Of a DNA stretch of 64,000 bases, positions 1 through 64,000 are shown one piece after another. The first letter of the stretch is position 1; each line of letters starts with the position of its first letter. The notes beneath the pieces were generated by a model, which was not told where the DNA came from, did no database searches, and saw only the letters and a program-made list of their open reading frames with translations. The position numbers and the translations under genes were made by a program. Source of the DNA: Opitutus sp. GAS368 (GTDB lineage Bacteria; Verrucomicrobiota; Verrucomicrobiia; Opitutales; Opitutaceae); contig CAMDOO010000001.1 of the NCBI GenBank assembly GCA_945903545.1, positions 1 through 64,000 of the forward strand, given 5' to 3'.

Positions 1-127
1 GAAGGGAATTATGATCCATTCTGCCTGCTCCCCGTGCTCTCCCGTGAAAACCATTCCGATGCCTGGCTTGAAGTAGCAAATCGCCTTTCGGCTGGTGTGA
101 AGACAGCCGGAAGGCAAACGTCCCAGC

Positions 128-898
128 ATGCGTTTGCCCCGCCGCTTGCTCGTTTTGGCCCTGCTTCTGGCGTCTTGCACCGCGCTTCGTGCGCAGGTGT
201 CGGAAACCCCGTTCACCATTGCGCCCGGGCATTTTGAGCTGAGGGTGGATGCCCTGACAGTGGCGTTTGACCGCGAGGATACCCGGCCGAAGCGCTACAC
301 GGCGCTGGGGGTGGCCCACAGCCTGTTCCAGATCGGGCTCACGTCGTCCACCGACCTGCAGGTTGGGGCGCAGTTGTTCGCGCGGCAGACCTATCAGACG
401 GGGATCGGGCGCACCTCCGACTCGGGCTTCGGCGACATGACCTTCCGCGTGAAGTACACGTTCTGGCGCGATGTGGCCGCCGGTGCGGCCGCGGCGGTCA
501 TTCCCTATGTGAAGATCCCGTCGAGTTCGCCGGGCGTCGGCACGGACGGCACGGAGTACGGTTTCATCGTGCCTTGGGCGATGGGCCTGCCGGGCGGTTT
601 CCAGTCCGGCGCGAGCTTCCAGTGGGACGTGCAGCGCAACGATGCGCGCAGCGGCTACGACTCGGTCTGGACCGGCGGCGCCTACGTCCGGCGTGATCTC
701 ACTTCGCGGGTGGACTTCTATGCCGAGTCGACCCTCGCGGTGTCGTCGGCCTCGAAGTCGAGCTTCGCCGGCACGCTCGGCGCCGGCCTGACCGTGCGGG
801 CCTCGCAGGGCATCTCCTGGGAGTACGGCCTGAGCCGCGGCGTGGGCGCACGCGCGACCGACTGGATTGGCAATCTGCGATTCCGCTGGGGATTTTGA
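128..898 (+). CDS. Outer-membrane beta-barrel protein (transporter-like)
   Basis: The 256-residue product starts with a signal peptide (RR then a Leu/Ala core, ending near ALRAQ, residues 1-23). The rest alternates polar and hydrophobic residues as in short beta strands, with frequent Gly and aromatic residues, and ends in RFRWGF. A C-terminal Phe is the usual recognition feature of outer-membrane barrels. It resembles the loosely defined 'transporter' family related to phenol-degradation MetA proteins; substrate unknown. It stands alone: the next gene is on the other strand, with a word-type repeat between them. The ATG at 128 is chosen because the signal peptide begins there. Confidence 0.75.
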   Translation: MRLPRRLLVLALLLASCTALRAQVSETPFTIAPGHFELRVDALTVAFDREDTRPKRYTALGVAHSLFQIGLTSSTDLQVGAQLFARQTYQTGIGRTSDSGFGDMTFRVKYTFWRDVAAGAAAAVIPYVKIPSSSPGVGTDGTEYGFIVPWAMGLPGGFQSGASFQWDVQRNDARSGYDSVWTGGAYVRRDLTSRVDFYAESTLAVSSASKSSFAGTLGAGLTVRASQGISWEYGLSRGVGARATDWIGNLRFRWGF

Positions 899-901
899 AC
901 T

Positions 902-982
902 AATCGTTCTCCTTCTCAAATCCGGGTCGGATCGATCGATCAATCGGGAGAACGAGAACGAGAACGAGTAAGAGAACGATCC
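902..982. repeat. GAGAACGA word repeat
   Basis: After the stop of the barrel gene come a short TCGTTCTCC word, then overlapping GATC palindromes (930-945), then about four copies of the 6-base unit GAGAAC/GAACGA ending GTAAGAGAACGAT. The same composite word, inverted, recurs at 21762-21800 and 49481-49520, and a plus-strand variant lies at 24801-24834. No coding potential was seen. Confidence 0.7.
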
Positions 983-994
983 GGGCAGAACTGG

Positions 995-1657
995 CTATCG
1001 CGTCCGCTCCACCAGAATATTCCCCGCCGCCACGAGGCTGAGGGCGCCGGGGCGGCGGCCGGCGATGTGGAAGGAGACCGTGCCGGCGGTCAGGTCACGG
1101 TGGACGACCTCGATCTTGGCGCCCGGACGCAGGCCGTGGCTCTCGGCGAAGTTCAGGAAGGAGGCGGTCTGCTCCGTGACGCGGACGATGCGGAGCTTTT
1201 TTTTCACCGGGCAGGTGGCGAGGGTGGCGTGGACGGGGGAGGGGAGGAGCCCGCCGCGGCTCGGGATTGGGTCGCCGTGCGGGTCGGCCACAGGGTGACC
1301 CAGCAGGGCGTCGAGCCGGTCGAGCACCTCGTCGGAGATGGCGTGCTCGAGGCGCTCGGCCTCGGCGTGGACGTCCGCCCAGCCCATCTTCAGGACCTCG
1401 ACGAGGAAGGTCTCGATGATCCGGTGGCGGCGGAGCACGCCGAGCGCGATCTTCCGGCCCGCGGCGGTGAGCTTCACGCCGGCGCGCGGCTGGTGGACGA
1501 TCAGGCCGTCGGAGGCCAGTCCCTTGGCCATGGTGGTGGCGGTGCCCGGCACGACGGCGAGCGCCGTGGCGAGGTCGCCCATCGCGACGAGCTCCTCGCC
1601 CCCCGCGGAGAGGTGCAGGATCGCCTTGAGGTAGTTCTCCACGGTGCTGCTGGGCAT
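995..1657 (-). CDS. mntR: DtxR/MntR family metal-dependent repressor
   Basis: This 220-residue protein has the three-part layout of the DtxR family. An N-terminal winged helix starts SSTVENYLKAILHL; a metal-binding dimerisation region has RHRIIETFL and AEAERLEH, then the DtxR-type GHPVADPHGDPIP. A C-terminal FeoA/SH3-like domain covers about residues 150-220. It is divergent from mntH across an 87-base gap that carries a palindrome, so control of manganese uptake is the likely role, by Mn(II) or Fe(II) binding. The frame is open to a TTG at 1678, but the ATG at 1657 gives the usual family N-terminus. The metal preferred cannot be read from sequence alone. Confidence 0.85.
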   Translation of the reverse strand: MPSSTVENYLKAILHLSAGGEELVAMGDLATALAVVPGTATTMAKGLASDGLIVHQPRAGVKLTAAGRKIALGVLRRHRIIETFLVEVLKMGWADVHAEAERLEHAISDEVLDRLDALLGHPVADPHGDPIPSRGGLLPSPVHATLATCPVKKKLRIVRVTEQTASFLNFAESHGLRPGAKIEVVHRDLTAGTVSFHIAGRRPGALSLVAAGNILVERTR

Positions 1658-1700
1658 GGGGCGATCAAGGGCGGGCAAGACTTTGAAGCAAGAAAAGTTT

Positions 1701-1720
1701 TATTTTGACTAATCAAAATA
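1701..1720. promoter_or_regulatory. Palindromic operator candidate between mntR and mntH
   Basis: The arms TATTTTGA and TCAAAATA are perfect 8-base inverted repeats around CTAA. The site is very AT-rich in a GC-rich surrounding and lies between the divergent starts at 1657 and 1745. Size and symmetry fit a DtxR/MntR-type operator that would control both genes; binding is inferred. Confidence 0.75.
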
Positions 1721-1744
1721 GGCGCTTTGGACTTCGGTCGTCTC

Positions 1745-3112
1745 ATGGAAACCGCTTCCCCTGTTCCCTCGCCCCCGCCTGCGCCCGACCCCGGTTGGCG
1801 CCGCGGCGGCGGGATGGTCAGTCTGCCCGAGTCGTACCGCTCCGTGGTGGTGCCGCTCGGGTCCGGCTTCTGGCGCAAGATGCTGGCCTTCTCCGGCCCC
1901 GGTTTCATGGTCGCGGTCGGCTACATGGATCCGGGCAACTGGGCCACCGACTTGGCCGGCGGCGCGCAGTTCGGGTACACGCTGCTCTCGGTCATCCTGA
2001 TCTCCAACCTGATGGCGATCCTGTTGCAGCACCTCTGCGTGAAGCTGGGCATCGCCACCGGGCGCGACCTCGCGCAGGCCTGCCGCGACCACTATCCGAA
2101 ACCGGTGGTCTGGTTCCAGTGGGTCCTGTGCGAACTGGCGATCGCCGCCTGCGATCTCGCCGAAGTCATCGGCTCGGCCATCGCGCTGCAGCTGCTCTTT
2201 GGCATCCCGCTGATCTGGGGCTGCCTCATCACCGTGGCGGACGTGCTGATCGTGCTGCTGCTGCAGAACCGCGGCTTCCGCTACCTCGAGGCCGTCGTGA
2301 TCACCCTGATTCTCACCATCGGCGGATGTTTCGCGGTGGAGCTCTTCCTCGCCAAGCCCGACGTCCCCGGCGTGCTGGCCGGCTTCGTGCCGATCTCGTC
2401 GATCCTGTCTAATCCCGCCATGCTCTATGTCGCGATCGGCATCCTCGGTGCGACCGTCATGCCCCATAATCTCTACCTGCACTCCTCGATCGTGCAGACG
2501 CGGAAATACGAGCAGACCGCCGGCGGTCGGCGCGAGGCGATCAAGTTCGCCACCATCGACTCGACCTTCGCCCTGATGTTCGCGCTCTTCATTAACGGGG
2601 CCATCCTCGTGCTGGCGGCCGCGGCCTTCCATGGCACCCCCAATCAGGACGTAGCCGCGATCCAGGACGCCTACCACCTGCTGGACGGTGTGCTGGGCGT
2701 CACCTTTGCCGGCATCCTCTTCGCCGTGGCGCTGCTGGCGTCGGGCCAGAATGCCACGCTGACCGGCACCCTGGCCGGGCAGATCGTGATGGAGGGCTTC
2801 CTCAACATCCGCCTGCGCCCATGGCTGCGGCGGCTGATCACGCGTGCCATCGCCATCGTGCCCGCCGTCATCGTGATCGGGATCTACGGCGAGGAGAAAT
2901 CCACCCAGTTGCTCGTGGCCAGCCAGGTCTGCCTCAGCATGCAGCTTGGATTCGCCTGCTGGCCGCTGATGCGCTTCACCGGCGAGAAGGCGAAGATGGG
3001 CGAATTCGTCAACCCGTGGTGGATCAAGCTGCTCGGCTGGACCATCACCCTTGTCATCATCACCCTCAACGTGAAGCTGCTGCTCGACATCGCCGGTCTC
3101 ACCGGCGGCTGA
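1745..3112 (+). CDS. mntH: Nramp-family Mn(II)/H+ symporter
   Basis: This 455-residue polytopic inner-membrane protein carries the two Nramp signatures: DPGNWATD in the first helix (about residues 54-61) and [10 protein letters not shown] in the sixth. Those unwound-helix residues bind the divalent metal in characterised Nramp proteins. About eleven hydrophobic segments are visible. The ATG at 1745 is used; a TTG 18 bases upstream would add six residues close to the operator. It is followed closely by a small membrane protein and a universal stress protein on the same strand, probably one transcript. Expected to be repressed by the adjacent MntR at high metal. Confidence 0.9.
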
Positions 3113-3132
3113 GCGTGAACCCCGGTCGATCC

Positions 3133-3393
3133 ATGCATTCCTTCACCACCGCCGTCCGCCGCGAATTCCGCGTCGCCCTCTCGCGGCGCGCCCAGCCCGT
3201 TTGGTTCCGCACCGTCAAGTGGGTCGCCATCCTCGCCGCCGTGGCGCTCTGGCACGACCGTCCGGGCTTCTGGCCGGCGCTCGCGGTCCTGACCGCAGCC
3301 GCGCTGGTGATGCACGGCTTCTACCGTTGGAAAACCAGGAACTGGACGCGCGCCTGGGGCGGCTGGAGCGACCTGGCCGCCGGTCGCGACTGA
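3133..3393 (+). CDS. Small two-helix membrane protein
   Basis: An 86-residue protein starting MHSFTTAVRREF with a basic N-terminus, two predicted membrane segments (about residues 27-42 and 46-65) and a basic, Trp-rich tail ending GRD. It begins 20 bases after the mntH stop and precedes the stress protein by 25 bases, so co-transcription with mntH is likely. I do not recognise the family. A modulator of MntH or a stress-linked membrane peptide is possible but only inferred from position. Confidence 0.65.
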   Translation: MHSFTTAVRREFRVALSRRAQPVWFRTVKWVAILAAVALWHDRPGFWPALAVLTAAALVMHGFYRWKTRNWTRAWGGWSDLAAGRD

Positions 3394-3418
3394 TCCCGCC
3401 TGTCCCTTCACCCCCGTC

Positions 3419-3859
3419 ATGTACAAAAAGATCCTGGTCGCCCTCGAGAACACCCGCGCCGACGAGACGCTGCAGCCGCACATCGCCCTGCTGGCCCGCA
3501 CGGTCGGGGCCGAGCTGCTCCTGCTGCATGTGGCCGACGGCTGGGCGGCCCGCAATTTCGAGCAACTCAAGCTCACCGAGTCCGCGGAGATGAAGGCCGA
3601 CCAGGCCTATCTCGACCAAGTGGCCGAGACGCTCCGGGCCACCGGGCTGAAGGTCACCACGCACCTCGCCCTCGGCAATCCCCCCACCGAGATCCTCCGC
3701 ACCGCCGAGCGCGAGGACTGCGACCTCATCGCCATGACCTCCCACGGGCACAAGCTGCTCGCCGACCTTTTCCTCGGCAGCACGATTGACCGTGTGCGGC
3801 ACAACACCCGTGTCCCGATTCTCGTGCTCCGCGCCGGCAATCCCGGGCTGGGACGTTAG
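3419..3859 (+). CDS. Universal stress protein (UspA family)
   Basis: A single-domain 146-residue Usp protein. It starts MYKKILVALENT, which forms the first strand with the conserved Asp replaced by Glu. It has the family end pattern with SHGHKLLADLFLGSTIDRV followed by a strand VPILVLR. The G-2x-G-9x-G(S/T) ATP-binding pattern is only partly kept (SHGHK in place of GxxG), so nucleotide binding is uncertain. It is the last gene of the probable mntH transcript, which suggests a role in metal or oxidative stress. Confidence 0.85.
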   Translation: MYKKILVALENTRADETLQPHIALLARTVGAELLLLHVADGWAARNFEQLKLTESAEMKADQAYLDQVAETLRATGLKVTTHLALGNPPTEILRTAEREDCDLIAMTSHGHKLLADLFLGSTIDRVRHNTRVPILVLRAGNPGLGR

Positions 3860-3897
3860 CCGCGAGTCGTGAGTCCCCTGCTAAGGACCGGTCTGCG

Positions 3898-3988
3898 GTA
3901 GGAGCGGCTTTAAGCCGCGATGGATTGATTGCGCAGGGCAGGGGACCTCACCCGGTGAAGTTCATTCGCGGCGTAAAGCCGCTCCTTC
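3898..3988. repeat. GTAGG-type long inverted repeat
   Basis: The left arm starts GTAGGAGCGGCTTTAAGCCG (3898) and is itself a hairpin. The right arm (3965-3988) is its near-perfect reverse complement ending in CTCCTTC, with about 45 bases between. It is one copy of the hairpin family described in the findings. The remaining stretch to 4234 holds no gene and no promoter I can support. Confidence 0.75.
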
Positions 3989-4234
3989 AGATTTAAAACG
4001 CACCCGGCCGCCGGGCAGGTCCGGCCGACCGTAACGTTTCCGCCACATTCGACCTATTCCCCGGACCGGCTGGATTTTTTCCGGGAAAACTCGGGCCAAT
4101 CAGGTTGACGCCTGCAGGGGTCCGCCCGGAGATTGGGCCGGATGGCGGGAGCCGGCCGGCGTTTTTATCCAGAAACGTTTTCCCCCTTCAGCCGTCATTA
4201 AATCGTCCTTCCCCTAGAACGAGAACGCCCCGCT

Positions 4235-6808
4235 ATGCGACTGCCTGAACTCCCGCCCCGGATCCTGCGCCCAGCAGTCTTTGCGTGCCTGTTGCTCGGA
4301 GCCATGGCGGGTTTGCGGGCCGCCGCCGCGGATGACGTGCAGAAGTCCCTGCTCGGCGGCGATTATGCTGATGCGATCCGGACGGCGGAATCGGCCATGG
4401 CCGCGGGGGCGGCCGATGAGGACCTTGCCGTGCTTTATGTCCGCAGCCTGCTCACGGTCGGGCGTTACGAGGACGCCGACCTCGCCGCCGCCCGGGCCGT
4501 CGCCGCGCGCGGCCAGAGCATCCGGGTCCGGTGGATTGCCCGCGAGGCCGCCCTGGCCAACGGCCGGACCGAGGCCGCCGAGAATCACTCGACCCAGATC
4601 GGGTCACTCGTGCGCAACCAGTTTTCCAATTACCGCGACCCGAAGAGCCTCCTGGTCTTCTCGGAATACGCCCTCGCGGCCGGCAGCGACCCCAAGGACG
4701 TCCTCGACCGGGTCCTCATGCCCGTGCAGCGGGCCGATCCGAAGATGCGCGAAGTCTATCTCGCCCGGGGCAACCTCGCCCTGGAGAAGCACGACTTCGA
4801 CCTGGCCGGGAAGGCCTTCGACGAGGGCCTCAAGCAGGTGCCGGACGACGCCGACCTGAACTACGGCAAGGCCCGCGCCTTCGCGAGCGGCGACCGCAAG
4901 GTGATGCTCGCCGCCCTCCAGGCCGCCCTGAAGGCCAACCCGAGGCATGTGCCCAGCCTGCTGCTTGCCGCCGAGCACGCGATCTCGGCCGAGGACTACG
5001 ACGGGGCGCTCAAGCAGATCGCCGCCATCAAGGCGGTGAATCCCTGGCAGCCCGAGGCCTGGGCCTACGCCGCCGTCATCGCCCATCTCCAGAACCAGCC
5101 CGACGTCGAGAAAAGCGCGCGCGAGAGCGCCCTCAAGTACCGCCCGGCGAATCCCAAGGTCGACTGGCTCATCGGCAAGATGCTGGCCGAGAAATACCGT
5201 TTCAAGGAAGGCGCCGATTACCTGCGCAAGGCCCTGATTTCCGAGCCCAACTATCCCGCGGCCAAGGCCGAGCTCGGCAGCACGCTGCTCCGGCTCGGGC
5301 AGGAGGACGAGGGCTGGAGGATCATCACCGAGGTCGCCGTGGCCGATCCGTTCGACGTCGAGGCGTTCAACCTCACCACGCTGCGCGACACCTTGAACAA
5401 GTACGCGGTCCTCAAGGACGAGAACTTCGTCCTGCGCATGACCAAGTCGGATGCCGCGATCTACGGCCCGAGCGCCCTCGCGATGCTGAACGAGGCGCGC
5501 ACGCTGCTGGTGGCGAAGTACGGCGTCGAGCTGGAGAGGCCGACCTACGTCGATGTCTTCGGCGACCAGAAAGATTTTGCGGTGCGCACCTTCGGTGTGC
5601 CCGATGTCGCGGGCTTCCTCGGCGTCTGCTTCGGCCGCGTCGTCACCGCCAACGGCCCCGCGGCCACCGTCGCCACCCCGGCCAACTGGCGCGCCGTGCT
5701 CTGGCACGAGTTCACCCACGTCATCACCCTGCAGCTGACGAAGAACAAGATGCCCCGCTGGCTGAGCGAAGGTATTTCGGTCTTTGAGGAACTGCAGCAC
5801 GATCCCTCGTGGGGCATGCGGATGACGCCCCAGTACCGCAGCATGATCCTGAAGGGCGAGCTGACGCCGGTCGGCAGCCTGAGCGCCGCGTTCCTCGCCC
5901 CGAAGAACGGCGAGTACCTGCAGTTCGCCTATTTTGAATCCTACCTCGTGGTGGACTTCATCGTCGCCAAGTACGGCCAGGATGCGCTCAAGGGCATCCT
6001 GCGCGATCTCGGCACGGGCCTGGAGATCAACCGCGCGATCGCCGCGCACACGAAGGCGATCGGCCCGCTCGAGAAAGAGTTCGAGGCCTACGCGAAGGAC
6101 AAGGCCGAGAAGCTCGCCCCCGGGCTGACCTGGCAGGAGCCGCCGCCGGAGGTGCTCGCCCGCGGCGCGGACCAGCAGCTTGCCGACTGGGTGTCGCGCA
6201 ACCCCGATAATTACTACGGCATGCTGGAGCAGGCGCGCCGCCTCGTGGGGCGCAAGAACTGGGCGGCGGCGAAGCCGATCCTCGAGCGCCTCGTGCAGCT
6301 TTATCCCGCCCAGGCCGGCTCCGGCAGCGCCTATCCGCTGCTGGCCGCGACCCTTCGCGGCTTGGATGAACCCGACGCCGAGCGGGCGCTGGTCGTGAAG
6401 TACGGCGATCTCGACGACACCGCGACCGAGGCCTATGGGCGGGGCATGGAGCTGGCCACCGAGGCCAAGGACTGGCCGACGGTCAAGCACCTCGCCCAGC
6501 GCTACCTCGCGGTGAATCCCCTCGTGGCGCCGCCGCACCGCTTCCTGGCCAAAGCCGCGCTCGAGACCGGTGACAACACCGCCGGCATCGCCGCCAACCG
6601 TGTCCTCCTGCAGCTCGACCCGCCCAACCCGGCGGACGTCCACTACCAGCTCGCCACCTTCCTGCAGCGCACCGGCAGCCCCGAGGCGCGTCGCCAAGTC
6701 CTGCAGGCCCTCGAGGAGGCACCCCGCTACCGCGAAGCCCTGCAGCTCCTCGACGAGATCAATCGCGCCACCGCCAACCCGCGCCCTGCGCCGGCGGCCA
6801 CTCCATGA
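4235..6808 (+). CDS. Secreted TPR protein with gluzincin peptidase domain
   Basis: 857 residues. A signal peptide (1-31, ending GLRAAAA) is followed by TPR-like helical repeats (about 35-385). A metallopeptidase domain has HEFTH at residues 491-495 and a downstream Glu in WLSEG (512). HExxH plus Glu 17 residues later is the gluzincin zinc site, as in the peptidase MA-like families. A second TPR-rich region runs from about 620 to the end, finishing in a Pro/Ala tail. It heads a nine-gene plus-strand cluster, and its stop overlaps the next ATG by four bases. A periplasmic scaffold/protease working with the downstream VWA proteins is inferred. Confidence 0.8.
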   Translation: MRLPELPPRILRPAVFACLLLGAMAGLRAAAADDVQKSLLGGDYADAIRTAESAMAAGAADEDLAVLYVRSLLTVGRYEDADLAAARAVAARGQSIRVRWIAREAALANGRTEAAENHSTQIGSLVRNQFSNYRDPKSLLVFSEYALAAGSDPKDVLDRVLMPVQRADPKMREVYLARGNLALEKHDFDLAGKAFDEGLKQVPDDADLNYGKARAFASGDRKVMLAALQAALKANPRHVPSLLLAAEHAISAEDYDGALKQIAAIKAVNPWQPEAWAYAAVIAHLQNQPDVEKSARESALKYRPANPKVDWLIGKMLAEKYRFKEGADYLRKALISEPNYPAAKAELGSTLLRLGQEDEGWRIITEVAVADPFDVEAFNLTTLRDTLNKYAVLKDENFVLRMTKSDAAIYGPSALAMLNEARTLLVAKYGVELERPTYVDVFGDQKDFAVRTFGVPDVAGFLGVCFGRVVTANGPAATVATPANWRAVLWHEFTHVITLQLTKNKMPRWLSEGISVFEELQHDPSWGMRMTPQYRSMILKGELTPVGSLSAAFLAPKNGEYLQFAYFESYLVVDFIVAKYGQDALKGILRDLGTGLEINRAIAAHTKAIGPLEKEFEAYAKDKAEKLAPGLTWQEPPPEVLARGADQQLADWVSRNPDNYYGMLEQARRLVGRKNWAAAKPILERLVQLYPAQAGSGSAYPLLAATLRGLDEPDAERALVVKYGDLDDTATEAYGRGMELATEAKDWPTVKHLAQRYLAVNPLVAPPHRFLAKAALETGDNTAGIAANRVLLQLDPPNPADVHYQLATFLQRTGSPEARRQVLQALEEAPRYREALQLLDEINRATANPRPAPAATP

Positions 6809-7677
6809 CCTGGCCCGTCCGCATTGGGATTGTCTTCGTCGTCGTCCTGGCGGCCCTCGCGCCGCTGTTTGCGCAGGGGATGTACCGCTTCGGTGGGCGT
6901 GAAAACACCCGGATCTCTTGGGAGGTCCGCACGGCCCGGGAGATCGGAAATCACAGCACCGATACCCCGGAATGGACCAACCCGGTCGGCTTTGAGCGCG
7001 ATGTTTTCACCTTCGCCCGCGTCCGCTATGAGGCCGCCCTCGGCGGGCGGGGCCGGGGAGGCGGCGGTGGCTGGAGCACTGACGCGCCTGACAGTGACCT
7101 GAACCTGTCCTGGCGCCTCCAGCAGATCACCGCACTGCGCACCGACCCGAACGGTCGCGTTCTCCGGGTGACCGACCCGGATCTCGCTGATTTCCCTTTT
7201 ATCTACATCGTCGAGCCGGGCCGCCTCCATTTCAATCCAGATGAAGTAGTCGCCCTGCGTGCCTACCTCAACAACGGCGGATTCCTCATGCTGGACGACT
7301 TCTGGGGCGACGCTGCCTGGGAGAATGTAGCCCGGGTCTTCAAGCAGGTGTTTCCGGACCGGGGTTTCACCGAGCTGACCCTCGACCATCCGCTTTACCG
7401 CTCGGTTTTCACCATCACCGAGAAAGGCCAGGTGCCGGCCATCGGCACAGCGATGCGGGGCTACACGGCCGAAAATCACGACGGCGACACCCGCACGGTC
7501 CACCACCGCACCATCGTCGACGACAAGGGCCGCATCCTGGTCTTCGCCGCGCACAACACCGACAACGGCGACGGCTGGGAGCGCGAGGGCCAGGAGCCCT
7601 ACTACTTCGAGAACTTTTCCCTGAAATACGCCTATCCTCTCGGCATCAACCTGATCGTCTACCAAATGACCCACTGA
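6805..7677 (+). CDS. DUF4159 domain protein
   Basis: 290 residues with one N-terminal hydrophobic segment (3-23). Then comes a DUF4159-type domain with LRVTDPDLADFPFIYIVEPG, LNNGGFLMLDDFWGD and a final KYAYPLGINLIVYQ. The fold of this family is related to amidotransferase-like domains, but no catalytic Cys is seen, so a binding or structural role is more likely. It overlaps the upstream peptidase gene through ATGA and lies 4 bases before the MoxR ATPase gene. DUF4159 proteins next to MoxR/DUF58/BatA genes are a recurrent arrangement in Planctomycetota and Verrucomicrobiota (family knowledge). Confidence 0.85.
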   Translation: MTWPVRIGIVFVVVLAALAPLFAQGMYRFGGRENTRISWEVRTAREIGNHSTDTPEWTNPVGFERDVFTFARVRYEAALGGRGRGGGGGWSTDAPDSDLNLSWRLQQITALRTDPNGRVLRVTDPDLADFPFIYIVEPGRLHFNPDEVVALRAYLNNGGFLMLDDFWGDAAWENVARVFKQVFPDRGFTELTLDHPLYRSVFTITEKGQVPAIGTAMRGYTAENHDGDTRTVHHRTIVDDKGRILVFAAHNTDNGDGWEREGQEPYYFENFSLKYAYPLGINLIVYQMTH

Positions 7678-7681
7678 CCTT

Positions 7682-8731
7682 ATGAGCATCCCCGCTTCCG
7701 CCACCCCCAGCACCTCCCCCGCGCCCGCCGACACGTTCGCCGCCGACCGCGAAACCGTGCAGCAACTGCTCGCTGGCCGCGCCAAGATCGAGGCCCAGCT
7801 GGGCAAGGTGATCATCGGCCAGAAGGAAGTGATCGAGCAGATCCTCATCGCCCTCGTTTCCGGCGGCCACTGCCTGATCACCGGCGCGCCCGGCCTCGCG
7901 AAGACCCTCCTCGTGAAGTCCATCGCCCAGGTCTTCCACCTCGAGTTCCGGCGCATCCAGTTCACGCCCGACCTCATGCCGGCCGACATCACCGGCACCG
8001 AGATCCTGCAGGACAACGACGGCAAGCGCACCATGACCTTCGTGCAGGGCCCGATCTTCGCCAACATGGTCCTGGCCGACGAAATCAACCGCACGCCCCC
8101 GAAGACCCAGGCCGCGCTGCTCGAGGCGATGCAGGAGCACCAGGTCACCGCGCTCGGCGTCCGCCACGTCCTGCCCGAGCCGTTCTTCGTGCTCGCGACC
8201 CAGAACCCGATCGAGATGGAGGGCACCTACTCCCTGCCCGAGGCGCAGCTCGACCGTTTCATGTTCAACGTCGTGATCGACTACCTTCCCGAGGACGACG
8301 AGGTGGCGGTCATCATCCGCACCACCGGCGGCAAGGGCCAGCCGATCGAGCCCCTCTTCACCGGCGCGGATGTGCTCCGCTTTCACGAGGTCGTGCGCGC
8401 GGTGCCCGTGGCCGAGGAGCTCGTGCGCTACGCCGTCCGCGTGGCTGCCGCCTCCCGCCCGCACCAGACCGGCACGGCCGACTTCATCAACGAGTGGGTC
8501 AGCTGGGGCGCCGGTACCCGCGCGGCCCAGAACCTCATCCTCGGCGCCAAGGCCCGCGCCCTCCTCTCGGGCCGCGCCCATGTCTCGCTCGATGACATCC
8601 AGGCGCTCGCGCAGCCCGTGCTGCGTCACCGCATCCTCCTGAATTACCGCGCCGAGGCCGAGGGCATCCGCGTCGGCGAGGTCATCCGCCGCCTGCTCGC
8701 CGCCGCCAACCCGCCGGTCGCCGCCAAGTAA
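7682..8731 (+). CDS. MoxR-family AAA+ ATPase
   Basis: 349 residues. Walker A is GAPGLAKT (68-75), Walker B is MVLADEINRTPPK, and the sensor region has ATQNPIEMEGTY, all typical of MoxR. The C-terminal lid contains LLSGRAHVSLDDI. MoxR ATPases act as chaperones that help insert cofactors or metal into VWA-domain partners. That fits its place before DUF58, BatA-like and other VWA proteins. The N-terminal 20 residues are Ser/Pro/Ala-rich and unlikely to be structured. The next gene follows after a 149-base gap holding a long inverted repeat. Confidence 0.93.
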   Translation: MSIPASATPSTSPAPADTFAADRETVQQLLAGRAKIEAQLGKVIIGQKEVIEQILIALVSGGHCLITGAPGLAKTLLVKSIAQVFHLEFRRIQFTPDLMPADITGTEILQDNDGKRTMTFVQGPIFANMVLADEINRTPPKTQAALLEAMQEHQVTALGVRHVLPEPFFVLATQNPIEMEGTYSLPEAQLDRFMFNVVIDYLPEDDEVAVIIRTTGGKGQPIEPLFTGADVLRFHEVVRAVPVAEELVRYAVRVAAASRPHQTGTADFINEWVSWGAGTRAAQNLILGAKARALLSGRAHVSLDDIQALAQPVLRHRILLNYRAEAEGIRVGEVIRRLLAAANPPVAAK

Positions 8732-8764
8732 GCATACCGAAGAATGAGTCCGTCCTCTGAATTT

Positions 8765-8842
8765 GTAGGAGCCTGCTTGCAGGCGATGCTTGGCCGTCGC
8801 CCCGGTCGGCCGTCCCGGAATCGCCTGCAAGCAGGCTCCTAC
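8765..8842. repeat. Long perfect inverted repeat (GTAGG family)
   Basis: Arms 8765-8786 and 8821-8842 are exact reverse complements over 22 bases, starting GTAGGAGCCTGC and ending CTCCTAC, with 34 bases between. Each arm also contains its own small palindrome (GCCTGCTTGCAGGC). It sits inside the operon, between the MoxR and DUF58 genes, so it would be transcribed and could fold as one large stem-loop, perhaps setting mRNA stability. Confidence 0.85.
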
Positions 8843-8880
8843 AGCCGGAGTTCGGATCAGCTGGAGAACCCGCCCACCCC

Positions 8881-9834
8881 ATGATCACCGACCCGCAGAA
8901 CGTGAACCCCGTCAAGGGTGGCTTCGTCGACCCCCGGGCCTTGATGAGCATCCGCCATCTCGAGATGCGGGCGCGGGTCGTGGTCGAGGGTTTCTGGAAC
9001 GGACTGCACCGCAGCCCGTTCCACGGCTTCTCGGTCGAGTTCACCGAATACCGCCAGTACACGCCGGGCGATGACCCGCGCTACCTCGATTGGGGCCTCT
9101 ACGGCCGCAGCGACCGCTATTACATCCGGAAGTTCGAGGACGAGACCAACCTCCGCTGCCAGCTCGTCGTCGACCGCAGCAAGTCGATGACCTACGGCAC
9201 GGGTAGTATCACGAAGGACAAGTACGCCTCGACCCTCGCCGCCACGCTGGCCTATTTCCTCCACAGTCAGGGTGACGCCGTCGGCCTGCTCACCTTCGAC
9301 GAGCGCGTCCGCGAGTACCTGCCGCCGCGCCACAAGCTCAGCCACCTCCGCCAGCTCATGCTCGCCCTGGAAAAGCCGGCCGAGGGCAAGGCCACCAGCC
9401 TGACCGACCCGCTCGACCACCTCGTAGAGCTCGTGCGCCGGCGCGGCATGTTTGTCTACATTTCCGATTTCCTCGCCCCGATTGAACGGCTCGAGGCGAG
9501 CCTGCTTGCCCTGATCGCCGGACGGCATGAGGTCGCGGTCATCCAGGTCCTCGATCCCAACGAGTTGGCCCTGAAGTTCGAAGGGGCCTCGCTCTTCGAG
9601 GACATCGAGTCCGGCCAGACCCTCTACATCGAGCCGGCGGCGGCGCGGAAGGCCTACGTGCCGAAGATCGCCGCTCACAACGCCGCCGTCCGCCGCACCT
9701 GCGAGAAGCTCGGCGTCAGCTACCTCCAGCTCACCACCGACCAGCCGCTGGAAAACGTCCTCTTTAACTTCGTGAAGGAACGCCAGCGCCGGGGTCGTCC
9801 CGGCACGGTTTCCCGCAACCCCGGCCGCGCATGA
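8881..9834 (+). CDS. DUF58 protein with VWA-like fold
   Basis: 317 residues with the DUF58 signature EFTEYRQYTPGDDPRYLDW and the following YYIRKFEDETNL. A VWA-like metal site DRSKSM (DxSxS) starts near residue 98, and the usual second half has LTFDERVREYLPPR. DUF58 proteins are cytosolic partners of MoxR ATPases. The ATG at 8881 is used. The stop overlaps the BatA-like ATG by four bases, so translation is likely coupled. Confidence 0.92.
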   Translation: MITDPQNVNPVKGGFVDPRALMSIRHLEMRARVVVEGFWNGLHRSPFHGFSVEFTEYRQYTPGDDPRYLDWGLYGRSDRYYIRKFEDETNLRCQLVVDRSKSMTYGTGSITKDKYASTLAATLAYFLHSQGDAVGLLTFDERVREYLPPRHKLSHLRQLMLALEKPAEGKATSLTDPLDHLVELVRRRGMFVYISDFLAPIERLEASLLALIAGRHEVAVIQVLDPNELALKFEGASLFEDIESGQTLYIEPAAARKAYVPKIAAHNAAVRRTCEKLGVSYLQLTTDQPLENVLFNFVKERQRRGRPGTVSRNPGRA

Positions 9835-11993
9835 GTTTCCTCACGCCCTTCTTCCTCTTTGGCGCCCTCGCCATCGCCGCGCCGCTGATCTATCACCTGA
9901 TCAAGCGCACGACCCGCGAGCGGACGATCTTCAGCTCGCTGATGTTCCTGCTGCCCTCGCCCCCGCGCCTGAGCCGGAAGAATAAACTCGAGGATTTGCT
10001 CCTCCTGCTCCTGCGCTGCCTGGCCCTCGCGCTCCTCGCCTTCGGCTTCAGCCGCCCCTTCGTTCGCAGCACTGCGGCCGTCGAGGCGCCGACCGGCCAG
10101 ACCCGCCGCGTGGTGGTCCTCGTCGACCGCAGCGCCAGCATGCGCCGCGCCGGCATGTGGGCCGAGGCCTCCGACCGGGCGCTCGCCCAAGCCCGCGGCG
10201 CCTCGCCCGCGGACCAGTTCGCACTCTACGGCTTCAGCACGCAGGCCACCCCCCTGGTCTCCTTCGAGGAATGGCGCAACACGCCGGTCTCGGCCCGCAC
10301 CGACAAGGTCGCGGCCGTGCTCGGCGCCACCGCGCCGGAGTGGGGGAGCACCCGCCTGGGCGCCGCCCTCATCACCGCCGCCGAGGCGCTGGCCGATGCG
10401 ACGAAGGACGAGCCCGCCGCGGCCATCCGCCAGATCGTGCTGATCAGTGACCTGCAGTCCGGTGCCGAGATCAGCGCCCTGCAGTCGTTCGACTGGCCAA
10501 AGGGCGTGCAGCTCAAGATCGAGTCGATCAAGGCGAAGAACGTCACCAACGCCGGCCTGCAGCTCCTCGTCGAGGCGCCTGACGCCGAGGCGGCGTCCAC
10601 GACCGCCGCCGTTCGCGTCCGCCTTACCAACGCCGCCGATTCGCTGAAGGACCAGTTCCAGGTCGGGTGGACGCGCCCCGGCTCCGAGACCTTCATCGGC
10701 AAGCCGGTCGACCAGTATGTGCCCGCCGGCCAGGCCCGCGTGGTCAACGTGCCGGTCCCCGAGGGCCAGGCCGATCTCCAGCAGATCACGCTCAAGGGCG
10801 ACGACGAGGCGTTCGACAACGTCGTCTACGCCGTGCCGCCCGAGAAACAGCAGGTGCCGATCGCCTACCTCGGGAGCGAGCTCCCGACGGCCATCACCCA
10901 GCCGCTCTACTTCTTCCGGAATTTTCTCAAGGGCCGGGAAGGCCCGCGTCTCGCCTTTGACCTGACCGCGCGCGCGCCCGGCGCCGTCAGCGCCGCCGAG
11001 TTGCTGGCCGCCAAGGTGATCTTCGCCACCGAGCTGCCCGCCGGCGCCACCGCCGAGGAGCTCCGCCGCCAGATGCTGGCCGGCAAGACCGTCGTCTTCG
11101 CCCCCACGTCGGCCGCGGCCGCCGCCGGCCTCGCCCAGCTCCTCGGGCTCCCGAGCGTGCCACTGACCGACGTCAACCCGTCCGCCGCGACCGGGGCCCG
11201 GGTCAGCGCGGGCTCGGGCTACGCGATGATCGGCGAGATCGACTTCCGTCATCCGCTCTTCGCCGAGTTCGCCGATCCGCTCTACAGCGACTTCACCAAG
11301 ATCAATATCTCAAAGTACCGCCGCCTCGGCGCCGACGCCATTCCCGGCGCGCGCATCCTGGCCCGCTTCGACCAGGGCGACCCGGCCGTCGTCGAGGTGC
11401 CCGCCGCTTCCGGCCGGCTGATCCTGATGCTCACGACCTGGAGCCGCGAGGACAGCAACCTGGCCCAGATCATCTCCAAGTTTGTCCCGCTGCTCTATGG
11501 CATGCTCGACCTTGGTGGCGCGATTCCCGCCCAGGTCGTGCAGTACTCGGTCAACGACCCGATCCCGCTCGCGCTCGTGGCGCCCGCCGGCGAGGCCGTC
11601 TCCGTGGCGCCGCCCGACGGCCCGGCCGAGGCGGTCGCGGCTGGCACGGCCACCTTTGCCCGCACCCGCCAGCCCGGGATCTACCGGCTCACGGCTGGCG
11701 CCCGCACCGCCCGCGTCAGCGTGAATCTCGACGTGGCCGAGAGCCGCACCTCCCCGATGCCGATGGATCTCCTCGAGCGCTACGGCGCCCCCGGCGAGGC
11801 CAAGACGGTTGACGCGACCCGCGAGTCCAAGCGCGAGGCCCTGCTCCAGAGCAACGAGGCCGAGGGCCGGCAGAAACTCTGGCGCTGGTTCATCGTCGGC
11901 ACCCTGCTGGTCCTCCTGATCGAGACCGCCATCGCCGGGTGGACGGCACGAAGGAACGCTGCTACGGTTTCAACCGGAGGAACGACATCATGA
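9831..11993 (+). CDS. BatA-like VWA membrane protein
   Basis: 720 residues. The N-terminus MSFLTPFFLFGALAIAAPL followed by IYHLIKR matches the BatA N-terminal domain, with a second membrane helix near 55-80. A VWA domain with MIDAS DRSASM begins near 100. The middle holds Ig-like and amidotransferase-like strands, and a last helix lies at about 685-705. The layout places the VWA domain outside the cytosol. It overlaps both neighbours by ATGA junctions, so MoxR, DUF58 and this protein probably form one assembly. The function of Bat systems remains poorly defined; envelope stress or aerotolerance is the usual proposal. Confidence 0.88.
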   Translation: MSFLTPFFLFGALAIAAPLIYHLIKRTTRERTIFSSLMFLLPSPPRLSRKNKLEDLLLLLLRCLALALLAFGFSRPFVRSTAAVEAPTGQTRRVVVLVDRSASMRRAGMWAEASDRALAQARGASPADQFALYGFSTQATPLVSFEEWRNTPVSARTDKVAAVLGATAPEWGSTRLGAALITAAEALADATKDEPAAAIRQIVLISDLQSGAEISALQSFDWPKGVQLKIESIKAKNVTNAGLQLLVEAPDAEAASTTAAVRVRLTNAADSLKDQFQVGWTRPGSETFIGKPVDQYVPAGQARVVNVPVPEGQADLQQITLKGDDEAFDNVVYAVPPEKQQVPIAYLGSELPTAITQPLYFFRNFLKGREGPRLAFDLTARAPGAVSAAELLAAKVIFATELPAGATAEELRRQMLAGKTVVFAPTSAAAAAGLAQLLGLPSVPLTDVNPSAATGARVSAGSGYAMIGEIDFRHPLFAEFADPLYSDFTKINISKYRRLGADAIPGARILARFDQGDPAVVEVPAASGRLILMLTTWSREDSNLAQIISKFVPLLYGMLDLGGAIPAQVVQYSVNDPIPLALVAPAGEAVSVAPPDGPAEAVAAGTATFARTRQPGIYRLTAGARTARVSVNLDVAESRTSPMPMDLLERYGAPGEAKTVDATRESKREALLQSNEAEGRQKLWRWFIVGTLLVLLIETAIAGWTARRNAATVSTGGTTS

Positions 11994-13645
11994 TGGAAAA
12001 CCACCTGCGCGAGCGCCTGAAGCGCGTCATTGCCCACCGGCAATGGTACGTGGCCAGCTGGTATGTGGCCGGCTGCTGGGGCCTCGTTGCCCTCGTCGGC
12101 GCCGCGTTCTACTTCGTCGCCCGCCAGACCGCCTGGAACTCGGCTCTCACGCTGCCCTTGCTGGCTTGCGGCGGCTTGGCCGCCTCCGTCTGGCTGCTTT
12201 ACCGCAGCATCGAGGCGAAGCCGGACTTCCGGTCCATCGCCCTGCACATCGAGCGCCGCCATCCGGACCTCAAGGGCCTGTTGCTCACCGCCGTCCAGCA
12301 GGAGCTGCCCCAAGGGAAGACCCCGAATTATCTCCAGTACCGCGTGCTCCAGCAGGCGCTCGAGTTGAGCAACCTGCAGGACTGGCGCGACGTTGTGCCG
12401 AAGAGCCGCTTCTGGCTCGCGCAGGGTGTCAACGTCGTGGCGTTCGCCCTGGCCATGCTCGTCTTGCCCAAGCTCTATGTCGGCCCGTCGAGCATCACCG
12501 CCCCGCCGGCGGCCCCGCTCTGGGGTGTCTCGGTGGACCCGGGTGACACCCAGCTGGAGAAAGGCGAGACCCTCGTCGTCCTCGCCCGCTTCGGCGGCCA
12601 GCTCCCGACCGGCGTCGACCTCGTGGTCCGCACCTCCGGCCAGACCCCGCGCCAGGTCGCGCTCGTGAAGAATCTCTCCGACCCGGTGTTCAGCGGCAGC
12701 ATCCCGGAGGTCGCCCAGGATCTCACCTACCACCTGGAATACGCCGGGCGCAGCACGGCCGAGTACAAGGTGCAGGTCTTCGAGCACCCGCGCCTCGAGC
12801 GCGCCGACGTGGTGTTTAAGTTCCCCGCCTACACCGGCCTGCCCGACAAGGCCCAGCCCAACACCCGCCGTGTCAGTGCCGTCGAGGGCACTCTCCTCGA
12901 CTGGACCTTTAACCTCAACAAGCCGGTCAAGTCCGCCCAGCTCGTCTCGCGCGACGCGTCCAAGACCGTCATTCCCCTCGAGGTCACCGCCGGCCAGGCC
13001 GTGGTCCGCCTCCCGCAGTTTGCCCTCACCGCCAGCCAGAGCTACGACCTGCAGCTCGTCGATGCCGACGGTCGCGCCAGCAAGCCGGCGCAGCCCCTGG
13101 TGTTCGACGCGCTCGTGAACCGCCCGCCGGAAATCAAGCTCACCACGCCTCGCGGCGATGTGAAGCCCTCCGCCGTGGAGGAGGTCGCCTTCGCCGGCAC
13201 CGTGCTGGATGACTTCGGCTCCCCGGCCTACGGCATCGGCTATCAGGTCGTGGGCGGCGAGGAAAAGAGCATCGAGCTGGGCAAGGATGTCGCGAGCCGG
13301 GAAAAGCGCGCCTTCAGCCACCTGCTTGCGCTCGAGGAGATTGGCGTGAAGCCGCAGGACCTCGTCTCCTGGTATGTCTGGGCCGACGACATCGGGCCCG
13401 ATGGCAACCTCCGCCGCACCACCACCGATCTCTTCTTCGGTGAGGTCCGCCCCTTCGATCAGGTTTTCCGGGAAAACCAACAGCCGCAATCGCCGCCGCC
13501 TCCGGGTGGCCCGCCGCCGCCCCAGCAGCAGCGGCAACGCCTGGTCGAGTTGCAGAAGCAGATCATCACCGCGACCTTCAACATCCAGCGCAACAGCCGC
13601 ACCCCGGCCCGCGCCGGTGCCCCCAAGGCGCCCGCCCCGAAGTAA
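11990..13645 (+). CDS. Large membrane protein, DUF4175-like
   Basis: 551 residues. Two N-terminal membrane helices (about 22-43 and 50-68) are followed by IERRHPDLKGLLLTAVQQE, a third helix near 145-160 and a long extracytosolic part with Ig-like strands. The tail is Pro/Gln-rich (QSPPPPGGPPPP) and basic. The pattern resembles DUF4175 proteins, which are often found next to BatA-type genes. GGAGG at 11976-11980 precedes the ATG at 11990, which overlaps the upstream stop. A second ATG follows at once, at 11993. Role inferred from context only. Confidence 0.75.
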   Translation: MMENHLRERLKRVIAHRQWYVASWYVAGCWGLVALVGAAFYFVARQTAWNSALTLPLLACGGLAASVWLLYRSIEAKPDFRSIALHIERRHPDLKGLLLTAVQQELPQGKTPNYLQYRVLQQALELSNLQDWRDVVPKSRFWLAQGVNVVAFALAMLVLPKLYVGPSSITAPPAAPLWGVSVDPGDTQLEKGETLVVLARFGGQLPTGVDLVVRTSGQTPRQVALVKNLSDPVFSGSIPEVAQDLTYHLEYAGRSTAEYKVQVFEHPRLERADVVFKFPAYTGLPDKAQPNTRRVSAVEGTLLDWTFNLNKPVKSAQLVSRDASKTVIPLEVTAGQAVVRLPQFALTASQSYDLQLVDADGRASKPAQPLVFDALVNRPPEIKLTTPRGDVKPSAVEEVAFAGTVLDDFGSPAYGIGYQVVGGEEKSIELGKDVASREKRAFSHLLALEEIGVKPQDLVSWYVWADDIGPDGNLRRTTTDLFFGEVRPFDQVFRENQQPQSPPPPGGPPPPQQQRQRLVELQKQIITATFNIQRNSRTPARAGAPKAPAPK

Positions 13646-13695
13646 ATTAAGCCCGAGCCTGCTCCGTGTCCGAATCCTCAAGTCCCCGCACTCCC

Positions 13696-16230
13696 ATGAA
13701 CTCCCAGACCTCACGTCGTCTCCGCGCCCTGTTTGCCTGCTCGGGTGCCCTCGCGTTGAGCGGCCTTGTCACCGGGCAGAATCTCCTGGCCCAGGCGGGG
13801 CGCGCCGGTGGTCGCGCCGCCGGCCGGGGCGGTGCCACCGCGGCTCCCGCGCCGAAGCTCGCCGACGACATCAATGTCGTGCTCGAGTCCCAGGAAAGCG
13901 CGCTGGAACAGGCCAAGTCTTCCCGTGAGGAAGCCGAGGATCCGGCGACCCAGGCACGCTGGGACAGCGTCATCAAGGACATGGAAAAGGCCGCCGCCGA
14001 ACTAAAGGCCGCCACGAGTTCCCCGCAGCGCCTGACCGCGGCCCAAGCCGCGCAGCAGGCTGCCTACCAGAATCTTCTCCGCATGCAGTCGCTCGAGAAC
14101 CAGGTGTCGCGCGGCCAACGCGGTGGTGGTGGTGGCGGCGGTGGTGGCGGCAACCAGCAGCAGCTCAACCAGCTCGACCTCGCCCAAAACGAGAACCGCT
14201 ACGAGACCCAGCGCGACGCCCAGCAACAGCAGCAGCAAACGCAGGAACGGAGCGAACAGCTCCAGGTCGCCAACCGCCTCGCCGAGCTCGCCCGCCGCCA
14301 GCAGGGCGTGAACGAGCGCATGCAGGAACTCCAGACCGCGCTCCAGCAGGCCCGCACCGAGCAGGAGAAAGAACAGGCCCGCAAGGAGCTGAAGCGCCTG
14401 CAGGAGGACCAGCAGCAGATGGTTTCCGACATCGACGAGCTGCAGCAGCGCATGGACAGCCAGCAGAACCAGACCGCGATGTCCGAGCAGCGCCAGCAGG
14501 TCGAGCAGGTCCGGCAGGAAGCCCAGCGCGCCGCCGAGGCCGCCGCCCAAGGGTCCCCATCGCAGGCGCTCGCCGCCGGCACCCGCGCCGAGCGGGGACT
14601 CCAGCAGGCCCGCGAGGACCTGCGCCGCCAGACTTCCAGCCAGTTCGAGGAACAGATGCGCCAGCTCCGGGCCGACGCCCGTGAACTCTCGGGCGAGATG
14701 CGCCAGATCACCGACGCCCTCGCCGCCGCCAACGCCCCCGGCCAGCGCCGCAACCTCAGCGACGCCAATTCGCCGGACGAACTCATCAAGCGGCTCGCCG
14801 AGCGCAAGGAGGAGCTGAGCCAGATCGTGGACCAAGCCAAGGAGATCTCCGTGCAGGCCGAGAACACCGAGCCGCTGCTCGCCCAGAACCTCGACGAGAC
14901 CGTGCGCAAGATCGCCACCGACGACCAGGGCGCTGCCAAGGAATTCCGCCAGCGCCTCGCTGACCAGGGCCAGCTTTCACCGGGCGGTGCCTTGGATCGC
15001 ACCCTGCAGGACAAGAACGCGCCCGAGGGCACCCGGGCTCTCGACCTCACCCGGGAAATGGTCCGGATGGGCGATCGCACCACGGCTGCCGAGGCCGGCC
15101 GTCGCGCCCAGGCCGGCGTCGACAATCTCCGAGATGGCATCGAACGCGCCGCCGCCAGCGTGCTCGGCGACGACACCCAGGCGCTCCGCTTTGCGAACGA
15201 TGAGCTGAATCGCGCCATCGAGCAGGCCGGCAACGAGGCCGCCCAAGGCCGCCAGGGCCAAGGGCAGGGTCAACAAGCCCAAGGCCAGCAAGGCCAGGGC
15301 CAGCAGGGCCAAGGTCAGCAAGGACAAGGTCAGCAGGGTCAAGGTCAGCAAGGTCAGGGCCAAGGCCAACAGAGCGCCCAGAACCAGCAAGGCCAGGGCC
15401 AAGGGCAGGGGCAACCGGGTCAGGGTCAGCAAGGGCAAGGGCAGGGCCAAAGCCAACAGGCTGCGCAAAATCAACAAGGCGAAGGGCAAGGTCAGGGTCA
15501 GGGACAAGGCCAAGGTCAGGGGCAACAGACCGCGCAGAACCAGCAAGGCCAAGGTCAAGGCCAAGGCCAAGGTCAGGGCCAAGGTCAGGGCCAAGGCGAA
15601 GGACAAGGACAGGGCCAAGGTCAGGCCCAAGCGCAGGGACAGGGCCAAGGGCAAGGTCAGGGCCAAGGCCGCCAAGGCCAGGGTCAGGGCCAAGGCCAAG
15701 GTCGTGGTCAGGGTCAGCAGACCGCCCAGAATGCCCAGCAGGGTGGTGGTGGCGGCGGTGGCAGCACCGGACGTCCCGCGGACAACGCCGCCGGCCCCGG
15801 TGGGCCGCGCGCCAGCAATGATCCCCTCAATCTCAACAATCTGTTCGGTGGCGGGAACCTCAGCCAACCCGGTGCCGGCAATGGCGGCCCCATCACCGGT
15901 CAGGGTTTCGCCGACTGGTCCGACGGTCTCCGCAACGTCGAGGAAATCGTCGATACGCCCGAGTGGCGCAATGCCGTCGCCGCCGCCCGCGAGCGCGCGC
16001 GCCTGATGCGCCTCGAGTTCAACCGCACCGGCGCCTCACCCGACTGGGCCAAGGTCGAGCTCGACATCGTCAAGCCCCTTACCGAGGTCCGCCAGCGCAT
16101 CGCGGAGGATCTTGCCCGGCGCGCCTCCGGCGACCAGGCCGTTGTGATCGATCGCGATCCGGTGCCGGCGCGCCACACTGCGGCCGTCCAGAAATACTCC
16201 GAGGAAATCGGCAAGGGCTCGATGCCATGA
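13696..16230 (+). CDS. Secreted coiled-coil protein with long Gln-Gly repeat
   Basis: 844 residues. A signal peptide (MNSQTSRRLRALFA, Leu/Ala core, end near LLAQA) and a Gly/Ala/Arg spacer are followed by a long Gln/Glu/Arg/Ala coiled coil (about 55-500). A low-complexity stretch of about 155 residues is mainly (Gln-Gly)n, and a folded C-terminal part is rich in Trp and Arg. The frame is open to a GTG at 13666, but the ATG at 13696 places the signal peptide at the start. It follows the DUF4175-like gene in the cluster; several DUF4175-like proteins have Gln-rich coiled coils themselves, so the two genes may be a split version. No enzyme motif seen. Confidence 0.75.
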   Translation: MNSQTSRRLRALFACSGALALSGLVTGQNLLAQAGRAGGRAAGRGGATAAPAPKLADDINVVLESQESALEQAKSSREEAEDPATQARWDSVIKDMEKAAAELKAATSSPQRLTAAQAAQQAAYQNLLRMQSLENQVSRGQRGGGGGGGGGGNQQQLNQLDLAQNENRYETQRDAQQQQQQTQERSEQLQVANRLAELARRQQGVNERMQELQTALQQARTEQEKEQARKELKRLQEDQQQMVSDIDELQQRMDSQQNQTAMSEQRQQVEQVRQEAQRAAEAAAQGSPSQALAAGTRAERGLQQAREDLRRQTSSQFEEQMRQLRADARELSGEMRQITDALAAANAPGQRRNLSDANSPDELIKRLAERKEELSQIVDQAKEISVQAENTEPLLAQNLDETVRKIATDDQGAAKEFRQRLADQGQLSPGGALDRTLQDKNAPEGTRALDLTREMVRMGDRTTAAEAGRRAQAGVDNLRDGIERAAASVLGDDTQALRFANDELNRAIEQAGNEAAQGRQGQGQGQQAQGQQGQGQQGQGQQGQGQQGQGQQGQGQGQQSAQNQQGQGQGQGQPGQGQQGQGQGQSQQAAQNQQGEGQGQGQGQGQGQGQQTAQNQQGQGQGQGQGQGQGQGQGEGQGQGQGQAQAQGQGQGQGQGQGRQGQGQGQGQGRGQGQQTAQNAQQGGGGGGGSTGRPADNAAGPGGPRASNDPLNLNNLFGGGNLSQPGAGNGGPITGQGFADWSDGLRNVEEIVDTPEWRNAVAAARERARLMRLEFNRTGASPDWAKVELDIVKPLTEVRQRIAEDLARRASGDQAVVIDRDPVPARHTAAVQKYSEEIGKGSMP
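15250..15725 (+). repeat. Coding Gln-Gly tandem repeat
   Basis: Degenerate 6- and 12-base units (CAGGGC, CAAGGT, CAAGGCCAAGGT) encode runs of Gln-Gly interrupted by AQNQQ blocks. Because the unit is six bases, gain or loss of copies keeps the frame, so length variation between strains would be tolerated. Confidence 0.85.
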
Positions 16231-16280
16231 TGCCCCGGCCGACATCCCCCATCTCATTCCTTTCCTCCCGATGCCGCATT

Positions 16281-16338
16281 GTAGTCGGGGTGCCCTCACC
16301 CCGAATCGATCTTCGTCGGGTGAGGTCACCCGGCCTAC
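16281..16338. repeat. GTAG hairpin-pair repeat
   Basis: Two hairpins, GGGGTGCCCTCACCCC and GGGTGAGGTCACCC, are bracketed by GTAG at the left and CCTAC at the right. The copy sits in the 171-base gap between the Gln-Gly protein gene and the next gene of the cluster. Confidence 0.7.
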
Positions 16339-16401
16339 ATCCGATCTCCGGCGCGGCGCGGAGTTCGCACCTGTGCCTGACCCCATCTGCAGATTCGTGA
16401 C

Positions 16402-18768
16402 ATGATGCCTTTCGCCGCCCTTACTTTCTCCGGCACTCAATGGCTCTGGCCGGGCCTTGCCTTCCTCGCGCTCGCCCTCGCCATCCTCGTCTGGAGCTAC
16501 CGCTCAGGCACCGGCGCCTATCGTTGGGTCTGCCTCGTGCTCAAGACCCTCGGGCTCGCCGCGCTCGCCGCCTGCCTCCTTGAGCCGCTCTGGTTCGGCG
16601 AGCGCGCCAAGGTCGGCGCCAATCTCGTCGCCGTCGTGGCCGACAACAGCCAGGGCATGCAGATCAAGGACGCCGGCTCCCCCACGACCCGCGGCGAGGA
16701 ACTCGTCGGGCTGCTCGATCCCGCCAAGGCTGTCTGGCTCGCCGAGATCGGCGACACCTTCGAGCTGCGCCGCTACCTCTTCGACAGCCGCCTGCAGTCC
16801 ACCAGCGACTACCATGAGCTGGTCTTCGACGGCCGCTCCTCCGGCATCGCCGGCGCCCTCCGCACCCTCCGCGAGCGTTTCCAGGGCCGCCCGCTGGCCG
16901 GCGTGTTCCTGCTCACCGACGGCAATGCCACCGACATCAAGAACGCGCTGCCCGACCTCACCGGCGTGCCGCCCGTCTACCCGGTCGTGATCGGCAAGCC
17001 GGATGCGATCAAGGACATCTCCGTCCAGCAGGTCTCCGTCACGCAAACCGCGTTCGAGGACGCGCCCGTCACCATCCAGGCCGACGTCAATGCCCCCGGC
17101 TACTCCGGCCAGAAGATCACCGTGAAGCTCAACGACCGCTCCGGGAAGACCCTCCAGGAGCAGACCACGAACGCCCGCGGTGGCGCGCAGGCGATGGCGT
17201 TCCGCTTCGAGCTCAAGCCGGACACCCCCGGCCTCGCCTTCTACCAGGTGGTCGCCGGCCCGGCCGAGCCCCCGGCCGTGTCCGAGGAGGCCACGCAGGT
17301 GAACAACAGCCGCGTCGTCGTCGTCAATCGCGACACCGGCCCCTACCGCATCCTCTACGTCTCCGGCCGGCCCAACTGGGAATACAAGTTCCTCCACCGC
17401 GCCCTCGAGGACGACAAGGAGCTCGACCTCGTCGGCTTCATCCGCGTCGCCAAGCGCGAGCCCAAGTTCAACTACCTCGGCCGCGCCGGCGAGACCGTGA
17501 ACCCGCTCTTCAGCGGCTTCGAGAAGCAGGCCGCCGAGGACGCCGAGCGCTTCGACCAGGCCGTGATGATCCGCCTCAACACCAAGGACGAGCTTGAGCT
17601 CAAGAGCGGTTTCCCCCGCCTGCCCGAGGAGCTGTACGAGTACCACGCGATCATCGTCGACGACCTCGAGTCCGCCTTCTTCTCCCCCGACCAGTCCACG
17701 CTCGTGCAGAAATTCGTCTCCGAGCGCGGCGGCGGTTTCATGATGCTCGGCGGCATGGAGTCCTTCGCGGAGGGAAAGTACGCCCGCACGCCGATCGGTG
17801 ACATGCTCCCGGTCTACCTCGACAATCCCGTCGAGGAGGTCGCGCCCACCTCGGGCTGGTTCATGAATCTCTCGCGCGAGGGCTGGCTGCAGCCGTGGGT
17901 CCGTCTCCGGAAGAACACCGATGACGAACGCACTCGGCTCGAGTCAGCAACCCCGTTCCTCGTCCTGAATAAGATTTTCGGCATCAAGCCCGGTGCCACC
18001 GTCCTGTCGCAGGTCACGGCCCCCGGCCACACGGATCCCGTGCCCGCGATGGTCACGCAGCGCTTTGGCCGCGGCATGACCGGCGCCATCCTCGCCGGCG
18101 ACATCTGGCACTGGGGTTTCAAGAACGCCGAGGCGCACGCCGACATGGACAAGTGGTGGCGCCAGGTGGCCCGCCGTCTCGTCGCCGACGTGCCGAAACG
18201 GGTCGAGCTCGCGATCGAGCTGCAGGAGGAGGACGTCAACGGCGCCGTGAAGCTCCAGGTCCGCGTGCGCGACCAGCGCTACCAGCCGCTCGGCGATGCC
18301 AACGTGATGATCGAGGTCGCCCCCGTGCAGTTCGGCACCGCCGACGCCGGCGCCGTGGCCAAGCCGATCCAGCTTCGCGCCGAGCCGGCCGCGAGCGAGC
18401 TCGGGCTCTTTGAGACCACCTACGTGCCCCGCCTGACGGGCGGCTACCGGGTCACCGCCGTCGCCTCCAATTCCGTCGGCGCCGAGATTGGCCGCGCCGA
18501 GGGCGGTTTCAGCAGCGACCCGGCCGCGGATGAGTTCCGCTCCCTCGTGCCGAATGTCGCCCTCCTGGAGAACATCGCCCAGAAGACCGGCGGCCAGGTG
18601 GTCGCCGCCGCCGACCTCGAGCAATTCGTCAAGCAACTGCCCAACCTGCACGCCCCGGTGATGGAGACCTGGTCCTATCCCCTCTGGCACACGCCGGCCA
18701 TGTTCGCCTTCGCGCTGGCCTGCCTGCTCGCCGAATGGGGCGTCCGTCGCTTCAAGGGAATGCCATGA
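16402..18768 (+). CDS. VWA/amidotransferase-like membrane protein
   Basis: 788 residues. Two N-terminal helices (about 14-32 and 42-60) and one C-terminal helix (about 765-782) anchor a large outer part. A VWA-like domain begins NLVAVVADNSQGM (about 74), where the usual DxSxS is altered to DNSQG, so metal binding is doubtful. It is followed by YRILYVSGRPNWEYKFLHRA and a class-I-amidotransferase-like region with FVSERGGGFMMLGGMESF. No catalytic Cys is in place. The same architecture is known from Bat-type clusters. Its stop overlaps the next ATG by four bases. Confidence 0.85.
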   Translation: MMPFAALTFSGTQWLWPGLAFLALALAILVWSYRSGTGAYRWVCLVLKTLGLAALAACLLEPLWFGERAKVGANLVAVVADNSQGMQIKDAGSPTTRGEELVGLLDPAKAVWLAEIGDTFELRRYLFDSRLQSTSDYHELVFDGRSSGIAGALRTLRERFQGRPLAGVFLLTDGNATDIKNALPDLTGVPPVYPVVIGKPDAIKDISVQQVSVTQTAFEDAPVTIQADVNAPGYSGQKITVKLNDRSGKTLQEQTTNARGGAQAMAFRFELKPDTPGLAFYQVVAGPAEPPAVSEEATQVNNSRVVVVNRDTGPYRILYVSGRPNWEYKFLHRALEDDKELDLVGFIRVAKREPKFNYLGRAGETVNPLFSGFEKQAAEDAERFDQAVMIRLNTKDELELKSGFPRLPEELYEYHAIIVDDLESAFFSPDQSTLVQKFVSERGGGFMMLGGMESFAEGKYARTPIGDMLPVYLDNPVEEVAPTSGWFMNLSREGWLQPWVRLRKNTDDERTRLESATPFLVLNKIFGIKPGATVLSQVTAPGHTDPVPAMVTQRFGRGMTGAILAGDIWHWGFKNAEAHADMDKWWRQVARRLVADVPKRVELAIELQEEDVNGAVKLQVRVRDQRYQPLGDANVMIEVAPVQFGTADAGAVAKPIQLRAEPAASELGLFETTYVPRLTGGYRVTAVASNSVGAEIGRAEGGFSSDPAADEFRSLVPNVALLENIAQKTGGQVVAAADLEQFVKQLPNLHAPVMETWSYPLWHTPAMFAFALACLLAEWGVRRFKGMP

Positions 18769-19850
18769 GCTGTCGCTCGATCTCAAATTTGAAATCTCAG
18801 ATCTCAAATCTCATGACCGGTAGGGCGGGGACTCCGCTCCCCGCCGTGCTCGGCCTTGCCGCCGCGCTCGCGTTTGCGCTGCTGTCCGCTCCGGCCGCCC
18901 GCGCCGCCGCTGCGCCTGTGGCCGCGGATCCCGCTCCGACGTCAGTCCTTGCCACCGCCGACACGCCCACCGTGATCGTCGTCGTGGGCGTGCAGGGCGA
19001 CGAGGAGTACGGCAATGTTTTCGCCGCCCAGGCCGATGCGTGGACCGAGATCGTGCGCACCGTCGGCGCCAAGGGCATCCTCATCGCCGGACCCGAGGCC
19101 TCGACCGAGGTGGACCGCGACCGGTTGAAGGCGGCCCTCGCCGCCGAGCCGAAGCAGGGCCGTGGCGAGCTCTGGCTCGTGCTGATCGGCCACGGCACCT
19201 TCGACGGCAAGGAGGCCAAGTTCAACCTGCGCGGGCCGGACCTCACGACCGCGGACCTCGCCGAGTGGCTCAAACCCATCGCCCGGCCGATGGCTATTAT
19301 CAACACCGCGTCCTCGAGCGCGCCCTTCCTGAACAAGCTCTCCGGCGCCGGCCGCGTCGTCATCACCGCCACCCGCAGCGGCGCCGAGGAGAACTACACC
19401 CGCTTCGGCACCCATTTCGTCCAGGCCCTCCTCGCCAAGGAAAGCGACTTCGACAAGGACGGCCAGGTCTCGCTGCTTGAGGCGTTCCTCGCCGGCTCGG
19501 CCAGCCTGGCCGAGTTCTACAAGACCGAGGGTCGCCTCGCCTCGGAGCACCCGCTGATCGACGACAACGGCGACGGCCTCGGTACGGCGCCCGACTGGTT
19601 CCGCGGCGTGCGCGCCGTGAAGCGTGCCCAGAACAACGCCGCCCCCGACGGCCCCCGCGCCCTGCAGCTCGCCCTGATCCACAGCGAGGCCGAAAAGAAT
19701 CTCAGCCCCGAGGTCCGCACCCAGCGCGACGCCCTCGAGCTCAAGCTCGCCGCCCTGCGCGAGACCAAGTCCCGCCTTGCCGAGGACGAGTACTACCGCG
19801 AGCTTGAGCAGATCCTGCTCCAGATCGCGGCGTTGTACCCGAAGCCGTAG
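18765..19850 (+). CDS. Caspase-like secreted protein lacking the expected Cys
   Basis: 361 residues from the ATG that overlaps the upstream stop (ATGA). A hydrophobic signal (about 25-47, ending APAARA) is followed by a caspase/C13-like core. The His motif LVLIGHGTFDG is present, but the strand that should carry Asp-x-Cys reads AIINTASSSAPF, with no Cys. Two Ca-binding-like loops follow: DKDGQVSLLEAF and DDNGDGLG. The N-terminal 25 residues are encoded by two repeat elements (18779-18845), so the start is uncertain; ATG 18813 is another choice. It ends the nine-gene cluster. A non-catalytic Ca-binding sensor is a reasonable inference. Confidence 0.75.
   Translation: MSCRSISNLKSQISNLMTGRAGTPLPAVLGLAAALAFALLSAPAARAAAAPVAADPAPTSVLATADTPTVIVVVGVQGDEEYGNVFAAQADAWTEIVRTVGAKGILIAGPEASTEVDRDRLKAALAAEPKQGRGELWLVLIGHGTFDGKEAKFNLRGPDLTTADLAEWLKPIARPMAIINTASSSAPFLNKLSGAGRVVITATRSGAEENYTRFGTHFVQALLAKESDFDKDGQVSLLEAFLAGSASLAEFYKTEGRLASEHPLIDDNGDGLGTAPDWFRGVRAVKRAQNNAAPDGPRALQLALIHSEAEKNLSPEVRTQRDALELKLAALRETKSRLAEDEYYRELEQILLQIAALYPKP
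18779..18845. repeat. ATCTCAAAT word plus GTAGGG hairpin inside a gene start
   Basis: Three copies of a TCTCAAAT/AAATCTCA word (18779-18812) are followed by GTAGGGCGGGGACTCCGCTC and its closing arm (18820-18845). Both types are otherwise intergenic in this window. Here they lie within the first 27 codons of the caspase-like gene. Confidence 0.7.
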
Positions 19851-19993
19851 GTAGGGTTGCCTCGACTTGTCAGCCATAGGCTTGGCGAAGGCTGACGAGG
19901 CGACCGCGATGATTGATCGGTGGGTAGGGCTGAGGTGTCACCTCAGCCGCGATCGATGCCGCCATCCCGGCTGACTCACCGAGTCAGCCCTAC
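19851..19993. repeat. Two GTAGGG hairpin elements in tandem
   Basis: The first copy starts directly after the stop codon of the caspase-like gene with GTAGGGTTGCCTCGA and runs to about 19914. The second (19924-19993) contains GGCTGAGGTGTCACCTCAGCC-type and GGCTGACTCACCGAGTCAGCC-type hairpins and ends CCCTAC. The first shares GTTGCCTCGA...AGGCGACCGCGATGAT with copies at 39942 and 59810. Confidence 0.8.
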
Positions 19994-20010
19994 TTCGATC
20001 CTGTCCCGCC

Positions 20011-20045
20011 CAAAAACAAGAAGGGCGGCCGAAACGGCCGCCCTT
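20011..20045 (-). terminator. Rho-independent terminator of the TPR gene
   Basis: Arms AAGGGCGGCCG and CGGCCGCCCTT (20021-20045) enclose AAA. Read on the minus strand the stem is followed by CTTGTTTTTG. It lies between convergent genes and may also act on the plus-strand transcript. Confidence 0.8.
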
Positions 20046-20119
20046 GGCTTGCTTGGGTCAGGCCTCCGGTCCTTCAACCTTAAGCCTGAAGCTTTCAACC
20101 GCGTCGGCGCAGCCGGCGC

Positions 20120-21634
20120 TCACATCCTCCGCAGCGGCGCCTCGGGCGAGGCGAGCAGGGAAACCGGGTCGCAGAACTCGTTCCCGATCATCCACGCGTT
20201 GCGGGCGAGCTTGGTCATCGCGATGAAATCCGGGTCCTGGTGCAGGGCGATGAACATGTAGTCGTCGCGGGCCTCCTTCATCTCCATCGCGCGGACGGCG
20301 TCGTAGCGCTCGTAGGTCTCGAAGTGGCGGCGGAGGTACTCCATCGCCTTTTTCTTGTCGCCGGCCTGGGCGTAGATGGCGGCGAGGTTGTAGCTGGCCT
20401 CGAGGACCTTTTCGTTGTCCTTGGCGATCGCGAGGGCCTCGTCCTTCTTGCCGGCGGCGGCGAGATAGACGGCCGCGAAGATCTGGTTGTACTGGTCGTT
20501 GGGCTCGAGGGCGAAGGCCTCGCGCATGTAGCCGGCCGCCTTCTCGGTCTCCTTCTCGGAGAACCAATAGACCGCGAGGTTGCGGTAGGTGATGGCGAGC
20601 GGGAAGACCTCGAGCGACTCGTGGAACTTGGCCAGGCCCGCGGCGAAGTTGCCGGAGTGGATCGTCATCTTGCCGAGCCCGTGCAGGGCGACGGCGCGCG
20701 CGACCGGGTCGGCCGGCTGCGCGAGGATGCGGTTGAAGACGCGGCCGGCGAGGTCCCACTGGCCGGTCTGGTGGCGGTAGTACTCGCCGAGGAAACGCAG
20801 CGCGGTGGTGTCCGACGGGTCCAGCTCGGTGGCTTCCTTGTAGCGCTTGCCGGCGGTGACGTAGTCGCCCGCGATCTCGGCCTTCAGGCCGGCCTTGATG
20901 ATGCGCTCGACGGCGGCGGTGCGGACCCCGGACACGTCGGGATCGGCGAGGTTGTCCAGACCCAGCTTCTTCAGTTCGGCGCCGTCGACGTTGATGCCGA
21001 GGGTCTTCAGGCCCTTGGCGGCGCGCTTGCCGAGGCTGGGGAAGAGGCAGCGCTCGGCCCAGACCTTCTCGAGGTCGGCTTGGGCGCTCTGGTCCTTGGC
21101 CTTCACCTTTTTCTCGGCCGCGGTGAGGACGGAGGTGATCGCCTTCTCCTGCGCTTTGATCTCGGTGTTGAGGACCTTCTCGAGGCTGCTCGTGACGACC
21201 ACGTTTTTCTTCGAGAGGGTGGCGCGGGCGACCTCGGTGCCGTCGGGACGGATGAGGATCGCGGCCTCGGCGTCGGTGACGCCGTACTTGGCGCGGACGG
21301 TCTTGTTGTCGGTCGTGATCAGCGCGTCGGCGACGCAGCGGGCGGCGGCGAGCGTGAGAACGCTCGAGCTGCGCATGTCGGATTCGGCCGAGGCCTTGGC
21401 TGAGACCGGGAACCAGAGCACGATGAGGGACGCGGCGGGGGCCTGCGGGAGCGCCTTGCCCTCCGCGGTGACAACCCACGGCACGACGTAGGCGACGGAG
21501 CCGCCGCCGGGGGCGCTGCCTCCCATGCCCCCGCCGCCGCCGCCACCGCAGGTGGCGAAGACGGACTGGGCGAGGAAGTTCATGGCCAGGAAAGCGGCGG
21601 TGGCCGCGCGAAACGGGGAGAACGTGTTCTTCAT
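20120..21634 (-). CDS. Secreted TPR protein with Gly-rich N-terminus
   Basis: 504 residues. A signal peptide (MKNTFSPFRAATAAFLAMNF, cleavage near VFA-TCGG) is followed by a run of Gly (CGGGGGGGMGG). A thioredoxin-like or mixed domain contains AAILIRPDGTEVARATLSKK, and then at least five TPR repeats run to the C-terminus (about 215-490). The frame is open to a GTG at 21655, but ATG 21634 starts the signal peptide. Single gene with its own terminator. TPR proteins of this kind are usually periplasmic scaffolds; the partner is unknown. Confidence 0.8.
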   Translation of the reverse strand: MKNTFSPFRAATAAFLAMNFLAQSVFATCGGGGGGGMGGSAPGGGSVAYVVPWVVTAEGKALPQAPAASLIVLWFPVSAKASAESDMRSSSVLTLAAARCVADALITTDNKTVRAKYGVTDAEAAILIRPDGTEVARATLSKKNVVVTSSLEKVLNTEIKAQEKAITSVLTAAEKKVKAKDQSAQADLEKVWAERCLFPSLGKRAAKGLKTLGINVDGAELKKLGLDNLADPDVSGVRTAAVERIIKAGLKAEIAGDYVTAGKRYKEATELDPSDTTALRFLGEYYRHQTGQWDLAGRVFNRILAQPADPVARAVALHGLGKMTIHSGNFAAGLAKFHESLEVFPLAITYRNLAVYWFSEKETEKAAGYMREAFALEPNDQYNQIFAAVYLAAAGKKDEALAIAKDNEKVLEASYNLAAIYAQAGDKKKAMEYLRRHFETYERYDAVRAMEMKEARDDYMFIALHQDPDFIAMTKLARNAWMIGNEFCDPVSLLASPEAPLRRM

Positions 21635-21761
21635 CTTGGTGTGGGCTGGGTGCACAGAGGGGCTTCGGTCAGAAATCCCCGCTGCAGGGTTATTTCGCCG
21701 CCAGTCACGTGATTCAATCTCCCGGCACGGGCTATTGGTAACAGGCCGGTCAGCCCATCAT

Positions 21762-21800
21762 GATCGTTCTCGTTCTCTTACTCGTTCTCGTTCTCCGATC
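21762..21800. repeat. GTTCTC word repeat (inverted copy)
   Basis: The sequence is close to the reverse complement of the 948-979 element, with TCGTTCTCTTACTCGTTCTC preserved. It lies in a 274-base gap between the TPR gene start and the end of the OppA-like gene; otherwise the gap holds no gene. Confidence 0.75.
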
Positions 21801-21908
21801 CGTTTTGAACCACGGACAGCGTGCCACGTCTTGTCCGCCGTAGGCTTGGCGAAGGAGGGAGCTCGAAGAGCGAGGCAGGATTAACGGATGTCGCGGCCGC
21901 CGGCCGGC

Positions 21909-23573
21909 TCATGGCTTCAGCTCGATGTTCAGATATCGGTTCAAGCCCAGGATGGAAGGCGTCCAGCCGTGCACGGCCGGATCGATCAAATAGTTTCCAT
22001 TGGTGTGGAGGGTCGGCGCGATTGGCACCTCGGCCAGCAGGATGGCCTCGGCCTTCTGCTGCAGCTCCTGCCGGGCCTTGTTGTCGTAAGTCCGCTGCGA
22101 CTCACGGATCAGCCGATCGTATTCCGCATTACTCCAACCCGTGTGGTTGTTGCTGCCACCGGTGAGGTACAGGTCGAGGAAGGTGTTGGGCTCGACGTAG
22201 TCGCCGACCCAGCCGGAGGAACTGGCCTGGAAGGCCATGTTCTTGGCATTCTCAAAGAGTGTTTTCTGCTCGAGCTGCACGAGCGTGACGTTGACGCCCA
22301 GCTCCCGGCGCCATGTCTCCTGGATGGTCTCGTAGATCTGCCGGCTCGTGGAGCCGCCGCCGATCTGCAGCTCGATCTCAGGCAGGCCGCGGCCACCGGG
22401 GTAGCCGGCTTCCGCCAACAGCGCGCGCGCGCCGGCAAAGTCGTCCGGGATCTGCACGCGCGAAGTGTAGCCGGCGGTGTTGGGCGGGACCAGGGAACGG
22501 GCCGGCGTGCGGGAGCCCTGCAGCAGCTTGTCGGAGATGCCCGCCCGGTCGATGGCGAGGGTCAGCGCCCGCCGCACCTTGGGAAGGTGGAGCGGCGGCT
22601 TGGTCACGTTGAACGTGACGTAGTAGGTCGCGAGCTGCGGATTGGAGCGCAGCTTGCCGGGAGCCTCGGCGCGATAGGTCGCGATCTTGTCCGGGGGGAG
22701 GGTGGAGGTCACATGGAACTGGCCGGCGCGGAAGCCGGCCTCCTCCGTCGCGGGATTCTCGATCGGATAGAAGACGATGCGGTTCAGTTTCACCTGCGCG
22801 GCCTCGCGGTAGCCCGGGACCCGCGTCACGGTGATATGCGAGTTCGGCTGCCATTCCTTCAGGACGAACGGTCCGTTGCCCACGAAGTTTTCCGGTTTGG
22901 TCCACGCCGTGCCCTGGCGGTTGCCGCCGTTGAATTTCTCCACGGTGGCACGGTGGACCGGGAACCAGGACTGGTGCGTGGTGAGGGCGAGCAGCCAGGG
23001 GCAGGGCTCCTCCAGGGTGAGGCGCAGCGTCAGGTTATCGACGGCCTGCACCCCGATCTGGGTCGGATCCTTGAGGCTGCCGCTGCTGTAGGCCTGGGCG
23101 TTTTTGAGCGGCCAGAGCATATAGACGTACTCCGAGGCATAGGCGGGGTTGAGAATGCGACGGTAGCTGTACACGAAATCGGCGGCCGTCACCGGATCGC
23201 CGTTGGACCAGCGGCCGTTCGGATCGAGGTGAAAGATCCAGGTCAGACCGTCAGGCGACGGTTCCCAGCTTTTCGCCCCGGCCGGCACCACCTGGTTCGT
23301 CGGCTCGTCGAGCGCGGTGAGTCCCTCGAAAAGTGCAAAGATGATGCGCGCGTCGGTGTAGGCGGTGATGGACTGCGGATCGAGGTCCTTGGGCTCGGCG
23401 GCATTGCTCATCAGCAGCGTGCCGGTGCGGTTGGCGGCCGCGACGGGGGTCTCGCGCGAGCCGCAACCGGCGGTGAGGAGCAGACCCACACAAAGCGGGG
23501 CAAGGCGGAGTAGGGCGGCCACGGCCCCAGCGTGTGGGGCCGGGAGGAGGCGACAAGAGCTTTTGCGGGACAC
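21909..23573 (-). CDS. Peptide ABC transporter substrate-binding lipoprotein (OppA type)
   Basis: 554 residues with a lipoprotein signal ending LLLTAGCG (Cys near residue 37). The SBP family 5 layout follows: EPKDLDPQSITAYTDARIIF at the start, FHLDPNGRWSNGDPVTAADFVYSYRR, and KVRRALTLAIDRAGI. It would bind oligopeptides at the outer face of the inner membrane for an Opp-type importer. No permease or ATPase gene lies beside it, so it depends on components encoded elsewhere. The start codon is GTG (23573). Full length compared with OppA (about 540). Confidence 0.92.
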   Translation of the reverse strand: MSRKSSCRLLPAPHAGAVAALLRLAPLCVGLLLTAGCGSRETPVAAANRTGTLLMSNAAEPKDLDPQSITAYTDARIIFALFEGLTALDEPTNQVVPAGAKSWEPSPDGLTWIFHLDPNGRWSNGDPVTAADFVYSYRRILNPAYASEYVYMLWPLKNAQAYSSGSLKDPTQIGVQAVDNLTLRLTLEEPCPWLLALTTHQSWFPVHRATVEKFNGGNRQGTAWTKPENFVGNGPFVLKEWQPNSHITVTRVPGYREAAQVKLNRIVFYPIENPATEEAGFRAGQFHVTSTLPPDKIATYRAEAPGKLRSNPQLATYYVTFNVTKPPLHLPKVRRALTLAIDRAGISDKLLQGSRTPARSLVPPNTAGYTSRVQIPDDFAGARALLAEAGYPGGRGLPEIELQIGGGSTSRQIYETIQETWRRELGVNVTLVQLEQKTLFENAKNMAFQASSSGWVGDYVEPNTFLDLYLTGGSNNHTGWSNAEYDRLIRESQRTYDNKARQELQQKAEAILLAEVPIAPTLHTNGNYLIDPAVHGWTPSILGLNRYLNIELKP

Positions 23574-23749
23574 GCTCTGGTTCGAGGGTCGGGTGGGTCG
23601 TCGTCGAGGCAGCCCTAACCTGCGACCTCTGACTCGCGACGGCGACGCGAGTGCCGCCCGGCCGGATCGGGAGAACGCGAACGATTTAAAAGGAGCGAAG
23701 GGAAAGATTTGATTCCGTGGCGGAATCGGTGAGTCCTCTTCGCCTTCCC

Positions 23750-24472
23750 ATGACCATTTACCCGGCCATCGACATCAAGGGCGGACGCGCGGTCCGCCTC
23801 ATCCAGGGGCTCGCGGACCGCGAGACCGTATACGCGGCGAACCCGGCGGACATGGCGGTGCAGTTCAAGGCCGCGGGCGCGCAGTGGATCCATGTCGTGG
23901 ACCTCGACGGCGCGTTTGCCGGGGAGCCGGCGAACCTGGAGGCGGTGAAGGCGATCGTGGCCCTCGGCGTGAAGGTCCAGCTCGGCGGCGGGTTGCGCAC
24001 GCGGGCCTCCGTGGAGCGCGCGCTGGGCTTTGGCGTGAGCCGCGTCGTCATCGGCACGCGGGCGGCGGAAAGCGAGGCTTTCGTCGGCGAACTCGTCCAG
24101 GCCTTCGGCAACCGGATCGCCGTCGGCATCGATGCCAAGGATGGCAAGGTCGCGGTCAAGGGCTGGGTCGACACGACCGGTGCCGGCGCCCTCGACCTCG
24201 CGCGGCGGATGGACGCCCTCGGCGTCGCGACCCTGATCCACACCGATATCGGGACCGACGGCATGTTGACCGGGCCGAATCTCCCTGCGCAGGACGCGAT
24301 GGCGGCCGCGGTGAAGGCGAACCTCATCGCCAGTGGTGGCGTCAGCCGGCTGACAGATGTGGCGGTCCTCGCAGACCTAAAAAAACGCCGTCCGAACCTG
24401 GACGGCGTCATCATCGGCAAGGCGATCTACGAGGGGCGGATCGAGCTGAAGGACCTGTTCCCGAGGAAGTGA
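23750..24472 (+). CDS. hisA: HisA, ProFAR isomerase
   Basis: 240 residues, the usual HisA length. It starts MTIYPAIDIKGGRAVRLIQG with the catalytic Asp in the first strand. The second half carries HTDIGTDGMLTGPN with the other catalytic Asp and phosphate-binding residues, and ends in a (beta/alpha)8 repeat with LIASGGVSRL. It converts ProFAR to PRFAR in histidine synthesis. No other his gene is adjacent. The frame runs upstream to a GTG at 23717, but ATG 23750 gives the conserved N-terminus. Confidence 0.95.
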   Translation: MTIYPAIDIKGGRAVRLIQGLADRETVYAANPADMAVQFKAAGAQWIHVVDLDGAFAGEPANLEAVKAIVALGVKVQLGGGLRTRASVERALGFGVSRVVIGTRAAESEAFVGELVQAFGNRIAVGIDAKDGKVAVKGWVDTTGAGALDLARRMDALGVATLIHTDIGTDGMLTGPNLPAQDAMAAAVKANLIASGGVSRLTDVAVLADLKKRRPNLDGVIIGKAIYEGRIELKDLFPRK

Positions 24473-24834
24473 TTTTCGGGCCACGCTGAACGTTGAGCGC
24501 GGAACGCCCCAGTCCGGGCGGAGACCGAACCGGATGTTTTTTGCCACAGAGGCACAGAGACAAAGAGATAGGATGCTGTGACCACGGACTTCACGGATTG
24601 CGCGGATTTGGATTTCCGATCTCCAAACCGATAACAACGAGGCTCGGGCTCTGTGAGCTCTGTGCCCTGTGGCAAAACTGGCAGTGGTGCGTTTTGGCTG
24701 TAGCCGGGGTCGTTGACCCCGGCGCCGGCCTCAACGAGGCCAGCTACAGATCCGGAAATCGCCCGAAACGTACCGCGGCCGCAAGACCCGGATCGGAATC
24801 CGAGAACCAGAACGAGGAGGAGAACGAGAACGAG
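24473..24834. repeat. Gene-free stretch built of repeat words
   Basis: Over 360 bases without a gene. It contains the GCCACAGAGGCACAGAGACA word (24541-24560), a CACGGACTTCACGGATTGCG word (near 24580-24605), a GTAG hairpin-pair element (24700-24747, GGGGTCGTTGACCCC and GGCCTCAACGAGGCC), and the GAGAACGAG word (24801-24834) that touches the stop of the next gene. Confidence 0.75.
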
Positions 24835-25599
24835 TTATGGCGGCAGATACAGGAAATCGTGGCCGATCACGGGGTCGGGGCTGCCGCTGTTGGTCTCGAT
24901 GCGGGTGCGGTGGTAGCCGAGTGGGTCGAGGATCGCGGCGCAGCCGGCGACCTCCTCCGGGCTGTGGTAGGCGATGACCAGTCGCGGGCGGTGCTCGCGG
25001 AGGGTGCGCTGCATGCCGGCGAGGGCGTGGTGGCCGTGGCCCTCGACGTCGATCTTCACGAACCAGGGCGGGCGGATCTCGCCGGTCTTGACGAGGTCGT
25101 CCGGGCGCACCTTGGGCACGGCGAAGGGCTGCCAGGCGTCGGTGAGGGTCTCGTTCTCAAAGGCGAGGTGCGTGGTGGTGCTTTCGGCCGTGCCGTAGGT
25201 GATGAGCTCGGCCACTCCGACTTCGTCCGAGACGGCATAGGGCAGGGCCTTGAGCCACGGGAGCCGGTTGCGGCGGGCGTGATGGCAGAGCCGGGCGAAG
25301 CTGAGCGGGTTGGGCTCGAAGGCCACGACCTGGCCCGTCGGCCCGGTGCGGAGCGCGAGCCCGATGCTGTAAATGCCGTAGTGCGCGCCGGCGTCCCAGA
25401 CCACTTTGCCGGTGAAATCTCCGAGGCCGGCGATCGCGTCCTGCATCTCCCGCTCGACGTGCCCGCGCCAGTAGGCGGAGAAGGGATAAAGCGTCCACCA
25501 GGCGCCCTGCGCCAGCCCGTGGCGCACGCGGACGGGGAACCACGCGAGACGCGTGACCCGGAGGAAACCGCCGATGAGGCGCTGGAGGGAGGGGGTCAC
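24835..25599 (-). CDS. FkbM-family SAM-dependent methyltransferase
   Basis: 254 residues. The SAM-binding motif I is KVVWDAGAHYGIYSIGLALR (about 65-84), followed by VAFEPNPLSFARL and, later, PPWFVKIDVEGHGHHAL, the FkbM pattern. It lacks a signal peptide and is cytosolic. Such enzymes often O-methylate sugars of glycans or secondary metabolites; the substrate is not visible here. The nearest glycan-type genes are the asnB/glycosyltransferase fusion about 2 kb upstream on the same strand. GTG start. Confidence 0.87.
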   Translation of the reverse strand: MTPSLQRLIGGFLRVTRLAWFPVRVRHGLAQGAWWTLYPFSAYWRGHVEREMQDAIAGLGDFTGKVVWDAGAHYGIYSIGLALRTGPTGQVVAFEPNPLSFARLCHHARRNRLPWLKALPYAVSDEVGVAELITYGTAESTTTHLAFENETLTDAWQPFAVPKVRPDDLVKTGEIRPPWFVKIDVEGHGHHALAGMQRTLREHRPRLVIAYHSPEEVAGCAAILDPLGYHRTRIETNSGSPDPVIGHDFLYLPP

Positions 25600-25930
25600 G
25601 GAGTTGGTTGGTGGTCAGCTTGCTTGATTCTGTGGCAAGCGACGGTTTCAGCCCGCGGGGATGAATCCTCGCGCGGGGCGACGAATTCCAAGCCGGTTTG
25701 GCCGCAAAAAGACGCAAAATATTCTCCGACTCCGGTGACGTCCCCATCGCGCTTAGAAGCGCGCAGGCGACTCCTTTCGCAGCCCCGGAAACTTTTGCGC
25801 CTTTTTGCGGCTACCCTTCCGGGGTTTGGTTGCGGCTCCGTCGCTCTGCGACTCTGTGGCAAAAAACGGTTCGGATCGATCATCGTCGCCCCAAACCCGC
25901 CGCTCCCTGCCTGCAATCGCATCGAGCGCA
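25600..25930. other. Gene-free stretch
   Basis: 331 bases between two minus-strand genes. It holds CTGTGGCA words (near 25630 and 25857), GCAAAAAGACGCAAAA with a partner TTTTGCGCCTTTTTGCGG (25706-25815) that could pair as a long imperfect stem, and GCGCTTAGAAGCGC. No ORF with protein-like composition. Confidence 0.55.
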
Positions 25931-27319
25931 TTATGTCCCGCCGAGCTTCTCGGCGATCTCCTCCAGGGGGTAGGTGATGATCTCGGCGAGCGTGGGGTGG
26001 TACCACGGCGCGCGCAGCAGGTCGAAGACCGTGGCGCGCATGGCCAGGGGGCCGCTGAAGCAGTGGATGAGTTCGCCGGCATCCTTGCCCACGATCTCCG
26101 CGCCGAGGATCCGGCCGGTCTTGGGCGCGGCGATGACCTTCACGTAGCCGTAGTTGGCGTCCATCAGGATGGACTTGCCGTGGTCGTTGAAGGGATAGCT
26201 GGCAACGAGGAAGGGCGTGCCGGCCTCCGTCAGCTCGCGCTCGAGGCGCCCGATGGTCGCGAGCGGCGGGTCGGTGAAGACGACGTTCAACAGCAGCGAG
26301 TAGTCGACGGGTTTCAGCCCCTTGACCCCCGCGGCATGGCGGGCGGCGAGCTCGCCCTGCTGGATCGCGACATGGACGATCTCGTGCGGCCCCGAACAAT
26401 CGCCCCCGGCATAGATGTGCGGGGCACTGGTCTGCTGCCAGCGGTTGATGACGATCTGGCCGTCGGGCCGGGTCCTGACCCCGGCGGCGTCGAGGCCGAG
26501 GCCGGCGGTGTTGGGCTGGCGGCCGAGGGCGTTGAAGAGGTGGGCGGCGCGGCGGACCGTCCGCTTGCCCTGGTTCAGGAACGTCACGGCGAAGCCGCCG
26601 CGACCCTCGACGACGCTTTGCAGCTTGGTGTCGGTGAACAGCTCGATGCCCTCGTCGCGGAAGGCCTGTTGCACGACGGCGGACGCGTCCTCCGAGTGAT
26701 CGCGCAGGATATTGGGGCTGCGCTGGACGAGGGTAACGCGTGCGCCGATGCGCTTGAGCAACTGGGCCAGCTCGCAGGCGACGATGCCGCCGCCGAGCAC
26801 GATCACGCTCTTGGGGATGAAATCGAGGTCGAGGACGTCGTCGCTCGTCCAGGCCTTCGCCTCGCGCAGGCCGGGGACGGGTGGGGTGCTGACCTTGGAG
26901 CCGGTGCCGATCAGGAAGTGCTTGGCGCGGAGTTTCCGGCCGTCGGCGAGCTCCAGCGTGTGGGGATCGACGAAGCGGGCGTGGCTGCGGATCAAATCGA
27001 ATTTCCCGCCGGTGAGGGCCTTGACCCGGTAGGAGGCGAACTCGCCGATGAGCCGGGTTTTCCGCGCGTGGATGGCTTTCATGTCGGCGCGGGCCGACGG
27101 GATCTTCAGGCCGAAGGTTTTTCCCTTCTGCGCGAGGTGCAGCACGTCGGCCATGTAGAGGAGCGTCTTGGACGGCATGCAGCCGCGCAGGATGCAGAGC
27201 CCGCCGAGCGCGCGGGCGCCGTCGATCACGGCGGTGCGGAGCCCGAGGCCGGCGGCGACGCGGGCGGCATTGAAGCCGGCGCTGCCCCCGCCCATGGCGA
27301 TAAAGTCGTAGGTTTTCAT
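25931..27319 (-). CDS. Dihydrolipoyl dehydrogenase/mercuric reductase-type oxidoreductase
   Basis: 462 residues. FAD motif GGGSAGFNAARVAAG (about 9-23), redox disulfide GGLCILRGCMPSK (CxxxxC), NAD(P) motif VIVLGGGIVACELAQ, and C-terminal WYHPTLAEII with the His-Glu catalytic pair. This is a complete class I disulfide reductase. Lipoamide, mercury and other substrates cannot be separated here; no N-terminal HMA domain and no C-terminal Cys pair argue against true MerA. The ATG at 27319 overlaps the upstream stop. The frame extends upstream through an unrelated acyltransferase remnant. Confidence 0.85.
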   Translation of the reverse strand: MKTYDFIAMGGGSAGFNAARVAAGLGLRTAVIDGARALGGLCILRGCMPSKTLLYMADVLHLAQKGKTFGLKIPSARADMKAIHARKTRLIGEFASYRVKALTGGKFDLIRSHARFVDPHTLELADGRKLRAKHFLIGTGSKVSTPPVPGLREAKAWTSDDVLDLDFIPKSVIVLGGGIVACELAQLLKRIGARVTLVQRSPNILRDHSEDASAVVQQAFRDEGIELFTDTKLQSVVEGRGGFAVTFLNQGKRTVRRAAHLFNALGRQPNTAGLGLDAAGVRTRPDGQIVINRWQQTSAPHIYAGGDCSGPHEIVHVAIQQGELAARHAAGVKGLKPVDYSLLLNVVFTDPPLATIGRLERELTEAGTPFLVASYPFNDHGKSILMDANYGYVKVIAAPKTGRILGAEIVGKDAGELIHCFSGPLAMRATVFDLLRAPWYHPTLAEIITYPLEEIAEKLGGT

Positions 27320-30009
27320 ACTGGGGGAAGGGGGGGTGGCGGAGGAGAAGAGCCGGCGGCGCAGGCGTTCGAACGGGGCCTCCACCCCAAGGTAAAACCC
27401 GGCGGCCGCCACCAGCGCGACGAGACAGCCCGCGAGAAGCACGAGGGCGGCGCCGGGCGCCGAGGGTGAAACGAAGGCAAAACCGAGGTTCCGGAATTTG
27501 CCGACGGGCATTCCGCCAGCGGCCGGCCGGCGGTGATCGGGAATTCCGGGTCGAGCGCGTTGGACAGCACGATGGCCCTGCCCTCCGGCAGGGGGCAGCG
27601 GCGGAGCAGTTCCTGCCGGGTGTAATCGCTCACGCAGAGGATTCTCTCCGCCCCCTGCAGGGCGACGCGCTCGGCGAGCCCGAAGTGGCGCCAGACCTCA
27701 ATGCCGTGGGCCACGAGGTAATACTTGAGCCGCGGGTTCAGCTTGCGCGCGGCCCACGCGACCGGCAGCTGGCCGACATGGCCGCAGATGAGGCGGTCGC
27801 AGTTCCGGCTCAGGCGCATGGCGGCGCGGACGAAGCGGGTCTTGCTGCGGCCGCAGCCCTCGCTCTGCACCACGTTGCCCGCGCCGCAGCGGGCGAGGCC
27901 CGCGGGGTCCATCGCCGGGTCGTTCAGCGCCAGCAGGCGCACCTGGTCCTCGGCGGGCGACAGCTCGCACAGCGCCCGCAGGTAGATCTGGAGGATGCGC
28001 GGGATGCCGCCCTCGGAGGCGAAGATCTCCGGGGCCAGCAACAGCGCGCGGCCGGGCAGGGTGGCGGGGCCCGGCGCGGGAGCCGCCAGCTCCACGGGGG
28101 CGGCCGCGGGCGTGGCCGCAACCGTGGTCCGGCGGTTGAGGAACGAAATCAGGACCGCGAGGCTCCAGACCCGCGACCACTCGCGCGTGTCGTTCTTCTC
28201 GAGGTAGCCGGTCCAGAAGTTCCGGACGGTCGGTGCGGAGAACATCCCGCTCTGCTGGATGCTCGAACGGGTGAAGGTATCCTGCAGGAACGGCTTGAGC
28301 TCGTGGCGCATCCAGAGCGGGAACGGGAGGGTGAAGCCCTGCTTGTGCCGATCCGCGAGACCCGGGGGCAGCACGTCGCCGAGCGCCGCGGCGAGTGCCG
28401 CCTTGGGGTGGTGCGGGGTCTCCTTGAAGGCCGCCGGCTGCCGCCACAGCCATTCGACGAACGGACGGTCGATGAACGGGACGCGCAGCTCGAGCGAGCG
28501 CCCCATGCTCATCACGTCGCTGTCGCGGAGCAGCACGTCGGCCATGTAGGTGCGCAGTTCCCAGGCGCTGACCTGCTCGAAGGGTCCTGCGCCCGCCAGT
28601 TCGCGGTCGAGATTGGCCAGTTCCGGATGGAACGGACTGCCGTCGGCGTTGATGCGCCGTATATCCGGGTCGAGGAGGGCCTGGCGTGCCGGCTCGTCAA
28701 ACACCCGGCGCTGCAGCGCGTTCAGGTTGCCGATCGTGGAACCGTACTCGAGAAAGTCCGCCAGCTTCCGGCGGCGGGTGTCGCCCTGCCGGAGCTTTTT
28801 GATCACGGCCCGGCGCAGGGGCGCGGGCATCCGCCGCCACATCCCGATCCAGCCGGCGAGCTTCGGTACCGCGTTGAACGAGGGATAACCGCCGAAGAGT
28901 TCGTCGCCGCCCAAGCCGGACAACGCGACCGTGACCCCGCCGACCCGGGCCGCCTCGCTCGCGTAGTAAGTGTTGATGCCGTCGCCCGTCGGCTGGTCCA
29001 TGCGGCGCAGGATCCGATCGAGGTCCGTGGCGACGCGCGCCCCCGTGAGCACGCTGGCGTGGTGCTCGGCGCCGAAATGCCGGGCCGTCGCCTCCGCAGC
29101 GTCGGCCTCGGAGTAGGCCTTCTCGCCAAAGCCGATCGAGAAGGTCCGCAGCTTCGCACCGCCGACCTTCGTCATCAGCCCGACCACGGCCGCGGAGTCG
29201 AGCCCGCCCGAGAGGAAGGCGCCCACCGGCACATCGGCGAGGACGTGCGCCCGGATCGTGTCCTCCAGGCGCGAACGCAGTTCGCGATGGAATTCCTCCC
29301 GAGTGGCGCAGACGGGGTCGGCGGTGGCGCGGTCGGCAAAGCTCCAGTAGGTGGCGATCGCCAGCTTGCCGGCCCGCCAGTGCGCGCATTCGCCGGGCCG
29401 CAGACTCCGGATGCCGCGGTAAAGCGTGCGCGGGGCCGGCACTGCGAACCACGCAAGGTAATCGGCCACGGCCACCGGGTCGGGTTCGGCGGGGCACTCG
29501 CCGGAGGCGAGGAGCGCCTTGATCTCCGAGGCGAAGACGAGACCGCCCCGGGGCTGCTCGTGGTAGTAGAGCGGCTTGATCCCGAACGGATCGCGGGCAA
29601 GGAAGAGGCTTTGCTCGTCGCGGTCCCACACCGCGAAGGCGAACATCCCGCGCAGCCGCGGCAGGCAGGCCTCACCCCAGGCGGCATAGGCGGCGAGCAG
29701 GACCTCGGTGTCACACTGGGTGCGGAAGCCGTGGCCGCGTGCCGCGAGCTCCGCTTTGAGCGCCGCGAAGTTGTAGATCGCGCCGTTGAAAACGATCCGG
29801 TAGCGGCCGTCCGGCGAGACCATCGGCTGGTGACCGTTCGCCGGATCGAAGATCGCGAGCCGCCGCATGCCGATGGTCGCGGGGCCGTTCGTGTCGACCC
29901 CGGCGTCGTCCGGCCCGCGGTGCAGCATGGCGTCGCACATGCGCCCGACCGCCCCCGCGCGGGATTCAGCGGGGAGGCTGGGGCTGATGATGCCGGCTAT
30001 GCCGCACAT
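27316..30009 (-). CDS. asnB: Asparagine synthetase B fused to a truncated glycosyltransferase
   Basis: 897 residues in three parts. Residues 1-627 are a full glutamine-hydrolysing asparagine synthetase: MCGIAGI with Cys2, synthetase PPi loop LSGGLDSAAV (266-275), and SGLGGDELFGGYPSF. A Pro/Ala linker (629-653) joins the N-terminal half of a GT-B glycosyltransferase (about 654-831, LLLAPEIFASEGGIPR and LCVSDYT). The nucleotide-sugar half is missing. Residues 832-897 are an out-of-frame read of an acyltransferase remnant ending PPPPPLPPV. The synthetase part should be active; the glycosyltransferase part should not. Its stop overlaps the downstream ATG. Confidence 0.85.
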   Translation of the reverse strand: MCGIAGIISPSLPAESRAGAVGRMCDAMLHRGPDDAGVDTNGPATIGMRRLAIFDPANGHQPMVSPDGRYRIVFNGAIYNFAALKAELAARGHGFRTQCDTEVLLAAYAAWGEACLPRLRGMFAFAVWDRDEQSLFLARDPFGIKPLYYHEQPRGGLVFASEIKALLASGECPAEPDPVAVADYLAWFAVPAPRTLYRGIRSLRPGECAHWRAGKLAIATYWSFADRATADPVCATREEFHRELRSRLEDTIRAHVLADVPVGAFLSGGLDSAAVVGLMTKVGGAKLRTFSIGFGEKAYSEADAAEATARHFGAEHHASVLTGARVATDLDRILRRMDQPTGDGINTYYASEAARVGGVTVALSGLGGDELFGGYPSFNAVPKLAGWIGMWRRMPAPLRRAVIKKLRQGDTRRRKLADFLEYGSTIGNLNALQRRVFDEPARQALLDPDIRRINADGSPFHPELANLDRELAGAGPFEQVSAWELRTYMADVLLRDSDVMSMGRSLELRVPFIDRPFVEWLWRQPAAFKETPHHPKAALAAALGDVLPPGLADRHKQGFTLPFPLWMRHELKPFLQDTFTRSSIQQSGMFSAPTVRNFWTGYLEKNDTREWSRVWSLAVLISFLNRRTTVAATPAAAPVELAAPAPGPATLPGRALLLAPEIFASEGGIPRILQIYLRALCELSPAEDQVRLLALNDPAMDPAGLARCGAGNVVQSEGCGRSKTRFVRAAMRLSRNCDRLICGHVGQLPVAWAARKLNPRLKYYLVAHGIEVWRHFGLAERVALQGAERILCVSDYTRQELLRRCPLPEGRAIVLSNALDPEFPITAGRPLAECPSANSGTSVLPSFHPRRPAPPSCFSRAVSSRWWRPPGFTLGWRPRSNACAAGSSPPPPPLPPV
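27323..27511 (-). pseudogene. C-terminal remnant of an acyltransferase-3 protein
   Basis: In the frame of the downstream oxidoreductase, 60 codons read as a last membrane helix (ALVLLAGCLVALVAAAGFYL) and the basic end VEAPFERLRRRLF. That is how OafA-type membrane acyltransferases finish. There is no beginning to this gene: upstream is the body of a glycosyltransferase in another frame. The remnant also lacks a stop before the oxidoreductase ATG. I read it as the right side of a deletion join near 27510-27525. Confidence 0.6.
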
Positions 30010-30193
30010 GGGATGGATTCGGGATGGCTTCGCCCCGTCACTTCCGGTCCGGAAATGACCGGATCAGGGGAGGAATGGACTGGGTCCAAAGGTTAGAGAA
30101 GGCCGGCTGAGGCCTGCCCGGTGTTGATTAACGTCACCCGGAAACGACAGCGCAATCCCTTTGCAGGTATGGGTTTTGCACATTCTCATGACC

Positions 30194-30733
30194 TCAAAGG
30201 CAGATGCTGCGGGCGATCTCGGCTGATTTCTCCGGCGAGGTGAGACGGGCGGCGAGGTGCAGGCCGAAATCGGCCGAGGTGCCGGCACCTCGCGAGGTGA
30301 TGATGCGGCCGTCCTCGACCACGCGTTCGTCAGATAAAATGGCGGTGAGCTCACCAGCCGTGGAGGGATGCGCGGTGTAGCGCTGCCCGGCGAGCAGGCC
30401 GGCATCGTGCAGCACGAGCGGGGCCGCGCAGATCGCAGCAATCCAGCGGCCGGCGCCGGCCTGGCGCCGGACGATCGCCCCGACGCGCGGGTCGGTGCGC
30501 AGGAGCTTCACGCCCGGGCCGCCGGGGAGGAAGACGCAGTCGAAGTCCGCCGTTTCCACGGCGGCAAGGGGAGTGTCAGCGTGCAGCGTGATCCCGCTGC
30601 GCCCCGTGACATGGATCCCGGGCGCGAGGGCGGCGACGGTGACCTCGACGCCGGCGCGGCGCAGCAGATCGATCGGGGTGACGGCCTCGATTTCCTCAAA
30701 ACCTTCCGCGAGGATCACGAGCACTTTAGGCAT
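30194..30733 (-). CDS. DJ-1/PfpI family protein
   Basis: 179 residues, the normal DJ-1 length. It begins MPKVLVILAEGFEEIEAVTP, with the conserved Glu in AEGFEE, and has the nucleophile elbow WIAAICAAPLVLHDAG with the reactive Cys. The pattern is that of the ThiJ/DJ-1 chaperone-deglycase branch rather than a PfpI protease. The frame continues to 30862, but ATG 30733 fits the family start. Cytosolic; likely protection against carbonyl or oxidative damage. Confidence 0.9.
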   Translation of the reverse strand: MPKVLVILAEGFEEIEAVTPIDLLRRAGVEVTVAALAPGIHVTGRSGITLHADTPLAAVETADFDCVFLPGGPGVKLLRTDPRVGAIVRRQAGAGRWIAAICAAPLVLHDAGLLAGQRYTAHPSTAGELTAILSDERVVEDGRIITSRGAGTSADFGLHLAARLTSPEKSAEIARSICL

Positions 30734-30947
30734 GAGCGACCCAACCACGAAACGAGCGGGATGCCATTGTTTTTTCGCGAGGAGAATTGAACCGCGCAAC
30801 ACCCGGAGCTCCCGGGAGGAGGGGACCAAGGCCGCCTGCCCCCCCGGATTGATCCGCGCCATCCGCGGTTAAAACGAATCGGACAGTTCGTGCTCCATGC
30901 CCTCAGTGTCCTCCCATGAAAACGGGATCGGAGACAGGGATTGATTA

Positions 30948-31922
30948 TTAACGCCGCGACCAGATGCGCAGCGACGCCAGCAGGAAGCTCTCCAGCACGG
31001 CCGACTCGTTCAGGTTGAGCCGCAACAGCGCGGTGTCCTGCTCGAGCTTGGCAATGGCGGCGGCGAGCGCGCGGCTTTCGCTGCGGGCGGACTCGGCTTC
31101 GCCGCCGGTGATCTTCGTCAGCGCAAAGGTCCGCGTGGACCGGGCGATCTCGGCGAAGAGCCGGGCGCGCAGGCCGTGGGCGAGGCCGGTCTCGACCGCC
31201 TCCTGCTCGTCGTCACCCAGCTCGGCCGGCAGGCGGGTCTTCTCCACCTCCCATGCGGCTTTGGTCGCCTGTTCCAGGATCGTGCCGAAGCGCGCGACGA
31301 GGCCGTAGATCGTCATGACGTAGTCGCCCACCGCGCCGCGCGCCGGGGTGGGCGAGGAGACGCGGCCCAGCCAGCCGGCATAATCAGTGAGCCACTCGCT
31401 CCAGCCCTCGGCCGTGAGGACGGCGCCGGCCGATGGGAAGCGAAAGTGCAGCACGCGGCTCCGGATCGTCGGCAGCAGCGCGTAGGGCCGGGCGGTGAGG
31501 AGGAGCAGGGTGGTGTGGGCCGGCGGCTCCTCGAGGGTCTTGAGGAAGATATTGGCGGCGGCGGTGTTCATCCGGTCGGCCTCGTGAATGATCGCGACCT
31601 TGTGGCCGGCGATGGCGGACGTGACTTGGACCTTGCCGATCAGCGCGCGGGTGGCGTCGGCCGAGATCTGCCGCATCTTGCCGGCGGGGCGGAGCTGGAA
31701 GAGGTCGGGGTGTCCGCCGGAGGCCTCCGTGGGCCGGAATTCGGCGCCCGCGCCGGGCCGGTGCAGCAGGCGGTCGGCGATGGCGAGGGCCACGGCCTCG
31801 AGCGTCGGCAGGTCGTCGCCGTGGAGCAGGAGGCTGTGCGAGAGCCGGTCGCGCGCGATGGCCTGCTCGATGACCGAGACAGCAGGAGTGCCGGCGAGGG
31901 CGACGGGCCAGGGCGTGGTCAT
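30948..31922 (-). CDS. holB: DNA polymerase III delta prime subunit
   Basis: 324 residues. The AAA+ clamp-loader fold is visible: SHSLLLHGDD replaces the Walker A loop, and VAIIHEADRMNTAAANIFLK is the delta-prime box, followed by LEEPP and LLLTARPYALLPTIRSR with the SRC-like sensor. The usual zinc-binding Cys set is absent. Delta prime normally does not hydrolyse ATP, in line with the lost Walker A. It lies downstream of tmk, the common bacterial order (tmk-holB). The ATG (31922) is only five bases from an 8 x 7-base tandem array. Confidence 0.9.
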   Translation of the reverse strand: MTTPWPVALAGTPAVSVIEQAIARDRLSHSLLLHGDDLPTLEAVALAIADRLLHRPGAGAEFRPTEASGGHPDLFQLRPAGKMRQISADATRALIGKVQVTSAIAGHKVAIIHEADRMNTAAANIFLKTLEEPPAHTTLLLLTARPYALLPTIRSRVLHFRFPSAGAVLTAEGWSEWLTDYAGWLGRVSSPTPARGAVGDYVMTIYGLVARFGTILEQATKAAWEVEKTRLPAELGDDEQEAVETGLAHGLRARLFAEIARSTRTFALTKITGGEAESARSESRALAAAIAKLEQDTALLRLNLNESAVLESFLLASLRIWSRR

Positions 31923-31927
31923 CGGGG

Positions 31928-31983
31928 AGGTCAGAGGTCAGAGGTCAGAGGTCAGAGGTCAGAGGTCAGAGGTCAGAGGTCAG
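31928..31983. repeat. Exact 8 x AGGTCAG tandem array
   Basis: Eight perfect copies of a 7-base unit end five bases upstream of the holB start codon (on the minus strand the unit reads CTGACCT). The array fills the position of the ribosome-binding site and leader. A degenerate partner word (CTGACTTCTGGCTCCCGACC) follows near 32078-32107. Confidence 0.95.
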
Positions 31984-32119
31984 AATCATGGGCAGCAGCT
32001 AGCCGATGTCAGGGAGATGGCAATTGCTGAACGGCTTCATTGGTCCAGCGGCGGCAGGGACTGGTCTGGTTCCGTCCTGACTTCTGGCTCCCGACCTCTG
32101 ACTTCTGCACCTCCGGCGC

Positions 32120-32767
32120 TCACCCGAGGCGCTTCTGCACCGCGGTCCAGATGGCCTTCTCGACGGTCTTCTCCGGCTTGGTGCCGTCGACGACGAAGAA
32201 GCGCTCGGGCATGCCCTTGGCGAGGACGAGGTAACCCTCGCGGACCTTCTTGTAGAACGAGACATTCTCGCGCTCCATCCGGTCGGGCACGTCGGAGGCG
32301 CGCTGGCGCAGGCGGGCGAGGCTGACCTCGGTCGGCACGTCGATCACGATGGTGAGGTCGGGCATGACGTTGCCGACGGCGAAGCGGTTGATGCTTTCGA
32401 CCGGGCCGGCGCCGAGGTTGCGGCCGATGCCCTGGTAGACGGTGGAGGAATCGAGGAAGCGGTCGCTCAAGACGACGGTGCCCTTGACGAGGGCGGGGGC
32501 AATGACCTCGCGGACGAGCTGGGCGCGGGCGGCGGCGAAGAGGAGGAGCTCGGTCTCGGCGCACATCTCGTCGCCCTTGGAATTGTGGACGATGATGTTG
32601 CGGATCTGCTCGCCGATCTCCGTGCCGCCGGGTTCGCGGAGGCTGATGACGTCGCGGCCGGCGTCCTGCAGGCGCTTCGCGAGGTGGGCGATCTGGGTGG
32701 ACTTGCCGCTGCCTTCGGAGCCCTCGAACGAGATGAGCGTGCCAGTGGGTTTCTTCTTGAGAGGCAT
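32120..32767 (-). CDS. tmk: Thymidylate kinase
   Basis: 215 residues. P-loop FEGSEGSGKSTQ (about 14-25), LREPGGTEIGEQIR binding dTMP, and LSDRFLDSSTVYQG in place of the DRY motif, all typical for Tmk. A lid region with RMERENVSFYKKVREGY follows. It phosphorylates dTMP to dTDP. Start codon ATG, 18 bases after the stop of the upstream PfkB kinase, so the two are probably co-transcribed. Confidence 0.95.
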   Translation of the reverse strand: MPLKKKPTGTLISFEGSEGSGKSTQIAHLAKRLQDAGRDVISLREPGGTEIGEQIRNIIVHNSKGDEMCAETELLLFAAARAQLVREVIAPALVKGTVVLSDRFLDSSTVYQGIGRNLGAGPVESINRFAVGNVMPDLTIVIDVPTEVSLARLRQRASDVPDRMERENVSFYKKVREGYLVLAKGMPERFFVVDGTKPEKTVEKAIWTAVQKRLG

Positions 32768-32785
32768 GGCACGAGTCTCGGGAAA

Positions 32786-33892
32786 TCAGCGCCAGTTGGC
32801 GAGAAAGGTTTCCAGATCGTCGAGCGACGGGCTCTTGGCGGTGCGGACGTAATGGCCCGAAGTGCAGACGCCGAGCGTGAGGGCGCCCTCGGGGTCGAGC
32901 CCGAGCACCTGCCCGGTCATGAAGCCGGCGTTGAAGTGGTCGCCGGCGCCCGTGGTGATGAGGGGCTTCTCGGCCAGCGGGCCGGGGACCCAGTAGGTCT
33001 GGTCGCCCTGGGCACAGGCGGCGGACTCGCGGGGGTGCACCACGACGGTGTCGATCGCGAGCATCTTCCGGATGTCCATGGCCATGGTGCGCAGGCCGGC
33101 CTCGTCTTCCTTGACCGGGGCAAAGCCGAGCACGGCGAAGACCTGCTGGGCCTCCTTCAGGTTGAGACCGAGGGTGACGCGGCCAAACGCCTCGAAGCGG
33201 GTGAACACGGAAAGCACGGCGCGCAGGTCCTCGGCGGTGCGCTTCTCCGGGTCGGCGAGATCGAAGAAGAAGCGGCGCGGGGCCTTCGGGAGCTTCGGCA
33301 GCACGTGGTCGGCGAGGTCACGAAGGATTGCGGTGGCGTGCGGGAGCATCGTCCAGTTCACGATCGCGACGAGGCCGGCGGCCTCGATTTCCTTCCGGAA
33401 GTTGTCGGCGCCCATCACCTCGTTGATCTTGGCGGTCGTGACCTCGTCGAGGCTCCGCATGATGCCGAGCATGATCTTGCCGTCCTCGAACTCGACGGCG
33501 GTGGTGTGGGCGGCGCTGCAGAGGGTCTGGACCTTGGCGCGCTTCGCGAGGTCGGCGAAGACCGGGTGGACGTTCGGGTGCCCGAGGGCGCCGACATACG
33601 TGACGGCGCTGCCGTTGGCGAGCAGGGCGCCGGCCATGATCGGGCCGTTGCCGCCGAGCTTTTCCATCGTGGGGTAGAACTCGACGTTGGTGCTCTTGCC
33701 GGCGGCGCCGGCGAGGCGCTTGCTGAAGTCGGTGATCGTGGCGATCGGGGTGAAGTCGGTGCCCGGGCCGCGGCGCTGGCCGACGGCGGTGACGATGGTG
33801 TCCACGAAACCGTCGAGCCCGACCAGGGCGCGGCGTGCGCCGGTGGCGGCGCGTTGGGTGCGGAGGGAGGAGAGGGTGCGTTGGCGGAACAT
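32786..33892 (-). CDS. PfkB-family sugar kinase
   Basis: 368 residues. The PfkB N-terminal Gly-Gly motif appears as MEKLGGNGPIMAGALLANGS. The C-terminal signature TTGAGDHFNAGFMTG holds the anion hole and catalytic Asp. The N-terminus carries about 25 extra residues (MFRQRTLSSLRTQRAATGAR). The substrate cannot be told from sequence; ribokinase- or fructokinase-like activity is the general expectation. First gene of a likely operon with tmk and holB. Confidence 0.88.
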   Translation of the reverse strand: MFRQRTLSSLRTQRAATGARRALVGLDGFVDTIVTAVGQRRGPGTDFTPIATITDFSKRLAGAAGKSTNVEFYPTMEKLGGNGPIMAGALLANGSAVTYVGALGHPNVHPVFADLAKRAKVQTLCSAAHTTAVEFEDGKIMLGIMRSLDEVTTAKINEVMGADNFRKEIEAAGLVAIVNWTMLPHATAILRDLADHVLPKLPKAPRRFFFDLADPEKRTAEDLRAVLSVFTRFEAFGRVTLGLNLKEAQQVFAVLGFAPVKEDEAGLRTMAMDIRKMLAIDTVVVHPRESAACAQGDQTYWVPGPLAEKPLITTGAGDHFNAGFMTGQVLGLDPEGALTLGVCTSGHYVRTAKSPSLDDLETFLANWR

Positions 33893-33993
33893 GGGTGGGG
33901 ATCGAGATCAATTCCGCGGCGGGCCCGCGGCAAACAGATTTCCGGGGGAATTTCCGTTGAAGGCCCGAGGTAAAACCGCCAACTCTCGACACC

Positions 33994-34695
33994 ATGGTCA
34001 TGCAGCTCCTGTTTTCCCCGATTTTTGGTATGAATCTCTTCGAGCTCTTCAAGGGCGTCGACCCCGTGGGACAGGCGATCTCGGTCCTGCTCGGCGTTTT
34101 CAGCATCATCGCCTGGGCGGTCATGTGGAACAAGCACCGCGAGCTGAAGCAGCTGCGCCGCCTTAATCACCTCTTCGAGCGCAACCTCCGGAAGGAGTCC
34201 ACGATCCTGAACCAGCCCGACGCGGGCCGCGACCAGCGCACGATCCCCTACGCCGACCTGTTCGCCGACGCCGTCGAGGCCTACTGGCGCGCGGCGGCGA
34301 TCGGCAAGGAGAAGGGCGAGGACACGCTTCGCGCGCGGCTCGAGCATTCCGAGAACGCGATCCAGCGGGCGCTCGCTCGCCAGACGCTGCGCTACGAATC
34401 GAGCATGATCTTCCTTGCCTCGATCGTTTCCGGCGCGCCCTTCATGGGCATGTTCGGCACGGTCTGGGGCGTGATGGAGGCGTTCAGCTCGATCTCGGGG
34501 GACAGCGTCGGCATCAAGGAGCTCGCGCCCGGTGTCACGGCCGCCCTGTTCACGACGATCATGGGCCTGGTCGTCGCGATCCCGTCCGTCTTCGGCTACA
34601 ACTTCCTGCTCGGCTCGACCAAGCAGCTGATTACCGAGCTGGAAAACTACGCCAGCTCGCTCGCCGACCGGATCGAGCTCGAGAGCACGAAGTAA
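33994..34695 (+). CDS. exbB: ExbB-type proton channel subunit
   Basis: 233 residues with three membrane helices (about 27-44, 140-160 and 182-205). The MotA/TolQ/ExbB core has ASIVSGAPFMGMFGTVWGVM and AALFTTIMGLVVAIPSVFGY. It forms the inner-membrane proton channel with ExbD and powers the TonB-like protein encoded two genes later. The ATG at 33994 is used, but ATGs at 34003 and 34030 are possible. It is divergent from the PfkB kinase gene, with a 101-base gap. Confidence 0.92.
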   Translation: MVMQLLFSPIFGMNLFELFKGVDPVGQAISVLLGVFSIIAWAVMWNKHRELKQLRRLNHLFERNLRKESTILNQPDAGRDQRTIPYADLFADAVEAYWRAAAIGKEKGEDTLRARLEHSENAIQRALARQTLRYESSMIFLASIVSGAPFMGMFGTVWGVMEAFSSISGDSVGIKELAPGVTAALFTTIMGLVVAIPSVFGYNFLLGSTKQLITELENYASSLADRIELESTK

Positions 34696-34707
34696 GGGAC
34701 CACTGCC

Positions 34708-35139
34708 ATGGCCCGCAATTTCCGCCGTCCCCGTTCCGCGCAGCCGATCGCGGACCTGAACGTGACCAACCTGATCGACCTGGGTTTCACGCTCCTCATC
34801 ATCTTCATGATCGCGACCCCGCTGATCGTGAAGGAGCAGTCGATCAAGCTGAACCTGCCCACCGAGACGGCGCGACCGCAGGAAAAGTCCGACAACACGC
34901 CGGTGCAGGCGGTCTCGATCACCAAGGCCGGCGAGATTTTCTGGGGCACGCGCAAGGTCACCATGGCCGAGCTGGCGTCGCTCATGACGGACGCGGACAA
35001 GCGGGCCAAACCGCCGATCATCAGCGTCCGGCCCGACAAAGATGCCATCGTGGAGCGGTTGATGACGGTGATTGATGAGGTGAAAAAGCACCCCAACCTG
35101 AGCAAGAAGTTGGACATCGCGACCCAGCCTGCGAAGTGA
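34708..35139 (+). CDS. exbD: ExbD/TolR-type subunit
   Basis: 143 residues with a short cytosolic start, one membrane helix NLIDLGFTLLIIFMIATPL carrying the proton-relay Asp (residue 26), and a periplasmic domain with the standard ExbD end. It starts 12 bases after exbB and precedes the TonB-like gene by 10 bases, so the three are one operon. Confidence 0.92.
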   Translation: MARNFRRPRSAQPIADLNVTNLIDLGFTLLIIFMIATPLIVKEQSIKLNLPTETARPQEKSDNTPVQAVSITKAGEIFWGTRKVTMAELASLMTDADKRAKPPIISVRPDKDAIVERLMTVIDEVKKHPNLSKKLDIATQPAK

Positions 35140-35149
35140 CGCTTTCCGG

Positions 35150-36019
35150 ATGACGCAACGTCTCTCCAGTGCGATTCTCACCTCGGCCCTGTTCCATGCG
35201 GGGGCCATCGCGCTGATTGTGGCGCTCACTTATCTGGCCGGTCTCCGCACGGGCAAGCCGGTGACTTTCTTCGAACTCGTGGCGGGCGACGGCGACAACT
35301 ACATGGCCACCGAGGCGCCCGCGCTGGGCACCGCCGACGGCAACCCGGCGAATGTGGCCGCACCCGAAGCCCCGGCACCCGCGATGGTGGTGACCGCGAA
35401 GGCCCCGGCGCCCGCTCCGGCGGAGCGGCCCGTGGATTTCTCCAAAGCCGTTCAGAAGGTTGCAGCCAAGGAGACGGCGAAGATCGCCGCCAAGACCAAG
35501 GCCGAGGAGAAGGCGGCCGAGAAGGCCGCGAAGGAGGAGGCGGCCAAGCAGGCGAAGATGACCAAGGAGGAATATGACCGGCAGACCAAGGGCAGCAAGA
35601 CACCGCCGGTCGCTAATCAGAAGACGAATGTCCCCAAGATCGACGCCAAGGGCATCGCCGGCGGCGTGGTGGGCGGCTCGACCGCCAACACCAAGGGCGG
35701 TGCGGGTGGCACGGCGATGACGGCGGCCGCGCGCGGGGTGGTGGAGGGCTACACCTCCCTGCTTAAGGACCGGCTGCAGACCAACCTGCAGGACCAAAGC
35801 CCTCCGGGCCTGAGTGATACCCTGGTAGCCACCGCCTCGATGCGAATGCTGGCGGACGGAACCCTGGCGAGTGGCGTCATCACCAAGTCGTCAGGCAACC
35901 GCGAGTTCGACAAGGCCGTGCTGGATTCCATCCGCCTGACCAAGATGCCGCCGCGGCCGTCCGGCTTCGAGACGGGGACGTTCACCCTGGATTTCAAGGC
36001 CCGGGACAAGAACGAGTAA
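35150..36019 (+). CDS. TonB/TolA-like energy transducer
   Basis: 289 residues. An N-terminal signal anchor (8-29) is followed by a Pro/Ala stretch (about 80-95), an Ala/Lys/Glu-rich helical region (about 105-145), a Gly-rich linker, and a C-terminal TonB-type domain with ASMRMLADGTLASGVITKSSG and FDKAVLDSIRL. The Ala/Lys/Glu helix is more like TolA, so this could be a Tol-type system; no tolB or pal is adjacent. It spans the periplasm and passes the ExbBD proton-driven force to an outer-membrane receptor. Confidence 0.85.
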   Translation: MTQRLSSAILTSALFHAGAIALIVALTYLAGLRTGKPVTFFELVAGDGDNYMATEAPALGTADGNPANVAAPEAPAPAMVVTAKAPAPAPAERPVDFSKAVQKVAAKETAKIAAKTKAEEKAAEKAAKEEAAKQAKMTKEEYDRQTKGSKTPPVANQKTNVPKIDAKGIAGGVVGGSTANTKGGAGGTAMTAAARGVVEGYTSLLKDRLQTNLQDQSPPGLSDTLVATASMRMLADGTLASGVITKSSGNREFDKAVLDSIRLTKMPPRPSGFETGTFTLDFKARDKNE

Positions 36020-36058
36020 CCGGCGGTTGGGGTCGCCCCGGTGGGGCAGACCCGAAGC

Positions 36059-36134
36059 TGGTGGACCCTAGCGGGTTCGAACCGCTGACCTCCTCAATGC
36101 CATTGAGGCGCTCTACCAACTGAGCTAAGAGCCC
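36059..36134 (-). tRNA. tRNA-Ala(GGC)
   Basis: The minus strand folds as a 76-base cloverleaf: acceptor GGGCTCT, D loop AGCTCAGTTGGTAGAGC, anticodon stem CCTCA/TGAGG around ATGGCAT (anticodon GGC, reading GCC), T loop GGTTCGAACC, and an encoded CCA. The acceptor stem has the G3:U70 pair that identifies alanine tRNA. Confidence 0.97.
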
Positions 36135-36331
36135 GTTCCAGCTGACAAGGGTGGAGAAAAATCGGTTTTCCGCCCCCGAATGCAAGTCATATTTCCGCGA
36201 TCGGAAATCTCCGTGTTCTCCGTGTCTCTGTGTGCCACCAATCCGGGGTCGGATATCCGAGAAAGAGACCCTCCTTCGCCGGGCCTACGGAGGGTTCGTC
36301 CAGACGCCATGCTTCTGGCGAAGAGAACGAG

Positions 36332-36354
36332 GAGGCGGCGCGCAGCGCCGCCTC
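36332..36354 (-). terminator. Possible terminator hairpin of fabV
   Basis: GAGGCGGCG and CGCCGCCTC pair around CGCAG directly at the fabV stop codon. On the minus strand it is followed by a pyrimidine-rich TCGTTCTCTTCG rather than a clean U run, so a rho-independent role is only possible. Confidence 0.45.
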
Positions 36355-37540
36355 ACGGCATCGGCACGTGCGGCTCCACCTCGGCATCGTAGTTGATGCC
36401 GGGCAGGCCGAAGCCGAAGAGCCTCATGAACTCGGAGCGGTAGCCGGCGATATCGGTCTGCGCGGCGAGATTCTCGGTCGTGACTGTCGGCCAGATGCGG
36501 GTGACCGCCTCCTGGATGTCGGGCTTCATCTCCCAGTCATCGATGCGCACGCGGCCGGCGTCGTCGAACTTCAGGGCCGAGCCGTTGTACATCTGCGTGG
36601 CGAAGAGGCGCTGGATCTGCTCGATGCAGCCCTCGTGCGTGCCCTGGGCCTTCATGATCTTGTAGAGGATCGAGATGTAGAGCGGCACCACGGGGATGGC
36701 GGAGCTGGCCTGGGTGACGAGCGCCTTGTTGACCGAGATGAAGGCGCGGCCGTAGCCGTGGGTCTTGAGCAGGGCGTCGATGCGCTTGCTGGCGCGCTCG
36801 AGGTCGTTCTTCGCGAGACCGATTGTGCCGTTCTTGTAGATGTCCCAAGTGACCGCGGGCCCGATGTAGGAGTAGGCGACCGAGGTGGCGCCGGGGGCGA
36901 GCAGCTTGGCGTCGGCGAGGGCGTTCATCCACATCTCCCAGTCCTCGCCGCCCATCACGGCGGTGGTGTCGGCGATCTCGGCCTCGTTGGCCGGCTCGAT
37001 GGTGATGTCGCTCACGAGGCCCTTGTCGGTGTCGACCGTCTTGTTGCTGAAACTCTTCCCGACGGGCTTGAGGACGGACTTGTGCACGACGCCGGTCTTG
37101 GGGTGGGTGCGGCGCGGGGAGGCGAGGGAGTAGACGACGAGGTCGATCGGGCCCATGTCGCGCGCGATCATCTCCAGCGCCTGGCGCTTGATGTCGTCGG
37201 AGAAGGCGTCGCCGTTGAGGTTGCCCGCGTAGAGGCCCGCGGCGCGCGCGGCATTCGTCACGGCGATGGAGTTGTACCAGCCCGGGGTGGCGGTGCGGCC
37301 CTCCTCGGAGGGGCGCTCGAAGAAGATGCCGAGGGTCTTGGCGCCGGAGCCGAAGGCGGCGGTGATCCGGGAGGCGAGTCCGTAGCCCGTGGAGGCGCCG
37401 ATCACGAGGACCGACTTGGGGCCATTCTTGATCGGTCCCTTCCTCTGTACGTAGTCGATCTGCTCCTGGATGTGGGCGGCGCAGCCCGTGGGATGGGCTG
37501 TGACACAGACGAAACCGCGGACCTTGGGTTTGATGACCAT
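36353..37540 (-). CDS. fabV: Trans-2-enoyl-ACP/CoA reductase FabV
   Basis: 395 residues, the usual FabV length. It starts MVIKPKVRGFVCVTAHPTGC and carries the NADH-binding VLVIGASTGYGLASR and the catalytic Tyr-x8-Lys in DIYKNGTIGLAK. FabV performs the last reduction step of fatty acid elongation and is resistant to triclosan in characterised species. The frame is open to 37585, but ATG 37540 matches the conserved start. A small coiled-coil membrane protein gene lies 41 bases upstream on the same strand. Confidence 0.95.
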   Translation of the reverse strand: MVIKPKVRGFVCVTAHPTGCAAHIQEQIDYVQRKGPIKNGPKSVLVIGASTGYGLASRITAAFGSGAKTLGIFFERPSEEGRTATPGWYNSIAVTNAARAAGLYAGNLNGDAFSDDIKRQALEMIARDMGPIDLVVYSLASPRRTHPKTGVVHKSVLKPVGKSFSNKTVDTDKGLVSDITIEPANEAEIADTTAVMGGEDWEMWMNALADAKLLAPGATSVAYSYIGPAVTWDIYKNGTIGLAKNDLERASKRIDALLKTHGYGRAFISVNKALVTQASSAIPVVPLYISILYKIMKAQGTHEGCIEQIQRLFATQMYNGSALKFDDAGRVRIDDWEMKPDIQEAVTRIWPTVTTENLAAQTDIAGYRSEFMRLFGFGLPGINYDAEVEPHVPMP

Positions 37541-37581
37541 GAGGTCGTTCAGATTCGGCTCCGGTTGCGCGGAGACAAGTT

Positions 37582-37860
37582 TCAATTCTTGGGCGAATCG
37601 CCGGCTGGCGCTCCGCTTGATTGGCCCCGCCCCTTTTCGATTTCCCGGTTGAGGAGGAGGCGCTCGGCGTCGCGGCGGTTGCGGGTGTCGCGCAGCTCGA
37701 GTTCACGCAGGTCGAGCTGCAGCCGCAGCGATTCCGCCTCCTGCCGCGCGGCCGTGGCCTCCAGATAAAACCACCCCGCGCCGAGGACCAGGACGGCGGC
37801 GACGAGCCACGGCAACCACGGGCGCAAGGGGACGGAAGGCGGAGAGGAGACCGGGGTCAT
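37582..37860 (-). CDS. Small membrane-anchored coiled-coil protein
   Basis: 92 residues: a short Pro/Ser start, one membrane helix (LPWLVAAVLVLGAGWFYL, about 16-33) and a charged coiled coil rich in Arg, Glu and Leu. The overall shape resembles FtsB/FtsL-like or SlyX-like small proteins, but no family motif is certain. The start at 37860 (ATG) is chosen because upstream codons fall in a CACGGATTG word repeat (37884-37911). Confidence 0.6.
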   Translation of the reverse strand: MTPVSSPPSVPLRPWLPWLVAAVLVLGAGWFYLEATAARQEAESLRLQLDLRELELRDTRNRRDAERLLLNREIEKGRGQSSGAPAGDSPKN

Positions 37861-38031
37861 TGTCTTTCGGAACGATCCCTTTGAACCACGGATTGCACGG
37901 ATTGCACGGATGGAATCAGCCATGGTTGCCAGCGGATGCCCAAGACCGAGTGCGGTCTCCGCCACCGTTTCTCCCAAAATGGCGCAGCCATTTTGGTTGC
38001 TAACCGCGCGAGGGCGAAGCCCGACACGCGG

Positions 38032-38121
38032 TTAGAGCGCGTAGCCGATCAGTCCGAGCACGACCAGCGTGGCGATCAGGTTGAGCGCGAACTTTTCCTG
38101 GCGGGTGAGAGCGAGTGGCAT
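38032..38121 (-). CDS. 29-residue membrane peptide
   Basis: ATG to TAA encodes MPLALTRQEKFALNLIATLV followed by VLGLIGYAL: a short basic start and one hydrophobic helix with a Leu end. The codon composition is that of neighbouring genes, and the beginning LTRQEKFAL resembles the start of small anchor segments in competence-type proteins. It lies between the exosortase gene and the coiled-coil gene on the same strand. Its stop falls in a hairpin (CTAACCGCG...CGCGGTTAG). A real gene is likely but unproven. Confidence 0.55.
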   Translation of the reverse strand: MPLALTRQEKFALNLIATLVVLGLIGYAL

Positions 38122-38199
38122 GGCGATCGAGTTAGAGGGGGGGGGTAAGTTGAAGGATCAGAGTCCCGGACGGATCGACTTAAGCCTCAACTTCGCGCT

Positions 38200-39783
38200 T
38201 CAACGCGCCTCGGCCCCCATCGGAGGCAGGGCGGCGAGGCCCAGTGGGCGCAAGCGGGCGGTGATCTCAGCGAGCAGGGGTTCGCGGGCGATCTCGTCCC
38301 AGGGCCGGCTGCTGGAGATGCGCACGAACATTTGGTCGCCGGCGCGGCGGAAGCCGTAGCGCAGCGCGATCTCAAGGAGGTTTTTCGGTGAAAGCGGGTC
38401 GAGGTAGGGGATGGGCTGGCGGTCGTAGAGGTGCCAGTACCAGACATTCTGCAGGTAGGCCTGGCTCCGGAACTGGCGGTACTGGGCGGCGGCCAGCTCC
38501 TGGTTGGCGGCGGCGATCCGAACCTTGGTTTCCCCGACCGGCACGGGCAGCCAGCCTCCGCCCGGCCAGCAGGCGTCCGGAGTGTGGGTGGCGACCTGGC
38601 TCACGCTGGCCTGGCCGGGCAGCCAGTAGGCGAGGTAGACGGTGAGGTCGATCGGCGGCCGACCGGGGTCGCGGCGCACGTAGGTGCGCTGCACGAACCG
38701 CTCGGTCCGGAGGGTGTCGGCAAAGCGGTGGAGATCCGTGGCGGTGGAGACCTGCCAGCCGCCGAAGCTGGCGGGCAGGAGGGCCTCGACGTCCGGCGCG
38801 GGGTGGTCCTCGCGCGGCACGCGCATCGAGAAGAAAAGGAACACGCCCAGCAGCGCCGTCGCGAGGCCGAGGCCGGCGGACAGCACGAGCGCCGGCCGGC
38901 GCGCCCGGGCCGCGGCGCCCTGCGCGGGGGGCGTGGACTCGGTCTCGCCGCGCGACAGCCACAGGGCGAGCCCGCCCAGGATCACGGCGGTGACGCCGAG
39001 GATGGCGTAACCGGTGGCGTCGTGCCATGCGCCGGAGATGTCGACGCCGTCGTTGGCCAGCAGCGTGAGGGCGAGGGAGCGGATGAAGTTCATCCCGAGG
39101 GCGAGCGGGGCGGCGAGGGCGATGACCACGGCGCGGGCCCAGGGCCGGCGGACGAGGAAACCCGAGAAAAAAAGGGCGGCGTAGATGCAGGAGATGAGGC
39201 TGCGCACGCCGCTGCAGGCCTCCTCGACGCCGACGGTGGTGCGCGCGAGCTCGATGATGTTGCCGTGCTGGGTGGCGGCGATGCCGAGGAGATGGAGCGC
39301 CTGGAGCACGTTGCCCGAGACCCAGAGCTGGAGGCCGAGGGTGATCCGCGCGTAGGTTCCGGGCGGGATCGGCGCGCTTGCGAGCCAGAGGCCGGCGCCG
39401 AGGAGCGCGGCCCAGTTGAAGGGAATCAGGCGGAGGTCGTCGCGGGCCAACGCCAGCAGTCCCGCCAGCAGGAACAGCGCGAGGGCCCCGGCGAAGACGA
39501 ACCCGACCATGCCGTGCGACCAGCCGAGCGCGGCGGCGTACAGCCCGCCTGCGCCGACCGCGAGCAGCCCGGCCACCAGGCACGCGGCGAGCGCGGCGTT
39601 GAGGCCCGGGCTGGCCGGCAGGTAGCGGAAGGGGCCCGCCCGGCGGGCCTCGGCGAAGAGGATGAGGGCCACCACGGGCGCGAACAAACCGTGCGACAGG
39701 TCGGGGTTGCCGCGCCATTGCGGCCAGAGCAGCACCGACAGGCCCGCGACCGCCAGCGCGAGCAGCCCGAGGCTGATCCGCAC
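38200..39783 (-). CDS. Exosortase fused to an EpsI domain
   Basis: 527 residues. About eight membrane helices carry the exosortase catalytic set: Cys in VEEACSGVRSL, Arg in MNFIRSLAL and His in SGAWHDATGY. After a last helix comes a soluble EpsI-type domain (FGGWQVSTATDLHRF, VYLAYWLPGQASV, THTPDACWPGGGW). Exosortases process PEP-CTERM proteins at the outer face of the inner membrane; a substrate is encoded at 51290-52057. The GTG at 39783 is my choice. The frame is open to an ATG at 39978, but that ATG lies in a GTAGGG repeat. Confidence 0.88.
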   Translation of the reverse strand: MRISLGLLALAVAGLSVLLWPQWRGNPDLSHGLFAPVVALILFAEARRAGPFRYLPASPGLNAALAACLVAGLLAVGAGGLYAAALGWSHGMVGFVFAGALALFLLAGLLALARDDLRLIPFNWAALLGAGLWLASAPIPPGTYARITLGLQLWVSGNVLQALHLLGIAATQHGNIIELARTTVGVEEACSGVRSLISCIYAALFFSGFLVRRPWARAVVIALAAPLALGMNFIRSLALTLLANDGVDISGAWHDATGYAILGVTAVILGGLALWLSRGETESTPPAQGAAARARRPALVLSAGLGLATALLGVFLFFSMRVPREDHPAPDVEALLPASFGGWQVSTATDLHRFADTLRTERFVQRTYVRRDPGRPPIDLTVYLAYWLPGQASVSQVATHTPDACWPGGGWLPVPVGETKVRIAAANQELAAAQYRQFRSQAYLQNVWYWHLYDRQPIPYLDPLSPKNLLEIALRYGFRRAGDQMFVRISSSRPWDEIAREPLLAEITARLRPLGLAALPPMGAEAR

Positions 39784-39941
39784 GGGCCAGGACAGGGACT
39801 GAAGGTTCCGATTACCCGGAGCTGCCGGTTTGCCAAGCACACGGCACGGTACGATGGGTGCCCCCACCGGCAAAGCGAAATCACCGCGGGCAAATACGCA
39901 GGCCAGGGTGCGGTCTTGTTTCCGCGCCGAGCTGGTCGCAG

Positions 39942-40033
39942 GTAGGGTTGCCTCGAAGAGGCGACCGCGATGATCCATCCCGGCCGGGTCGTCGACCCAG
40001 CCCTACCGTTCGATCCGGGCGGCGAGCGGAGTC
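39942..40033. repeat. GTAGGG hairpin element upstream of the exosortase gene
   Basis: GTAGGGTTGCCTCGAAGAGG and its continuation GCGACCGCGATGAT match copies at 19851 and 59810. A GGGTCGTCGACCC hairpin and CCCTAC close the first part at 40006. A second small hairpin (GGCGAGCGGAGTCGCC) ends CCCTAC at 40033. Confidence 0.8.
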
Positions 40034-40074
40034 GCCGCCCTACCGGGTTAAGACCCGACCCGGCCCTCGCGCCC

Positions 40075-40821
40075 TCAGGGCCCCTGCTTGACCAGGCTGA
40101 TCGTCGGGTCGTTTGTGCTCAGCTTGATCGTGCGCTGCACGTTCGTGTCGGCCCCGACGTAGCCGACCAGCGCGGAGGCGAGCAGCGGCAGGTACTTTCT
40201 CAGGTCGTTGCTTTCGTCCTCGCTGGAGATGCTCACGGTCCAGAGATCGCCGGCGGTGGCGCCGCCGCGGGCCTCGCGGGCCGAGAGGCGGATGAATTTC
40301 TCGTAGGTGGTGACCGGCACGAGGATGGGCTCGTAGCCGATGAGCTGCGTGCCGGGTGGGGCGAGCGAGGGCACGGTGCGGGTGGTGGTGGCGCCGGTGG
40401 CCGACGTGACCTGGCGCGGGCCGTAGACCACGCCGCCGCCGTTCTGCGCGTAGATTGGCACCATCATCTCCTCCATGTGCGTCTTCGGCTTGTCCATGCC
40501 GTACTCGACGTCGATCAGCATGTCGGCCGCGGCGAGGTTGGGCGCCTCGTACAGGCCGCGGCCGTTAAGCGCGGACTTCACCATGGCGATGGTTTCCTGC
40601 GAGCGGAGGCCGTCGGCGTCCTTGCCACCGCTCCGGTCGCGCAGCTGGTAGGCCTGCAGGTCGCCGCTCGGCGCACGGCGGATGGCCTGGATGCGGGCCT
40701 CGGGCGGGGCGCTCGAGGTGTCGACCTTCATGCTGTAGGTGTTCACGCACCCGGCCGCGGCGGCGCAGACCAGCAAGGCCGCGGCCCGCGTCAGGATCCG
40801 GAAGGCGGGGCGGGCGGGCAT
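40075..40821 (-). CDS. Lipoprotein of unknown function
   Basis: 248 residues with a lipoprotein signal ending AAAAGC (Cys near 25), so it sits in a membrane facing the periplasm. The rest is a mixed alpha/beta domain resembling DUF4136-type lipoproteins (AADMLIDVEYGMDKPK near the middle and a long C-terminal region). No catalytic motif. It lies 17 bases after another lipoprotein gene on the same strand, so they are likely made together. Confidence 0.75.
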   Translation of the reverse strand: MPARPAFRILTRAAALLVCAAAAGCVNTYSMKVDTSSAPPEARIQAIRRAPSGDLQAYQLRDRSGGKDADGLRSQETIAMVKSALNGRGLYEAPNLAAADMLIDVEYGMDKPKTHMEEMMVPIYAQNGGGVVYGPRQVTSATGATTTRTVPSLAPPGTQLIGYEPILVPVTTYEKFIRLSAREARGGATAGDLWTVSISSEDESNDLRKYLPLLASALVGYVGADTNVQRTIKLSTNDPTISLVKQGP

Positions 40822-40838
40822 GGCGGGTGGGCGGCCGA

Positions 40839-41537
40839 CTACTTCGCGGCCGTGGCAGCGGGTCCGGCCGGCGGCGTCGCGTTGGCCGGGGTGCCCGGGA
40901 TCAGCGGGGCCGTGTTCACGGGTGCGGTCAGGAGTTCGTTGCCGCGGAGGCGCTTGATCTGCTCCTCCATCTTGGCGGCCTCGACCTGGGCGGCGAGTTC
41001 CTTTTCCTTCAGCTCGTCGAGCTTCTTGGTCTTGTTGTAGGCGGCCTGGTACTCCTCGCGGTACTGCTTGAGTTTGGCCTCGGCCTCGGCGGTTCGCTTC
41101 TCGGCCTCGGTCATTTCCAGATCGGTGATGAGGAAACCCTTGCGGACGGCGAGCTCCTCCTCGAGGGCCATCTTCTGCTTGGCCTCCTCGGTGCGGCGCT
41201 TGGAGATGTCGGCGTTGTAGGCGCGTTCCTGGGCGAGGGCATCCTGCTCGCGATTGCTGCGGGCCTGCTGGATCGCTCCGATGGCGCCGCCGATGATCGC
41301 GCCGGCGGCGACGCCGCCGACGATCGCCGCACCGGAATTCATGCTGGAGTTGGGCGCGACGGCGCCGGCGATCGCCGCGGCCGAGCCGCCGACCATTGCG
41401 CCGGTGCCGGCGCCGCTCACGGTCTTCGACGGCGGGGCGCCGCTGCTGGCACAGCCGCCCGCGAAGAGCGCGAGGGCGGTGCCGCAGCAGACGAGCGGGG
41501 TGAGGGGGAAGCGGGAGCGCGGGGAGGATGGGCTCAT
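40839..41537 (-). CDS. Lipoprotein with glycine zipper and coiled coil
   Basis: 232 residues. The lipobox LFAGGC (Cys near 29) is followed by a Gly/Ala-rich glycine zipper (AAIVGGVAAGAIIGGAIGAI, about 69-88) that could insert in a membrane, then a long Glu/Lys/Ala coiled coil (about 95-200) and a Pro/Ala tail. Divergent from the ExbB-like gene at 41723 across a 185-base gap. First gene of a minus-strand group of two lipoproteins. Envelope structural role inferred. Confidence 0.75.
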   Translation of the reverse strand: MSPSSPRSRFPLTPLVCCGTALALFAGGCASSGAPPSKTVSGAGTGAMVGGSAAAIAGAVAPNSSMNSGAAIVGGVAAGAIIGGAIGAIQQARSNREQDALAQERAYNADISKRRTEEAKQKMALEEELAVRKGFLITDLEMTEAEKRTAEAEAKLKQYREEYQAAYNKTKKLDELKEKELAAQVEAAKMEEQIKRLRGNELLTAPVNTAPLIPGTPANATPPAGPAATAAK

Positions 41538-41722
41538 GGTGGGAAGGGTGAAAACGGTGGCTCCTGGTTCAGGACACTGCGCGGGACGGGCGGAATTTTC
41601 AACTTACGCCTATTTTTGACCTAGGCAGGCTGGCAACGTTCAATTGGAGGAAGCTCGGTAACACGCTCGTTACTGCCTAGAACTTTCCGCTCCGCTTTCG
41701 CCGGCCTAACTTCGCGGCACCG

Positions 41723-42580
41723 ATGATTTCCCGAAAAAAGGGGCTGCTTTCCCTCGACTTCCTCGTCCCCAACCTCGGCTTGCTGCTGGCCATCGTGCTG
41801 GTCGAGGGACTTTACTCCACGTGGATCCGACCCCGCGCCGAGGAACTGCTCATCGAGCGCCGGGCCTACCTCTCGCAAGGCGCGTCCGGGGCGACCAAGC
41901 TGCAGACGCGGCACATTGAGCTGATCATCAAGGATCTTGAGCCCCAGGTGGAGGTGATCTTCTGCGTGTGGGGTGTTTTTTTCCTCGGTTACAAGATGTG
42001 GATGATGCGCCGCGAGCAGCGGCTGCTCGACGTGGATTTCGTGCGCTTGCAGCCGGGCGAGCGCATCCTGCCGGAGGACGCACTGGACCGCTACAAGGAG
42101 CTGAAGAGCCAGGTCGACCGGAACCCGCGCTGGCGGGATCGCCTGCTGCCCGACTTCATCCTCGCGGCGCTGCATCGTTTTCATGCGACCAGCTCGATCC
42201 AGGATGCGTCGATGGCGGTCAAGGAGCGCGCGGAACTCGCCGCGGACCAGCTCGACTCGTCACTTTCGCTCGTGCGCTACATCGCGTGGGCCATCCCCGC
42301 GATCGGCTTCGTCGGCACGGTGCGCGGCATCGGCGACGGCCTCAATCACGCCGAGGAGGCGATCAAGGGCGACATCAGCCAGGTCACGAGCCAGCTCGGC
42401 CTGGCGTTCAACTCGACCTTCGTCGGCCTCATCCTCTGCATCGTGCTGATGTATCTGATCCACATCGTGCAATCCAGTCAGGAGGCCTTCATCATCGAGA
42501 CGCAGGCCATCTGCCGCGACCGGCTGATCGACGTGATGAAAGTGCCGACCAAGGACGAGTCGGCCGGCATGCTCTCCTGA
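41723..42580 (+). CDS. MotA/TolQ/ExbB-like channel protein
   Basis: 285 residues. An N-terminal helix (about 9-31), an outer loop, and a second helix (about 76-95) lead into a long cytosolic part. The family core has two helices: YIAWAIPAIGFVGTVRGIG (186-204) and LGLAFNSTFVGLILCIVLMY (225-244). The Pro-x-x-Gly and the Thr/Ser-rich helices match the proton-channel family. It is unlike the ExbB at 33994 in length and order. It starts a four-gene operon with an Hsp70-like protein and two VWA proteins, so it is likely the stator part of a dedicated machine. Confidence 0.85.
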   Translation: MISRKKGLLSLDFLVPNLGLLLAIVLVEGLYSTWIRPRAEELLIERRAYLSQGASGATKLQTRHIELIIKDLEPQVEVIFCVWGVFFLGYKMWMMRREQRLLDVDFVRLQPGERILPEDALDRYKELKSQVDRNPRWRDRLLPDFILAALHRFHATSSIQDASMAVKERAELAADQLDSSLSLVRYIAWAIPAIGFVGTVRGIGDGLNHAEEAIKGDISQVTSQLGLAFNSTFVGLILCIVLMYLIHIVQSSQEAFIIETQAICRDRLIDVMKVPTKDESAGMLS

Positions 42581-42595
42581 CCGGAGCCCACCACC

Positions 42596-44080
42596 ATGGC
42601 CATCCTGGGAATCGATCTATCGGACGCGGGGGTGCTGGCGGCCAGCGTCATCGGCGATGAATACCGGCTTCTGCCGGCCACCAAGGGCGGCGAAACGGTC
42701 ACGCCCTGGGCGGGCTTCGCCCTGCATGACGGGCGGAAAATGCTCTACGGCCCGGCCGCCGAGGACGCGTGGTTCATGAGCCCGCGCCGGGTGACCCATG
42801 GTTTCCTCGCCCGCCTTACGCACGATCCCGTCGCCCTCAACCTGCCCGGCAAGATGCCGTCGCACTCCGAGCTGGCGTTTCACTTCCTCGGGGAGTTTTT
42901 CGAGCACGTGGGGTCCGGTGCGGACCCGCTCAAGAGTGTGGTCCTCGCGGTGCCCGGCGCCTACCTGCGCGACGCCGCCACTGAGGAGGAGCGCATCGGC
43001 CTGCTCCTCGGCATTGCCAGCGAGCTGAAGCTCCCGCTGGCGGCGATCATCGACAGCGCCTGTGCCGGCCTCGCCGACCCGGCGGCCCCCGCGATCAACC
43101 CGGCGCTGCCGGTGCTGGTCCTGGACGTGCACCTCCACGCGGCGGAGATCAGCCTCCTGGGCGGTGAGAAGCGGCTGGCGCGTCGGGCCTACGCCGAGGT
43201 GCCGCATGCCGGCATGGCGCAGCTGCTCAAGCACCTGAACGCCGCGATGGGTAACCGTTTCCTGCGCCACACCACGTTCGACATCCTCGCCGACGGCCGG
43301 TTCGAACAGATGTTCTACCGCCAGACCAAGCTCTTCGTGCAGGGCGGTGCGTCCGAGTTCCGCTACCATGTGCACACGGACCAGCGCGCCTACGAGATGC
43401 CGGCCAAGCACGAGCAGCTGGTCGTGGACAGCCAGACGTTCATCCGCCAGATCGAGGCCGTCCTCCAGCCCTTTGCCCGCGAGCAGGACGTCGCCCCCGA
43501 TGCCTGCACCGTGGTCCTGACCGAGCGCGCGTCCGCGGTTCCCGGCCTCGAGGCCCGGCTGCGTACCGCGGGTTATCGCCGGGTCGTGCGGCTGTCCACC
43601 GGGGCGGTTGCGCGTGGCGCCGCGCGGCTCGCTGCGCGTTCCGAGGTGCCCGCCGACCTTGCGGATGTGGCCGTCGAGACCTCGGTTCCGTTGTCGGACC
43701 TGCACCGCGGCGGGTCGGCCCCGTGGCGCATCCACCTGCACAAGGGCCGTGCCACCGGCGCGGCGGTGCCGACCCATGTCGTGATCGCCGGCACCGGCCA
43801 CCCCATCGGCGGCAACGGCACGTTCATGATCGGCACCGAGGCCGCCGGGCCGGACCTGGTCCTGCCGGGTAATTTCGACGCCGAGAGCGACGGCGCGATC
43901 GCGCTGGTGCGCGACGGCGGCCGCCTCTGGCTCAAGGAGCCCGGCGCCAACGGGGAGCAGGCCACCCTCAACGCGCTCGAGGCGGGCGACCGGGTCTCCG
44001 TGCACGGCGCCGGCGGCGCGGGCGAGCTGCTCTTCATCCATTGTGTGCCGGCGGGCGGTCCGCCCCGGGGCCACGAGTAG
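42596..44080 (+). CDS. Hsp70-fold protein with FHA-like C-terminus
   Basis: 494 residues. The Hsp70/actin-fold beginning is MAILGIDLSDAGVLAASV, and VVLAVPGAYLRDAATEEERI (about 121-140) followed by AIIDSACAGLA parallels the Hsp70 pattern. The second phosphate loop reads VLVLDVHLHAAE rather than DLGGGT, so ATP hydrolysis is doubtful. The C-terminal 120 residues form an FHA-like sandwich with FMIGTEAAGPDLVLP and ANGEQATLNALEAGDRVSV. The SxxH phosphothreonine pair is missing. It has no membrane helix. Cytosolic adaptor of the adjacent channel is inferred. Confidence 0.75.
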   Translation: MAILGIDLSDAGVLAASVIGDEYRLLPATKGGETVTPWAGFALHDGRKMLYGPAAEDAWFMSPRRVTHGFLARLTHDPVALNLPGKMPSHSELAFHFLGEFFEHVGSGADPLKSVVLAVPGAYLRDAATEEERIGLLLGIASELKLPLAAIIDSACAGLADPAAPAINPALPVLVLDVHLHAAEISLLGGEKRLARRAYAEVPHAGMAQLLKHLNAAMGNRFLRHTTFDILADGRFEQMFYRQTKLFVQGGASEFRYHVHTDQRAYEMPAKHEQLVVDSQTFIRQIEAVLQPFAREQDVAPDACTVVLTERASAVPGLEARLRTAGYRRVVRLSTGAVARGAARLAARSEVPADLADVAVETSVPLSDLHRGGSAPWRIHLHKGRATGAAVPTHVVIAGTGHPIGGNGTFMIGTEAAGPDLVLPGNFDAESDGAIALVRDGGRLWLKEPGANGEQATLNALEAGDRVSVHGAGGAGELLFIHCVPAGGPPRGHE

Positions 44081-44101
44081 GCCGCCAGCGGAGGACACGG
44101 C

Positions 44102-45163
44102 ATGTCGGTCTCCAGCAAACGTCGCGACACGGAGGTCTTTAGCATGGCCTTCCTCGACTGCATTTGCTGCGGCTTCGGGTCGATGATCCTCGTGTTCATC
44201 CTGACCCTGTCCCAGCAGCGCTCGCTCGAGATGGAGAGCGTGGAGGAGATCCAGGCCAAGGTCCGCGCGGCCGAGCAGCAGGTGACGATCTCCCAGGAGG
44301 AGGCCGACCGCATCCTGCGGCAGCTGATGAAGACCCGCGTCGAGATCGAGACCGCCGAGCAGGACCAGAAGTTCACCGAGCTGAAGATCTCCGACCGGCA
44401 GCGCGAGCTGATGCTGCTCCTGCAGGACATCGGATCGATGAAGGATGCGCGCAACACCCTGCTCGACGACAAGAAGCTCATCCCCACCGAGGAGAAGAAG
44501 AACCTGCCCATCCCCAATCCCGGCCAGTACCTCACCGGGATCAACCTCAGCGGGGAGTATATCCTCTTCCTCGTGAGAATGTCGGGCAGCATGCTTGACG
44601 ACACGCCCGACGCCGCCTTCGCCCGCCTGGGCGACCCCGACTTCAAGAAGCGCCAGGCCCCGAAGTGGCAGCGCGTGATCCGCTCGCTCAAGTGGATGCT
44701 CGCGAGCCTCGGCCCCGACACGCACTTCAAGATCATGCTCTTCAACGAGGACACCGTGCCGCTGCTGCCCAGCCGGCCCAACGAGTGGCTCCCCAGCAAG
44801 GACCGGCAGGTGCTCCGCGAGGTTGTCACCCGGCTCGACGAGCTTGTCCCGAAGGGCGGTGCCAACTTGGAGAAGGCGTTCGCCACCGTGCGCTTCATGC
44901 CGCGCCTGCCCGACAACCTCGTGCTGCTGACCGACGGCCTGCCGACGCTGAGCGACTCCATCCCGACGGACGGCGCGGTCGGCCAGGAGCAGCGCATCCG
45001 GTTCTTCGAGGTGGCGGAACGCCTCCGGCCCTCCCGCGTGCCGGTGAGCACCATCCTCTTTCCGCTCAGCGGCGATCCCGCCGCCGGCTGGCTCTACTGG
45101 CGCCTGGCCGCCCGCAGCAACGGCGCCATCATCAGCCCCTCGGAAGGCTGGCCCGAGATATGA
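44102..45163 (+). CDS. VWA protein with ExbD/MotB-like anchor, altered MIDAS
   Basis: 353 residues. A short N-terminus leads into the helix AFLDCICCGFGSMILVFILT (16-35) with an Asp at 19. A coiled coil (about 45-115) and a VWA domain (about 150-345) follow. The MIDAS reads LVRMSGSM: Arg159, from codon AGA, stands where Asp is expected. The later LLTDGLPTLSD is kept. The helix is arranged as in ExbD/MotB (N-terminus in, Asp near its start), putting the VWA domain in the periplasm. Its stop overlaps the next start by four bases. Confidence 0.8.
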   Translation: MSVSSKRRDTEVFSMAFLDCICCGFGSMILVFILTLSQQRSLEMESVEEIQAKVRAAEQQVTISQEEADRILRQLMKTRVEIETAEQDQKFTELKISDRQRELMLLLQDIGSMKDARNTLLDDKKLIPTEEKKNLPIPNPGQYLTGINLSGEYILFLVRMSGSMLDDTPDAAFARLGDPDFKKRQAPKWQRVIRSLKWMLASLGPDTHFKIMLFNEDTVPLLPSRPNEWLPSKDRQVLREVVTRLDELVPKGGANLEKAFATVRFMPRLPDNLVLLTDGLPTLSDSIPTDGAVGQEQRIRFFEVAERLRPSRVPVSTILFPLSGDPAAGWLYWRLAARSNGAIISPSEGWPEI

Positions 45164-46170
45164 TCCGCCGCCGCCCCACCACGGTCTTCAGCCTGGCCTT
45201 CCTCGACTGCATTTGCTGCGGGTTCGGGGCGATGATCCTCGTGTTCGTGCTGAGCGTCAGCGCCCACGACCAGGACAAGATCAAGACCATCGAGAGCCTC
45301 CGCCGCATCCTTGCCTCGCAGCTCGCCGCGATTGCCCGGGTCAAGGACGAGCAGGACGAGCTGAACAAGAACAACTCGAACGCCGCCCAGCGCCTTGCCG
45401 AGATCCGTCTGACCAATGACCGGATCACCTCGCTGCTCGACGACATGGACCGCAAGATCCAGCAGGAGAAGAGCGGCAAGGCGGCCCTCGCCGTCGACCT
45501 CGACGAGCTGCAGAAGGAAATCGCCGCCCGGCAGAAGCGGGCCGACCCCATCCTGCCCAACATCAAGCCCGCCCCGCTCGGCGTGCCGCTGGGCAGCAAC
45601 TACATCGCCTTTGTCATCGATACCTCCGGCAGCATGCGGGACGCCAGCACCGGCTACCGGCTTTACGCCAGCATCGTGCGCAAAATTTCCGACGTGCTCG
45701 ACGTCTACCCCACCGTCAAGGGCATCCAGATCCTCAATTCCGACGGCGGTTTTGTCTTCGGCAACAGCCAGCAGGAGTGGCTCCCGGACACCCCGGAGAT
45801 CCGCGACCGGATCAAGCGCGTGCTCCGCACCTACGATACGGTCTGCGAAAGCAATCCCGTGCCCGGCATCTACCGGGTGTTCACCCGGCTCTACCGGCCC
45901 AAGGATCCCGACATGAAGCTCGGCATCTACGTCTTCGGCGATGAGTTCACGGCCACGGCCGACGCCGTGCTGAAGCGCCTCGACGAGCTCAACCCGGCGG
46001 ATGCCGACGGCAAGCGCCCGGTCGTGATCAACGCGGTCGGTTTCCCCACCACGATCTACGCCGACCTGCCGTTCGACCTCAGCAACACCGGCGTGAAGTA
46101 CGCCAATCTGCTGCGCGAGCTCGCCTTCCAGCACGGCGGCGCGTTCATCGGCATGCAGGATCTGTACTGA
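45160..46170 (+). CDS. VWA protein with ExbD/MotB-like anchor, intact MIDAS
   Basis: 336 residues, a sister of the gene before it. The anchor AFLDCICCGFGAMILVFVLS (13-32) has Asp at 16 and differs in few positions from its partner. A coiled coil (about 36-125) and a VWA domain with MIDAS VIDTSGSM (152-159) follow, with VFGDEFTATADAVLK near the end. The intact DxSxS predicts divalent-metal-dependent ligand binding. Its ATG overlaps the upstream TGA. A larger frame runs upstream from 44665, but it is a shadow of the previous gene. Confidence 0.82.
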   Translation: MIRRRPTTVFSLAFLDCICCGFGAMILVFVLSVSAHDQDKIKTIESLRRILASQLAAIARVKDEQDELNKNNSNAAQRLAEIRLTNDRITSLLDDMDRKIQQEKSGKAALAVDLDELQKEIAARQKRADPILPNIKPAPLGVPLGSNYIAFVIDTSGSMRDASTGYRLYASIVRKISDVLDVYPTVKGIQILNSDGGFVFGNSQQEWLPDTPEIRDRIKRVLRTYDTVCESNPVPGIYRVFTRLYRPKDPDMKLGIYVFGDEFTATADAVLKRLDELNPADADGKRPVVINAVGFPTTIYADLPFDLSNTGVKYANLLRELAFQHGGAFIGMQDLY

Positions 46171-46171
46171 A

Positions 46172-46204
46172 GGAAAGCGGCCATCCGGCGGATGGTCGCT
46201 TTCC
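46172..46204. terminator. Bidirectional terminator hairpin
   Basis: GGAAAGCGGCCATCC (46172-46186) and GGATGGTCGCTTTCC (46190-46204) pair with one G-U and a GGC loop, between two convergent genes. The outer bases give A and T runs on either side. Confidence 0.75.
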
Positions 46205-46205
46205 C

Positions 46206-46610
46206 TTACGCCTTCTTCCGGCGTGCCTTCGGCTTGAGCACCTTCCCGGCGATCCGGGTGAGCAGCCGGGTGAACTCGGGATGCTCGCGGAGCTCCTTCA
46301 GGTCGGCGTCCTTCATCATCCAGGTCAGGTCGTCGTAGCCGAGCTCGACGGCCTGGCGCAGGGATTTCAGCGCCTCGGCCTTGCGCCGGCTCAGGGCCAG
46401 GCTGCAGGCGAGGTTGTAGTGGGCCGTCGCGTTCGCCGGCTTCAGCCGGACCATACGGCGGTCCATCCGCAGGCCGTCGGCGATGCGGCCGTGCCGGGTG
46501 TAGAGGCCGCCCAGGATCTCGATCACGTCGGTGTAGCCGGGGCTGCGGCGCAGCACGGATTCAAAGAAGCCGATCTCGAACTCGGGATCGTCGGGCGGCG
46601 GGCGGGACAT
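46206..46610 (-). CDS. Small TPR-like protein
   Basis: 134 residues with two to three TPR-like helical pairs (PGYTDVIEILGGLYTRHGRI and NATAHYNLACSLALSRRKAE) and a strongly basic end KPKARRKKA. No signal peptide, so cytosolic. It starts 7 bases after the Fur-family gene on the same strand and is probably co-transcribed with it. An adaptor role is possible; the partner is unknown. Confidence 0.75.
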   Translation of the reverse strand: MSRPPPDDPEFEIGFFESVLRRSPGYTDVIEILGGLYTRHGRIADGLRMDRRMVRLKPANATAHYNLACSLALSRRKAEALKSLRQAVELGYDDLTWMMKDADLKELREHPEFTRLLTRIAGKVLKPKARRKKA

Positions 46611-46616
46611 GGCGGT

Positions 46617-47081
46617 TCAGCCGCGGCGCGGGCAGCTGCCGGTGCGCCGGAAGGTGTCGCACTGCGCGCTGACCTGCAGGCGCTGCGAGACCGGCGTGAG
46701 GCCGAGCTTCGAGGACACCGTGTTGCCGTACCAGCTCATGAACGGAGCGCTGATCTCGAAGATGCGATCGCAGTCGACGCAGACCACCTGTGCCACCTGC
46801 TGGTCGCCCCCCTCTTGGTTCGGCCGGTAGAATTTCTCACCTGAGCCGATGTCGACCTCGCGGAGCAGGGCGCTCTTGGTCATGATGGGCAGTGTGCGGT
46901 AGACCGTGGCGCGCGAGACCGAGCTGTCGATCGCCCGCGCGTGCTCCAGCAGCTGCTCGGCGGTGAAGTGCTCGGCCTGCCCCAGGGCGGCGTCGAAGAT
47001 GGCGAGCCGCTGGCTGGTCATGCGCAGGCCCTTCTTGGCGAGGAAGCTCCTGAATTTGTCGCGCGCAGCCGGAGAGGTCAC
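46617..47081 (-). CDS. Fur-family transcriptional regulator
   Basis: 154 residues with a GTG start. The winged helix contains [18 protein letters not shown] and [15 protein letters not shown], the Fur/PerR pattern. A CxxC zinc motif [12 protein letters not shown] is present, and the last residues [10 protein letters not shown] offer a second Cys pair. The His-rich regulatory site that usually comes just before CxxC (HHxH) reads GGDQQVAQ, so the normal iron or manganese sensing site is absent. Divergent from priA, with a long inverted repeat between. Target and signal unknown. Confidence 0.85.
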
Positions 47082-47133
47082 GGGGCTAGTCTGACCGGCC
47101 CGGTGCCCGGGCTGTCAATGGCGGAGCGGCCCA

Positions 47134-47184
47134 GGGAATCCGGGCAGAGTTTCATCTATTAAATGAAACTCTGCCCGGATTCCC
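47134..47184. promoter_or_regulatory. Perfect 22-base inverted repeat between fur-type gene and priA
   Basis: Left arm 47134-47155 (starts GGGAATCCGGGCAG) and right arm 47163-47184 are exact reverse complements around a 7-base CTATTAA loop. The inner half (AGTTTCAT/ATGAAACT) is AT-rich. It could be an operator for the divergent Fur-type gene, a transcript hairpin, or both. Confidence 0.8.
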
Positions 47185-47241
47185 GAGATTGGGGCACAAT
47201 CGGGGTTTGCCTCGGCCGGGAGCGGCGGACGTCATCCGGCC

Positions 47242-49479
47242 ATGATTGTCGGCGTTCATCCGCTAGCGGGGTTTGACAAGGTGCTCCATTACACGGTGCC
47301 CGAGTCGCTGCGGGCCGACGTGGTGCCGGGGGTGCTGGTGCGGGTGCCGATCAGCCAACGGCTGCACCTCGGGATCGTGGGCGAGATCGGGCCGCCGAAG
47401 GATTTCCCCGTCGCGAAGCTCAAGGCGATCGCGCAGGTGGTCTATCCGTTCCCGGCGCTGCCGCCGGACCTGCTGGGGCTGGCGCGGTGGATGGCGGGCT
47501 ACTATGCCTGCGGGCTCGACTCCGTGATTGAGACGATGATCCCGGCGGCTGTGCGGCGCGGGGCGGTGATCAAGCAGGAGAAACTGCTCGCGCTGGCGCG
47601 CAAGGCGACGGACGAGGAACTCGCGGTCCTGCAGAAACGGGCGCCGCAGCAGGCGAAGCTTTATGCGTTCGTGGCGCAGCAGTTCCAGCCGTCGGCGAAG
47701 TCGCTCGTGCTGGAGCGGCTCGGGCTCACGGCGGCGGTGGTCGCGGCGCTGGTGAAGCGCGGCCTGGTCCGCGAGGAGCTCCGCCGGGTGGAGCGCATCG
47801 CCTATGCGGACGACTGGGCCAAGGGCGAGCTGGTCGCCAGCCAGCCGCACGCGCTGAACCCGGGGCAGCAGCGGGCCGTGACGGCGCTCGAGGGCGAGCT
47901 GGCCACGGGCAAGTTCGGGGTGACTCTCCTGCATGGCGTCACCGGCTCCGGCAAAACCGAGGTCTATCTCCGGGCGATCCACACGGCGCTCGCGAACGAC
48001 GGGGGCGTGGTCTTTCTCGTGCCCGAGGTGGCCTTGACACCGCAGACCGTGGCCCGGCTCCGGGCGCGGCTGGAGGCGATCGCGCCGGGCAACCAGTGCG
48101 TGGTCTGGCACAGCCACCTGAGCGAGGGCGAGCGGCTCGACGGCTGGCTGGCGCTGGCGACGGGCGAGGCCCGCATCGTGGTCGGGGCGCGCTCGGCGGT
48201 CTTTGCCCCGGTGCGCAACCTGCGGCTGGTGGTCGTCGACGAGGAGCACGAGCCGGCGTACAAGCAGGACGAGACGCCCCGCTACCACGGGCGCGACGTG
48301 GCGGTGATGCGGGCCAAGCTCAACCAGGCGCGCTGCGTGCTCGGCTCGGCCACGCCCTCGCTGGAGAGCTTCGCCAACACCGAGGCCGGCAAGTACGGCC
48401 TGCTGCAGCTCGAGGAGCGCGTCGACAACCGCAAGCTGCCGCACATCGTCGTCGTCGATCTGCGGATCGAGGCGGCGAAGCAGCGCGCCCTGCCTTCGCT
48501 CTCGCGCCAGCTGGTCGACAAGATGCAGGGGCGCTTCGAGCGCAAGGAGCAGACGATCCTCTTCATCAACCGCCGCGGCTACTCGCCCTCGATGCAGTGC
48601 AAGTCGTGCGGCCACACCGAGGAGTGCGAGCACTGCAGCATTTCGCTGACGTACCACCGGACGGACGAGACCCTGCGCTGCCACCTCTGCGATCACCGGC
48701 GGCCGGCGCCCGTGCGGTGCCCGAAGTGCCAGGCCCCCGACATCCGCTGGAAGGGTCTCGGGACGCAGCGCGTCGAGGAAGCGGTGAAGCGCGTCCTGCC
48801 GCGGGCGCGGGTGGAGCGGATGGACACCGATGCGATGTCGAAGAAGAACCGCTTCCGGGAGATCCTGCGCGAGTTTCGCGCCGGGAAGATCGATGTGCTG
48901 GTCGGCACCCAGATGATCGGCAAGGGCCTCGATTTTCCCAACGTGACGCTGGTCGGCCTGGTGGACGCGGACATTTCCCTGCACGTGCCGGATTTCCGGG
49001 CGAATGAGCGGACGTTCCAGCTCCTCGTGCAAGTGGCGGGCCGGGCGGGGCGCGGCGACCGGGCGGGCGAGGTGATCCTGCAGACCTTCACGCCGCAGTC
49101 GGAGCCGATCCAGTTCTCGCGTCACGTGGACTTTGCCGGTTTTGCCGCCTCGGAGATGGCGCAGCGGAAGGCCTTCGGGTATCCGCCGTACCGGCATCTG
49201 ATCCAGCACCAGTTCAAGGGGCGGAACGCGGAGAAGGTGAAATTCTTCGCCACGCAATGGGCGAAGCGCGTGGAGGAGGTTTTCGGGAAGCGGCTCGAGC
49301 TGCGCGGCCCGGCGCCGTCACCGACGGAGAAGATCAAGGACGAGTACCGGTGGCAGCTGTGGTATTTCACGCCGGCGGTGACACCGATCATGCCCGAGTT
49401 GAACAAACTCCGGGCGGAGTTCGCGTGGCCGGACGACGTGAGCCAGGTGCTGGATGTGGACCCGGTGAACCTGGGATAA
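47242..49479 (+). CDS. priA: Primosomal protein N' (PriA helicase)
   Basis: 745 residues. An N-terminal 3'-DNA-binding domain is followed by the helicase core with Walker A LLHGVTGSGKTEVYL (about 232-246) and the DEEH box VVVDEEHEPAYKQDE. The zinc-binding Cys set is CKSCGHTEECEHC, CHLCDHRRPAPVRCPKC. The C-terminal lobe has IGKGLDFPNVTLVGLVDAD and QVAGRAGRG. It restarts collapsed replication forks. The ATG at 47242 gives the family start. Full length. Confidence 0.96.
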   Translation: MIVGVHPLAGFDKVLHYTVPESLRADVVPGVLVRVPISQRLHLGIVGEIGPPKDFPVAKLKAIAQVVYPFPALPPDLLGLARWMAGYYACGLDSVIETMIPAAVRRGAVIKQEKLLALARKATDEELAVLQKRAPQQAKLYAFVAQQFQPSAKSLVLERLGLTAAVVAALVKRGLVREELRRVERIAYADDWAKGELVASQPHALNPGQQRAVTALEGELATGKFGVTLLHGVTGSGKTEVYLRAIHTALANDGGVVFLVPEVALTPQTVARLRARLEAIAPGNQCVVWHSHLSEGERLDGWLALATGEARIVVGARSAVFAPVRNLRLVVVDEEHEPAYKQDETPRYHGRDVAVMRAKLNQARCVLGSATPSLESFANTEAGKYGLLQLEERVDNRKLPHIVVVDLRIEAAKQRALPSLSRQLVDKMQGRFERKEQTILFINRRGYSPSMQCKSCGHTEECEHCSISLTYHRTDETLRCHLCDHRRPAPVRCPKCQAPDIRWKGLGTQRVEEAVKRVLPRARVERMDTDAMSKKNRFREILREFRAGKIDVLVGTQMIGKGLDFPNVTLVGLVDADISLHVPDFRANERTFQLLVQVAGRAGRGDRAGEVILQTFTPQSEPIQFSRHVDFAGFAASEMAQRKAFGYPPYRHLIQHQFKGRNAEKVKFFATQWAKRVEEVFGKRLELRGPAPSPTEKIKDEYRWQLWYFTPAVTPIMPELNKLRAEFAWPDDVSQVLDVDPVNLG

Positions 49480-49838
49480 TATCGTTCCCGTTCTCTTACT
49501 CCTTCTCGTTCTCAGATATCAGGGGATGGTTTTACCGCAGATTACGCGGATTAACTCAGATCAGCGGATTCCGGGTAGGGCGGGTTCGGTCCGGCCTTCG
49601 AAGAGGATGGCGGGGGATGTTTCCGCCCGGACAAAGAATCTCAGGGATATAACGCGAGCGGAACCAATCGATCAGCGGATTTTTGGCACGCGGAGCGCGC
49701 GGGGATGGCAGAGACCGGATCACCCTCTGCGATCCCTGCACCCTCTGCCTGAAACAAGCCCGGAAACCTCGCGGCCGGTTCGTCCGGCTTCGCCAAGCCG
49801 ATGGCGGGCAAGTCGATCCAGCCCTACCCGCCGATCAA
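49480..49838. other. Gene-free stretch with repeat words
   Basis: 359 bases between convergent priA and tyrS. A GTTCTC word (49481-49520) directly after priA is the third inverted copy of the 948-979 element. CGCAGATTACGCGGATTAACTC and CAGATCAGCGGATT words follow. The rest shows no ORF of protein-like composition and no clear terminator. Confidence 0.6.
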
Positions 49839-51116
49839 TCAGACGGCGCGGAGGACGGCGTAGGTGCGCTTGCCCTTGCGGAGGAGGATGTGTTTGCCGA
49901 AGAGCAGGTCGGCGGTCGTGAGATGTTTGGCGACGTCCGTCGCACGCACGTTGTTCACGTAGATGCCGCCGCCCTCGAGGTCCTTGCGGGCCTGGCCCTT
50001 CGAGGGGCAGAGGCCGGCGTGGACGAGGAGCTCGGTGAGCGCGGTGCCGGTGCCTTCAAGCTTGGCGCGCTCGAGGTCCTTGGTCGGCACCTCGCCGACG
50101 ACATCCTGGAAGGTGGCCTCGGAGGTGTCGCCGATCTCGGCGCCGAAGAGGATCTCGCTGGCCTTGGCGGCGGCCTCGAGGGCGGCCGGTCCATGAACGA
50201 GTGTGGTGACCGCGCGGGCGAGGGCGCGGTGGGCCTCGCGCGCGCCGGGGTTGGCGGCGTGGGCGGCCTCGAGCGCCTCGATCTCGGGGCGGGGGAGGAA
50301 GGTGAACTTGCGCAGGTACTCGCCGACCTTGGCGTCCTCGGTGTTGATGAAGAACTGGTAGAAGCGGTATGGGCTGGTCTTCTGGGGATCGAGCCAGACG
50401 GCGCCGCCCTCGGTCTTCCCGAACTTGCTGCCGTCGGACTTGGTGATGAGCGGGAAGGTGAGGCCCCAGGCGGCCACGCCGAGCTTCCGGCGGATGAAGT
50501 CGGTGCCGGCCGTGATGTTGCCCCACTGGTCGGAGCCGCCGATCTGCAGCTCGCAGTTCACCGCCTCGCGCAGGTGGCAGAAGTCGAACGCCTGCAGGAG
50601 CTGGTAGCTGAACTCGGTGTAGCTGATGCCGTGATCGCCCTCCATGCGGGAGCGGACGGAGTCTTTCGCGAGCATGACGTTCAGCGAGAAGTGTTTTCCG
50701 ACATCGCGCAGGAAATCGAGGTAGCTGAGCGGCGCGGTCCAGTCGGCGTTGTCGAGGAGCCGGGCGGGGTTGGCGGCCGCATTGAAGTCGAGCAACGCGC
50801 GGAGCTGGCCGGTGATGCGCGTGACGTTGTGCGCGAGCTGCGCGGCGGTGAGGAGGTTGCGCTCGGCCGACTTGCCGGAAGGGTCGCCGATCATGCCGGT
50901 GGCCCCGCCGGCGACGGCGATCGGATGGTGCCCGGCCAGCTGGAAGCGCCGGAGCGTGAGCTGGCCCATGAGGTGGCCGACGTGGAGTGAGTCGCCGGTC
51001 GGGTCGAAGCCACAATACAGCGTGACCGGTCCCTCTTCGAGGCGCTTGGTCAGCGCGTTGAGGTCGGTGCAGTCGGCGACGAGGCCGCGCCATTGGAGAT
51101 CCGCGAGAAGGCTCAT
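49839..51116 (-). CDS. tyrS: Tyrosyl-tRNA synthetase
   Basis: 425 residues, the usual bacterial length. Class I motif HVGH (in DSLHVGHLMG), tyrosine site with GGSDQWGNITAG, KMSKS counterpart KFGKT, and a C-terminal S4 RNA-binding domain (KGQARKDLEGGGIYVNN). The frame is open to 51191, but ATG 51116 starts MSLLADLQWRGLVADCTD, as in the family. Charges tRNA-Tyr. Confidence 0.95.
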   Translation of the reverse strand: MSLLADLQWRGLVADCTDLNALTKRLEEGPVTLYCGFDPTGDSLHVGHLMGQLTLRRFQLAGHHPIAVAGGATGMIGDPSGKSAERNLLTAAQLAHNVTRITGQLRALLDFNAAANPARLLDNADWTAPLSYLDFLRDVGKHFSLNVMLAKDSVRSRMEGDHGISYTEFSYQLLQAFDFCHLREAVNCELQIGGSDQWGNITAGTDFIRRKLGVAAWGLTFPLITKSDGSKFGKTEGGAVWLDPQKTSPYRFYQFFINTEDAKVGEYLRKFTFLPRPEIEALEAAHAANPGAREAHRALARAVTTLVHGPAALEAAAKASEILFGAEIGDTSEATFQDVVGEVPTKDLERAKLEGTGTALTELLVHAGLCPSKGQARKDLEGGGIYVNNVRATDVAKHLTTADLLFGKHILLRKGKRTYAVLRAV

Positions 51117-51177
51117 TCGAGCCGGAGTTATTCGGGCGCCCCGCGGCAGGGTCAAGTACCGCCGAAGGGCGGCGTAA

Positions 51178-51292
51178 GGCTCAACGCTCAAATTTTAACG
51201 CTCAACGGCCAAGTCGATCCGATAGGGTGCGTCCCTCCGTGACCGCCGTGCTGAGGGGCGAATCCGCGGCGGCGACGGAGTCGCGCGCCCTA
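51178..51292. repeat. AACGCTCAA word and TAGGG hairpin element
   Basis: The first part (51178-51209) repeats CTCAACGCTCAA and TTTTAACGCTCAACG. The second (51222-51294) starts TAGGGTGCG, contains GGCGACGGAGTCGC and ends CCCTAC. The last CTA of this repeat is the stop codon of the PEP-CTERM gene on the minus strand. Confidence 0.7.
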
Positions 51293-52057
51293 CCGGGTGG
51301 AGCGGCGGCGCCAAGCGCGCAGGCCGAGGACGGCGAGACCGTTGCCGAAGAGTGCGTACGTCGAGGGCTCGGGGATGGCGAGGGCGGCGCGCAGCCACGG
51401 CACCACGAAGCCGTTCAAGTCCATGGTGGTGACGTAGGAGCCGTTGCCGATATCGAGGGCCATGTAGTTGAGCGAACCGCCGTTGCTGTACGAGCGGTAG
51501 GCGGCGATGGAGATGGTCTCGGCGTTCTGGCCGTAGAGCAGGGTGTTGGGCGTGGCGAGAAAGCCCAACATGTGGTACGTGGCGCTGATGTTATCGAAGG
51601 TGTAGGTACTGGGTACGCCCGACGTGACGGCGTTGCCGATGGCAGTGTTGGTCCAGGCTTTGCCCGGGTCGGTGTGCCAAGTGTTGGCGGTGTCGGTGGT
51701 GTTGAAGTACCCGGCCACCCAGTCGCGGTACGGCTGGTAATTCGTGCCGCCGACCAGGATCACATGGCCGCCGGAGTTGAGGAACGAGGTGTAATCGAAG
51801 AAGGAGGCATCGGTGCCGCCGTCGTTGGAAATGATGATGAAGTCGCCGGCCTTCAGTCCGTAGGTCGCGGGATTGGGACCCATGGTGGAGCCCGCGGCGG
51901 TGAAGGTCCGCCCCATGCTGTTTAGGGCCTGACTGATCCCGCCAGAGGAAGTGCCGGCAAGCACCACGGTCACCTGCGCCCGCGCCACGACCGGCAGCAG
52001 CCCGAGGAAAAGGAGCAGCAGCGTTCGGGAAAAGATCGATCGGCCGGGCCCATTCAT
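51290..52057 (-). CDS. PEP-CTERM sorting-domain protein
   Basis: 255 residues: a signal peptide (MNGPGRSIFSRTLLLLFLGL, cleavage near ARA-QV), a Ser/Thr/Gly/Asn-rich mature part with FIIISNDGGTDASFFDYTSF, and a PEP-CTERM tail with PEPSTYALFGNGLAVLGLRA followed by Arg-rich RRRSTR. Such proteins are cut by exosortase; an exosortase is encoded at 38200-39783. The real start is ATG 52057, not the longer frame that runs into the next gene. The mature part looks like a surface protein of unknown role. Confidence 0.9.
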   Translation of the reverse strand: MNGPGRSIFSRTLLLLFLGLLPVVARAQVTVVLAGTSSGGISQALNSMGRTFTAAGSTMGPNPATYGLKAGDFIIISNDGGTDASFFDYTSFLNSGGHVILVGGTNYQPYRDWVAGYFNTTDTANTWHTDPGKAWTNTAIGNAVTSGVPSTYTFDNISATYHMLGFLATPNTLLYGQNAETISIAAYRSYSNGGSLNYMALDIGNGSYVTTMDLNGFVVPWLRAALAIPEPSTYALFGNGLAVLGLRAWRRRSTR

Positions 52058-52140
52058 ACGGGCAGTGTTGTAGCAGCGCTCGTGCCGAGTAAAAGGCTCA
52101 AGTTTCGGGAAACGGGGGGGGCGCGGGGACCGTGCCGCGC

Positions 52141-52911
52141 TCAGAATTTGAGGTGCTTCACCGTCAGCCCCTGGTTGATCAGCTGTTTCAGCGCATCGAT
52201 CCCGATGCGCAGGTGGTCGGCGACGTACTTCTGGTCGACCTTGCGGTCGCTTTCCTCGGTCTTGATGCCCTCGGGCACCATGGGCTGGTCGGAGACGAGC
52301 AGGAGGGCGCCGGTGGGGATCTCGTTGAAGAAACCGGTCATGAAGATCGTGGCGGTTTCCATGTCGACGGCCATGACCCGGATCTTGCGCAGGTACTTCT
52401 TGAAGTCCTCGTCGTGTTCCCAGACGCGGCGGTTGGTGGTGTAGACGGTGCCGGTCCAGTAGTCGCGGGCGGCATCGCGAACCGTGGTCGAGATGGCCTT
52501 CTGCAGCGCGAACGAGGGGAGGGCGGGGACCTCCGGCGGAAAGTAGTCGTTGCTCGTGCCTTCGCCGCGGATGGCGGCGATCGGCAGGATCAGGTCGCCG
52601 ATTTCGGCGCGGTGCTTGATGCCGCCGCACTTGCCGAGGAACAGCACGGCCTTGGGGTCGATCGCCATGAGCAGGTCCATCACGGTGGCGGCGGTGGCGC
52701 TGCCCATCCCGAAGTTGACGATGGTGATGTCGCCCGCCGTGGCGCTTGGCATCGGCTTGTCGCGCCCCTCGACGGGCACGCGGTGCCATTGGGCGAACAG
52801 CTTCACGTAATGCTGGAAGTTGGTGAGCAGGATGTACCGCCCGAACTTCTTCAGTGGCACCCCGGTGTAGCGGGGCAGCCAGTTTTCGACGATCTTGCGC
52901 CGGGTGATCAT
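52141..52911 (-). CDS. amn: AMP nucleosidase (short form)
   Basis: 256 residues of the purine nucleoside phosphorylase fold: IVNFGMGSATAATVMDLLMA, VLFLGKCGGIKHRAEIGDLI and VMAVDMETATIFMTGF with the catalytic-site Glu. This matches the single-domain AMP nucleosidase family, which cleaves AMP to adenine and ribose-5-phosphate; a different nucleoside substrate is possible. It lacks the N-terminal regulatory domain of the E. coli enzyme. Monocistronic. Confidence 0.85.
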   Translation of the reverse strand: MITRRKIVENWLPRYTGVPLKKFGRYILLTNFQHYVKLFAQWHRVPVEGRDKPMPSATAGDITIVNFGMGSATAATVMDLLMAIDPKAVLFLGKCGGIKHRAEIGDLILPIAAIRGEGTSNDYFPPEVPALPSFALQKAISTTVRDAARDYWTGTVYTTNRRVWEHDEDFKKYLRKIRVMAVDMETATIFMTGFFNEIPTGALLLVSDQPMVPEGIKTEESDRKVDQKYVADHLRIGIDALKQLINQGLTVKHLKF

Positions 52912-52979
52912 GCCGCTGTTCTAAGCGAAGCCCCGGAAAAAACACGCCTGGAATTTTGCAGGCGGGCTGGGTTGGAGAG

Positions 52980-53003
52980 TATAGGCCCTATAGGGCTTAT
53001 GGT
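52980..53003. repeat. TATAGGGC word at the 3' side of hemL
   Basis: TATAGGCCCTATAGGGCTTA is a nested palindrome. A longer set of the same word (54361-54400) lies on the other side of hemL, so the gene is bracketed by it. Confidence 0.7.
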
Positions 53004-54286
53004 TACAGTCCCCTGATCGCACCTGTCATCACCTCGCACGCCCGCTCAATCGCCGAACCCTCGTGGGCGGTGCTGAGGAACCACGATTCATACGCGCTCG
53101 GCGGGAGGTAGACCCCGCCGTCGAGGCAGGCGCGGAAAAAGCGGCCGAAGACCTTGGCGTCGGACTGCAGCGCGGTGGCGTAGTCGCGCACCGGGGTCGG
53201 CGTGAAGAACGCGCTGAGCATCGAACCGCACTGCGGCACCTGCACCGCAATTCCCTTGGTCTTGGCGGCGGCGAGGATCGTGTCGCGCAGGCGCTGGCCG
53301 AGGACGTCGAGGCGGTGGTAGGGATTGGTTTCCTCCAGCAGGCGCAGCCCGGCGATACCCGCCGCCATGGCGAGCGGGTTTCCGCTGAGCGTGCCGGCCT
53401 GGTAGACGGGGCCGAGTGGTGCGAGATAGTCCATGATTTCGGCGCGGCCGCCGAAGGCCCCGACGGGCAGGCCGCCGCCGATGATCTTGCCGAGGCAGGT
53501 GAGGTCCGGGGTGATTCCCTCCAGCTCCTGCACACCGCCGCGTGCGAGCCGGAATCCTGTCATCACTTCGTCGAAGATCAGGACCGTGCCCTCGCGGGTG
53601 CAGAGCTTGCTCAGGCCGGCGAGATAACCGGGGTCGGGCTGGATGAAGCCGACGTTGCCGCAGTAGGGCTCGACGATTACCGCCGCGACCTTCCCGCGCT
53701 GGGCCGCGAAGGCAGCCTCGAGGGCCGGCAGGTCGTTGTAGGGCAGGACCATCGTCTCGCGGGCAAACGCGGCGGGCACGCCGGCGCTGTCGGGATTGCC
53801 GTGGGTCAGCGCCCCGGAGCCGGCCTTGATCAGGAGTGAGTCGGAGTGTCCGTGATAGCAGCCGGCGAACTTGATGATCAGGTCGCGCTTGGTGAAGCCG
53901 CGGGCCAGCCGGATCGCCGACATCGTCGCCTCGGTGCCGCTGTTGCAGAGCCGGACCTTCTGGATCGAGGGCACGAAGCGCGTGATCAGCTCGGCCATCT
54001 CGACCTCGAGGGGATTGGGAGTGCCGAAGGACGTGCCCTTTTCCAGCGCCGCCGCGATCGCCGCCCGGATGACCGGGTGGTTGTGGCCGTGGATCGCGGG
54101 TCCCCAGGTGCAGACAAAGTCGATCAGCTCGCGGTCGTCGGCGGTGGTGAGCATGGCGCCCCGCGCCGATTTCACGAAGAAGGGCGCCCCGCCGACGGAG
54201 CGGAAGGCGCGGACCGGGGAATTGACGCCGCCCGGCATCAGCTGGAGGGCTCGGGCGAAGAGGGAGTCGGAGGTGGGGGAAGTCAT
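53003..54286 (-). CDS. hemL: Glutamate-1-semialdehyde 2,1-aminomutase
   Basis: 427 residues, standard length. The PLP-binding region is [16 protein letters not shown] followed by [18 protein letters not shown] with the catalytic Lys. The start [12 protein letters not shown] near residue 18 is typical of HemL. It makes 5-aminolevulinate in the C5 haem pathway, which implies tRNA-Glu-dependent synthesis; gltX is in the same window at 62225-63595. ATG 54286. Confidence 0.96.
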
Positions 54287-54360
54287 CGGGCGGAGGCGGG
54301 CGCAGGCGAACGCTCAATGCTCAATGCAGAACTTTCAAGTCCGGCGCGGTGCTGGTTCAA

Positions 54361-54400
54361 CCATAGGCCCTATAAGCCCTATGGGCCCTATAGGGCCTAT
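54361..54400. repeat. TATAGGGC word array at the 5' side of hemL
   Basis: Four degenerate copies of CCCTATAGGGC/CCTATAAGCC in about 40 bases, between hemL and ilvE starts. Symmetric at several scales. Upstream (54308-54333) is a CGCTCAATGCTCAATG word. Confidence 0.75.
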
Positions 54401-54458
54401 ACCTCCGGCCACCAGCCGAGGCTCGACATCGCTTTTTTCCGGCCCCTAACCTGAGGGG

Positions 54459-55325
54459 ATGAAGATATTCCTCGACGGAAAATTCGTGGATGAGGCCGAT
54501 GCCAAGGTGTCCGTGTTCGACCACGGTCTCCTCTACGGCGATGGCGTTTTCGAGGGGATCCGCCTCTATGGTGGCAATGTCTTCCGGCTCGATGAGCACC
54601 TGGAGCGCCTCGAGTACTCTGCCAAAGCCATCCTGCTCGAACTGCCGATGACCCGCGCCGAGCTGGCGGCGGCCACTTGCGAGACCTGCCTGCAGAACAA
54701 CCTCAAGGATGCCTACATCCGCCTCGTGGTGACCCGCGGGGTGGGCGACCTCGGCCTCGCGCCCTGGAACTGCTCGAAGCCCACAACCTTCATCATCGCG
54801 AGCAAGATCTCCCTCTATCCGCAGGAACATTACGACAACGGCCTCGCCATCGTGACCGTGCCCACGCGCCGCATCAGCCCGGCCGCGCTCCCGCCGACCA
54901 TTAAGTCGCTCAACTATCTCAACAACATCCTCGGCAAGATCGAGGCCCGCCAGTTCGGCGCGCTCGAGGCGATCATGCTCAACGACCAAGGCTTCATTGC
55001 CGAGTGCACCGCGGACAACATCTTCACGGTCCACAAGGGCGCGCTCTACACCCCGTCCGCCTCCCAGGGCGCCCTCAAGGGCGTGACCCGCGGCACGATT
55101 GTCGACATCGCCCGCAACCTCGACATCCCGCTGCACGAGACCCCGATGACCCGCTACGACGTCTGGTGTGCCGACGAGTGTTTCCTCACCGGTACCGGCG
55201 CGGAAGTCATTCCGGTGTCGAAGCTCGACGGCCGCGTCATCGGCACCGGCAAGCCGGGCCCGATCACGCAGCGCGTGCTGGCCGATTTCCGCCGCCGGGT
55301 GCTGATCGAGGGCACCCGGATCTGA
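54459..55325 (+). CDS. ilvE: Branched-chain amino acid aminotransferase
   Basis: 288 residues of class IV PLP aminotransferases. VSVFDHGLLYGDGVFEGIRL at the N-terminal side, catalytic Lys in PPTIKSLNYLNNILGK, and GFIAECTADNIFTV with the family Glu. It would interconvert Val/Ile/Leu and their keto acids; D-amino-acid aminotransferase is the closest alternative. ATG 54459. Divergent from hemL; the next gene is a separate operon. Confidence 0.88.
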   Translation: MKIFLDGKFVDEADAKVSVFDHGLLYGDGVFEGIRLYGGNVFRLDEHLERLEYSAKAILLELPMTRAELAAATCETCLQNNLKDAYIRLVVTRGVGDLGLAPWNCSKPTTFIIASKISLYPQEHYDNGLAIVTVPTRRISPAALPPTIKSLNYLNNILGKIEARQFGALEAIMLNDQGFIAECTADNIFTVHKGALYTPSASQGALKGVTRGTIVDIARNLDIPLHETPMTRYDVWCADECFLTGTGAEVIPVSKLDGRVIGTGKPGPITQRVLADFRRRVLIEGTRI

Positions 55326-55367
55326 GCTTTGCTGGTGCGGGACGGCATTAGGCCCGCCGGACCGCGG

Positions 55368-55436
55368 GTAGGGCGGCCATGCCATGTCCGCCGGGATGGG
55401 GAGGATCGTCATCGCGGCGGAGTTGACGTCTCCGCC
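55368..55436. repeat. GTAGGG hairpin element
   Basis: GTAGGGCGGCCATGCCATGT (55368-55387) pairs with CCGCC further on, and GGCGGAGTTGACGTCTCCGCC lies at about 55416-55436. The remaining 270-base gap to mcsA has two weak frames that I do not accept as genes. Confidence 0.6.
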
Positions 55437-55595
55437 CCAATCGGTGGCCCGGCCGTCCTCAAGTTCCCCGCCGCCGACCCGATAGCAGGGTGGGGCGCCC
55501 TTCGCCTGACGATTTTGGCCTGCGCTCTGCTTTGCTGGCACTTGCCAGCCGGCCAAGCCTCGGCATCGTGAACGAGGCACCCACCACTATTTTTC

Positions 55596-56111
55596 ATGGC
55601 CTCACCGCTCAAATGTGACATCTGCGACAAGCCCGCGACGGTCCACCTGACCCAAATCCTGAACAATCAGGCCCACAAGGTGGACCTGTGCGAGGACTGC
55701 GCGCGCGCCAAGGGCATCACCGACTCGAGCGACTTCTCGCTCGCCGACCTGCTGATCAAGGCCTCGCTCAACCCCGAGGCCCCGGTCGACGCGGGCGCGT
55801 GCGAGCAGTGCGGCTTCACGCCGGCCGACTTCAAGAAGACGGGCCGCTTCGGCTGCCCGGCCTGCTACGACACCTTCCGCGGCATGCTCGAGCCGATGCT
55901 CGACGGCATGCACAAGGGGGTTGTCCACACCGGCAAGGTCCCGGCTCGCGCCCTCGAGCGGAAATCTCTTCACGACCGCCTCACCAAGCTCGAGCTCGAC
56001 CTCACCGACGCCGTGAAGTCCGAGCGCTTCGAGGAGGCCGCCAAGTACCGCGACGAGATCAACCAGGTCCGCCAGGCCGCCGGCCGCACCCCTCCTTCCG
56101 CCAAGTCATGA
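55596..56111 (+). CDS. mcsA: McsA-type zinc-finger activator
   Basis: 171 residues. Four CxxC pairs: CDICDK, CEDCAR, CEQCGF and CPACYD, two zinc sites as in McsA. The C-terminus is a UVR motif, LDLTDAVKSERFEEAAKYRD. McsA activates the protein arginine kinase McsB and helps hand substrates to ClpC. It overlaps mcsB by ATGA and the operon continues into clpC. Confidence 0.92.
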   Translation: MASPLKCDICDKPATVHLTQILNNQAHKVDLCEDCARAKGITDSSDFSLADLLIKASLNPEAPVDAGACEQCGFTPADFKKTGRFGCPACYDTFRGMLEPMLDGMHKGVVHTGKVPARALERKSLHDRLTKLELDLTDAVKSERFEEAAKYRDEINQVRQAAGRTPPSAKS

Positions 56112-57193
56112 GCTTCGCCTCCCTGATGGCCACGCCCTCGGAGCTGACCGACACGGCCAGCGCCAAGACCGCGATCGTGCTCATGACGCGCATCCGCCTC
56201 GCGCGGAACCTCGCCGGCCAGCGCTTTCCCGGCTGGGCCGACAAGGCCCGCCGCACCGCCGTGCTCGCGCAGTGCCGCGAGGCCATCGCCGCCACGCCGC
56301 AGATGAAGAAGCCGCACGACCTGCCCATCGACCGGCTCTCCGAGCTCGAGCGCCTCATCCTCGTCGAGCGCCACCTCATCAGCCGCGAGCTCAGCGGCTC
56401 CAAGGGCGGCGCCGGCGCCATGATCTCCAACGACCAGGCCGTCTCGGTCATGATCAACGAGGAGGATCACCTCCGCATCCAGGTCCTCCGCGCCGGCTTC
56501 CAGCTCAAGCGCGCGTGGAACGCGATCGATGATTTCGACTCCGCCCTTGAGGAGAGCCTCGACTACGCCTTCTCGCCGACCCTCGGCTATCTCACCGCGT
56601 GCCCGACCAATCTCGGCACCGGCATGCGCGCTTCCGCGATGATGCACCTCCCGGCGCTCATCATCTCCAACCAGATGGAGAAGGTCGTCCGCGCCGTGAA
56701 CCAGCTCGGCATGGTCGTCCGCGGCCTCTTCGGCGAGGGCTCCGACGCCAGCGGCAGCATCTTCCAGATCTCCAACCAGACCACCCTCGGTGAAACCGAG
56801 GAGGAGATCATCAAACGCCTCGGCACCGTCCTCAACTCGATCATCGAGCACGAGATGAACGCCCGCGCCAAGCTGCTCGAGGCCGACGCCAACAAGCTCT
56901 TCGACAAGATCGGCCGCGCCTACGGCATCCTCCAGAACAGCCACGTCCTCAGCTCGAGCGAGGCGATGAACCTCCTCTCGCTCCTCCGCCTCGGCGTCGA
57001 CCTCAAGATCATGCCCGATTTCGTCCGCGCCCTGATCGACCGCCTCTTCATCGAGGCCCAGCCCGGCCATCTCCAGTACCTGCAAAAGGGCGAGATCGAG
57101 CCCGCGCAGCGCGACATCCTCCGCGCCGCGCTGCTCCGCGCCGAGTTTGCAAATCAACCGAAGCCGAGCTTCACTCTCCCCGGACCCAACTGA
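56108..57193 (+). CDS. mcsB: Protein arginine kinase McsB
   Basis: 361 residues of the ATP:guanido phosphotransferase fold: LMTRIRLARNLAGQRF near the N-terminus, MINEEDHLRIQVLRAG, and CPTNLGTGMRASAMMHL with the active-site Cys. McsB phosphorylates Arg residues and so tags proteins for ClpCP degradation. The ATG at 56108 overlaps mcsA's stop. It is 22 bases before clpC. The pair is best known from Firmicutes. Confidence 0.94.
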   Translation: MSFASLMATPSELTDTASAKTAIVLMTRIRLARNLAGQRFPGWADKARRTAVLAQCREAIAATPQMKKPHDLPIDRLSELERLILVERHLISRELSGSKGGAGAMISNDQAVSVMINEEDHLRIQVLRAGFQLKRAWNAIDDFDSALEESLDYAFSPTLGYLTACPTNLGTGMRASAMMHLPALIISNQMEKVVRAVNQLGMVVRGLFGEGSDASGSIFQISNQTTLGETEEEIIKRLGTVLNSIIEHEMNARAKLLEADANKLFDKIGRAYGILQNSHVLSSSEAMNLLSLLRLGVDLKIMPDFVRALIDRLFIEAQPGHLQYLQKGEIEPAQRDILRAALLRAEFANQPKPSFTLPGPN

Positions 57194-57215
57194 CGCGTAA
57201 CCACCTGATCCAACT

Positions 57216-59738
57216 ATGTCCCAGGAACCGATGAACAACTTCACGCCCCGTGCGCAGCAGGTGCTGGCGCTGGCGCGCAAAGAGGCCGACCGTTTTCACC
57301 ACAACTATGTGGGCACGGAGCATATCCTGCTCGGGCTGATCAAGCTCGGCCAGGGCGTGGCCGTCAGCGTCCTCCAGAAAATGGGGCTCGACCTTGAGAC
57401 CGTGCGCGGTGCGGTCGAAAAGCAGGTCGGCACCGGCCAAGAGACCAAGACCCAGGGCAGCATCCCCTACACCCCCCGGGTGAAGAAGGTCCTCGCGCTC
57501 GCCGGCAAGGAGGCGAAGGCGCTCAATCATTCCTACGTCGGCACCGAGCACATCCTGCTCGGCCTGCTCCGCGAGGGCGAGGGCGTCGCCGCCCGCGTGC
57601 TCAAGTCGCTCGATATCGACATCGAGCGCACCCGCAACGAGATCCTCCGCGAGCTCGACCCCCAGTTCTCCGGCGGCGAGCAGCCCGCCACGCCCGAGGA
57701 GGCCGCCAGCGGCAGTTCCCAGCGCCCCGGCGCCCAGCCCGATGACAAGAAAGAGCTCAAGACTCCCGCCCTCAAGGCCTTTGGCCGCGACCTCACCGAG
57801 CTCGCGCGCAAGGGCGAGCTCGATCCCGTGATCGGCCGCAAGAACGAGATCCGCCGCGTCGTCCAGATCCTCTGCCGCCGCAGCAAGAACAACCCCGTCC
57901 TCATCGGTGAGGCCGGCGTCGGCAAAACCGCCATCGTCGAGGGCCTCGCCCAGGAAATCGTCGGCGGCATCGTCCCCGAGATCCTCTTCGACAAGAAGGT
58001 CATCACCCTCGACCTCGCCCTCATGGTCGCCGGCACCAAGTACCGCGGCCAGTTCGAGGAGCGCATCAAGGCCGTGATGGACGAGATCCGCCGCGCCAAG
58101 AACATCATCCTCTTCATCGACGAGATGCACACCATCGTCGGCGCCGGAGCCGCCGAGGGCGCGATGGACGCCTCCAACATTTTCAAGCCCGCCCTCTCCC
58201 GCGGCGAGCTGCAGTGCATCGGCGCCACCACCCTCAACGAGTACCGCAAGTACATCGAGAAGGACTCCGCGCTCGACCGCCGCTTCCAGTCCGTGAAGGT
58301 CGAGGCCCCCTCGGTCGAGGACACCGTCCTCATCCTCAAGGGCATCCGCCACAAGTACGAGGACCACCACAAGGCGGTCTTCTCCGACAAGTCCCTCGAG
58401 GCCGCCGCCAAGTATTCCGACCGCTACATCACCGGCCGCTTCCTGCCCGACAAGGCGATCGACGTCATGGACGAGGCCGGAGCCCGCGCCCGCATCAGTG
58501 CCCTGACCCGCCCGCCCGACGGCGAGAACCTCGCCAAGGAGATCGAGGACGTCTGCGCCAAGAAGGAAAAGGCCATCGCCGACCAGCACTTCGAGGAGGC
58601 CGCCAAGTTCCGCGACCTCGAGAAGCAGCTCCGCGCCCGCCAGGAGCAGCTCAACGAGGAGTGGAAGAAGGCCCGCGAGGAAAAGCGCATCTCGATCGAC
58701 GAGGACCTCATGATGCAGGTCATCGCCGACTGGACCGGCATCCCGCTCTCCCGGATGGAAAAGAAGGAGAGCGAGCGCCTGCTCAAGCTCGAGACCGAGC
58801 TCCAGAAGGTCGTCATCGGCCAGGAAGTCGCCGCGAGCGCCATCGCCCGCGCCCTCCGCCGCTCCCGCGCCGATCTCAAGGATCCGCGCCGCCCGATCGG
58901 CTCGTTCCTCTTCGCCGGCCCGACCGGTGTCGGCAAGACCGAGACCGCCAAGCAGCTCGCCGCCCAGATGTTCGGCAACCAGGACGCGCTCATCCAGATC
59001 GACATGAGCGAGTACATGGAGAAGTTCGCCGTCTCCCGCCTCGTCGGCTCGCCTCCCGGCTATGTCGGTTACGAGGAGGGCGGCCAGCTCACCGAGCAGG
59101 TCCGCCGCCGTCCGTATGCGGTCATTCTCTTCGACGAGATCGAGAAGGCCCACCCGGATGTCATCCAGCTCCTGCTCCAGATCCTGGAGGACGGCCGCCT
59201 GACCGACTCGCTCGGCCGCACGGTCGATTTCCGGAACACGATTATTATCATGACGAGCAACGTCGGCGCCGCGCTCCTGCAGCGCCAGACCTCGATGGGC
59301 TTCTCCGCCGCCGCCTCGAACTTCAATGACTTCGAGAAGATGCGCGAGAAGGTGCTCGAGGAGGCCAAGCGCGTCTTCAAGCCCGAGTTCCTGAATCGTA
59401 TCTCCGACATCATCTTCTTCCGCCCGTTGGAGAAGCCGGAGCTGCTCAAGATCATCGACCTCGAGGTGGCCAAGTTCGCGAAGCGACTGGTCGACCGGAA
59501 GATCACGATCTCCTTCAGCGAGGGCGCCAAGACCCTCATCATGGAGAAGGGCTACGACGAGAAGTACGGCGCGCGTCCGCTCCGCCGGGCCGTTGAGCAC
59601 TACCTCGAGGACCCGTTCGCCGAGGCGCTCCTCCGCGGCGAAATCAAGGAAGGCGAGCTCGTGCAGGTCGACCGCGAGGGCGACAAGCTGATCTTCAAGC
59701 AACAGGCGCCCACTGCCGACACCGGCGTGGCACCCTAA
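57216..59738 (+). CDS. clpC: ClpC, AAA+ unfoldase with UVR motif
   Basis: 840 residues. A Clp N-domain has two repeats (about 5-145, both with [11 protein letters not shown]). AAA-1 has Walker [14 protein letters not shown], a middle region carries a UVR-type motif ([20 protein letters not shown]), and AAA-2 has Walker [14 protein letters not shown] and Walker [15 protein letters not shown]. It unfolds substrates for ClpP. The order mcsA-mcsB-clpC matches Firmicutes, without ctsR. A strong terminator follows. Confidence 0.97.
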
Positions 59739-59764
59739 AAAGGCGACCACCCGTCGCTGAGATG

Positions 59765-59798
59765 AACCCCGCTCCCGGATTCCGGGAGCGGGGTTTTT
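59765..59798 (+). terminator. Rho-independent terminator after clpC
   Basis: CCCCGCTCCCGGA (59767-59779) pairs with TCCGGGAGCGGGG (59781-59793) and TTTTT follows (59794-59798). It ends the mcsA-mcsB-clpC transcript. Confidence 0.92.
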
Positions 59799-60235
59799 CG
59801 TGTCCGATGGTAGGGTTGCCTCGACGAGGCGACCGCGATGATCGCACGCCGGGAGGGAAAGAGTTCGGCCTGCAGGGCCGATTCCGGATGTTTTGCCACA
59901 GAGTCATAAGGCAGCGGAGCCACAACCAAAGGCCCAAACTTTCCCGCGGATTTCACGGATCGACGCGGATATTTAATCACAATCCGGTTCCGACATCCGC
60001 GTTCATCCGCGGAATCCGCGGGAAGGGTCGGAGTAACGCTCGGCAATTCCTCCCGGTATTCGAGGAGTAGTACAGAGTTCACAGAGGTCGGACTCACCTT
60101 CGCCGAATCTATGGCTCGGGGTGGAACTTGGGCCCGGAACCCAAACCAACGAGGCTTGGGCTCTGTGCTCTCTGTGCCTCTGTAACAAAAAGCGGTTCGG
60201 AATAAATCCCGGCGGACCGAACCCGTCCCGCCCTG
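59799..60235. repeat. Gene-free stretch with several repeat words
   Basis: About 437 bases. GTAGGGTTGCCTCGACGAGG (59810-) continues into the GCGACCGCGATGAT shared with copies at 19851 and 39942. CCACAGAGTCATAAGGC (59897-), TTTCACGGATCGACGCGGAT, TCCGCGTTCATCCGCGGAATCC, then ACAGAGTTCACAGAGG and CTCTGTGCTCTCTGTGCCTC words follow. No gene supported. Confidence 0.75.
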
Positions 60236-62098
60236 CTACCTCGCTCCCGCGCGCTGCTGCAAAATCCGTCGCACCTGCGCCAGGTTCGCCGCGGCCGACG
60301 CATTGCCGGGATCGAGCTTCAGCGCTTCCTCGAACGCCTGCGCTGCCTGCTCGAACTGGCTGGCCTCGCCGAGGACATTGCCCATGCGGATCAGCGGTTC
60401 CGGGTTTTCGGGCGCGCGCCGCCGCGCCTCCTGGAATTGTGCCAGTGCCTCGGGCAGATGGCCGGTCTTCGCCAGCGACAGGGCCAAGTTCATCCGGGCC
60501 GCGATGTGCCCGGGCTTGGCTTGCACGGCCGCCTCATAATGCGGCTGGGCCTCGGTGAACTGGCCGACCCGCGCCTTGATGTTACCCAAGTTATAATGCG
60601 CCTCGGCATTCTTCGGGTCGAGCCGGGCCGCTGCCCGGTACTCTCCCGCGGACTCGTCTTCCCGGCCGGCGGCAAACAGCACGGTGCCGTGGTTGAGGTG
60701 GATCTCGGAATAGTCCGGGAACGTCGCCACCAGCGCCTCCCCGCGGCGAACCGCTTCGTCCAACCGCCCCGCGGCCATCAGTTCGAGGACCAGGTTGATG
60801 TTGGCCCGGACGTTTTCCGGCACCTTCAGCGCCGTGTCTTCCCAGATGGCAAGGGTCGAGCGGTAATCGAGATTCCGCTCGATCGTGGCGAGGCCGGCGC
60901 CGACCACGGCAATGGCCAGCACGGCCCGCGCCCGGCGGCCGAGGGCGAGGCAGAGCCAGGCGGTGAGCGGCACCACCAGGGCCGCCAGCGGCAGGTACAT
61001 CCGGTGCTCCGCGATCGTCTGTGTTTGCAGCGGAACAAAGCTCGAGCTCGGGGCCAGGATCACGAAAAACCACGCTCCGAGGAAACCTGCCACGGGCCGG
61101 TGCCGCAGCGCCCAGCTGGTCCCCGCGAGCAGGGTGAGCAGCAGCAGGCCCTGCAGCCAGACGGCACCTGGGCCACTCACGACGTCTGTGCCGTAGTCGA
61201 GCACCAGCGGGTGGGGCCAGAACGAGAGACGTAGGTACAGTCCGATCGCCTTGCACTGGGTCAGGAGGTAATCGATCGAGCTGACGCCGAGTCCGAAACC
61301 CACCGTGCCGCCGCGCCCGCCACTGCCGAGGATCAGGCCGGTCAGCGGGATCCACGAGGCGAACAAGGCGAGATGCAAGCCCCGCCGTTGCCGCCACGCT
61401 TCGCGGAAGGTGCCCGCCAGGAAGGTCCGGTCGAAGAGCATGAGCAGCACCGGGGCAGTGGCCATCACCTCCTTGCTCAGCACGCCGAGGAAACACGCCG
61501 CCACCGTGATGCTCTTCCAGCGCGCGCTGCCGTTGGCCGTGGGATCCGTGGCCCGGACGAATCCATAGCAGGTGAACAGATAGATCAGCCCCACCAGTCC
61601 CTCCGTGCGCTGGATGACGCAGGTCACGGTCTCGGTCTGCAGCGGGTGCACGGCCCAGAGCAGGGCTGAACCGAGCGCGACCGGCAGGGCGAGGGTACCC
61701 CAGCGGGGCTGGAACGAGGGCAGCAGCAGGGTGCGCCGGACCAGGCCGAACAGCGCGAGTGCCGCCAGCGCATGCAACGCAAGATTGACCGCATGATATC
61801 CGGTGGGATTCAGCCCGCCGGCCGCATAGTTCAGGGCCAGGCTGAGGTTAAACAGGGGCCGGCTGTTGGCGCTCGAGCCGACATTCGACGGCGCCGCCAG
61901 CACGGTCCGCAGGTCGCCGAGATGGCGGATCGTCTGGTTCTCCACGATACCCGGGAGGTCGTCGAAAACGAAGGGCGCGTGCAGGCTGTTCGTGTAGACC
62001 GCCACCACCGCGGCCACGATCAGTCCGGCGCCCAGCAGGATCCGGCCCCGGGATGAGCCGGACCGGGGAGGCGAGGGTGGGGCCGACCGCGCGGGCAT
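60236..62098 (-). CDS. Membrane glycosyltransferase-like TPR protein (TMTC type)
   Basis: 620 residues. About ten membrane helices cover residues 20-400, with the outer loop PFVFDDLPGIVENQTIRHLG near the start and SRPLFNLSLALNYAAGGLNP after it. That is the layout of the TMTC/DUF1736 family, which has the Asp-Asp in the first outer loop. TPR repeats at the C-terminus (about 430-610) look periplasmic or cytosolic. These families are relatives of GT-C mannosyltransferases acting on lipid-linked sugars; the acceptor is unknown. ATG 62098 is chosen over TTG 62137. Confidence 0.82.
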   Translation of the reverse strand: MPARSAPPSPPRSGSSRGRILLGAGLIVAAVVAVYTNSLHAPFVFDDLPGIVENQTIRHLGDLRTVLAAPSNVGSSANSRPLFNLSLALNYAAGGLNPTGYHAVNLALHALAALALFGLVRRTLLLPSFQPRWGTLALPVALGSALLWAVHPLQTETVTCVIQRTEGLVGLIYLFTCYGFVRATDPTANGSARWKSITVAACFLGVLSKEVMATAPVLLMLFDRTFLAGTFREAWRQRRGLHLALFASWIPLTGLILGSGGRGGTVGFGLGVSSIDYLLTQCKAIGLYLRLSFWPHPLVLDYGTDVVSGPGAVWLQGLLLLTLLAGTSWALRHRPVAGFLGAWFFVILAPSSSFVPLQTQTIAEHRMYLPLAALVVPLTAWLCLALGRRARAVLAIAVVGAGLATIERNLDYRSTLAIWEDTALKVPENVRANINLVLELMAAGRLDEAVRRGEALVATFPDYSEIHLNHGTVLFAAGREDESAGEYRAAARLDPKNAEAHYNLGNIKARVGQFTEAQPHYEAAVQAKPGHIAARMNLALSLAKTGHLPEALAQFQEARRRAPENPEPLIRMGNVLGEASQFEQAAQAFEEALKLDPGNASAAANLAQVRRILQQRAGAR

Positions 62099-62224
62099 AG
62101 GGTGGCGCCAGCCAGGCAATCTTTCTGAAACGCTCAACGCTCAACTTTTAACGCTGCTCAATTCCTGCCGCCGCGACCAACTGCCAATTGCCAACGACCA
62201 ACTTCCTTGTTCCGCTCGTCCTCT

Positions 62225-63595
62225 ATGTCCCAGGTCCGCGTCCGCTTTGCCCCCAGTCCCACCGGCTTCTTCCACATCGGGAGCGCCCGCACCGCCCTGT
62301 TCAACTGGCTCTATGCCCGCCACACCGGCGGCGTGTTTGTGCTGCGGATTGAGGACACCGACAAGGAGCGCAACAGCGAGGCCTTCCTCAACCTGATCTA
62401 CGACAGCCTCCGCTGGCTGGGCATGGACTGGGATGAGGGTCCCCAGATCGGCGGCAAGTTCGGCCCGTACCGCCAGAGCGAGCGCGGCGACATCTACAAG
62501 GAGTACCTCGCGAAGCTAACGGCCGCCGGCCGCACCTACGAGAAGGACGGCGCGACCTGGTTCAAACTGCTCGGCGAGCGCTACAAGACCTTCGACGACC
62601 ACCGCAAGAAGGAGGTCGAGAAGGTGAAGACCGCGCCGGCCGTGATCGACGACCAGATCCGCGGTCGCGTCGAGCGCATCGAGGACGAGGATTTCGTGAT
62701 CGTGCGCTCCGACGGCAACCCCGTCTTTCATTTCGTGAACGTCGTCGACGACATCGCGATGCAGATCACCCACGTGATCCGCGGCGAAGATCACCTCTCG
62801 AACACGAGCAAGCACGTCGAACTCTTCAAGGCCTTTGGCGCGCCCGTGCCGGCCTACGCCCACATCCCGCTCATCCTGAAGCAGAACGGCCCGGGCAAGA
62901 TGTCGAAGCGCGACCAGGGCGCCCTCATCGAGGAATACCAGCGCCGCGGCACCCTGCCGGAGGCGCTCGTGAACTTCATCTGCCTGCTCGGCTGGAATCC
63001 CGGCGGCGACAAGGAGAAGATGCCCATCGCCGAGATCATCCGGCTCTTCGACCTGCCCGGCGTGAACCAGAGCAACGCGCGCTTCGACGAGAAGAAACTC
63101 GCGCACATGAACCTGACCTACCTGCTGGAGCAGCCCGCCGACCGCTTCCTAGCACTCGCCCGGACCCAGCTCGAGCGTGCCGGCGCCACCGCGGCCCTCG
63201 GCGCCGATCCGGCCTATCTCCGCGAGGTGCTGCTCATCAGCCAGCCCAAGATCAAAAGCCTGGAGGAACTGCCGGCCTACACCGCGTGGTTCTTCACCGA
63301 GGACTACGCGATCGACTCGAAAGTCCGCGAGAAGGTCATGGCCAAGGGCGACCCTAAGGCCCGCCTCGCCGAGCTGATTGCCGCGCTGCCGGGCTTCGAC
63401 TTCTCCAGCGACACCGCCATCGAGCAGGGACTCGCCGCCTTGGCCGCGAAGAATGGCCTCGGTTTCGGCGACTACCAGTCCGTCGCCCGCCTCGCCGTCT
63501 CGGGTACCAACGTTGGCCCCAGCATCACCACGATCTTCCGTGTCCTCGGCCGCGAGCGCACGCTGGCGCGGCTAGGCCGGTTGGCGGCGAGTTGA
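62225..63595 (+). CDS. gltX: Glutamyl-tRNA synthetase
   Basis: 456 residues, class I. Motif [20 protein letters not shown] with [16 protein letters not shown], and [15 protein letters not shown]. The C-terminal anticodon-binding region looks complete. It charges tRNA-Glu, which also feeds hemL-dependent haem synthesis. The ATG at 62225 is chosen; the frame has six more codons upstream. Divergent from the TPR membrane protein gene; the gap contains AACGCTCAACG and CCAACTGCCAATTGCCAACG words. Confidence 0.95.
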
Positions 63596-63641
63596 TCGAG
63601 GTAGTGGCCGCCGTCCCGGCGGCCCGGGGATTGGTTTGTGG

Positions 63642-63827
63642 GTAGGGGCACGTGTCCCCACGTGCCCTGGATCAAGGCCGTGTGTGGACACACGGCCCTA
63701 CCATTTGGCTACCCAGTCCATCGGACCGATCCGACGGATCCGACCGATCAGTCCGATGGATCTGCGTAGGGTCGCCGCTCGCGCCGGCCCGTGTTCCAGA
63801 CCGGCCCTGCGTGAGCGCAGGCCCTAC
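63642..63827. repeat. Two GTAGGG hairpin elements with a GGATC word between
   Basis: The first (63642-63701) starts GTAGGGGCACGTGTCCCCACG, includes GGCCGTGTGTGGACACACGGCC-like arms and ends CCCTAC. Then comes a nested-palindrome word (63715-63762, built of CGGACCGATC and CCGACGGATC units). The second element (63766-63827) starts GTAGGGTCGCCGC and ends CCCTAC; its terminal CTA is the stop of the partial gene. Confidence 0.8.
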
Positions 63828-64000
63828 GAGGCTTTTCCCGGTTTCGGCGCCAGATGCCCCGCATCCACCGCCGCCTGGATCATCTTTTCCGCATACTCCC
63901 ACAACCGCGCTGAGCCGGCCGCGATGGGTGCGTTCCGCGCCACCACCCGGTCGTGGGTCACCCCGTGGCGCTGCCACGCGGCGCCCTCCGTCAGGCAGTT
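63824..64000 (-). CDS. C-terminal part of an unknown protein, cut by window edge
   Basis: Only 58 codons are inside the window. They read in from the right edge and end at TAG (63824-63826). The visible part contains GVTHDRVVARNAPIAAGSAR and WEYAEKMIQAAVDAGHLAPK, a helical amphipathic end with normal codon use. I cannot name it. The stop codon is formed by the CCCTAC end of a GTAGGG repeat. Confidence 0.6.
   Translation of the reverse strand, partial: NCLTEGAAWQRHGVTHDRVVARNAPIAAGSARLWEYAEKMIQAAVDAGHLAPKPGKAS

Follow-up and report, generated by a model that had tools for sequence, protein, structure and literature searches.

Few 5:2 ion motors have been characterised, and every one of them serves a job of its own, be it motility, iron uptake, outer-membrane integrity, phage defence or type IX secretion. 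The closest described relatives of the locus analysed here are the paired 'transpore-helix vWA' (TPH-vWA) proteins encoded beside a tolQ-like gene (Williams-Jones et al. 2025; PMC12204202, Fig. 4c-d). Among vWA proteins tethered to the membrane these constitute a second family, found in Proteobacteria and Verrucomicrobia and occurring mostly as heterologous pairs; tolQ co-occurs with them and tolR/exbD is absent (PMC12204202). AF3 models of the family place the Asp pair inside the Thr ring of the channel, giving a predicted 5:2 motor. The text of the paper offers no name for the TPH-vWA/TolQ-like system, is silent on Hsp70, FHA domains and kinases in connection with TPH-vWA, and refers to a TPR gene only for its other vWA family. 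The other literature searched yielded no further description of the system, nor was an experiment on any of its members found.

The window, by which we mean the whole stretch of 64,000 nucleotides from Opitutus sp. GAS368 that was analysed, contains an operon of this type. It consists of gene A (41723..42580, +), a MotA/TolQ/ExbB-like channel subunit of 285 amino acids; gene H (42596..44080, +), a predicted cytoplasmic pseudo-Hsp70 (residues ~1-370) with a C-terminal FHA-like domain (~390-485), assigned with AF2 and Foldseek; gene V1 (44102..45163, +), with an N-terminal Asp helix (Asp19), a coiled coil and a VWA domain with a degenerate MIDAS; and gene V2 (45160..46170, +), in which the Asp helix (Asp16) with its CCGFGA motif leads into a helix of ~100 residues and a VWA domain, as seen in its AF2 model. 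The shared strand, the gaps of 15 bp (A-H) and 21 bp (H-V1) and the 4-bp overlap of V1 and V2 define a single operon. An earlier note on this DNA had read the locus as a tight operon of an ExbB-type channel, an Hsp70-fold/FHA-like adaptor and two proteins combining an Asp helix, a coiled coil and VWA; the gene models and the profile and structure results given below bear this out. Its remark that no named system with this set was known has to be corrected, since the core of A and V1/V2 was already in print as a prediction, though unnamed in the text of PMC12204202.

The window operon fits every tested feature of the TPH-vWA/TolQ-like family as given in that text. A tolQ-like gene adjoins the vWA genes and has no tolR/exbD with it, two heterologous vWA genes are paired in the window and its relatives, the pore helix is N-terminal with a conserved Asp and without the SHLS motif, and the channel Thr ring is conserved. 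Compared with the text of PMC12204202, the system described here adds genes for the Hsp70/FHA adaptor, a PEGA-FGE protein, the VDA family, lipoproteins and an M48 protease, as well as a difference between V1 and V2 in whether the MIDAS is intact; none of this is mentioned there. As far as searched, the new elements are H as a pseudo-Hsp70/FHA protein, a wider and partly unlinked set of partners, the co-occurrence of VDA and TPR proteins with the operon, and the MIDAS loss in V1.

The channel protein A passes the Pfam MotA_ExbB cut-off (3e-13) and contains three to four hydrophobic segments. Thr199 and Thr232 are invariant in the family alignment (71/71 sequences); by motif (GTV; NST) we take them to be the pore Thr pair of TolQ/ExbB/MotA. 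A genome-wide profile search found five MotA_ExbB genes and five ExbD genes in the window genome. Every one of these ExbD genes sits next to an ExbB-like gene other than A; each of the other four ExbB-like genes has an ExbD alongside, and no ExbD/TolR gene lies beside A. Two kinds of ion motor are thus close neighbours in the window, where a canonical ExbB-ExbD-TonB-like operon (34333-36019, +) lies upstream of the VWA motor genes, 6-7 kb away.

V1 and V2 each show a single clear hydrophobic segment, which is N-terminal, and the helix Asp is invariant in the alignments of the recovered families (83/83 for V1 and 83/83 for V2). It is followed by a CGFGA-type motif that, to our knowledge, is absent from ExbD. 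Inspection of the V1 and V2 helices revealed neither an SHLS-type motif nor a His. By sequence, V1 scores exactly at the Pfam VWA_3 cut-off and V2 below it; the AF2 model of V2 (pLDDT 82) comprises a continuous helix (21-124) that leads into a VWA fold similar to many solved VWA domains. The structure predictions made here are of single chains, and in the V2 monomer the Asp region is modelled at low confidence (pLDDT about 50-55). At 1.5 Å per residue, the ~80 residues of the V proteins beyond the membrane amount to about 12 nm, and they could thus cross much of the periplasm.

The metal sites of the two VWA heads are unequal. V2 has a complete MIDAS by motif (D154, S156, S158, D261), and these residues, like D16, C20 and A24, are invariant (83/83). 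The MIDAS of the window V1 is degenerate (R159-M-S161-G-S163). Across the family, the first MIDAS position of V1 is D in 61/83 sequences and R or E in 22/83; as far as labels show, these 22, the window copy included, are all from Opitutales, and the residue appears to have been lost throughout that order. With the V2 MIDAS intact and the first V1 Asp gone, the two heads probably differ in function in the Opitutales clade. The earlier note had described the VWA ending as a ligand- or metal-binding domain; of the two window proteins only V2 keeps an intact metal site, as R159 replaces the first MIDAS Asp in V1. Selenocysteine at the Cys motif was considered for four genomes with an in-frame TGA flagged in V1 and was rejected, each TGA being a stop codon plus read-through. 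In a Porticoccaceae bin (L079 3763-4991, -), V1 is split over two open frames, a frameshift or an assembly error. One sampled genome (G249) has A-H-V1 (L064) and V2 (L068) on separate contigs and is the only one in which V1 and V2 are clearly non-adjacent.

The V1/V2 pair occurs in 23 of the 388 genomes sampled from the phylum, with A adjoining in nearly all. When one genome per species was scanned with a degenerate DNA pattern encoding FLDxxxCG[FL]GA, the helix motif, at least 119 stretches were recovered. Among the matches listed, at least one core gene was present in 77 of the 80 pattern loci examined, and one of the three without (L088) ends right at the motif. Gammaproteobacteria predominate among the hosts of the matches listed, which also include Alphaproteobacteria, Desulfobacterota and Verrucomicrobiota. 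A, V1 and V2 stand together in nearly every sampled locus, and the order A-(H)-V1-V2 is common to all four groups, as exemplified by the gammaproteobacterial Pseudoalteromonas denitrificans (L132; A-H-V1-V2). The conserved neighbourhood on which the earlier note had staked its reading is therefore present, and because the order recurs across phyla, the four-gene set is not a chance arrangement. Plasmid carriage was rejected, with no V2 match among 72,556 plasmids.

H gave no match in Pfam or NCBIfam. Its AF2 model (pLDDT 87) adopts the nucleotide-binding fold of Hsp70; the best matches in a Foldseek search of the PDB were all Hsp70, and comparison with the NBD-only chain 6h9u_A yielded a TMt of 0.76 (3.6 Å over 394 columns). 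None of the Hsp70 ATP-binding motifs (DLGTTxS, DLGGGT, GGSSR) is found in H, whose phosphate motif reads DVHLHA where Hsp70 has DLGGGT and whose adenosine motif reads LTERAS where Hsp70 has GGSSR. As the glycines of these motifs are lost and are unconserved across 40 H homologues, H is probably a pseudo-ATPase. The C-terminal domain passes the Pfam FHA cut-off in six homologues, most of them with the SRKH signature. The window copy is degenerate and has lost this signature, which makes phosphothreonine binding by the window H unlikely; the fold may persist. Like Hsp70/DnaK and the PilM/FtsA-like adaptors, H is built on the Hsp70 nucleotide-binding-domain fold; unlike them, it has no ATP motifs, and FHA replaces the substrate-binding domain. 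H is missing from 16 of the 56 pattern loci with both A and V1 in view, and from four Opitutales loci (L018, L019, L053, L054). The operon hence exists in a four-gene form with H and a three-gene form without it, and H is dispensable.

Flanking-gene clustering and a profile survey gave the proteobacterial order LPup - TPR - FPF - A - (H) - V1 - V2 - LP1 - LP2 - M48. Counts in the 80 pattern loci, among the matches listed and with many loci ending at 8 kb, are 42 for FPF, 28 for TPR, 28 for LP1, 23 for LP2, 18 for M48 and 13 for LPup. FPF carries 4-5 PEGA domains and an FGE-sulfatase domain (Pfam), preceded by an FHA-like N-terminal segment and a transmembrane helix that were read from the sequence. 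In the window genome no FHA-PEGA-FGE protein was found, only FGE-type matches. The M48 companion is BepA-like and occurs in Opitutaceae and Gammaproteobacteria neighbourhoods alike. Opitutaceae loci have a pair of lipoprotein genes divergent from A (40075-41537 in the window). The nearer one, GZ (40839..41537, -), combines a glycine zipper (weak YiaD-type match) with a coiled coil and a lipobox, GGC, visible in its sequence; it is adjacent and divergent in most Opitutales loci. The second (40075..40821, -; DUF4136 E 0.0012, below cut-off) is kept beside GZ in Opitutaceae loci.

Six Opitutaceae loci (L016, L050, L051, L052, L055, L113) carry VDA and TPR genes on the opposite strand and then M48 after V2. 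The window genome holds the VDA-TPR-M48 trio about 60 kb from the operon (G000:C1:104-109 kb; L193 4253-9287); the TPR protein of this trio is a membrane protein and the M48 protease a lipoprotein. VDA is an unnamed, secreted-looking family in which a domain of ~100 residues is joined to a tail of low complexity or of DGDGIPN repeats, and the C-terminus is hydrophobic. It occurs in 22 of the 388 genomes, and 21 of these 22 carry the operon, out of 23 operon genomes in all (Fisher p 2e-31, with no correction for shared ancestry); two genomes have the operon without VDA (G224, G376) and one has VDA without the operon (G103). The window's own family shows a patchy yet identical pattern, with 10/30 genomes carrying operon and VDA and 20/30 neither. 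The C-terminal domain of the TPR protein was found in 24/388 genomes, 22 of them operon genomes. VDA and TPR genes are often unlinked to the operon, on other contigs or megabases off (1.52 vs 3.68 Mb in G308), and their co-occurrence with it is thus not mere linkage. Because the M48, TPR and lipoprotein families are rich in paralogues, their adjacency counts for less than the profile-based co-occurrence of VDA and the TPR C-terminus. The 1.7-Mb genome G103 encodes VDA and a TPR protein without the motor operon and is possibly a remnant of genome reduction.

Known ion motors share parts of this design. ExbBD-TonB and TolQR-TolA-Pal likewise have a MotA/TolQ/ExbB channel, an Asp-helix partner and outer-membrane work. 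They differ in that their partner ends in the small ExbD/TolR domain, which was not found in the A/V1/V2 operon, whereas here VWA ends the partner, two different proteins make up the putative axle and no TonB/TolA-type transducer is present. The MotAB/PomAB stators resemble the set in the three to four hydrophobic segments of A and in an Asp-helix partner with a long periplasmic part, but here there is neither an OmpA-like peptidoglycan-binding domain nor a flagellar rotor. GldLM with GldK/N, the type IX secretion motor, also pairs an ion motor with a long periplasmic partner, and GldK is related to the FGE-fold domain of FPF, which matches it at 1.7e-29 yet scores far short of the GldK cut-off. 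GldM, however, consists of stacked periplasmic domains without VWA, and type IX secretion genes were not seen here.

We propose that the operon encodes a 5:2-type inner-membrane ion motor serving an outer-membrane task, with V1/V2 as its axle and H as its gate, and assign this reading a probability of about 75%. The channel and the Asp helix on the VWA proteins had led the earlier note to an ion motor, and the invariant Thr and Asp residues and the absence of an ExbD beside A agree with it. Since Thr199/Thr232 and the V1/V2 helix Asp are the set typical of force-generating motors, they argue for force generation by A/V1/V2. Five copies of A would form the channel, and one V1 with one V2 the axle, a 1:1 heterodimer suggested by the gene pairing. 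Their N-terminal helices would sit in the pore, each with one Asp facing the Thr ring, as the conserved residues indicate and as has been modelled by others (PMC12204202). Ion flow would then turn or shift these helices, in a rotation and stoichiometry that we infer. The straight helix or coiled coil of ~80 residues would carry the VWA heads as far as the peptidoglycan or the outer membrane. There, the V2 head with its complete metal site probably grips a ligand, presumably acidic, and the V1 head, its site lost in the Opitutales clade, is probably a structural or regulatory partner. H probably docks on the cytoplasmic face of the motor or on the short V tails and gates it, in a manner reminiscent of the PilM-type adaptors in pili.

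The force would most likely be spent on an outer-membrane task together with the lipoproteins, the membrane TPR protein, the secreted VDA and the BepA-like protease. The lipoproteins, protease and VDA lead us to favour outer-membrane work over cell adhesion, which the earlier note had raised as a possible role alongside the sensing of envelope tension. We more tentatively envisage, at somewhat less than even odds, a widespread trans-envelope machine of ~8-10 genes in which the FHA/pseudo-Hsp70 acts as a phospho-reader controlling the motor from the cytoplasm, a client of the outer membrane or a secreted one, for example VDA, is moved or assembled by unequal VWA heads, only one of which grips by way of a metal site, and a dedicated BepA-like protease provides quality control. 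The proposed motor spans several phyla, with paired VWA domains replacing the usual axle ending, and the links to H, VDA, TPR and the BepA-like protease supply concrete partners that make its job directly testable.

The same proteins could instead form a gated ion channel or an envelope-tension sensor, with the V proteins as plugs of A that a pull on the VWA heads would open and the ions as a signal, not a drive for movement, read out by H/FHA. A fixed ligand for the VWA heads is conceivable, and FHA domains in H and, from its sequence, in FPF, as well as the kinase fused to a TPR companion in one locus, would fit signalling. We nevertheless regard this as unlikely: the Asp-Thr combination is the one known from force-generating motors, pore residues and Asp are invariant, and loss of H in so many loci means that the core does not need it. 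The absence of the SHLS-type motif and the His, the invariant Asp in the helix and the lack of an ExbD/TolR gene beside A also speak against V proteins working as Tol/Ton-like transducers at the side of a TolQR-type motor, which is how the first vWA family of Williams-Jones et al. (PMC12204202) is read. That family has the same architecture of transmembrane helix and VWA, yet we consider such a role very unlikely here.

An anti-phage defence motor like Zorya (ZorAB) would equally combine a MotA-type channel with an Asp-helix partner, and A gives weak matches to ZorA profiles (4e-6). This assignment is highly improbable, given that the operon has no OmpA-like ZorB, no ZorC or ZorD and no nuclease gene, that A is without a long cytoplasmic tail, and that the partner ends in VWA among lipoproteins, TPR/PEGA proteins and a BepA-like protease. 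The missing plasmid matches and a gene order stable over phyla, unlike defence-island shuffling, point the same way. VWA proteins are often adaptors of AAA+ ATPases, and with the Hsp70 fold of H this might indicate a metal-insertion or chaperone module merely adjoining a channel gene. We give this the lowest probability, as the operon contains no AAA+ gene, the ATP motifs of H are lost, and the V proteins are anchored in the membrane and carry an Asp of the pore type. The force-generating motor remains our preferred reading.

Several smaller observations concern the surroundings of the operon. A TPR-profile match at window 60236-62137 was rejected as the companion, being a different, multi-pass TPR protein. 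An upstream Ser/Thr kinase was likewise rejected as a general part, since the profile survey shows a kinase domain in one pattern locus only (L147). This locus, from Woeseiaceae, encodes a fusion of the TPR companion with the Ser/Thr kinase domain (L147 5394-7754, -), which suggests phospho-control of FHA-bearing partners. Within the window, an exosortase/EpsI-like fusion gene (38200-39978, -) lies upstream of the lipoprotein pair and a PEP-CTERM-like protein is encoded near 52 kb, both read from sequence only.
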